Assembly: GCA_014381505.1 (NCBI GenBank)
Contig: JACNLK010000045.1
Span: forward strand, 13,565-49,469
From: Candidatus Desulfatifera sulfidica
Lineage (GTDB): Bacteria > Desulfobacterota > Desulfobulbia > Desulfobulbales > Desulfocapsaceae
Direction: 5' to 3'
DNA length: 35,905 nucleotides
The notes below the pieces were generated by a model. That model did no database searches, was not told the origin of the DNA, and was given only the letters and a program-made list of their open reading frames with translations. Within the stretch, counting starts at the first letter, position 1. Every line of letters begins with the position of its first letter. The translations under genes were made by a program, and so were the position numbers. Positions 1 to 35,905 of this stretch are shown here, in pieces.

Positions 1-79
1 TTTACCACGAGACATGAAACCCTTGATCGGGAATTATATCTTCGTATTTCGGATCAAGGGTTTCATGTCTCGTGGTAAA
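1..79. repeat. Perfect inverted repeat, 28-bp arms (1-28 and 52-79), 23-bp spacer
   Basis: TTTACCACGAGACATGAAACCCTTGATC is the exact reverse complement of GATCAAGGGTTTCATGTCTCGTGGTAAA; the left arm begins at base 1. Confidence 0.95.
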
Positions 80-1263
80 TGGAGGGCAAGACCCTGATCC
101 TGGAGCCCGGAGCCCTGCGTGCCTTTCTCATGGGCCGGGATGAGCGGATCAAGACCCTTGAGATCTCTCTGGCCAGACCCGGGGAGTCGGTCAGGATGAT
201 CTGTGTCAAGGATGTGATTGCCCCCTGGTGGAAGATGGGTGATTTCCAATCCGGCGCGGGACGGCTTCAGGTGCTGCGCAACTGTGCTGTGGTCACCTGT
301 GGCCGGATTGTCGGTTTTCAGGAGGGGATCATCGATATGAGCGGACCCGGGGCCCTTTATTCGCCCTTTGCCGGGACCATCAATATCGTCCTTGAGGTTG
401 AGGTGGTTGCGGGCCTGAGTCCCCATGCCCATGAAGAGGTGCTCAGAGAGGCCGGTCTGGCCGCGGCAACATTTGCGGGCCAGCCCCTCAGGGATGTGGA
501 GGCGGATGAGATCCTGACCTGGCCGTCTGAGGCAGACTCGTCAATGTTTTCTCACCTGCCTCGGGTGGCCTATCTCTACCCCCTGCTCAGCCAGGGCCTG
601 TTGCATGACACCTATGTCCTGGGCGAAAACGCCAATGCGGGATTGCCCAGACTCATATCCCCGGCCCAACTCCTGGACGGGGCCATCATCTCGGGTAATT
701 GTGTCTCCGCCTGTGACAAAAACACCACCTATCATCACCAGCACAATCCCATCCTCCACGAGCTCTGCCGTGAGCATGGGCAGAGCCTGAATTTTGTCGG
801 CACGGTCATCACCCATGAGCCCACCCGCCTGGCCGCCAAAGAGGCCGCGGCTGCCGGGGCCAGTGAACTGATTCGCTCCCTGGCCCCGGACGGGGTGATC
901 ATCTCCAAGGAGGGCTTCGGTAACCCGGATACGGATCAGATGATGCTGATCCGCACGCTGGAACAGGCCGGGATCAAGACCGTGGCCCTCACCGATGAAT
1001 ATGCGGGTCCGGATGGCTGTTCCCAGTCCCTGGCCGATGTGACGGCTGAAGCCGATGCCATGATCTCGGTGGGCAACGCCAATGAACGAATTGTCCTGCC
1101 CCCCATGCAGCGGATATACGGACCGGTCAAGGATTTGAACAAACTGGCCGGTGCCTGTCCCCAGGGTCTGCGTCAGGACGGTAGTCTGGAGATTGAATTG
1201 CAGGGGATCATGGGGGCCACCAATCAACTGGGCTTTCAGCCGCTCAGATGCAGGGAGGTGTGA
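79..1263 (+). CDS. grdE: Glycine/sarcosine/betaine reductase component B, alpha/beta proprotein (GrdE family)
   Basis: Family motifs DERIKTLEISLARPGESVR, GRIVGFQEGIIDMSGPGA and GNCVSACDKNTTYHHQ (Asn-Cys pyruvoyl cleavage site; Cys codon 700-702). The N-terminus looks ~22 aa short of the GrdE family as I recall it. Confidence 0.9.
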   Translation: MEGKTLILEPGALRAFLMGRDERIKTLEISLARPGESVRMICVKDVIAPWWKMGDFQSGAGRLQVLRNCAVVTCGRIVGFQEGIIDMSGPGALYSPFAGTINIVLEVEVVAGLSPHAHEEVLREAGLAAATFAGQPLRDVEADEILTWPSEADSSMFSHLPRVAYLYPLLSQGLLHDTYVLGENANAGLPRLISPAQLLDGAIISGNCVSACDKNTTYHHQHNPILHELCREHGQSLNFVGTVITHEPTRLAAKEAAAAGASELIRSLAPDGVIISKEGFGNPDTDQMMLIRTLEQAGIKTVALTDEYAGPDGCSQSLADVTAEADAMISVGNANERIVLPPMQRIYGPVKDLNKLAGACPQGLRQDGSLEIELQGIMGATNQLGFQPLRCREV

Positions 1264-2591
1264 TGATGTCGGATCGATACCGGATTATTCATTGCCTGAA
1301 CCAGTTCTTCGGCGGTCTGGGTGGAGAGACCGAGGCCGGTCTGGCCCCGGTGCTGCAGAAAGGGTCCAGAGGGCCGGGCCAGCTGTTGGAGCGTCTGTTT
1401 CCCGGAGCGGAGATTGCGGCCACCCTGATCTGTGGCGATAATTATATGGCCACGAACACTGAGACGGCCCTGGAGGAGGCCCTCTCGCTGCTGGCCCCTT
1501 ATTTTACCGGGGCTGAGGCCGAGCGTCCCTCTCTCTTAATGGCCGGTCCGGCCTTTGCGGCCGGGCGCTACGGCATAGCCTGCGGGGCCATCTGTCAGGC
1601 AATAGCGGAGCGTTTCGGAATTCCGGCCCTGACCGGTATGTTTCCGGAGAATCCGGCGGTTTCCCTGTATCGGAAAGAGGTGCTGATTGTCCGCACGGCC
1701 CAGGATGTCATGGGCATGGAGGCGGCCCTGCGGGACATGGCCTCTTTGGCCGGCAAACTCCTGAGGCGGGAGGAGATCCTGCCCGAGCAGGACAACTATC
1801 TGGTCCAGGGGCGACGCAGGAATGTTTTTGATCCTGAGACCGGGGCCAGGCGGGCGGTGCGGATGCTCCTGCAAAAGATGAGACACGAGCCCTTTGTGAG
1901 CGAGTATGCCATGCCCACTTTTGATCGGGTCACCCCGGCAGCGCCGGTGGCGGATATGGGCAAGGTCAGACTGGCCCTGGTGACTTCAGGCGGAATTGTC
2001 CCTCAAGGAAACCCGGATCGGATTCAGGCCGCCAGCGCCCAAAGTTTTGGCACGTATCCCCTGAAGGGACTGAGTGCGCTGAGTTCGGTCACCCATCAGA
2101 GTGTCCATGGCGGTTACGATCCCACCTGGGCCAACGCCGATCCCAACAGAGTCCTGCCCCTGGACGCGGTCCGGGAGCTGGAGACGGAAGGGGCCTTTGG
2201 CAGCCTGCATGAATTTTATTATGCCACCGTGGGCAATGCCACTTCGGTGGCCATGGCCCGGAGCTTTGGACGGGAGATTGCTCAGCGGCTGCTGGCCGAT
2301 GGGGTGCAGGCGGTCATCCTCACCTCCACCTGAGGGACCTGTACTCGTTGCGGGGCAACGATGGTCAAAGAGATCGAGCGGGCAGGGATACCGGTGGTCC
2401 ATGCCTGTTCCATCGTTCCCATTTCCCTGACGGTGGGAAGCAATCGTATCCTCCCCACCATTGCCATCCCCCATCCTTTTGGTGATCCGGAAATGGGTTT
2501 GGCCGAAGAAAAGGGTCTGCGCAGAGCCTTGGTGGAGAAAGGGCTCAAGGCCCTGGCTACCGGGATTGAAGGGCAGACCGTTTTTTCCTGA
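1263..2591 (+). CDS. grdB: Glycine reductase component B gamma subunit, selenoprotein (GrdB family), with in-frame UGA (2331-2333) read as Sec
   Basis: ORFs 1248-2333 and 2361-2591 are in the same frame, joined through TGA: ...VQAVILTST-U-GTCTRCGATMVKEIERAGIPVVHACSIVPISLTVGSNRI. This gives the UxxCxxC motif of GrdB/F/H. GGGAGG ribosome-binding site before ATG 1263 (1248 and 1266 are alternative starts). Confidence 0.92.
2334..2365 (+). promoter_or_regulatory. Candidate bacterial SECIS hairpin of grdB
   Basis: CGTTGC-GGG-GCAACG (2346-2360), a perfect 6-bp stem starting 12 nt after the UGA. Confidence 0.7.
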
Positions 2592-2627
2592 CCCTGTCTT
2601 TCCTCCAGCGCAATGATCGAGGCCTTA

Positions 2628-3083
2628 TCAGCCCCGGCGGATCTCCTCCATGAGCTGTCTGATCTGCGCCTGTTTTTCATCTTCCAGTTCCAGTTCACAC
2701 ATGCCCATTTCTCTGTCCCAGACCTCGGGCGGGATCTCATCTTTGAGTTCGAGGATGTGATAGCTCTCCAGACCCAGGGCGATCCCGGCCAGGGCCCCGG
2801 CAAAACTTGGATCACCCTCCTTGAAGGTCCGGGCCATGATCTGGAGGATGGCCGGCTGGTTGACCCCGAGGACGACCAGCAGTTCATCCCGGCCATATCG
2901 TTGGGCCAGGGCCTTGACCTCATCCTGGGCTGTAAGACCTACAGCTCCGGCCGAGGTTCAGACAAAGCAGGCCGTGGATTCGTAGACGATCTCGGCCCCG
3001 CCGCTCTCCAGACAGGCGCGGATGGTGCTGCCTGAAATGTCATCCCGTTCGCCAAAGACAATGGCCTTCCTGTTTCGCAACAT
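2628..3083 (-). CDS. grdA: Glycine reductase selenoprotein A (GrdA), with in-frame UGA (2958-2960) read as Sec
   Basis: Minus-strand ORFs 2958-3164 and 2628-2837 share a frame and join through TGA: MLRNRKAIVFGERDDISGSTIRACLESGGAEIVYESTACFV-U-TSAGAVGLTAQDEVKALAQRYGRDELLVVLGVNQPAILQIMARTFKEGDPSFAGALAGIALGLESYH... CFVU matches the GrdA active site. AGGAGA ribosome-binding site upstream. Confidence 0.93.
2928..2957 (-). promoter_or_regulatory. Candidate bacterial SECIS hairpin of grdA
   Basis: Minus strand GCTGTA-GGTCT-TACAGC (2945-2929), starting 12 nt after the UGA; the GGUCU apical loop resembles the E. coli fdhF SECIS loop. Confidence 0.75.
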
Positions 3084-3180
3084 AGAGATTTCTCCTGATC
3101 TGTGGTGATGGATCTTATGGGTACCTTGTGATGAGACAAGAGGCTGAGGGCCCCCTTGGGTCAATGTTTCCCTGCCTCCG

Positions 3181-4698
3181 TTACCCCGTTTTCTTGATCG
3201 GCGGGAGCCTGGGGTTGCGCTCCAGGACGAAGGAGACCCCGTCCAGCAGATCGGTGCAGCGGTTCAGAAACAGGCTGGCCCGGGACAGGAACATGGCCCG
3301 CCGGATTTCACCTCGGGCCATGGCTGTCATGGCGTGGCCGATATAGGGCATGGCTGAGGGGATATGTCCCTGGGTGGGGGCAAATCCCACCATGCCGATT
3401 CGGCTGATCCAGGAGGCCATATCCCCCTTGTCCAGTTGCCCGGCGCGCACGGCCATGGCACCAATCTTGCGGTAGTTCTTTTGGGCCACATCTCCTGCTC
3501 CGGCAAAATCCATGATCTCCGGATTCTGCAGTTCAGCGGCATAGCGGTCAATGTCGGTACAGGTGAGGCCCATGCGTGCCAGCGGTTCCAGGAGATAATA
3601 ACGGAACACCGCCTCATCCGAGGTCCCGGCCTTGACGGGGACCGTGCCGATGCCCCCGGGAGAGAGGCGGATACAGGGACTTTTCCCGTCATCGGCTGTG
3701 ACCAGAAAGGCCATGGCCCCCAGACAGTCATCCAGGATGGGCATCTCCTGCTGGACAAAGGACTGGAACTTCATGCCCAGTTTGGCCAGGGAGCCGCCGC
3801 CCACCACTGCCACCCGTTGATGGATCCCGGCCTGGACCAGGGCTGCGGCAGTGATGATGCTTGAGGCAGGAGCTGCACAGAAGTTTTTAATATCCATGCC
3901 CGAGGCGTTCCGGCAGCCGCACATCTGGCCCATGGCCTTGGCCATCCCGCCCCCGCCCCGCTGATACCGGTCGCCGCAGGCCTCCTCGCCGCAGCTGATG
4001 ATAAAGTCGATCTCCTCGGGATTAATCGCCTCCCGTCGGCAGAGCCATTTCAGGGCCAGGGCGCCCGAGGCCTTGCTGCACAGGTTTTCCAGCAGGTTGT
4101 TAGCCTGGAGATTTTCATCATTTTTCGCTTCGCTACGCTGGTCACCCTGAAAAAACCCCCAGATTGTTTTGCCGCTCTGCAGAGGCCAAACATTTCCCCC
4201 TGGCGTTGTCGCAGGGGATTGATCGGTGCCTTCGAGTGATGCAGACGAACTCGATTGAAGGTCAGGGACAAGGTCCTTGCACAGGGGATGAGCTGCCAGT
4301 TTCTCACGCAGATTCTCCAGGTTGCTTTCATCGGTCATGATCAAGGGCGGCATCATGATATCCGCAGCCTTGAGTAAACCATAAAAGGTCTCCTGATTCA
4401 GTATCTCCCCGAACGGGCCCTGTCTGAGCAGTTCTGTCTGTTCTTCGCTTGCACGCCGTGTATACCAGGGACGCGGCAGGGTGGTTAATTCATCCGGGGT
4501 CAGGTTGCCCACAAAGACCTGGTTCGGCGGGTAGCAAACAGCCTGGCTGTATGAGCGGAGATAAGGAGCTATCCTGGCCTCTGTGTCGGGATCTCTGGTG
4601 ATCTCCCGGCGTGTCTTGGAACCGTAGCGGATGAGATCCGGGGTATGGATGAGGCAGTAGGAAAAGTTTTTAATGACTGGAAAGCGGCTCATGTGCAT
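3181..4698 (-). CDS. grdC: Glycine reductase complex component C beta subunit (GrdC)
   Basis: KNFSYCLIHTPDLIRYGS, LRSYSQAVCYPPNQVFVGNLTPDEL and CGEEACGDRYQRGGGGMAKAMGQMCGCRNASGMDIKNFCAAPA match the GrdC family. Start may be 4698 or 4692. Confidence 0.9.
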   Translation of the reverse strand: MHMSRFPVIKNFSYCLIHTPDLIRYGSKTRREITRDPDTEARIAPYLRSYSQAVCYPPNQVFVGNLTPDELTTLPRPWYTRRASEEQTELLRQGPFGEILNQETFYGLLKAADIMMPPLIMTDESNLENLREKLAAHPLCKDLVPDLQSSSSASLEGTDQSPATTPGGNVWPLQSGKTIWGFFQGDQRSEAKNDENLQANNLLENLCSKASGALALKWLCRREAINPEEIDFIISCGEEACGDRYQRGGGGMAKAMGQMCGCRNASGMDIKNFCAAPASSIITAAALVQAGIHQRVAVVGGGSLAKLGMKFQSFVQQEMPILDDCLGAMAFLVTADDGKSPCIRLSPGGIGTVPVKAGTSDEAVFRYYLLEPLARMGLTCTDIDRYAAELQNPEIMDFAGAGDVAQKNYRKIGAMAVRAGQLDKGDMASWISRIGMVGFAPTQGHIPSAMPYIGHAMTAMARGEIRRAMFLSRASLFLNRCTDLLDGVSFVLERNPRLPPIKKTG

Positions 4699-4722
4699 TC
4701 CTTTATTGGAAACGAAGACTCA

Positions 4723-4864
4723 GGGCTCCCTTGAAAAATTGTCTTTTCACCCAAGATCTGCGTTGCGCTCAAAATTTTATCCTCGGAATATCGACTAGAT
4801 GCCTGCGGTAAAATTTTTCGCACACCTTGATCTTGAACGAAAACTCTCATTCTTCAAAGGACCC
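4723..4864. repeat. ~142-bp imperfect palindromic intergenic element
   Basis: Left arm GGGCTCCCTTGAAAAATTGTCTTTTCACCCAAGATC (4723-4758) pairs imperfectly with GATCTTGAACGAAAACTCTCATTCTTCAAAGGACCC (4829-4864). Inner arms AAAATTTTA / TAAAATTTT also pair. Confidence 0.8.
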
Positions 4865-6088
4865 TCAGGCAGTAAATTGGGCTAGGATTTGAAGGACATA
4901 ATCAATGTCCCTCTCCGTGTGGCTGGCGCTAACCTGAAACCTGATCTCCTCATCACCTTGAGGAACCACCGGATAATTGAGACCGGTAACCAGGACGTTA
5001 TGCTCAAACAGGTGCCGCACCAGGGCCTTGGTTTTTACTGTATCCCTGAGCATCAAAGGAATGATGGGATGATCACCGCTCAATACCTCGTAGCCTGCAT
5101 CAAGAAGACCCGCTCTGAAACGCTTGCCCATGTGTCGCATCGTGGCCAGTAGTTCGCGCCCCTCACCACTGTCAAGCAGGGAAAGGGCTGCGGCTGCCGC
5201 AGCTGCTTCGGGCGGTGTGATTGGATTGGAGTAGATGTAGAAGGGTGAGGTCTGGCGCAGGTAATTAATTACCGGAGTTGTAGCCACCACATACCCGCCG
5301 TTTACCCCCAGAGCCTTGCCCAGAGTTGCCACCAGGATGTCGGCCCGGGCATTACTGTATTCTTCCACTCCACGACCGCTCCGGCCAAAGGCACCCACCC
5401 CGTGCGAGTCATCAATAATGGTGGTGATCCCTTCTGCAAAGACCCCCTGGTATTTCCGGCACAACGCTGTCACCTCAGCCAGGGGGACACTGTCACCTCG
5501 CATACTGAAGACTCCGTCGCTGATCACCAGCAGTCGTCTGGCCTGGCCTTGGCAGCTTTGTATCTTTTTCTCCAGATCTGCCATGTCCAGGTGCTGGTAG
5601 ACAATCTTTTGAGCCGGTCTGGCCAGGCGAATACTGTTGATGATGGAGTTGTGATTGAGGGCGTCGCTGAGGACGATGGTCTCCTCATTGATCAGCTGGG
5701 GAATCACGCCCATGATTGCGGCATAGGCGGCACTGAAGATCATGGCCTCAGGCCGGCCATGGAACTGGGCCAGTTGTTTTTCGAGCTGGACATGGGGGGC
5801 AAGGGTGCCGCTGATGAAGCGCACCGCACCCGGACCGGTTCCAAAGGCTCGGACAGCTTCTTCTTCGGCTTTGATTATCTTGGTATGGAGTGATAAGCCG
5901 AGGTATGAATTGGAATTCATGCGCAGGAACTTTCTCCTCCCGTAACCAGCGAGGGAGTAGCGGGGACCCAGGCCGTCCGTGGCCCCATGGATTGCGGTGA
6001 TCACCTTTTCGCTGCCTTTGTGGATGCCTTTCTGGTCGAGCTGCTGCAGGCTTTCGTGGAGCACCTTGCTGAGCTTGTCTTGGCCCAT
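4865..6088 (-). CDS. kbl: 2-amino-3-ketobutyrate CoA ligase (glycine C-acetyltransferase), alpha-oxoamine synthase family
   Basis: FLRMNSNSYLGLSLHTKI, GPGAVRFISGT, IDDSHGVGAFGRSGRGVEE and ATLGKALGVNGGYV (PLP lysine region) in a 407-aa PLP enzyme. AGGAGAGG ribosome-binding site. Adjacent to a threonine dehydrogenase. Confidence 0.88.
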   Translation of the reverse strand: MGQDKLSKVLHESLQQLDQKGIHKGSEKVITAIHGATDGLGPRYSLAGYGRRKFLRMNSNSYLGLSLHTKIIKAEEEAVRAFGTGPGAVRFISGTLAPHVQLEKQLAQFHGRPEAMIFSAAYAAIMGVIPQLINEETIVLSDALNHNSIINSIRLARPAQKIVYQHLDMADLEKKIQSCQGQARRLLVISDGVFSMRGDSVPLAEVTALCRKYQGVFAEGITTIIDDSHGVGAFGRSGRGVEEYSNARADILVATLGKALGVNGGYVVATTPVINYLRQTSPFYIYSNPITPPEAAAAAAALSLLDSGEGRELLATMRHMGKRFRAGLLDAGYEVLSGDHPIIPLMLRDTVKTKALVRHLFEHNVLVTGLNYPVVPQGDEEIRFQVSASHTERDIDYVLQILAQFTA

Positions 6089-6230
6089 ACCTCTCCTTTT
6101 TGGCTGTCGGTGGGTTAAGGATGTACAGTCAGTGGCTTGAAATGAATATCTTTTTGATCATCAATTTGGTTATTCATCGTCCACATAATCCAGTTGTGCC
6201 TGATGGGCAAAGTATGGCAATATTGCAGGT

Positions 6231-7184
6231 TTAAGCCGTTAGTTTTGCAGCAAGTCTGGCCAGCATATCGCTGGTCATTCTCTCCAGATCGTATTGGGAT
6301 GCCCAACCCCACTGGCTCCTGGCCGCGCTGTCATTCATGTTGTCAGGCCAGGAATCGGCAATGGCCTGGTGGATCGGATCCACCTCGTAGTTGATCGTGA
6401 ACTCCGGGATCTTCTTTTTGATGGCCGCGGCCAGTTCCATGGGGCTGAAGCTCATGGCCGTGATGTTATAGGCGTTGCGGTGCAGGAGTTTGGTCGAATC
6501 TGCCTCCATGATGCGCATCGCCGCCTGAATAGCATCAGGCATGTACATCATGTCCAGTCTGGTGTCTGGTTTGAGAGGGCAGGTGTATTTCCTCTTACGT
6601 AAGGCCGCGTAGAATATTTCGACTGCGTAATCGGTGGTGCCGCCGCCGGGCAGAGCGATATGGGAGATCAGCCCTGGGTAGCGGACGCCTCGGGTATCAA
6701 CTCTGTATCTGGTGTAATAATAATCGCAGAGGAGTTCAGCGGCGACCTTGCTTATTCCGTACATGGTGTTGGGGCGCTGAATGGTCACCTGAGGGGTGTT
6801 GATAGGGGGGGTGTCCGGGCCAAAGGCAGCGATGGAGCTGGGGTGGAAGACACCACAACCATGAGAACGGGCTATCTCCAGGACATTTTGCAGGCCGTTC
6901 ATGTTTACGTCCCAGGCCAGTTGCGGATCTTTTTCTGCCGCTACCGACAGCAGAGCGGCCAGATGATAGATGGTATTGATGTTGAACTTCTGGACGATCT
7001 CGGCAAGCGCTGTGTTATCTCTGGCGTCACAGGCAGCATAAGGTCCACCACTTCTGAGTGATTCAGTCGGCATGTTCCGGTGGCCGACGGCCACGACCTG
7101 TTCTGCACCGTATCGCTGACGCAGGGCCGGGGTCAGTTCGGAACCGATCTGGCCCGTGGCCCCTGTGACCAGTATTCGCCGCAT
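6231..7184 (-). CDS. L-threonine 3-dehydrogenase, short-chain (extended SDR, GalE-like) type
   Basis: MRRILVTGATGQIGSEL (NAD-binding GxxGxxG), HPSSIAAFGPDTP, PNTMYGISKVAAELL (YxxxK), RGVRYPGLIS and GGTTDYAVEIFYAAL are characteristic of SDR-type TDH. Start reassigned to ATG at 7184, preceded by AAAGGAGA. Confidence 0.85.
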   Translation of the reverse strand: MRRILVTGATGQIGSELTPALRQRYGAEQVVAVGHRNMPTESLRSGGPYAACDARDNTALAEIVQKFNINTIYHLAALLSVAAEKDPQLAWDVNMNGLQNVLEIARSHGCGVFHPSSIAAFGPDTPPINTPQVTIQRPNTMYGISKVAAELLCDYYYTRYRVDTRGVRYPGLISHIALPGGGTTDYAVEIFYAALRKRKYTCPLKPDTRLDMMYMPDAIQAAMRIMEADSTKLLHRNAYNITAMSFSPMELAAAIKKKIPEFTINYEVDPIHQAIADSWPDNMNDSAARSQWGWASQYDLERMTSDMLARLAAKLTA

Positions 7185-7384
7185 GCGGTTCTCGTCTCCT
7201 TTTCGTCCGAATTGAGAGAGTGCTGGCGGAGCGTAAAAATGTGTTGATCTCTCCGCCCCCATAGCCTGACTGGAAGCAAAAAACTGTATCCTTATGGGAA
7301 AAAGCTTATCAGAAAAGGTGAATTTTCTGCAAGGCTGGCAGGGGAAAAATCTGTGCAAATGTGCTGATGACTTGTCTGGGCAGC

Positions 7385-8092
7385 TTAATCCTTACTGGTG
7401 ATCAGTTCATCAAAGGTGACAATGGACGAGTACTGATCCGAGTATTTCACTGGCAGTCGTGAACTGGGCTTGGCCACGAAGATCAGGTGGCCCATACCGT
7501 ATGACCTGGCCGAGTCCAGGACTTTGGTCGTGTCATCGGCCAACAGGGTACGCTTCTTGTCGTAGCCCAGATGCTCTTCAAGTCGCTCCCAGAAGATCGG
7601 CTGCTCCTTGGCCTCCCCCATTTCCTCAGCGCAGACGATGCGGTCAAACCAGGGGCCCAGATCGGTCTTGCGCATCTTGATCTCCAGGGTCTTGGAGTGG
7701 GCGTTTGTCACCAGGTGCACCTCCTTGCCGATGCCGCGCAGGAATTTCAAAAAATCGATCACATAGGGGTGGACCTGGATCAGGTGATCGATCTTGCACT
7801 TGAGTTCAGGGATATCCAGGCCCAGCTGCTCCGACCAGTAGTCGAGGTCACACCATTGCAGGGTCGACTCCACTCGTTTGTAGCGGGCCATGAGCTTTTT
7901 GCGGGCCTCGGTGGGGGTGAGATTGTGGGTCTCGGCAAAGACTTTGGGCACGTATTCTTCCCAGAAATGGTCGTCAAAGTACTTGTCAAGCAGGGTGCCG
8001 TCCATGTCCAGGAGGACGGTGTCGATGGCATCCCAGGAAAAGTCTGGCTGGATCTGGGCTGTGGTCTCGCGGTTCATTGTTTCGTTGTTCAT
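7385..8092 (-). CDS. yrfG: HAD-superfamily hydrolase, GMP/IMP nucleotidase (YrfG-like)
   Basis: DTVLLDMDGTLLDKYFDDHFWEEYVP, LVTNAHSKTLEIKMRKTDL and LLADDTTKVLDSAR. Overlaps the mfd stop by 1 nt. Confidence 0.8.
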   Translation of the reverse strand: MNNETMNRETTAQIQPDFSWDAIDTVLLDMDGTLLDKYFDDHFWEEYVPKVFAETHNLTPTEARKKLMARYKRVESTLQWCDLDYWSEQLGLDIPELKCKIDHLIQVHPYVIDFLKFLRGIGKEVHLVTNAHSKTLEIKMRKTDLGPWFDRIVCAEEMGEAKEQPIFWERLEEHLGYDKKRTLLADDTTKVLDSARSYGMGHLIFVAKPSSRLPVKYSDQYSSIVTFDELITSKD

Positions 8093-11000
8093 TATTGTGC
8101 CTGGGGGATGAGTTTTTCCAACTGCTGGATGGTCTGTTCAATCACTGTAAAGAGATCGCCACCCTGTTGCTGGTCAAGGCCGATGATCAAACGTCCGTCT
8201 TGAGTCAGACGGCAATTCTTTTTCTGTTTATTGGTCATCTTCGCCAGCCAGTCCATGAGCACTTGCGGTTCCAGCGGGGTCTCGTTGAGAAAGGAGAAGA
8301 CCAGATTGCCCGGGCCTCGCTCCAGCTTGGAAATCCGCAGGCGGATCAGCCCTTTTTTGAGGCTGACGATGTGCAGCAGGTTGCGGGTCTCAGGTGGGAT
8401 GGGGCCGTAGCGGTCGGCCAACTCGTCCATGAGATCGGCTGCTGCCGCGTCTTCTGCCGTACTCAGGGCGGCGATGCGGCGGTAGCTGATGTAGCGCTGG
8501 CTGATATCCGGGATGTAGGTCTCGGGGATGTAGGCTGAGATGTGCAGATTGATCTCCGGGTCCATGTCCTCTGTGGAGACAAAGTCCTCGCCACCTGCTG
8601 CCCGGGCCTTGAGATCGGCCACAGTCTTCTGCAGCAGATCCAGATAGAGATCATAGCCGATGGCCGCGATCTGGCCGCTCTGGGAGACACCGAGCAGGTT
8701 GCCGCCACCACGTATCTGCAGATCGCTCATGGCCAGTTTGAAGCCACCCCCCAGTTCGCTTGCGTCCATGAGTGAGCGCAGGCGTTCTTTGGCATCCTTG
8801 CTTAAAGAGTCCATGGATGGAACCAGAAGATAGGCAAAGGACTGGGTCGAGCTGCGGCCCACCCGGCCCCGGAGCTGATAGATTCCGGCCAGTCCCAGGG
8901 TGTCGGCCCGGTTGATGATGATGGTGTTGGCTGAAGGGATGTCCAGCCCTGATTCAATGATGGTGGTGCAGATCAGGACATCGGTCTTGCGGTTGACAAA
9001 ATCAACCATGATCCCCTCCAGCTCCTTGCCATCCATCTGTCCATGACCCACGGCGATTCGGGCATCGGGTACCAGGCTCTGGATGGTGGCTGCCATCCGG
9101 TGGATCGATTTGACCCGGTTGTGGACGAGAAAGACCTGGCCGCCCCGACGGATCTCGCGGGTGATGGCCTCCTTGAGAACCAGCTCATCATAGCGGGCCA
9201 CAAAGGTCTTCACGGGTCGACGTTCAGCGGGCGGGCTTGAGATGACGGACAGGTCACGAATGCCCAGCAGGGACATCTGCAGGGTCCTCGGGATGGGGGT
9301 GGCGGTCAGGGTGAGGACATCCACTTCGGCTTTGATCTTTTTAATCTTTTCCTTGTGGCCGACGCCGAAGCGGTGTTCCTCGTCAACAATCAACAGACCC
9401 AGGTTGCGGAAAGTGACATCCTTGGAGAGCAGGCGATGGGTGCCAATGATGATGTCGATCTTGCCCGCAGCCAGATCTTTTGTGATCCGGCGCTGTTCGG
9501 CCGGGCTGCGGAAGCGGTTGAGGCATTCCACGGTGACTCCCAGATCCTGCAGGCGTTCCATGAATGTCTTGGCGTGCTGTTCAGCGAGTACTGTGGTGGG
9601 TACGAGGATGGCTGTCTGGAATCCGTCTTCCACCACCTTGAAGGCGGCACGGACTGCAACTTCGGTCTTGCCGTAGCCCACATCTCCACAGACCAGGCGA
9701 TCCATGGGCTTGTCTGAGCACAGGTCTTCAATGGTCTCGGTGATGGCCCGGGCCTGACCGGTTGTTTCATCATAGGGAAATGATTCTTCGAGTTCGTGAT
9801 ACTGGCTGCCGGCTGGGGAAAAACGTCTGCCCTGGCGGAGTTCGCGACGGGCGTAGATTTCCAGCAACTCCTGGGCCACCTTCCACACCTCTTCCTTGAC
9901 TTTGGTCTTGGCTGTTTTCCAGTTCTGGCTGCCCAGCTTGTCGATGCGGGGTTCCTTGTCTGTCAGTCCTTCGTAGCGGCTGATCAGGTTGAGTCGGTCC
10001 ACCGGCAGATAGAGGCGGTCCCGGTCCCGATATTCAAGGAGCATGAAGTCGTTGGTGACCCCCTGGATCTCCATGGTTTCAAGACCCCGGTAGATGCCAA
10101 GGCCGTGGTCGCGGTGCACCACCACATGACCATCGTTCAATTCAGCAAAACGGATGGCCTCACCCGCCTGGTGTTTGGTCTTTTTGCGGCTCCCCAGCCG
10201 CATCTCGCCGAAAAGCTCACTCTCAGAGAGCAGATGCACACCTTCCTGGATCAGGCTGAATCCCTGACTGAAGGACTGGTTGCAGATCAGGAGCGTGTTG
10301 CACTCACTGGCGAGGATCTCAGGGATTTGCAGGGGGAGACTGATTGGTTCGATTTGATGCTGGTGTTTGTGGAGCAGGTCGGACAAATTCCGGGCATGCT
10401 GTTCGGATCGACAGCAGAGAACGACTCGCTCGCCCAAATTCTGCCAGCGCCTGATCTGGTCACTTAAGGGGGGGAGCAGACCCTGTTTGCGGCGCTGGAG
10501 GGCTATTTCTTGCTTGAGGAGCTGGTGGTTGGCCGACGGGATGGTCAGTACCTTGTCATCGGCCTCAGGAAAATCCGTGCACAGGGTCTGTGGGAACCTG
10601 GCCATGTCGCGGGTCAGTTTTTCTGAAATGAGGAAGAGCTGCTCCGGAGCCAGTGCCGGGCCTTGTCTGGTTTGAATTTCCAGGTAGTTGGTCTGCACGC
10701 GTTCATCAATCAGAGCGGCGGCCTGATCCTGGGCCTGTGGATCCATTGAAAGCAGGCGGGTTTCAGGTGGGAGAAAATCAAGAACAGTGTCTGTTTGCTG
10801 TTCTCCGTAAAACAGGGGGAGAAACCCTTCAATCCCTGCAAAACGGTGTCGGCGTCTGACCTGCTCACGCAGGCGGGCGCTCTCTTCATGATTCCAGTTG
10901 TTTTGTTCTTCAAGGAGGTAGAGCTGCTCCAGCAGGTGGCTCATCTCTGGGCCGTTTGGGAACAGGACATCGCTGACCGGCAGGAGAATGGCTTCGTCCA

Positions 11001-11637
11001 GTTCCTGCAGCGAACGTTGACTGTAGGGATCAAAGAGGCGGATGGACTCGATGGTGTCACCGAAAAAATCGAGTCGGAGCGGACCTTCGCTGGTTTGCTG
11101 GTCATTGCCGCTGGTAAAAGAGGGTGGGTAAAGGTCGATGATTCCGCCGCGCACTGAAAAGTCACCCGGTGTCTGGACGAGGGAAACTTGTTCGTAGCCG
11201 CCTGTGATCAGTTGTGTGATCAATTGATCGCGGTCACAGTCCTCACCGGCCATGATCAGTTCCGTGGTCGTGCTGAGGATGGATTTCGGCATGACCTTGC
11301 GCATGAGGGCCTCGGTGGAGATCACCAGGATGAATGGGGCAGTCTGCTCCTGCAGGCGGGAGAGAACTGAGAGGCGGCTGGCCGTGGTCCGTTGATCTGG
11401 CGAGAGCGGGGTGTAGGGCGGCGTCTCGTGAGCTGGATAGACAAGGATTTGGCCGGGGTACACAAGGCGCAGGTCTTCTGCAAATTGGGTGGTGAGTTGT
11501 TCGTCCGATACGATGCAGCAGCAGGGTTGCTGAGTGGCCAGGGTGGCGGCGAGCAGGGCGTTACTGCTTCCGCGCAGGCCTGTGACAGAGATATCTTCTT
11601 TGGGGTCTGGCAGGGTTGATTGAGAAAAAATATTCAT
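8092..11637 (-). CDS. mfd: Transcription-repair coupling factor Mfd
   Basis: 1181 aa; DHGLGIYRGLETMEIQGVTNDFMLLEYRDRDRLYLPVDRLNLISRY, DRLVCGDVGYGKTEVAVRAAFK, DEEHRFGVGHKEKIK and LTLTATPIPRTLQMSL. Confidence 0.97.
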   Translation of the reverse strand: MNIFSQSTLPDPKEDISVTGLRGSSNALLAATLATQQPCCCIVSDEQLTTQFAEDLRLVYPGQILVYPAHETPPYTPLSPDQRTTASRLSVLSRLQEQTAPFILVISTEALMRKVMPKSILSTTTELIMAGEDCDRDQLITQLITGGYEQVSLVQTPGDFSVRGGIIDLYPPSFTSGNDQQTSEGPLRLDFFGDTIESIRLFDPYSQRSLQELDEAILLPVSDVLFPNGPEMSHLLEQLYLLEEQNNWNHEESARLREQVRRRHRFAGIEGFLPLFYGEQQTDTVLDFLPPETRLLSMDPQAQDQAAALIDERVQTNYLEIQTRQGPALAPEQLFLISEKLTRDMARFPQTLCTDFPEADDKVLTIPSANHQLLKQEIALQRRKQGLLPPLSDQIRRWQNLGERVVLCCRSEQHARNLSDLLHKHQHQIEPISLPLQIPEILASECNTLLICNQSFSQGFSLIQEGVHLLSESELFGEMRLGSRKKTKHQAGEAIRFAELNDGHVVVHRDHGLGIYRGLETMEIQGVTNDFMLLEYRDRDRLYLPVDRLNLISRYEGLTDKEPRIDKLGSQNWKTAKTKVKEEVWKVAQELLEIYARRELRQGRRFSPAGSQYHELEESFPYDETTGQARAITETIEDLCSDKPMDRLVCGDVGYGKTEVAVRAAFKVVEDGFQTAILVPTTVLAEQHAKTFMERLQDLGVTVECLNRFRSPAEQRRITKDLAAGKIDIIIGTHRLLSKDVTFRNLGLLIVDEEHRFGVGHKEKIKKIKAEVDVLTLTATPIPRTLQMSLLGIRDLSVISSPPAERRPVKTFVARYDELVLKEAITREIRRGGQVFLVHNRVKSIHRMAATIQSLVPDARIAVGHGQMDGKELEGIMVDFVNRKTDVLICTTIIESGLDIPSANTIIINRADTLGLAGIYQLRGRVGRSSTQSFAYLLVPSMDSLSKDAKERLRSLMDASELGGGFKLAMSDLQIRGGGNLLGVSQSGQIAAIGYDLYLDLLQKTVADLKARAAGGEDFVSTEDMDPEINLHISAYIPETYIPDISQRYISYRRIAALSTAEDAAAADLMDELADRYGPIPPETRNLLHIVSLKKGLIRLRISKLERGPGNLVFSFLNETPLEPQVLMDWLAKMTNKQKKNCRLTQDGRLIIGLDQQQGGDLFTVIEQTIQQLEKLIPQAQ

Positions 11638-11640
11638 TTG

Positions 11641-11681
11641 GCTGGAAAAAAAGAACCGGCTGCGGAAATACCGCAGCCGGT
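11641..11681 (-). terminator. Rho-independent terminator downstream of bamA
   Basis: Minus strand ACCGGCTGCGG-TATTT-CCGCAGCCGGT followed by TCTTTTTTT; perfect 11-bp stem, 29 nt after the bamA stop. Confidence 0.9.
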
Positions 11682-11709
11682 GAGATTACTGGGAAAGATT
11701 TATTCAATC

Positions 11710-14382
11710 TTAGAACATGCCGCCGATGGAAAAATCCCACAGGGTCTCGGATTCGTGGGGAGCTGGATCCAAATTGTAGCCCCAGATCAGGCGCAGGGGG
11801 CCCATGGGGGAAAGCCAGCGGAACTCAAAGCCGGTGGAGTGGTCGATATTTTCCACTGTCCAGTCTTCGTCGTTATCCATGGCTCGGCCAATATCGTAAA
11901 ATACCACACCCTGGAGCCCGGCTTCTTTGAGCAGGGGAAAGATGTACTCAATATTGGCGTACCACATTTTTACACCACCAATCTGCTCGTTACTGGCCGC
12001 GTCAATGGGGCTGGCATCACCGTACTCAAAGCCGCGGATGGTGTTCATGCCGCCCAGGAAGAAGCGTTCGTAGACCGGGAGTTTGTTGCTTTTGTTTTCC
12101 CATATTTGCCCGGCTGCGCCTTTGATGTGGAAGACGGTGCTCCAGGGCAAAGGAAAATACCAACCGCTCGAGGCCTCAACCTTGGTGAACTGGGAGTCTC
12201 CACCCAGGGGGCCTCCGGCGTATTTGATACTGATCTGATTGCGGGAGCCTTTGGTGGCCGCAGTGAGACGGTCACGGGTGTCCCGGCGGACGGTAAAACT
12301 GAGGGCACTGGTGATTTCGAGGTCCAGGGACTGGAGAATGATCCATGAGGCGGTGTCCGAGATCTCAGACAATTTCGAGTTGGTGAAACTGTAACTGCCG
12401 TATCCTCGCCATTTTTCCCACAGAGGATAACCGATACGGATAGCCCCACCCTTGGAATCTTTATCATAATCGTCGTATTCGGTGACCCAGTTGAACAGGT
12501 CGACGCCCCAGCTCAGTTGGGAGTCACGGAAGCGGGGATTTGTGTAGGACAGATTGTAACGGGTGTTGGTACCGCTGATGTCGGCCTTGAATGACATCCG
12601 ATCGCCACGTCCAAGGAAGTTATTTTCCGAGATCTCACCCATGACCACCAGATTGTCCACTGAGCTGTAGCCCATGCCGATGCTGAACTGGCCGGTGTTC
12701 TTCTCCTTGACTTCAACCAGCACATCCATCTGATCAGGTTCTGCAGTGGGCTGTGGGGTGACAGAGACGTCTTCAAAGAAATCCAGGCGCTGAATTTTTT
12801 GACTACTGGTACGCAGTGCCTTGGAGTCAAAGACGCCGCCTTCTTCAATTCTCATTTCACGTCGAATGACGTTGTCGCGAGTTCGCGAGTTGCCGCTGAT
12901 GACGATGCGGTCTATATGGACCAGTTCACCCTTGTCAATTTCAAGCGTTATGTCAAGTGTGTCCAGGGTCGCGCCTTTGATCATGCGGGGCTTGACGTCG
13001 GCAAAGGCGTAGCCTTCTTCGGCGTAGTGGTCGGTAATTTTCAACAGGTCTTCACGGATGGATTTTTTGTTGACATATTCTTCCTCCGGAAAGGTCAACA
13101 GCTCGCGGAGAATCTCCTTGTCGCTGATCAGGTCTCCACTGAAATCCACCTGACCCATGCGATAGCGGGGGCCTTCTTCGATGGTGAAGGTGACAGACAA
13201 TGCTTTATCTTGCTGGTGAACCTGCGGGTCAGCGACCTTGGCTTCGAGAAAGCCCTGGTTGTTGTAGAAGATGTTAATTCGTGCGGCATCCTGGCGCAGT
13301 TCGTCCATGTTGAGCAGGCCGCGACCTGAAATCCAGGAAAACCACCCTTTTTTGTCTGTATCAATCTGATCTTCGAGGACACCGGCCTTGAATGTATTGT
13401 TGCCAACAAAACTGATTTGTTTGATGTAGAGCTTGTCGCCCTGGTTGATGACAAAACGAAGCGTGGCCTGGCCTGGGAGCGGAAAGCTGATCTCCGGGAC
13501 GACCGTTGTTTCGTAATATCCTTTTGATTTAAGGAAATTTTGAATTGCAGCTGCGGCCTGGTTGATTTGACTTTGGTTGAGGATGGTGTTGGCCTTGAGG
13601 TTGGCCGCGGCCTGGGCGTCTTCTTCATATTCCTCGTCTATGCCGGTGAATTCAATCTTGGCAAGGACCGGTTTTTCATCGACCTCAAATGTGATTTCTT
13701 TGCCCTGTTCACCTTGTTCGACCCGTATGCGCACATCGTCGAAATAACCCATGTCAAAGATGGCCTTGAGGTCATGGCGCAGAGTCATCTGTGAGTAGAG
13801 GTCGCCAGTCTGGCTGGTGACTTTGCGCAGGATCGCCCCCGGGTCAATGCGTTCATTACCGCTGATTGTCACTGTGGCAATGAAAAATTCACGGCCGGTG
13901 TGGTTGACTGCTTTTTGTATGATTGCATCAAGGGCCGCATCGAGATCATTGAGTGTTGGCCTGGCTTCGTAAAGGTACTTCGGAGCACCAGGATCCAGGA
14001 GGTCATAGATCTTGTAGTCAAGGCTGATTTGTTCACCCAGCAGGGTCAGGCTGCCAATGGCCACATAGTCCTTGTTTGTGCGTTGACTCAGTTCATTGAG
14101 TGCCTGGGCCGGAGGCGGCCAGGTTCCGGCATAGTCGAGAAGCTGGCCTGCTGCCTTGCGTGGCAGCATTGTGAAAGTGTATTGGGAGAGGGCCCTGCTC
14201 AGGGCCTGGTCGGCCTGGCTGGCCAGTTCTTGGTCTGGCTGGAGAGTATTGATTTTCAGTGGTGGAAAACTTGTGTTTTGTTCGAGCGCAGCGGCTGATG
14301 TGCCCTGGCCGAATGTGAAGAGCAGGGTCAGCAGCAGAATAGAGAAAAGAGAGCGGGAAAAGAGATCATTGCGTTGTGACAT
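11710..14382 (-). CDS. bamA: Outer membrane protein assembly factor BamA (POTRA repeats plus Omp85 barrel), with N-terminal extension
   Basis: Signal peptide; POTRA-like blocks (IDRIVISGNSRTRDNVIRREMRIEEGGVFDSKAL); barrel ending LRLIWGYNLDPAPHESETLWDFSIGGMF. Residues ~30-165 precede the first POTRA. Confidence 0.93.
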   Translation of the reverse strand: MSQRNDLFSRSLFSILLLTLLFTFGQGTSAAALEQNTSFPPLKINTLQPDQELASQADQALSRALSQYTFTMLPRKAAGQLLDYAGTWPPPAQALNELSQRTNKDYVAIGSLTLLGEQISLDYKIYDLLDPGAPKYLYEARPTLNDLDAALDAIIQKAVNHTGREFFIATVTISGNERIDPGAILRKVTSQTGDLYSQMTLRHDLKAIFDMGYFDDVRIRVEQGEQGKEITFEVDEKPVLAKIEFTGIDEEYEEDAQAAANLKANTILNQSQINQAAAAIQNFLKSKGYYETTVVPEISFPLPGQATLRFVINQGDKLYIKQISFVGNNTFKAGVLEDQIDTDKKGWFSWISGRGLLNMDELRQDAARINIFYNNQGFLEAKVADPQVHQQDKALSVTFTIEEGPRYRMGQVDFSGDLISDKEILRELLTFPEEEYVNKKSIREDLLKITDHYAEEGYAFADVKPRMIKGATLDTLDITLEIDKGELVHIDRIVISGNSRTRDNVIRREMRIEEGGVFDSKALRTSSQKIQRLDFFEDVSVTPQPTAEPDQMDVLVEVKEKNTGQFSIGMGYSSVDNLVVMGEISENNFLGRGDRMSFKADISGTNTRYNLSYTNPRFRDSQLSWGVDLFNWVTEYDDYDKDSKGGAIRIGYPLWEKWRGYGSYSFTNSKLSEISDTASWIILQSLDLEITSALSFTVRRDTRDRLTAATKGSRNQISIKYAGGPLGGDSQFTKVEASSGWYFPLPWSTVFHIKGAAGQIWENKSNKLPVYERFFLGGMNTIRGFEYGDASPIDAASNEQIGGVKMWYANIEYIFPLLKEAGLQGVVFYDIGRAMDNDEDWTVENIDHSTGFEFRWLSPMGPLRLIWGYNLDPAPHESETLWDFSIGGMF

Positions 14383-14463
14383 GGGCTTTGGTCCTATGGA
14401 TACAGAAAAAGGGGGAACAGGAGCACTCGGTGGAAGGGGTCAGGGGGAGTTGCTCTTCAGGTT

Positions 14464-14508
14464 ACCTTAATATTGAACGAAAAGTCTCAATTTTCAAAGT
14501 ACCCTTCA
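14464..14508. repeat. Solo half-copy of the 4.7-kb palindromic element
   Basis: ACCTTAATATTGAACGAAAAGTCTCAATTTTCAAAGTACCCT matches ACCTTGATCTTGAACGAAAACTCTCATTCTTCAAAGGACCCT (from 4824) at roughly 36 of 42 positions by eye. Confidence 0.75.
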
Positions 14509-14629
14509 ATCCGTTTAGTTTTTGGCCAGATGACTCGAGTCAATTTTATCTTTATAGAAGAATCACGACATTATGCCATGTTTGATCATTTTTGCAAAGG
14601 GAGCAGCTGAAGAGTTACAAAAAACCTTT

Positions 14630-15352
14630 TTATTCCGTGAGCAGGGTGTTGACCTGGTCATGGATGAGCTGGGCCAGTTCCTGTTTCTGGCGGTTGTTGT
14701 AACTGGTGCTGGTGACCGGGCTCCCAATGGTGATGGTAATGGTTCCGGGACGTGGTAACCAGGCCCCTTTGGGCAGGATATCATAGGAGCCTTTGATTGC
14801 CAGGGGGACCAGTGGGATTCCTGACTTGATTCCCAGCAACATGGCGCCCCCTTTAAAGGGCTGGAGTGTGCCATCAGCGGAGCGGGTTCCCTCAGGAAAG
14901 ATCAAGACTGATGTGCCACGGTTTATTTGAGCGGCGGCCTTATCCAAGCTCATCAGGGCCTGGCGACCATGATTGCGGTTGATGAAGATGGTCCCGGCAC
15001 GATTCATAGCCGCACCGAGAAAAGGAATGCGAGATAACTCTTCTTTGGCCAGCCAGCGGAAGGGCAGCGGGAAATAACCTTGAAAACTGAAAATATCAAA
15101 CTGGCTCAGGTGGTTGGCGCAATAGATATACGTTGTACCGGGGGTGAGTTTTTCTGCACCGATGATTTTGATCCGCACACCGGCCAGTCTACAGATGGTC
15201 TGCGCCCAGCGCCTTGGGTGAATTTGAGCCTTTTCCTGATCCTGGCGGAGGATGAAAATCGAACCCACAGTAACCAGGCTGAAGAAAATGGTAACGATGG
15301 TCGCGGCCGGCAGGAAAAAAAGGCCTCGGATAAGGTGACTGGGGGACATCAT
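14630..15352 (-). CDS. plsC: 1-acyl-sn-glycerol-3-phosphate acyltransferase (PlsC family)
   Basis: CANHLSQFDIF (NHxxxxD) and LIFPEGTRSADGTLQPFKGGA (FPEGTRS), N-terminal hydrophobic segment. Confidence 0.93.
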   Translation of the reverse strand: MMSPSHLIRGLFFLPAATIVTIFFSLVTVGSIFILRQDQEKAQIHPRRWAQTICRLAGVRIKIIGAEKLTPGTTYIYCANHLSQFDIFSFQGYFPLPFRWLAKEELSRIPFLGAAMNRAGTIFINRNHGRQALMSLDKAAAQINRGTSVLIFPEGTRSADGTLQPFKGGAMLLGIKSGIPLVPLAIKGSYDILPKGAWLPRPGTITITIGSPVTSTSYNNRQKQELAQLIHDQVNTLLTE

Positions 15353-16509
15353 TATGGGTCGAGGGGACGTAATTCCCGGAAGGGTGAGGTGGAGTCCATG
15401 TGGATTGAATGGAGAAGCTCTTCCGGGTTGGACCGGAAGTCGTCATCCCGGGAACTGGGTTGAATCATTTCCTCGTTCCAGGTGGCGATCAGGTTTTGAT
15501 GGCTCCAGCGTGTCAGATAGTAAATAACCGTGGAGGGCAGCCGGGTGTGGATTGTTTCTTCGGGCATGGGATCGACAAAACTTGATTGACGAAGTTTCAG
15601 GGAAGAGAGCGTCTGTGTCTTATAGAAGCTTTCCAGAAAGAGGAGCTCGGCAGGCAGGTCTCCTTTGAGACCAATGCGAGAGAATACCTTCAGTAGAATT
15701 TCCAGAAATTTTTTGCCACTAGTGGCCAATGGGTAGGGGATGTAGATCTCACGCGGGGTCTTGAGTTCCAGGTAAGACTTGATGGTCAGGATCAGGTTGG
15801 CCAGCTCCACCGGTTCCTTGTCCACAAAATGATATGTTTCTCCCGAAAATTCGCGGCGATTCTGGAGGACATGATGGACAAAGTAGGGCAGTTTGTTGGA
15901 ACTGGAGTAAGAGTGCATGACCCCTTTTTTGGTGAACAGTACCGGCATGGACTCATCGGCAATGGAAAAAAAGAGTCTGTGGAAGCCCTGAATTTTGTGA
16001 TCGTGTTCGCCGTAGACCACGCCCAGGCGGATATTGGTGTAGTCGAGTCCAGTGGTGCGATGCATGTAGCGCAGCGTTTTCTCCACCATTAATTTGGACT
16101 TGGAGTAGTTATTGAGAGCGCCTGACAGTGGGAGCTGATCTTCTTCGGTCAGGTTTGAGCCATTGGGGAGGGTGGCGGCCGAACTGATGTGGATGTAGGG
16201 AATTTGAAGGGCTGCTGCGGCCCGAGCCAGGTTAAGGGCGCCCAGATAGTTGACCTCGAAAGAGAGCTGTCCGTCGGCGTCAATGGGAGCGATGGCAGTA
16301 TTGATGACGAAGTTGGGTCGAACTCGATTGAGGTAATCACGGATGTCGCCGGCATTTCGAATCGAAAGTTTTTTGCTGCTCGGGGCTCGGATCTCGATGG
16401 ACTCGGGAGTCTCGGTCTTGAAATAATGGGCCAGAGTTCCGCCGATGAGGCCGGAGCCGCCAATTAAGACACCGAGGAGCTTGTGTGGATGTGAGGAATT
16501 TTGTTGCAC
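15352..16509 (-). CDS. NAD-dependent epimerase/dehydratase family protein (SDR)
   Basis: GVLIGGSGLIGGTLAHYF Rossmann motif, NYLGALNLARAAAALQIPYIHISSAAT, NNYSKSKLMVEKTL (YxxxK). Abuts plsC (1-nt overlap). Confidence 0.75.
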   Translation of the reverse strand: MQQNSSHPHKLLGVLIGGSGLIGGTLAHYFKTETPESIEIRAPSSKKLSIRNAGDIRDYLNRVRPNFVINTAIAPIDADGQLSFEVNYLGALNLARAAAALQIPYIHISSAATLPNGSNLTEEDQLPLSGALNNYSKSKLMVEKTLRYMHRTTGLDYTNIRLGVVYGEHDHKIQGFHRLFFSIADESMPVLFTKKGVMHSYSSSNKLPYFVHHVLQNRREFSGETYHFVDKEPVELANLILTIKSYLELKTPREIYIPYPLATSGKKFLEILLKVFSRIGLKGDLPAELLFLESFYKTQTLSSLKLRQSSFVDPMPEETIHTRLPSTVIYYLTRWSHQNLIATWNEEMIQPSSRDDDFRSNPEELLHSIHMDSTSPFRELRPLDP

Positions 16510-16875
16510 CGTCGCTTGCTCAGTAAAGTGTGGTCAATGGCCTGATTCTTTTAAGTGAACTTTCAACATAGATGATTTCTATAAAATAGCATTTCTTTTT
16601 GCAAGAAAACAATTTTTTCAGCATGATCAAGTACGAATTTTATACAAGCAGAAAAGAAAGGGGCAGGGCATGAGTTGACGCTCCCTGGCAGATGGAATAT
16701 CCTGATTTGAGAAATTGTGCTTGAATTCTCCAATGATTGGCAACTGTTGTCTCTGTTGGCGGAGTCGCAGGGTGTGAGAGTTCGTGAATGATCAAATTGG
16801 GTTCGTGAGATTTATGTTTAAACTGAGGATAGATATGGAATACCGTTTTCTTACGGCTCGATCAGTGAGCGTGGG

Positions 16876-17607
16876 ATGAGGGGTGCGGACTGGTTGCACG
16901 CGGGGTTAGGGCTCATGTTTCCCCGTTGTTGTTTTTTGTGTCGCCTTCCCCTGGATTCACCGACTCAGTTGTGTGAATCGTGTCTGGGGGTGATTCCCAG
17001 ATTGAAACCTCCTTTTTGCCGGCGCTGTGGTTGTTCGCTCTATCCAGCCGCTGGTGACGGGCATGTCTGCGGTGCCTGTCTTGCCAATCAACCCCTGTAT
17101 GGCCGTGCACGAGCCGGATTTATATATGAGGAACCTCTAACCGCTCTCTTGCATGGATTGAAGTACCGGGCTGATTTCTCAACATTGCCCGTATTGGCAG
17201 AATTGATTCGTCCGTTGCAGGAGCAGTTGGGTGTGAACAGGGAAGACGACAGGGTTGTGCCTGTTCCCCTGCACAGGAGTCGTTTGATGAACCGAGGGTT
17301 TAATCAATCATTACTCCTTGCTGCCCTTTTTTTTTCTGGCGCTCAATCGTTGATTCTGCCTCAGACCTTGTTGCGCGTTCGCAATACGGCACCACAGACA
17401 TCTCTTGATGGTATGGCACGACGTAAAAATCTGACTGGGGCCTTTGCCGTTTCAGATGCTTCGCTCATCAGGGGCCGGCGAGTCTTTCTCGTTGATGATG
17501 TCTTCACCACCGGCACAACAGTGAATGAGTGCAGCCGGACATTGCTGGCGGCCGGGGCGATTGATGTTGAAGTGCTGACTGTTGCCCGGGTGGCTCGGCT
17601 GGAGTGA
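16876..17607 (+). CDS. comF: ComF family protein (amidophosphoribosyltransferase-like)
   Basis: CxxC zinc-finger N-terminus (CCFLCRLPLDSPTQLCESC, CRRCGCSLYP) and PRPP-binding motif RRVFLVDDVFTTGTTVNECSRTL. Confidence 0.92.
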   Translation: MRGADWLHAGLGLMFPRCCFLCRLPLDSPTQLCESCLGVIPRLKPPFCRRCGCSLYPAAGDGHVCGACLANQPLYGRARAGFIYEEPLTALLHGLKYRADFSTLPVLAELIRPLQEQLGVNREDDRVVPVPLHRSRLMNRGFNQSLLLAALFFSGAQSLILPQTLLRVRNTAPQTSLDGMARRKNLTGAFAVSDASLIRGRRVFLVDDVFTTGTTVNECSRTLLAAGAIDVEVLTVARVARLE

Positions 17608-17745
17608 TTTGTTTCTAAAAAAAATCAGGAAGGCTTTTATCGCGCTATTGGCCGTTCTGGTGTGGTTCTTGGATTGTGTCCATTTGAAATTTTGTGTTTT
17701 GTTGAGTTAATATGAGTAAAGTGTAGTTTTTTTGAGTTAAAGTAA

Positions 17746-17770
17746 AACTCGTAATTCTTGATTACAAGTT
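17746..17770. repeat. Short hairpin in AT-rich intergenic region upstream of dnaA
   Basis: AACTCGTAAT-TCTTG-ATTACAAGTT, 9 of 10 bp paired. Confidence 0.5.
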
Positions 17771-17855
17771 TGTCGTCCGGTAACTTGGCAAAATAACACT
17801 GAAACAGCGGCTCTTTTTTGAATGCTTGTGAATCAAGGGAGTTAGGAGGGTCTTC

Positions 17856-18131
17856 TTGGCGTATCCAAGTATTGACGCGGGTTTTGCTCAGATGCTTAAC
17901 CTTTTGTCTGGATTGATAAATTTCCGTCAACCGTCGTTGACGCGACCGATGTTTTTGAGTTTATATGGTCGTCATCATTTGATCCGTACCCACTTATTAT
18001 GTATATGGTTATGGGAATCAATGCCAACAGCCTTTCGTGTTGCACTCGGTATCTTGTTTATATTTTTTTTGCTGAGAGTAGTTCTCTTTTGTGTCGGAAA
18101 TGGCCTTCTATTGCCTGAAATGAAGTTTTGA
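17856..18131 (+). CDS. Possible small membrane protein upstream of dnaA (TTG start)
   Basis: 91-aa ORF with AGGAGGG 5 nt before TTG and a C-terminal hydrophobic segment ALGILFIFFLLRVVLFCVG. No recognisable family. Confidence 0.3.
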   Translation: MAYPSIDAGFAQMLNLLSGLINFRQPSLTRPMFLSLYGRHHLIRTHLLCIWLWESMPTAFRVALGILFIFFLLRVVLFCVGNGLLLPEMKF

Positions 18132-18165
18132 TTAAACGATTATTTGTGGGTGTTAAGGACTTTTT

Positions 18166-19488
18166 ATGGTGTGGGAAGAAGCAAAATCAGTTCTCCGGAA
18201 AACGCTCCCCGAGAATATTTTCGATCTCTGGATTGAACCGCTTAAGTGTGTTCAGAACACTAATGATCAGCTGGAACTCTCATGTCCTGATCCATATTAT
18301 CGGGCTCATCTCGCGCAGCATCATCTGGAGCAGATTCGAGAGACTGTACATGATATTGATGGCGGTCGATGTCAGGTTCTGCTCAGTGCCTCAGGCAGGA
18401 AAAGCCTCCCCCCGGCTGCTCCGGGTAATCAACTGCGGCTGCCACACGTGCCTGAAGGCGGCTCCTCTGTTCGATCCCTGCATCCCCGTTATACCTTCGA
18501 TTCCTTTATGGTTGGTGAAAGTAACTGCCTGGCCCAGTCGGCCTGTCGTGCCGTGGTTAACGGGGATGACAGCATTGGTCCCTGTCTTTATATCAACAGT
18601 TCCACGGGGCTGGGCAAGAGTCATCTCACCCATGCCGTGGCCCATCGCATCCTGGCCACCTCCCCCATGACTCGACTTCATTATCTGACCGCTCAGCAGT
18701 TTTCAGGCGAGATGGTGCGAGAAATTAAAGGCAACACCATGGACCGCTTCAAGCGGAAGTATCATGAATGTTGCGATATTTTACTGGTTGAGGATATTCA
18801 TGCCCTGACTGGTAAAAAGAAAACCCAGGAAGAGCTCAATGAGCTGCTTGATTCTCTGATCAAAGGTGGTAAACGGGTCGTTTTTACTGCCAAAAGTGCA
18901 CCTCGGGAACTGCTGGGGATTGATAATGATCTGCGTTCCCGCATGACTGCGGGGCTGGTCACTCGAATTGATGCACCGGATATTTCCACTCGACGACGTA
19001 TTATTCAACACAAGGCCGCTCTCCATGGTCTTGATCTGGCTGAAGAACATTGTGATTATATTGCTCAACATATTCAGGGAGATGTCCGCCAGATTGAGTC
19101 GGCCCTGGTGGCTATTCGTGCCCAGTCTGCCCTTTGTCAGGGAGACCTGAAGATGGAATGTATCCGTGAGACCGTGGAGAGCATTGTCGGGGTTCCGCAG
19201 ATCCTGACTACAGCCATGATTGGTGAGTTTGTCGGTGGTCAGTTTAAGGTCGGTGTTCAGGAGATGCAGTCACGCTCCCGTAAACAGGCAGTGGTTTTCC
19301 CCCGACAGGTGGCGATGTACCTGAGTCGTCAGCATACGCAAGAATCTCTGGCTGATATCGGGCGTGCATTTAACCGTGACCATGCCACCGTTCTTCATTC
19401 GATTAAGGTTGTGACTGAGCGCTCTTTGCGAGATCATTCCGTGTCTGCCCAGATTGATTTGCTTAACAAAAAGATGGAGCGGATGTAG
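18166..19488 (+). CDS. dnaA: Chromosomal replication initiator DnaA (divergent)
   Basis: Domain I (WEEAKSVLRKTLPENIFDLWIEPL), AAA+ Walker A-like NSSTGLGKSHLTHAV, Walker B LLVEDIHALTGKKKTQEEL, LRSRMTAGLV, and domain IV QVAMYLSRQHTQESLADIGRAFNRDHATVLHSIK. Confidence 0.92.
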   Translation: MVWEEAKSVLRKTLPENIFDLWIEPLKCVQNTNDQLELSCPDPYYRAHLAQHHLEQIRETVHDIDGGRCQVLLSASGRKSLPPAAPGNQLRLPHVPEGGSSVRSLHPRYTFDSFMVGESNCLAQSACRAVVNGDDSIGPCLYINSSTGLGKSHLTHAVAHRILATSPMTRLHYLTAQQFSGEMVREIKGNTMDRFKRKYHECCDILLVEDIHALTGKKKTQEELNELLDSLIKGGKRVVFTAKSAPRELLGIDNDLRSRMTAGLVTRIDAPDISTRRRIIQHKAALHGLDLAEEHCDYIAQHIQGDVRQIESALVAIRAQSALCQGDLKMECIRETVESIVGVPQILTTAMIGEFVGGQFKVGVQEMQSRSRKQAVVFPRQVAMYLSRQHTQESLADIGRAFNRDHATVLHSIKVVTERSLRDHSVSAQIDLLNKKMERM

Positions 19489-19685
19489 GGGGTTCCCGAC
19501 CCGGGATGGAATGCAGTTTTATTGGAAGTCGGAGTTGGCAGGATTTGCTGATTTCGACTTTTTTGTTTCTGACTACAACCGAACCCCAAATACCTGGCTG
19601 AGCTTTATGGGCAGAAGATTTTTGTTTGCTGGTGTTGACGAGTGGTATGCTCCGAGTTGTGGCTATCTTGCTGTGCAGCCCCTTT

Positions 19686-21092
19686 TTAAAAGTAGATTTT
19701 CTTGAGTTCCGCTTCTTCTCCTGCGCCCTGGCGCTGCTCTCGGATAGCTGCAGCCGTTCGTGCTGCCGTTTTCATCATATCGTTGAGACCAATCCCTTCC
19801 CAGCCAAAACCGTTAAGATAAAGTCCCGGATACGTGGTGGTCAGTCGGTCGCGCCAGGCGAGCAGGCCCGGGTAACCCGCTTCCAGTTGAGGAATTCCGC
19901 CTTGAGGGCGAAGTACTTTTGTCCAGCTGGGTTCGCCAGTGAGGTTCAGGAGGGTGCGAACATCAGCCAGGGCCCTTCTTGTCATTTCTTCGTCATCAAG
20001 CGCTAGTTTTTCAGGGTGACGGCGGCCGCCGACCAGGATCTCAAAGAGGATGTGGCCCTCAGGTGTTCGTCCTGGAAACATATTGGATGAGAAGAGGGTA
20101 CCCAGTGCGAAACGACCTTCCTGTTCAGGGGCCAGGTAACCAAATCCCGGTGGCAGTTGGCTGCGCCCGTCAAAGCCGCAGGCAATGGTCGCAATCCAGG
20201 CCTCAGGGATACCGGCTTGTGGTGGAGGATCATCCGGCATGTCCAGTCCGGCAGTGAGTTTCAGGGCGGCATTGACTGGCAGAGCCAGAACCAGATTGCT
20301 GGCCGTGACGGTTAATCCCTCAGCTTCAACAGACCAGCTCTTTCCGTTTGGCCGGATCTGTTCAACCAGACAGTTCAGTTCCAGTTCCTCTCCGGGTTTG
20401 AGTCCTTCGCTCAAGCGTTGGGGCAGGCGTCCCATGCCCGTGGGGAAGCTGGTCATTGCCGGCAAGCCTTTGGCTTTGTTTTTCCCTTTCTTGTTTTTGC
20501 TGAGTTTGGCCAGTATCCCCCGGATTAATGAGCCGTGTTTGCGTTCCAGCTCGCGGGCACCCGGCATGACGCCGTCCATGACCAGTCGTTCAATGTCTCC
20601 TGCATAGGTACCGGTGAAGACAGCATCCGCAAAGGGCAGCAGTGCAGGACCAAAACGGTGTTCGACCCATTGGGCCACTGTGGGTTCACCGGGCAGCGGC
20701 TTTTTGAAGAGATCACCTAAGACTCGAAGTTTGGCTAAAGGTGAGATGAGCGGTGCCCTGATGATCCTGGAGGGACTTTGGGGAATGAGACGCAGGCGGT
20801 CCTCCAGGCAGACGTAGCGGACAAAGCGGCTCAAGGGGGCTTTGACGCATTCCTGGTCAAGACCTGTTTCCTGAAGAAGACGATTGCTCTCCTCACAATT
20901 ATCCAGGAAACCATGGGGGCCGGCTTCGGCCAGATATCCCTGTTCCAGATGGCTGGCAATGGCACCACCTGTATGGTTTGCTCCATCCACAAGCAACAGA
21001 CGATGGCCGGGACAGTCCTGTTTGAGCCAATGGGCGACGCTTAGACCGGAGAGCCCGGCGCCTATAATGAGAGTGTCAACCGTGCGCTTCAT
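19686..21092 (-). CDS. hemY: Protoporphyrinogen/coproporphyrinogen oxidase (HemY type)
   Basis: DTLIIGAGLSGLSVAHWLK FAD motif, EAGPHGFLDN, AVFTGTYAGDIERLVM, NGFGWEGIGLNDMM. Start reassigned to 21092 (ATGA-type overlap with the upstream gene). Confidence 0.85.
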   Translation of the reverse strand: MKRTVDTLIIGAGLSGLSVAHWLKQDCPGHRLLLVDGANHTGGAIASHLEQGYLAEAGPHGFLDNCEESNRLLQETGLDQECVKAPLSRFVRYVCLEDRLRLIPQSPSRIIRAPLISPLAKLRVLGDLFKKPLPGEPTVAQWVEHRFGPALLPFADAVFTGTYAGDIERLVMDGVMPGARELERKHGSLIRGILAKLSKNKKGKNKAKGLPAMTSFPTGMGRLPQRLSEGLKPGEELELNCLVEQIRPNGKSWSVEAEGLTVTASNLVLALPVNAALKLTAGLDMPDDPPPQAGIPEAWIATIACGFDGRSQLPPGFGYLAPEQEGRFALGTLFSSNMFPGRTPEGHILFEILVGGRRHPEKLALDDEEMTRRALADVRTLLNLTGEPSWTKVLRPQGGIPQLEAGYPGLLAWRDRLTTTYPGLYLNGFGWEGIGLNDMMKTAARTAAAIREQRQGAGEEAELKKIYF

Positions 21093-21781
21093 CTGAGAAC
21101 CGCCTTGACGTGACCATGATGACTGCTGTCGATGTCGATTTCGATCCAACCCTGCTGGTGAATCATGCCGGGGTTGAGAATATGGGTCTTGCCGATCCAG
21201 TCTTCCCCCTTGGCCTCATGGATATGGCCACAGAGGCAGAGGGCGGGCTGTTGTTTTTCAATGAAGTGGCGGACAGCTGTCGAGCCCACGTGGACTCCTC
21301 CGTCCAACTGATCGGTTTTGGTGTTCAGGGGTGGAGTATGTGAGATAAAAATCAGTGGGGGGTTGCGGTGCTTACCGGAGCCAGACAGGTCCATGAATGC
21401 TCTGGCCTGTTCGTGGGCCTGGTTCAGGCTGGTACTCAGTTCTTCTTCCGTGAACTCTGTCGGGGTTTTGAAAGGGGTCAGGTTTGAACCGCCCAGGCCC
21501 ATCAGGCAGACCTGGCGCTGAAAGAGGCGGGCCTGGCCGTGCAGATTGATGTCCAGCTCATTGAGATAGGTATCCACTTCAGGGCGGTCGAGGTTGCCCA
21601 GTTGGGCGAAGACCCGCGGGTTGACAGTCATGACTTGGTTGAGAATTTCTTTTGCCTCGCTCCGGCCACCGAGATTGGTCAGGTCACCTGTGAGAATAAT
21701 CAGGTCAGCAGTTTTGATCCCGGGAATTTGGGCAAAATTGCCAAGGGACATGTGGATATCGCCGAAGGCTATGATTTTCAA
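21089..21781 (-). CDS. Calcineurin-like metallophosphoesterase
   Basis: IIAFGDIHMS, LTGDLTNLGG, LGNLDRPEV, FISHTPP and LCGHIHEAKG. Confidence 0.88.
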   Translation of the reverse strand: MKIIAFGDIHMSLGNFAQIPGIKTADLIILTGDLTNLGGRSEAKEILNQVMTVNPRVFAQLGNLDRPEVDTYLNELDINLHGQARLFQRQVCLMGLGGSNLTPFKTPTEFTEEELSTSLNQAHEQARAFMDLSGSGKHRNPPLIFISHTPPLNTKTDQLDGGVHVGSTAVRHFIEKQQPALCLCGHIHEAKGEDWIGKTHILNPGMIHQQGWIEIDIDSSHHGHVKAVLR

Positions 21782-21972
21782 GGTGTACCTCCTTGGAGCC
21801 AGATGGGTATGGCGCCGAACATGCGGGGGAAAGGACGGGGCTTGACAGTCCGTCTGACATGCTTATCATTTTCGCCGACTTTGGCTGAAAAAGCAATGGA
21901 ATTGGCCGTCTGTTCCGGATGAGCATGCGCGGCCGTATTATCAGAGAATCATCGCGAGTAAAGGAAGAAATT

Positions 21973-23847
21973 ATGACCAGTCAGACCACTACCCATGAAT
22001 TTCAGGCAGAAACCAAAAAACTTCTCGATATCGTTATTAATTCGCTCTATACCGAGCGAGATGTCTTTGTCCGTGAGCTGATTTCAAATGCCGCCGATGC
22101 CCTTGAAAAGTTCCGGCACGAGAGTCTCACGGTTGATGATCTTTTTGACGCCCACATGCCTCTTGAAATCACCATTGATCTGGATAAAGAGAAGCATCTT
22201 TTTACGATCACAGATACCGGTATCGGCATGAGTCGGGCCGAACTTGAGGGCAACCTTGGCACCATTGCTCACTCCGGCTCCAGCACCTTTGTCACACAGT
22301 TGGCCGAGGCCGCACGCAAGGATGTCAACCTCATCGGTCAGTTCGGTGTTGGTTTTTACGCCGCCTTTATGGCCGGACATACAGTCAGGGTGCAGAGTCG
22401 CTCGTGGGACGGATCTGAGGGACACGAGTGGGCATCAGATGGTACGGGCAGTTATACCATTACCGAAGAAAAGGGTCTGCATCGTGGTACTCGAATCATT
22501 GTTGAGCTCAAGGACGATGCCCATGATTACGCCGAAAAGTGGAAAATTGAGCAGATTGTCAAGCAATACTCGTCCTTTGTTTCCTTTCCGGTCAAGCTTG
22601 AAGATGAGACCATTAATACGGTTCAGGCCCTCTGGACACGCAGTCGCAGCGAGATCAGTGAAGAAGAATATAACGAATTTTATAAATTTGTTGGTAACGC
22701 GCCCAGCGACCCTCTCTATCGTCTTCATTTTTCTGCAGATGCGCCGTTGGCCATCAACGCCCTGCTGTTTGTTCCCACGGAAAACTTTGAACACCTGGGC
22801 TTTGGCCGGGTTGATCCCGGGGTCAATCTCTATTGCCAGCGCGTTCTCATTGATCAGCATTCCAAACATATTCTCCCTGAGTGGTTGCGCTTTCTGAAAG
22901 GCGTGGTCGACAGTGAGGATCTGCCTCTGAATATCTCCCGTCAGTCATTACAGGATAACGCTCTGCTGGCAAAGGTGCGTAAAGTGATTACCAAGCGTTT
23001 CCTGAAATATCTTGATGAAGAGGCCAGAAAAGATCCCAAGGCCTATCTTGAGTTTTGGAAGACCTTTGGGATTTATCTGAAAGAAGGTGTCACCTCGGAT
23101 TATGAATTCCAGAAAGAGCTGGGTAAATTGATCCGTTTTGAGTCATCGCGCTCAGAAGACGGGGTGCCAGTCTCTTTGGCTGAGTATGTTGAACGCATGG
23201 CAGAGGGCCAGGATGCCATTTACTATATCAGTGGACCGAACCGGGCCGCTATTGAGGCTGGTCCATATGTTGAGATGTTTACGCGTCGTGACATTGAGAT
23301 CCTTTACACCATGGAGCCCATCGATGATTTTGTCCTGAATCATTTGGGTGAGTTTGAGGATAAAAAATTGATCTCAGCTGATCGTGCTGATCTGGATCTT
23401 GGTGAGGATAAGAGCTCTGATGCCGACAAGGCCGAAGAGCAGAAGGATTCTTTGGACCAAGACAGCAGTGCGGCCTTGGTGGATTGGCTGAAAAAGGCCC
23501 TGGAGGATAAGGTTCAGGATGTCATCATCTCAAAACGTCTGGTGGATTCTCCGGCCATGATTGTTAATCCGGATGGATATATGACCTCTTCCATGGAGCG
23601 GGTGATGGCCGCCAGTCGTATGGAAAAGGGAATGGCCCCTGAAGCTGGTAAGAAGAATCTGGAAATCAATGCCGCCAGTCCTCTGGTTAAGCGGCTGGCC
23701 GAGTTGCAGAAGAGTGATGAACCTTTTGCTCAGGCCGTGGCCGAGCAAATTTATGATAATGCCATGATTCAGGCTGGATTGGTTGTTGACCCGTTGACTC
23801 TGGTGGAGCGCAACTATAAAATTCTGAACCGGGCTGCAGGTGTCTGA
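21973..23847 (+). CDS. htpG: Molecular chaperone HtpG (Hsp90)
   Basis: MTSQTTTHEFQAETKKLLDIVINSLYTERDVFVRELISNAADALEK, DTGIGMSRAELEGNLGTIAHSGS, GQFGVGFYAAFM, GVVDSEDLPLNISRQSLQ. Ribosome-binding site AAGGAAG before 21973. Confidence 0.96.
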   Translation: MTSQTTTHEFQAETKKLLDIVINSLYTERDVFVRELISNAADALEKFRHESLTVDDLFDAHMPLEITIDLDKEKHLFTITDTGIGMSRAELEGNLGTIAHSGSSTFVTQLAEAARKDVNLIGQFGVGFYAAFMAGHTVRVQSRSWDGSEGHEWASDGTGSYTITEEKGLHRGTRIIVELKDDAHDYAEKWKIEQIVKQYSSFVSFPVKLEDETINTVQALWTRSRSEISEEEYNEFYKFVGNAPSDPLYRLHFSADAPLAINALLFVPTENFEHLGFGRVDPGVNLYCQRVLIDQHSKHILPEWLRFLKGVVDSEDLPLNISRQSLQDNALLAKVRKVITKRFLKYLDEEARKDPKAYLEFWKTFGIYLKEGVTSDYEFQKELGKLIRFESSRSEDGVPVSLAEYVERMAEGQDAIYYISGPNRAAIEAGPYVEMFTRRDIEILYTMEPIDDFVLNHLGEFEDKKLISADRADLDLGEDKSSDADKAEEQKDSLDQDSSAALVDWLKKALEDKVQDVIISKRLVDSPAMIVNPDGYMTSSMERVMAASRMEKGMAPEAGKKNLEINAASPLVKRLAELQKSDEPFAQAVAEQIYDNAMIQAGLVVDPLTLVERNYKILNRAAGV

Positions 23848-24075
23848 GTAGCTGCAAAGCTTTCTTGAAGTTATCCTGCAAGGTGGTCGTTTTTCTCTGC
23901 TGGATGCGTTGATGATAGAGGCAACAGCCGTTTGTTTTTATCAGGCCTGGGTCAGGCTCAGGAAGACGGCCATAACCATTGAAAAAAACGGACATTCGGA
24001 CTATATCAACGGTTGATTAGTGTAATCCTTTGGGCTCCTGGTTAGCCGTTTTTCTATTTTATGGGAGGAATTTGC

Positions 24076-24471
24076 ATGTCCGTTTCATTTTATCGTTGCT
24101 GCCTGTTGTTTATCCTGGCCTTGAGTCTGACCCAGGTCCTGGGCTGTTCTAATCGCCCGGTCCGTAATCTGGCCTCAGACGTGAGTCTTATTCAAAAGGG
24201 TGAGACCACTCGTCAGGAACTCTTGACGCTGCTTGGAGAGCCTGACTCCCGGCGCCAGCTTGCTGAGAATCAGGAGGAATGGCTTTATGAGGAGCAGATT
24301 GCAGCCCGTTTTCAGGACCTGCCTTATGCTGACCGTTTTTTCAAGAGCCCAGGTTCCCAGAGAATTGTGGTGATTGTGCAAGGCGATCAGGTGTTGGATA
24401 CCCGCTATGAGTCGCAGAGCCGGCAGGATTCCAGCTGGCAGGATGATTTTGACTGGCAGCAGACTCCATGA
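24076..24471 (+). CDS. SmpA/OmlA (BamE-like) outer-membrane lipoprotein
   Basis: Signal peptide with lipobox [28 protein letters not shown] motif; ribosome-binding site GGGAGGA. Confidence 0.75.
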
Positions 24472-25124
24472 GTGATTTGTTTGAAATGGCCCGGGAGCGG
24501 ATGGTCCGGGAACAGCTTCTGCCGCGTGGTATTCGTGATCCGCGTGTTTTAGAGGTGATGGGAGAGGTGCCCCGGCATCTCTTTGTTGATGATGCCATGC
24601 AGGCCCAGGCCTATGGTGATCATCCATTGCCCATTGCGGCCGATCAGACTATTTCCCAGCCCTACATTGTTGCCTGTATGACAGAGGCCCTGCAGCTCAC
24701 AGGTCATGAGCGGGTCCTGGAGGTCGGGACTGGGTCAGGCTATCAGGCCGTAATACTTTCTCGACTTTGTGAGAAGGTCTGCACTGTTGAGCGAATCAAC
24801 AGCCTGCTGGCGGGAGCCCGCAAACTCTTTGATCGACTGCGTTGCTACAATATTCTCTCCAAACTCGATGATGGCACCATGGGCTGGCCCGACCATGCCC
24901 CGTATGATGCGATTATCGTGACTGCAGGCGGCCCAACCATTCCCGAACCACTGCTCGGTCAGTTGGCCGAAGGTGGCCGCATGGTGATTCCTGTGGGCGG
25001 GCAGGGTGTGCAGGAGCTGAAACTGGTGCACAAGATAGCAGGAGGTGACGGGGAGCTGGAGATTCAAACCATTGAACAGGTTCGTTTTGTTGATCTGGTG
25101 GGGGCCCATGGCTGGAACGGCTGA
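24468..25124 (+). CDS. pcm: Protein-L-isoaspartate O-methyltransferase
   Basis: [72 protein letters not shown]. Confidence 0.96.
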
Positions 25125-25725
25125 ACAGAAAAGGCATCCCGGCCTGATCCGGCGGATGTACCATCTGGGTATGGAGTGGATCCAGACTCCCTACGGACTC
25201 TGGGCCCTGTTTTTGATTGCCTTTGTGGAGTCCTCTTTCTTTCCGATTCCACCGGATGTCTTTCTGATTGCCCTTTGCTTGGCTGCGCCTCATAAGGCTT
25301 TCCGTTATGCCGCCATCTGCGCTGTAGGCTCAGCTCTGGGCGGTGCCTTTGGTTATGGTCTGGGGATGTGGTTTATGGACAGCGTTGGCGTTATGGTGAT
25401 GAATTTTTATGGGCTCACGGAAAAATATGAAGTGGTCCAGGAACTTTATCAGAAATACGATGTCTGGGCCGTGGGGACGGCTGGTTTTACTCCGCTGCCC
25501 TATAAACTGTTTACGATCACCGCCGGGGCATTTCATCTGAATTTCCCGACCTTCCTGCTGGTTTCATTTGTTTCGCGTGCGGCCAGATTTTTTCTGGTCG
25601 CAGCCTTCATCTGGAGGTTTGGTGCCCCTGTGCGTTATTTTCTTGAGAAGTACTTTAATCTCCTCTCCATTTTGTTCATGGTTCTTCTTGTCGGTGGTTT
25701 TGTGCTCATCAAGATGCTTCTCTAG
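25108..25725 (+). CDS. YqaA/DedA-like inner membrane protein
   Basis: [76 protein letters not shown]. Confidence 0.85.
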
Positions 25726-27082
25726 CAAGGAGCTGTTCCACCGCCTCCCAGGCCGTCTGGCCGCCACCCTGCCGTGCTTGAAAATAACTACGGGCCTGTT
25801 CTTGTATGGCATTACGATCAGTTGGGGTGGCAAGATCTTCCAGCAATTGAACGGCCGCTTCCCGCCAGTCGTCAACCTGTCGGACCAGTCCTTGAGTGAT
25901 AATCTCCTCACCTACCCAGCGGAAGTTTGCCCAGTGCGGGCCGATGACCGGCTTCAGGCCGCAGCGCAGGGGCTCGAGAAAGTTCTGCCCCCCCTGGCGG
26001 GCGATGGTGCCTCCCACAAGAGCTGCCTGGGCCAGGGTGTAGGCAGCCCGGAGTTCGCCGATTGTATCCCAGATGATAACCTGACCGCTCTTGGCGGGCT
26101 GGTTCAGTTCTGAGCGAAGTTGCCAGGGCAGATCCAGCCCTGAGAGGCGTTGCTGCCAGGCCTGTACCCGGTGGAGGTGACGGGGGAAGAGACCAATGAT
26201 CAGCTGGGGTTCTCGCTCCAGAAGGACTTTGATGAGTTGGCCGACCTGCTCTTCTTCTTCCTTGCGGATCGAACCCAGAATGAGGAACGGGAGCTGTGGG
26301 TTGAGTCGTTCAGACAGTGGCGATGGCTGCTTGTTGTCCTCATGCTCTGCGAGTAGATGGTCAAATTTGATATTGTGCATGGTGTCTATTCCGGCAGGAC
26401 CAAAGAGCAGGAGGAAGCGCTTGCGGTCGGCCTCGGACATGGCCAGTACCCGGTCTGGTCGCAGCATTCGCCAGAGGCCTGGCCAGATTCGGTAATGTTT
26501 GAGGCTGCCGGGAGTTATGCGGCCGTTAATGAGCAGGGTTCGCACATTTTTCTCCTTGCAGGCGCGCAACAGGCCTGGCCAGAGTTCGCTTTCCAGCAGT
26601 ACAAGGAGGCGTGGGCGGATTGCATCCAGGGCCCGAGTCATGATGCGTGGGCGGTCAAAGGGGAATGAAGTGCAATGGATGGTGATCCTGGGGTGGCTGA
26701 TGCTGTATTGCTGCTGGCATTCCTTGAGAATGCCAAGTCCTTGATCGGTGTTGCTGGTTAGCAGGAGGTGCAGTGGGCGGTCTGTCGGGCAGTGTTTGAG
26801 AAGTTCGCGCACAAGATAAGCCTCCCCCACAGAAGCCGCCTGGATCCAGAGATCGGACCGGGGCGGGGCAGAGGTGAGGGTGCGTTCTGTCCAGCCCTGC
26901 TGGAGACGTTTGTTGAGGTGGAGCAGGGGCAGGGCGATCTGCCAGAGGCAGTCGTAGGCCCTGAAGGCAAAATGTACCCCGCGCAGTGATTTGGTGGAGA
27001 GGTGGTCTGGCTGAAACACGTCTAGAGTTCCGCTTTGGAGGGTGAGAGTAGCTTGGCCAATGTTCGGACTTGTCTGAGGCAT
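25709..27082 (-). CDS. waaA: 3-deoxy-D-manno-octulosonic acid transferase (KdtA/WaaA)
   Basis: IQAASVGEAYLVRELL, DAIRPRLLVLLESELWPGLLRACKE, LLINGRIT, GGTIARQGGQNFLEPLRCGLKPVIGPHWANF. Start uncertain (overlaps mtaD by 61 nt). Confidence 0.92.
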   Translation of the reverse strand: MPQTSPNIGQATLTLQSGTLDVFQPDHLSTKSLRGVHFAFRAYDCLWQIALPLLHLNKRLQQGWTERTLTSAPPRSDLWIQAASVGEAYLVRELLKHCPTDRPLHLLLTSNTDQGLGILKECQQQYSISHPRITIHCTSFPFDRPRIMTRALDAIRPRLLVLLESELWPGLLRACKEKNVRTLLINGRITPGSLKHYRIWPGLWRMLRPDRVLAMSEADRKRFLLLFGPAGIDTMHNIKFDHLLAEHEDNKQPSPLSERLNPQLPFLILGSIRKEEEEQVGQLIKVLLEREPQLIIGLFPRHLHRVQAWQQRLSGLDLPWQLRSELNQPAKSGQVIIWDTIGELRAAYTLAQAALVGGTIARQGGQNFLEPLRCGLKPVIGPHWANFRWVGEEIITQGLVRQVDDWREAAVQLLEDLATPTDRNAIQEQARSYFQARQGGGQTAWEAVEQLLAREAS

Positions 27083-28338
27083 TCCTGCAGGTCAAAGCTG
27101 ATAATCTGACGTTTGTGCACGACGAGACGGCCATTGATAATCACATTGGTGATATCTGCGCCTGAAGCTGAGTAGACCAGGGTGTCCTGGCTGTAAAAGG
27201 GTTGCAGGTGCGGGTGTTTCAGGTTGATCATAATCAGGTCGGCGGGGCTGCCAGGGCTGAGGCGTCCCAGATTCGGCTGCCCCAGGACGGCTGCACCTTG
27301 GCTTGTGGTGCAGGCCAGGGCCTGTCGAGCTGTCAGGGCGGTAGCAGAAAGTGTCCGAACTTTTTGCCCTTTAGCCAGGATGTCCATTTCCCGGAACAGG
27401 TCGAGGCTGTTATTGCTGGCGCAGCCGTCCGTGCCCAGGCCTACCTGGATGCCCAGCGCAAGCATTTCGCTGATTCGTGGACTGCCCGAGGCCAGTTTCT
27501 GGTTACTCTGGGGACAGGCCACAATTTTGGCACCGCTTTTGGCGATAAGCTGCAGGTCGGCATCGTCAAGCCAGACGCAGTGGACGAGGATGGTGTTCTG
27601 GTCGAGCAGGTTGAGTGCGGCCAGATGCCGGATGGGGCTGTCGCCCAAGGGGGTTGCGATGAGCCCCTGTTCGTGACGGGTTTCGGCCGCGTGGATGAAA
27701 AAAGGCACACCTTGGTCATTGGCCAGTTTCTTGGCCTCTTGCAATGTATTGTTACTGCATGTGTAGGGGGAGTGGGCAAAGACGGCGGGGGTGATCAGTG
27801 GATTTGTGCCCAGGTGGCGGTCGATGAACTGAGCTGCTGTCCAGATATTTTTAGTGGGGTCAGGGACACCCGGGGCCGGGAAGTCGATCACTCCATGCGC
27901 AGCCACAGCCCGCATGCCGCTGTCAGCAAAGGCGCGGATTGCGGCATCTTCAAAAAAATAGGCATCGGCCACGGTGGTGGTTCCGGAGAGAAGCATTTCT
28001 GCTGCTGCCAGTTTGCTGCACCAATAGACCATGTCGGCGTTTACATGCGCGGCTTCAGCTGGAAAAATGTGATCGTTCAGCCATGTTCCCAATTCAAGAT
28101 CATCGGCCAGACCGCGGAATAGAGTCATGGCGCAGTGGTTGTGACCGTTGATCAGGCCCGGCAGCGCCAGCTGGCCGCAGCCGTTGATTTCTTTCATATT
28201 CAGCGGTCGCCTGAGCTCAGTCATGGGCCCAATTGAGCTGATCTTGCCATTTTCGCACAGGATGTAGGCTGAAGGCAGAAGGGGACCCTGGGATTCCTGG
28301 AGCAGGAGGCAGTCGGTGATCAGGAGTGAGTCATACAT
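27022..28338 (-). CDS. mtaD: 5-methylthioadenosine/S-adenosylhomocysteine deaminase-family amidohydrolase
   Basis: LPGLINGHNHCAMTLFRGLADDLELGTWLNDHIFPAEA, LLSGTTTVADAYFF, HAAETRHE, HCVWLDDAD, GLGTDGCASNNSLDLFREM. Confidence 0.85.
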   Translation of the reverse strand: MYDSLLITDCLLLQESQGPLLPSAYILCENGKISSIGPMTELRRPLNMKEINGCGQLALPGLINGHNHCAMTLFRGLADDLELGTWLNDHIFPAEAAHVNADMVYWCSKLAAAEMLLSGTTTVADAYFFEDAAIRAFADSGMRAVAAHGVIDFPAPGVPDPTKNIWTAAQFIDRHLGTNPLITPAVFAHSPYTCSNNTLQEAKKLANDQGVPFFIHAAETRHEQGLIATPLGDSPIRHLAALNLLDQNTILVHCVWLDDADLQLIAKSGAKIVACPQSNQKLASGSPRISEMLALGIQVGLGTDGCASNNSLDLFREMDILAKGQKVRTLSATALTARQALACTTSQGAAVLGQPNLGRLSPGSPADLIMINLKHPHLQPFYSQDTLVYSASGADITNVIINGRLVVHKRQIISFDLQECLRQVRTLAKLLSPSKAEL

Positions 28339-28430
28339 GGGCGGGATCGTCCAGTAAAGTGGCAGGGGAATTTATCGTTAAAAATAGGGGCATTTTACTT
28401 GCTTGCCGATTATACTGCTTTACTTATTTT

Positions 28431-28593
28431 GTAACTACTCAGTGTGAACTGTGAATTATCATTGTTTTCGGGCTGTAACTGATTGGATATGACCCATATT
28501 CAATCAGTTAGGCGTGCGAAGCATACTGGCGCTGTGCGAGCAGCCCTGCATGGGAGAATGTGGAGTGTAGCTGAGTAGTTATCCTGTTTTTTT
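28431..28593. other. Multi-helix structured intergenic element (candidate ncRNA or MITE)
   Basis: Nested helices: GTAACTACTCAG (28431-28442)/CTGAGTAGTTAT (28571-28582); GGGCTG (28470-28475)/CAGCCC (28541-28546); TAACTGATTGGATATG-ACC-CATATTCAATCAGTTA (28476-28510). T7 run at 28587-28593. Confidence 0.6.
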
Positions 28594-28754
28594 GTCAGTG
28601 ATCAGTGGGGCGGGCCGGTGAGTTTGTCGTCTTTGGAACTGGTCTTTTCATGTCTGTGTGGTGTGAACTGCAATAGGCACAATAAATATAACTGGTTGAG
28701 AGTCGGGCAGGTGCTGAATGGTGCTTGTCTGGTGTGATATATAAGGAGAGAGTT

Positions 28755-29852
28755 ATGGGGTTTCGCTGTGGCATTGTTGGTTTACCCAATGTCGGTAAAT
28801 CAACTATCTTTAATGCCCTGACCGCTGCCGGGATTGATGCGGAAAATTATCCGTTCTGTACCATCGAGCCCAATGTGGGGATCGTTGCAGTTCCGGATCC
28901 GCGCCTGGATGTTTTGTCCAGGATGGTCGCTACCAGAAATAAGGTTCCGACCCAGATGGAATTTGTTGATATTGCCGGTCTGGTCAAGGGAGCCAGCCAG
29001 GGAGAAGGCCTGGGGAATCAGTTCCTCGGTCATATCCGCCAGGTGGATGCCATCATCCATGTGGTTCGCTGTTTTGAAGACGACAATGTGGTCCATGTGG
29101 ATGGAGGGATCGATCCTGACCGTGATCGGGAGATTATTACCTTGGAATTGATCCTGGCCGATCTGGATACCGTTGAAAAACGGCTCAAAAAGGCCCAGTC
29201 CCAGGCCAAATCCGGAGATAAAGGCTTTAAGGTTCAGGCTGTTTTTCTTGAACGCCTGCGTGATGTCCTGGCTGATGGTCGTGAGGCCCGGAGCCTGGTT
29301 CTCGAGGGTGAACAGGAGCGCGCCTGGCTGGATGAGCTTTGTCTGCTCTCATCCAAACCTGTTCTTTATGTGGCCAATGTAGCCGAAGAAGATGTGATCA
29401 GCGGGAACGATTATGTGCGTCGTCTTGAAGCCGTGGCTGCCGAGACCGGAGACGGTGTGGTAGTGATTGCCGGCAGTATTGAGGAGGAGTTGAGTCGCCT
29501 GGATGAAGAGGAACGGCGTGAGTTCCTGGCCGATATGGGTATGAGCGAGCCTGGTCTCAACCGTCTTATCAAGGCGGGGTATGAACTTCTGGGGTTGATT
29601 ACCTTTTTTACAGTTGGTGAAAAAGAGACGAGGGCCTGGACGATCCCCAAAGGGTTCACGGCTCCGAATGCGGCGGGTAAAATCCATACGGATTTTGAAC
29701 GTGGGTTTATACGGGCTGAGACCATTGCCTATGATGACTATGTCGCCTGCGGCGGTGAGGCCGGTGCCAAGGAAAAAGGGAAGATGCGCTCTGAAGGAAA
29801 AACCTATGTCGTTGCTGATGGCGATTGTATCCTCTTTCGCTTTAATGTCTGA
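28755..29852 (+). CDS. ychF: Redox-regulated/ribosome-binding GTPase YchF (Obg family)
   Basis: MGFRCGIVGLPNVGKSTIFNALT, FVDIAGLVKGASQGEGLGNQFLGHIRQVDAIIHVVRCFED, GAKEKGKMRSEGKTYVVADGDCILFRFNV. Confidence 0.97.
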   Translation: MGFRCGIVGLPNVGKSTIFNALTAAGIDAENYPFCTIEPNVGIVAVPDPRLDVLSRMVATRNKVPTQMEFVDIAGLVKGASQGEGLGNQFLGHIRQVDAIIHVVRCFEDDNVVHVDGGIDPDRDREIITLELILADLDTVEKRLKKAQSQAKSGDKGFKVQAVFLERLRDVLADGREARSLVLEGEQERAWLDELCLLSSKPVLYVANVAEEDVISGNDYVRRLEAVAAETGDGVVVIAGSIEEELSRLDEEERREFLADMGMSEPGLNRLIKAGYELLGLITFFTVGEKETRAWTIPKGFTAPNAAGKIHTDFERGFIRAETIAYDDYVACGGEAGAKEKGKMRSEGKTYVVADGDCILFRFNV

Positions 29853-29965
29853 TGAAGGTGCTCCTTGTCTATTGGAATTCTTTCTTGGCCAATGGGATAC
29901 GTTAAGATTTGGTGGTACAGATGTTCAGGTTAATGGAAGATGAACTGAAGCAGGAGGTGGACGGG

Positions 29966-30997
29966 ATGGGCAAGCAGCTGTTTATTGATCAACTCAAGGA
30001 AACTGAGCGAATCAGTGAGCTGTTTCTGGTCAAGAGTGCCCGACTGGGGGAGACGAAGGCCGGCAAGCCGTATCTGTCGCTCACCTTGATGGATCGGAGT
30101 GGTGAGATCCCCGGAGTGATTTGGGATGACGCTGTTCGGCTGGCTGAGTTTTGCCGGGTTGGAGCGGTGGTTCGCATTGATGCTCAGGTTCAGTCCTATC
30201 GCGATCAATTGCAGTTGAAAATTGACGGGGCGCAATCCTGTCCACCGGAGCACACAGAGGTTGCCGATTATGTTCCGGCCTGTCCCGGTGATCGTGAAGA
30301 GATGGCCGCCGAGATTCAGAGTTTAGTTGCCTCCATCTCTGATCCTTATCTGAAAAAGCTGCTCAATCGATTTTTCAGAAAGGGTGAAGTCTGGGAACTT
30401 TTTTTGCAGGCCCCGGCGGCCAAGGGAATTCATCATGCCTATCTGGGCGGCTTGCTTGAACATTCCCTGTCGGTGGCAGGTCTTGCTGATCGTATAGCCG
30501 GTCATTACGCAGGTATTGATCGCAGCCTCCTTATAACCGGGGCGTTGCTTCATGATTTGGGGAAGATCTGGGAGCTGAAGATGGACCTTGGGGTCATTGA
30601 CTACAGTGATCGGGGTCGCCTGAAGGGCCACTTGGTTATGGGGAGTGAAGCCGTGGCCCAGGCTGCGGCCAGGATCAAAGGTTTTCCAGCGCAATTGCTT
30701 GAACAGGTGCAACACTTGATTCTCAGTCACCATGGTCGCCTGGAGTTTGGCTCACCAACCCTGCCCATGACGCCTGAGGCCTTTGTCCTGAGTTTTGTTG
30801 ATGACCTGGATGCCAAAATGAACCTGATGGAACAGCTACGCCGCAAGCTCATTGAGCCTGAAGCTCAATGGAGCGATTATCAGCGTTCCTTGGAGCGATA
30901 TCTGTATTTGGGGCCGCTGCCGGCAGAGGAAGAGGCAGGTGAACCCAATAAGTCAGCTGCTCCACAGGCGGATTCTCCTCAAAAACGTCTGTTTTAA
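29966..30997 (+). CDS. OB-fold/HD-domain 3'-5' exoribonuclease YhaM-like protein
   Basis: OB-fold N-terminus (GKPYLSLTLMDRSGEIPGVIWDDA) followed by an HD domain (HHAYLGGLLEHSLSVAGLADRI, GALLHDLGKIWEL, LSHHG). ORF opens at 29909; start uncertain. Confidence 0.85.
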   Translation: MGKQLFIDQLKETERISELFLVKSARLGETKAGKPYLSLTLMDRSGEIPGVIWDDAVRLAEFCRVGAVVRIDAQVQSYRDQLQLKIDGAQSCPPEHTEVADYVPACPGDREEMAAEIQSLVASISDPYLKKLLNRFFRKGEVWELFLQAPAAKGIHHAYLGGLLEHSLSVAGLADRIAGHYAGIDRSLLITGALLHDLGKIWELKMDLGVIDYSDRGRLKGHLVMGSEAVAQAAARIKGFPAQLLEQVQHLILSHHGRLEFGSPTLPMTPEAFVLSFVDDLDAKMNLMEQLRRKLIEPEAQWSDYQRSLERYLYLGPLPAEEEAGEPNKSAAPQADSPQKRLF

Positions 30998-31011
30998 GAG
31001 GGCTTAGCTTT

Positions 31012-32025
31012 ATGGCTCAGCGTCTGGACAAAACAACACCACCCTTTTTTCCCAAGCTTTTGGGACAAGAAAAGGCATATCGCCTGCTTGAGCGTGGTTT
31101 GATTTCCGATCGATTGGCTCACGCCTATCTTTTTCGTGGACCTGATGGAGTTGGTAAGCGTCTTTTTGCCCAGCGCCTGGCAGCTAGAGTGAACTGTGCT
31201 GATCCACAGGGTTTATCGCCCTGCGGAAATTGTGTGTCGTGTCGTAAATTTCTCTCGAACAATCATCCAGATTTCCAGGTGATTTCACCGGTGAAAGGAA
31301 CCATCAAGATTGATCGGATTCGCGAGATGAGTCAGGCACTTGGCTATCCGCCCTATGAGTCGCAGATGCGAGTTGTCCTCATTGAAGACATTCATACCAT
31401 GCGTCCGGCTGCCGCCAACAGTCTGTTGAAGACCCTGGAAGAACCACCAGAACAGAACTTGTTGATTCTCACCGCCGATGCGGGACGGCAGTTGCTTGAT
31501 ACGATTCGCTCGCGTTGCCAGGTGGTGCCCTTTTTTAGTCTGAGTACCACCGCAACCGTTGAGATTCTGGCCAAAGAGTTACCTGAGCTCGAAGGAGATG
31601 AAATTCATCTTCTTACCAGACTGTCTGAGGGCAGCCCGGGGCGGGCCTTGCGTTTCCATCGGGCCGATCTTCTTGAGTTGCGCCGAGACTTACAGACCAT
31701 GCTCATGGACCCGACCATGCGCCGTGATGCGGCGATTGGTCGGGTTTTACAGGCTGCGGAGCGAATGGCTGATCTGGGTGAGGAGCTGCAGTCTTTATTT
31801 GCATTGCTCAGACTGTGGCTGCGCGACCAGCTGGCTCCTGCTGTGGATGGTCAAGGGCTAGGGGAGGCGCCACTACCGAAACACTGGAATTCCACGGAGC
31901 TTTTTGCTAGACTGCAAGCTGTTGACCGGGCGGAACAGGAACTTGCTCGTCAATGTAATCGAACGCTTGTCTGTGAGGTTCTCCTTTTTAATTTTCTCAA
32001 AGAGGACAAACTTGCCGGACTCTGA
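31012..32025 (+). CDS. holB: DNA polymerase III subunit delta' (HolB)
   Basis: RLAHAYLFRGPDGVGKRLFAQRLAARVNC, CGNCVSCRKFLSNNHPDF, MRPAAANSLLKTLEEPPEQNLLILTA, IRSRCQ. Confidence 0.93.
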   Translation: MAQRLDKTTPPFFPKLLGQEKAYRLLERGLISDRLAHAYLFRGPDGVGKRLFAQRLAARVNCADPQGLSPCGNCVSCRKFLSNNHPDFQVISPVKGTIKIDRIREMSQALGYPPYESQMRVVLIEDIHTMRPAAANSLLKTLEEPPEQNLLILTADAGRQLLDTIRSRCQVVPFFSLSTTATVEILAKELPELEGDEIHLLTRLSEGSPGRALRFHRADLLELRRDLQTMLMDPTMRRDAAIGRVLQAAERMADLGEELQSLFALLRLWLRDQLAPAVDGQGLGEAPLPKHWNSTELFARLQAVDRAEQELARQCNRTLVCEVLLFNFLKEDKLAGL

Positions 32026-32085
32026 GATACAAGAGGGTAACTTACAAAAATACCGTAGGGTAAGATAACCCATCAACGAGAAATC

Positions 32086-32982
32086 ATGACTGAAAATCAA
32101 GAAGACAAGCACACTCAGGCAGATCCTTCCGACTCTGTCGAGGATGTATTGCACTATTATCGAATCCGATATCGTCACGAGGGGCAGGAGTTTACTGTTT
32201 TCTCGACTGTGGCAGGATTGGCGCCGCGCTCTGTGGTCATGATCAAGACTGACCATGGGCTGGAACCGGCAATGGTGGCCTGTTCGGCTCCGTCTTGTCG
32301 CGAGGCTGGCGGTCGGCCAAAGCCCGCTGAAGAATTGATACGTCGAGCCACATCCGACGAGACTGCCCGTTTTGAGGCCCTGCCGGTCAGTGAGAATCAG
32401 GCCTTTGAACTCTGTGTTGAACTGATCCTTAAACACAAACTGGCCATGCGGCTGGTTCGAGTTGAACGGTTTTTTAATGGCAGTAAGATAATCTTTTACT
32501 TCACAGCCAACAATCGGGTCGATTTCCGGGATTTGGTGAAAGATCTGGTGCAGCAGTTTCACACCCGGGTTGAGATGCGTCAGGTAGGAGTGCGGCATGA
32601 AACGAAGATGGTCGGTGGCTTGGGTATTTGTGGCCGCGAACTGTGTTGCTCATCTTTTATCAAAAAGTTTGACTCGGTCTCCATCAAGATGGCCAAAGAA
32701 CAGGATCTGCCTCTCAATCCGGCCAAGATCTCCGGGTTATGCAATCGTCTGCTCTGCTGTCTGACCTATGAGTACGAAACCTATAAACAGGAGCGCCGTG
32801 CCATGCCTCGGGCTGGACGTAAAATCGAAGTTGGTGGCCAGACCTATCAGGTCCTGCGTCAGCACCCCTTGCAGCAGAGTCTTCTGGTGAGAAATAGTGA
32901 AGGGGAACAGGCGACCTTGACCGCGGACCAATGGCAGGGGTATGAGGTCGTTCGGGTCGAAAAAAAGATGAAAAAAAAGTAA
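32086..32982 (+). CDS. PSP1-domain protein (RicT/YaaT family)
   Basis: RFFNGSKIIFYFTANNRVDFRDLVKDLVQQFHTRVEMRQVGVRHETKMVGGLGICGRELCCSSFI and LCNRLLCCLTYEYETY. Confidence 0.92.
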   Translation: MTENQEDKHTQADPSDSVEDVLHYYRIRYRHEGQEFTVFSTVAGLAPRSVVMIKTDHGLEPAMVACSAPSCREAGGRPKPAEELIRRATSDETARFEALPVSENQAFELCVELILKHKLAMRLVRVERFFNGSKIIFYFTANNRVDFRDLVKDLVQQFHTRVEMRQVGVRHETKMVGGLGICGRELCCSSFIKKFDSVSIKMAKEQDLPLNPAKISGLCNRLLCCLTYEYETYKQERRAMPRAGRKIEVGGQTYQVLRQHPLQQSLLVRNSEGEQATLTADQWQGYEVVRVEKKMKKK

Positions 32983-33012
32983 CTGCTCATGTGACGGCTA
33001 AGGAAGAATTCA

Positions 33013-34974
33013 ATGACCACCTATATCACCACCCCTATTTATTATGTCAATGCCCAGCCTCATTTAGGGCATGCCTATACTACCATAGTTGCCGATACAT
33101 ACAGTCGATTCATGCGCCTTTGTGGCGAGCGGGTTCGTCTGCAGACCGGTACAGATGAACATGGCGACAAGATTGCCGAGGCTGCCGAGTGTGAAGGGGT
33201 AAGTCCCCGTGAATATGTGGACCGGATTAGCGGCATGTTCCGCAAGACCTGGCCGCTGCTGGAAGTTGAGCCTGATCATTTTATCCGTACGACCGATCCT
33301 GAGCACATCAGTACTGTTCAGGCAATTTTGCAGCGGGTCCATGACCAGGGCGATATCTATTTTGATAAGTATACCGGTCTCTACTGCAAAGGCTGTGAGC
33401 GTTTTCTCACGGAAAAGGAACTGGTGGATGGCCTCTGTCCGGATCACCAGCAGGCGCCTTTGGAGATCAGTGAACAGAATTACTTCTTCCGTATGTCTCG
33501 TTATCAACAGCAGTTGATTGATCATATTAAGGAAAATCCGGAGTTTATCACCCCAGAGCGTTATCGTAACGAGGTTTTGTCGTTTTTGAGTGAGCCCCTG
33601 GAGGACCTCTGTATCTCCCGGCCCACTTCCCGTCTTACCTGGGGCATCCCTCTGCCTTTTGATGAAAATTTTGTCACCTATGTCTGGTTTGATGCGCTCA
33701 TCAACTACCTCACAGGCATCGGTTATCCGGAAGGACCGGATTTTGAGGACTTCTGGGGGGCGGCCGAACATGTGATCGCCAAGGATATCCTCAAACCTCA
33801 TGCCATTTATTGGCCAACCATGCTTCTGGCCATGGGGGTACCTCTGTATCAGCGACTGCATGTCCACGGCTATTGGAACGTGGATGAGACCAAGATGTCC
33901 AAGAGTATCGGTAATGTGGTGCGTCCTGAGGAATTGGTGGAGGAGTATGGAGTTGATACTCTGCGTTATTTTACTCTGCGTGAGATGTCTTTCGGGCTTG
34001 ATGCCTCGTTCAGCAGTGATGGAATTATCACTCGTAAAAACTCGGATCTGGCCAATGATCTTGGCAATCTGTTCAGTCGTTCGCTGGCAATGCTGACCAA
34101 GTATGTGGATGCTACTGTGCCCCCTCATACGGTTGACGATGAGTCAGATGTCCTGTTGCGTAAGACGGCCGCATCCATGCTGGTCAGCTATCGTCAACAT
34201 ATGGCAAATTTCGAATTCCATCGTGGCCTGCGGGCCGTGTGGGAGCTGATCAGCCAGGCCAACAAGTACATCGTTGTCAACGAGCCTTGGGCTCTGGCCA
34301 AAGATCCGGAGAAGGCTTCCCGCCTGGGAAGCGTCCTCTATAATCTGGCCGAAACCTTACGTTTGCTCACTTTGGTCTTGCGACCGGTGATGCCGGGGAC
34401 AAGCGCCAAGATGGCTGCTGGTTTGGGGCTGGTCGAGGATGACCAGAGTATTAGCAATCTCGAAACCGGTGGTGTTTGGGGGGGGATTCCGGTTGGAACC
34501 CGCTTGCAGAGCATCGAGTCTCTCTTCCCGCGCATGGATCAGAAGAAAAAACAGCCGGTAGCGGCTGTGAATCAGCAAAAAAAGAGCAACAAGAAATCCT
34601 CTGCCAAAGTGAATGGTGAAGGCGCCTTGGCCCAAGCCGAAAATATTATTACTTTTGATCAGGTCCAGAAGCTTGAGCTGCGGGTGGCCGAGATTGTTTC
34701 TGCCGAACGGATCAAAAAATCGGATCGATTGCTCAAGTTGACGGTCATGGCTCCGGAGGAGCGGATTATTGTTGCCGGTATTGCCGAGTCGTACAGTCCC
34801 GAGGAAGTGGTTGGGCAGCAGGTTATTATTGTTGCCAACCTTCAACCGGTCAAGCTCATGGGCGTTGTCTCTCAAGGTATGGTTCTGGCAGCCAAGACAG
34901 AGGTCAACGGAGAGTCGCGTCTGGTTTTGACCACGGTGAGCACCCCGGTGCCTCCGGGGAGTGGGGTTGCCTGA
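33013..34974 (+). CDS. metG: Methionyl-tRNA synthetase with C-terminal tRNA-binding domain
   Basis: YITTPIYYVNAQPHLGHAYTTI (HIGH-type), DETKMSKSIGNVV (KMSKS), C-terminal EMAPII-like domain FDQVQKLELRVAEIVSAERI. Confidence 0.97.
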   Translation: MTTYITTPIYYVNAQPHLGHAYTTIVADTYSRFMRLCGERVRLQTGTDEHGDKIAEAAECEGVSPREYVDRISGMFRKTWPLLEVEPDHFIRTTDPEHISTVQAILQRVHDQGDIYFDKYTGLYCKGCERFLTEKELVDGLCPDHQQAPLEISEQNYFFRMSRYQQQLIDHIKENPEFITPERYRNEVLSFLSEPLEDLCISRPTSRLTWGIPLPFDENFVTYVWFDALINYLTGIGYPEGPDFEDFWGAAEHVIAKDILKPHAIYWPTMLLAMGVPLYQRLHVHGYWNVDETKMSKSIGNVVRPEELVEEYGVDTLRYFTLREMSFGLDASFSSDGIITRKNSDLANDLGNLFSRSLAMLTKYVDATVPPHTVDDESDVLLRKTAASMLVSYRQHMANFEFHRGLRAVWELISQANKYIVVNEPWALAKDPEKASRLGSVLYNLAETLRLLTLVLRPVMPGTSAKMAAGLGLVEDDQSISNLETGGVWGGIPVGTRLQSIESLFPRMDQKKKQPVAAVNQQKKSNKKSSAKVNGEGALAQAENIITFDQVQKLELRVAEIVSAERIKKSDRLLKLTVMAPEERIIVAGIAESYSPEEVVGQQVIIVANLQPVKLMGVVSQGMVLAAKTEVNGESRLVLTTVSTPVPPGSGVA

Positions 34975-35029
34975 TACCGGCCTGAGTGTCCCAGGTTGCA
35001 TCGACAAGATCAAGGAGAGTAAAACAAAG

Positions 35030-35329
35030 ATGTTTGTAATTAATAATTTTCTGATGGCCGTGGCTCAGCTCATCGATTTTCTGCTCACCATTTATATGTG
35101 GATGATCATTGGACGTGCTGTGATTTCCTGGGTCAATGCCGATCCTTACAATCCTGTGGTTCGTTTTCTCTATGAAATCACTGAGCCGCCGCTGGCTAAA
35201 ATCCGTCGTTTTCTCCCACTCAGTATGGGAGGGATTGATTTCTCTCCCATGATCCTGATCATGGGCATTATGTTTCTGCAGAGTTTTCTTGTTCCGACCT
35301 TGAAACAGATTGCCATGAGTTTTGGTTGA
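35030..35329 (+). CDS. YggT family membrane protein
   Basis: Small hydrophobic protein with IIGRAVISWVNADPYNPVVRFLYEITEPPLAKIRRFLP; ribosome-binding site AAGGAGAG before ATG 35030. Confidence 0.92.
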   Translation: MFVINNFLMAVAQLIDFLLTIYMWMIIGRAVISWVNADPYNPVVRFLYEITEPPLAKIRRFLPLSMGGIDFSPMILIMGIMFLQSFLVPTLKQIAMSFG

Positions 35330-35658
35330 ATGGTGTGGTCGTTGGATCTGGTTTGCCGTATCTGAGTCAACGGGATGAGGGGAGGGTGCTGCTGACCGTT
35401 CATGTTCAACCTCGCGCCTCGCGGAACAGTCTGCTCGGCATTCATGATCAGGCCCTTAAGCTGGCCATTACAGCCCCGCCGGTTGACAGTAAGGCCAATA
35501 AGGCAGTGATTGTCTTCCTGTCTTCCTGCTTCAAGATTCCAAAAAAACAAATTGTTTTGCACAGCGGCCAACAGTCGCGGCGTAAAAAGTTGATGATAGA
35601 GGGGGAGAGCATGCAGGATCTTCGGGAGCGAATTGAGCAGGCGTTGAATGCTCAATGA
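35326..35658 (+). CDS. DUF167 (YggU) family protein
   Basis: LTVHVQPRASRNSLLG, LKLAITAPPVDSKANKAVIVFLS, SRRKKLMIEG; ATGA overlap with the YggT gene. Confidence 0.9.
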   Translation: MNGVVVGSGLPYLSQRDEGRVLLTVHVQPRASRNSLLGIHDQALKLAITAPPVDSKANKAVIVFLSSCFKIPKKQIVLHSGQQSRRKKLMIEGESMQDLRERIEQALNAQ

Positions 35659-35768
35659 TCCAGTAAAGTTGACGAGTTCTCAATAATTATTGTGATGTGG
35701 CCAGGTGAGACACGTCACCCTGAAGCAGGGGGCACACCTCTTGCAATGCCATCAGTAGAGGTGAATGT

Positions 35769-35905
35769 GTGAAACGATATGTGATCGGTAACTGGAAGAG
35801 TATGATGGTGGGTGAGCAGGCTCGTGTCTGGTTCGGTGAATTTGCCAAGCAGAGGTGGCTCCCAAAAATCGGACAGGGTGTTAAGGTGGAAAACAACACT
35901 CAAAC
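35769..35905 (+). CDS. tpiA: Triosephosphate isomerase, 5' fragment truncated by window end (GTG start)
   Basis: GTG-AAA-CGA... encodes (M)KRYVIGNWKSMMVGEQARVWFGEFAKQRWLPKIGQGVKVENNTQ; the GNWK motif is typical of TIM N-termini; no stop before the window end. AGAGGTG ribosome-binding site upstream. Missing from the ORF track. Confidence 0.8.
   Translation, partial: MKRYVIGNWKSMMVGEQARVWFGEFAKQRWLPKIGQGVKVENNTQ

Follow-up and report, generated by a model that had tools for sequence, protein, structure and literature searches.

Background and question

Which acetyl compound does a glycine reductase deliver when its genes lie beside those of threonine degradation and the subunit GrdD is missing? 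This question is raised by a locus in the genome of Candidatus Desulfatifera sulfidica, in which genes for L-threonine 3-dehydrogenase (TDH), glycine C-acetyltransferase (2-amino-3-ketobutyrate CoA ligase, KBL) and the glycine reductase subunits GrdE, GrdB, GrdC and GrdA are found within the first 7,184 bases of the window, as we call the whole 35,905-nucleotide stretch of DNA analysed here. In the canonical enzyme, protein C consists of GrdC and GrdD, and the release of acetyl phosphate falls to GrdD, which is PlsX-like. A first-pass annotation of the same DNA had linked TDH and KBL to glycine reductase and had named acetyl phosphate as the product. Our analysis favours the reading of this locus as a selenium-dependent threonine-degradation module, in which threonine would be split into glycine and acetyl-CoA and the glycine converted into a second acetyl unit by a GrdD-less glycine reductase, and we consider this reading probable.

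Gene content and layout of the locus

All six genes listed in the first-pass annotation are present at 79-7184 and stand in the order that it gave, with grdE-grdB on the forward strand converging on tdh-kbl-grdC-grdA on the reverse strand. The features are as follows.

79..1263, + strand: grdE, glycine reductase protein B alpha proprotein (PF09338, 462 bits), with its 5' end lost at a gap
~1263..2591, + strand: grdB, selenoprotein B (TIGR01918, over cut-off), with the Sec TGA at 2331-2333 in UGTCTRC (UxxCxxC)
2334..2371, + strand: SECIS element of grdB directly after the Sec TGA (Rfam RF01990, SECIS_4; 60.2 bits, gathering threshold 38)
2628..3083, - strand: grdA, selenoprotein A, 151 aa (NF040748, 147 bits, cut-off 130), with the Sec TGA at 2958-2960 in CFVU (CxxU)
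2915..2962, - strand: hairpin just 3' of the grdA Sec codon (-20.8 kcal/mol, z -2.48)
3181..4698, - strand: grdC, protein C beta, thiolase/KASIII fold (NF040746, 540 bits, cut-off 450)
4865..6088, - strand: kbl, glycine C-acetyltransferase of a divergent branch (PRK06939, 351 bits; best solved match the KBL 3tqx)
6231..7184, - strand: tdh, SDR-type NAD-dependent L-threonine 3-dehydrogenase, 317 aa (phmmer against 7cgv, 422 bits; against 7ol1, 383 bits)

The window derives from a metagenome-assembled genome (MAG) of 2.08 Mb that is 94% complete; its right end is the end of the contig, and it opens directly after a scaffold gap of 10 N, which is itself preceded by poly-G. Bases 1-79 form an inverted repeat with 34-nt arms and an in-frame stop. 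Since this repeat adjoins the scaffold gap and has no other copy in the genome, it was treated as an assembly fold-back, and the idea of a regulatory hairpin before grdE was dropped on the same grounds. Given the gap and the repeat with its in-frame stop, grdE is 5'-truncated, and its true start, with about 22 N-terminal residues and anything further upstream, is absent from the assembly. The first ATG of the grdB open reading frame is at 1248. A scan for promoters and terminators gave results at or below chance level, and we only infer that the genes of the locus are co-transcribed.

The selenium dependence proposed in the first-pass annotation agrees with the decoding machinery of the genome, which includes SelB over cut-off (376 bits) and a tRNA-Sec (71 bits) in addition to the SECIS_4 element in grdB. 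In alignments, the Sec columns of both GrdB and GrdA are kept in relatives. The hairpin behind the grdA Sec codon is without an Rfam match and is a probable SECIS of grdA. For GrdB, no solved structural relative was found.

The tdh product matched 18 solved chains of the SDR family, mostly L-threonine dehydrogenases, and carries the YxxxK motif as YGISK. KBL remained under the curated equivalog cut-offs, with 351 bits vs 460 for PRK06939 and 318 vs 493 for a further model, and it directly adjoins TDH in 29 of the 30 loci of the order that carry this TDH, the one exception being a locus where the sequence examined stops just past tdh. An in-frame TGA in the kbl of a relative (G062) was considered as the mark of a new selenoprotein and dropped, as it is an ordinary stop.

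Co-conservation of threonine and glycine reductase genes

The connection of TDH and KBL with glycine reductase made in the first-pass annotation is borne out by co-conservation across the order, which is most likely Desulfobulbales. GrdC was found in 20 of 258 genomes of the order and SDR-type TDH in 36, with both present in 13; TDH accordingly occurs in 13 of the 20 GrdC-positive genomes vs 23 of the 238 others (Fisher p=3.5e-8, or p=2.9e-4 when counted by genus, both uncorrected for descent). Of the 13 genomes with both genes, six, which cover five families and two orientations, keep tdh-kbl next to grdC, with tdh at most about 3 kb away, and the chance of such proximity is about 0.002 per genome. 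Here tdh and grdC share a strand in the window's own genome (G000), in G651 (locus L032) and in G645, and are divergent in G514, G518 and G639. Just upstream of the L032 genes lie an amino-acid dehydrogenase and a 2-oxoacid:ferredoxin oxidoreductase. TDH is missing from the remaining seven GrdC-positive genomes of the order, and GrdC therefore also works without it; the sister species (G001) has neither GrdC nor TDH.

The linkage also extends beyond the order. In a Rhodospirillales MAG (L045), tdh-kbl-grdC-grdA likewise converges on grdE-grdB, and the KBL in the same slot belongs to another branch, being 35% identical to that of the window and over the curated glycine C-acetyltransferase cut-off. 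Another MAG from outside the order (L044) shows the series tdh-grdC-grdA. The two MAGs make up a starred branch of the GrdC tree that is sister to all members of the order, and thus the linkage of tdh and grdC may be old and have been broken up later.

Absence of GrdD and acetate kinase

The profile search for GrdD in the window's genome returned a sole, PlsX-like match of 24 bits, which is under the cut-off. Over the cut-off, GrdD was found in none of the 15 GrdC-positive genomes of the order tested (G000, G033, G034, G161, G463, G475, G512, G540, G543, G544, G554, G594, G628, G630 and G651), among them genomes that are 99-100% complete (G161 being 100%), and in none of seven GrdC-positive genomes outside the order. 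As a control, the same model was run on 395 genomes of the phylum and recovered real GrdD in five of them, at 493-530 bits. In relatives whose flanks are intact, grdE has no grdD beside it. Protein C is hence present here as GrdC over its cut-off with GrdD absent, and not as the GrdC and GrdD pair. Acetate kinase (AckA) had no match in the window's genome and was not found in five of 11 other GrdC-positive relatives, namely G033 and G594 (both 99% complete), G628 (97%), G639 and G651; it is present in the other six and in the GrdD-positive G386.

These absences speak against acetyl phosphate as the product, and this part of the first-pass annotation is left unsupported, with GrdD found in 0 of 22 GrdC-positive genomes tested and AckA not found in the window's genome. 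Because both proteins are missing, the acetyl-phosphate/ATP ending loses support in the window's organism, and the usual energy-yielding ending probably does not apply here.

GrdC as the candidate terminal enzyme

The confident AlphaFold model of GrdC (pLDDT 86, pTM 0.90) matched thiolases and KASIII enzymes with probability 1.00 in Foldseek, at a TM-score by target of 0.4-0.57, and profile alignment places the invariant Cys274 on the nucleophile of FabH. By the chemistry of this family, an acetyl-thioester on this cysteine could be passed on to CoA. In work on Eubacterium acidaminophilum, the acetyl-accepting thiol of protein C was reportedly placed on GrdD and not on GrdC, and GrdC acting alone is for this reason proposed with caution.

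Cysteines that might set this GrdC apart were also considered. Cys207, Cys241 and Cys260, as a possible substitute for GrdD, are largely kept in the clade but variable in some members, and were rejected. Cys236 and Cys274 are common to canonical GrdC as well and were dropped as a special adaptation; no unique catalytic change was found in GrdC.

Proposed pathway

On the basis of the known chemistry of the enzyme families, TDH would oxidise threonine to 2-amino-3-ketobutyrate with formation of NADH, and KBL would use CoA to split this intermediate into glycine and acetyl-CoA. The selenoenzyme GrdE/GrdB would then activate glycine, releasing ammonia and placing the carboxymethyl group onto the selenocysteine of GrdA, from which protein C, here GrdC alone without GrdD, would receive the two carbons in the form of an acetyl group. 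The likeliest acceptor from GrdC would be CoA, yielding a second acetyl-CoA, because GrdC has the thiolase/KASIII fold and keeps the nucleophilic cysteine; we regard this assignment as quite possible and hold it with some reserve. The module would in that case serve as an electron sink and a source of acetyl-CoA, and not as an acetate-kinase route to ATP. Extended to the whole lineage, the proposal would be that GrdD-less glycine reductases end in acetyl-CoA, with GrdC as a KASIII-like acetyltransferase that takes acetyl from GrdA, and that together with TDH-KBL one threonine gives two acetyl-CoA with no ATP and no step through acetate kinase, which we put forward tentatively and with limited confidence.

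Alternative explanations

The pathway may nevertheless end as in Clostridium, with glycine reduced to acetyl phosphate and ATP gained through acetate kinase, if the MAG, being incomplete, simply lacks GrdD and AckA, or if unrelated enzymes such as PlsX or a different kinase take their place. This is the canonical biochemistry, the glycine reductase of Desulfovibrio desulfuricans has been published as giving acetyl phosphate (PMC7547702), AckA occurs in six of 12 GrdC-positive genomes, and the scaffold gap adjoins grdE. We still judge this ending unlikely, considering that GrdD is missing from all 15 GrdC-positive genomes of the order and all seven outside it, that the intact-flank relatives carry no grdD beside grdE, and that AckA is missing from two 99% complete relatives and one of 97% as well as from the window's genome. 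A rather improbable alternative keeps the glycine reductase and gives it another role: the Grd set would be an assimilatory step from glycine to acetyl, of the reductive glycine pathway type, and TDH-KBL would be adjacent as both handle glycine, running perhaps toward threonine or balancing glycine. The reductive glycine pathway is known in the phylum (PMC7547702, PMC12827605) and seven GrdC-positive genomes do without TDH, but tdh-kbl is physically linked to grdC repeatedly, in several families and two orientations, and the genes upstream in L032 point to amino-acid catabolism.

A further alternative concerns the substrate, since GrdE/GrdB might reduce another small compound, sarcosine or an unknown amine, next to an incidental tdh-kbl neighbourhood. 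GrdB does score slightly higher with the sarcosine model than with the glycine model (545 vs 530), yet it is short of both cut-offs and these scores do not separate substrates; the GrdD-containing Desulfovibrio-like set (L147/G386) ranks the models in the same way (650 vs 628). To this set, GrdE and GrdB are 49% and 54% identical, and GrdC and GrdA only about 40%. GrdE also retains the processing cysteine pair (Cys208/212 in NCVSACDK), which the betaine- and fluoroacetate-type (FarE) proteins are without (PMC10838667), and TDH-KBL yields glycine and is recurrently linked to grd. We therefore see another substrate as very unlikely. As to whether the pair belongs with sarcosine or betaine reductases, a possibility raised in the first-pass annotation, the identity to the Desulfovibrio-like glycine-type set and the cysteine pair favour the glycine type, and the slight preference of GrdB for the sarcosine model is the part that does not fit. 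Glycine is the likeliest substrate, as judged from the retained cysteine pair, the like scores of the Desulfovibrio-like set and the production of glycine by TDH-KBL, and we keep to the reading of the locus as a threonine-degradation module.

Relation to known systems

Glycine reductase has already been published from Desulfobacterota (PMC7547702, PMC12827605). The operon of D. desulfuricans (PMC7547702) and the L147/G386 set resemble the window in having GrdE, GrdB (Sec), GrdC and GrdA (Sec), in belonging to the same phylum and in their protein B subunits, which are 49-54% identical. The G386 cluster reads grdE-grdB-trxB-grdC-grdD-trxA-grdA and matches the D. desulfuricans operon in content. 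These systems differ in that GrdD, TrxA and TrxB are joined in one operon and AckA is in the genome, whereas the window has no grdD and its two halves converge; around the grd cluster of L147/G386, no tdh-kbl is present in the stretch examined. Clostridium sticklandii likewise converts threonine through 2-amino-3-ketobutyrate to glycine and acetyl-CoA and uses glycine as an electron acceptor, but this is a Gram-positive clostridium, and the accessible part of that paper describes the pathway and not a tdh-kbl-grd gene cluster (PMC3091704). MAGs from Lost City have GrdEBCA clusters of four subunits with no D named in the accessible part of the source, where they are linked to selA, selB and trxA rather than tdh-kbl, acetyl phosphate is assumed and the missing GrdD goes undiscussed (PMC9469722). 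A literature search, with subscription journals mostly outside its reach, found no tdh-kbl-grd cluster or GrdD-less complex. The separate parts are published, and the conserved coupling and the GrdD-less architecture appear to be new.

Should GrdC finish the reaction by itself, the textbook glycine reductase of five subunits, acetyl phosphate and ATP would fail for an entire branch of environmental bacteria, and surveys that equate 'glycine reductase' with acetyl-phosphate/ATP production or with the reductive glycine pathway in full would have to be revised. The conserved link with TDH-KBL also offers a testable route of threonine use for bacteria of the sulfur cycle, threonine being common in sediment protein.

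Repeat element within the locus

One further feature was recorded in the locus.

4716..4867, no strand assigned: dispersed palindromic repeat (about 40 copies; alignment of copies; folding z -6.0)

This repeat sits between kbl and grdC and is outside the pathway.

Gene neighbourhood of grdC in related genomes

In L032, a locus from an order relative in which tdh lies near grdC on the same strand, the region upstream of tdh-kbl-grdC-grdA (997-7486) encodes an ELFV amino-acid dehydrogenase, an AMP-ligase and, in three genes, a 2-oxoacid:ferredoxin oxidoreductase; these genes suggest a wider amino-acid fermentation cluster around tdh-kbl-grdC-grdA. Desulfocapsa-like genomes carry a 614-aa AMP-ligase just upstream of grdC, preceded by a 956-960 aa AMP-ligase/acyltransferase whose N-terminus resembles an acyl carrier domain. 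These AMP-ligases are a candidate acyl-activating partner of GrdC, and were located in four loci:

L025 4468-9194, AMP-ligase region upstream of grdC
L027 510-2351, AMP-ligase region upstream of grdC
L029 4239-8962, AMP-ligase region upstream of grdC
L038 5088-9811, AMP-ligase region upstream of grdC

More distant Grd sets without GrdD occur in Actinomycetota, Tectomicrobia and deltaproteobacterial MAGs (L039-L043). In L041-L043, where the comparison was possible, GrdE lacks the processing Cys pair, so these sets probably act on a substrate other than glycine.

Other features of the window

Two features lie within or next to the grd locus:

window 1-79 and L019 13390-13564 (directly before the window), junction 5' of grdE (gap of 10 N, poly-G runs, inverted repeat)
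window 4716-4867, palindromic repeat between kbl and grdC (142-150 bp, near-perfect, fold z -6.0)

The junction is an assembly artefact that hides the grdE start. The palindromic repeat, with about 40 further copies in the 2.08-Mb genome at roughly 75-93% identity, is MITE- or REP-like.

The genes at 7385-35329 are unrelated to the threonine/glycine reductase locus:

window 7385-35329, nucleotidase, mfd, bamA, Hsp90, kdo transferase, ychF, holB, metG and others
window 18166-19488, DnaA-like ATPase
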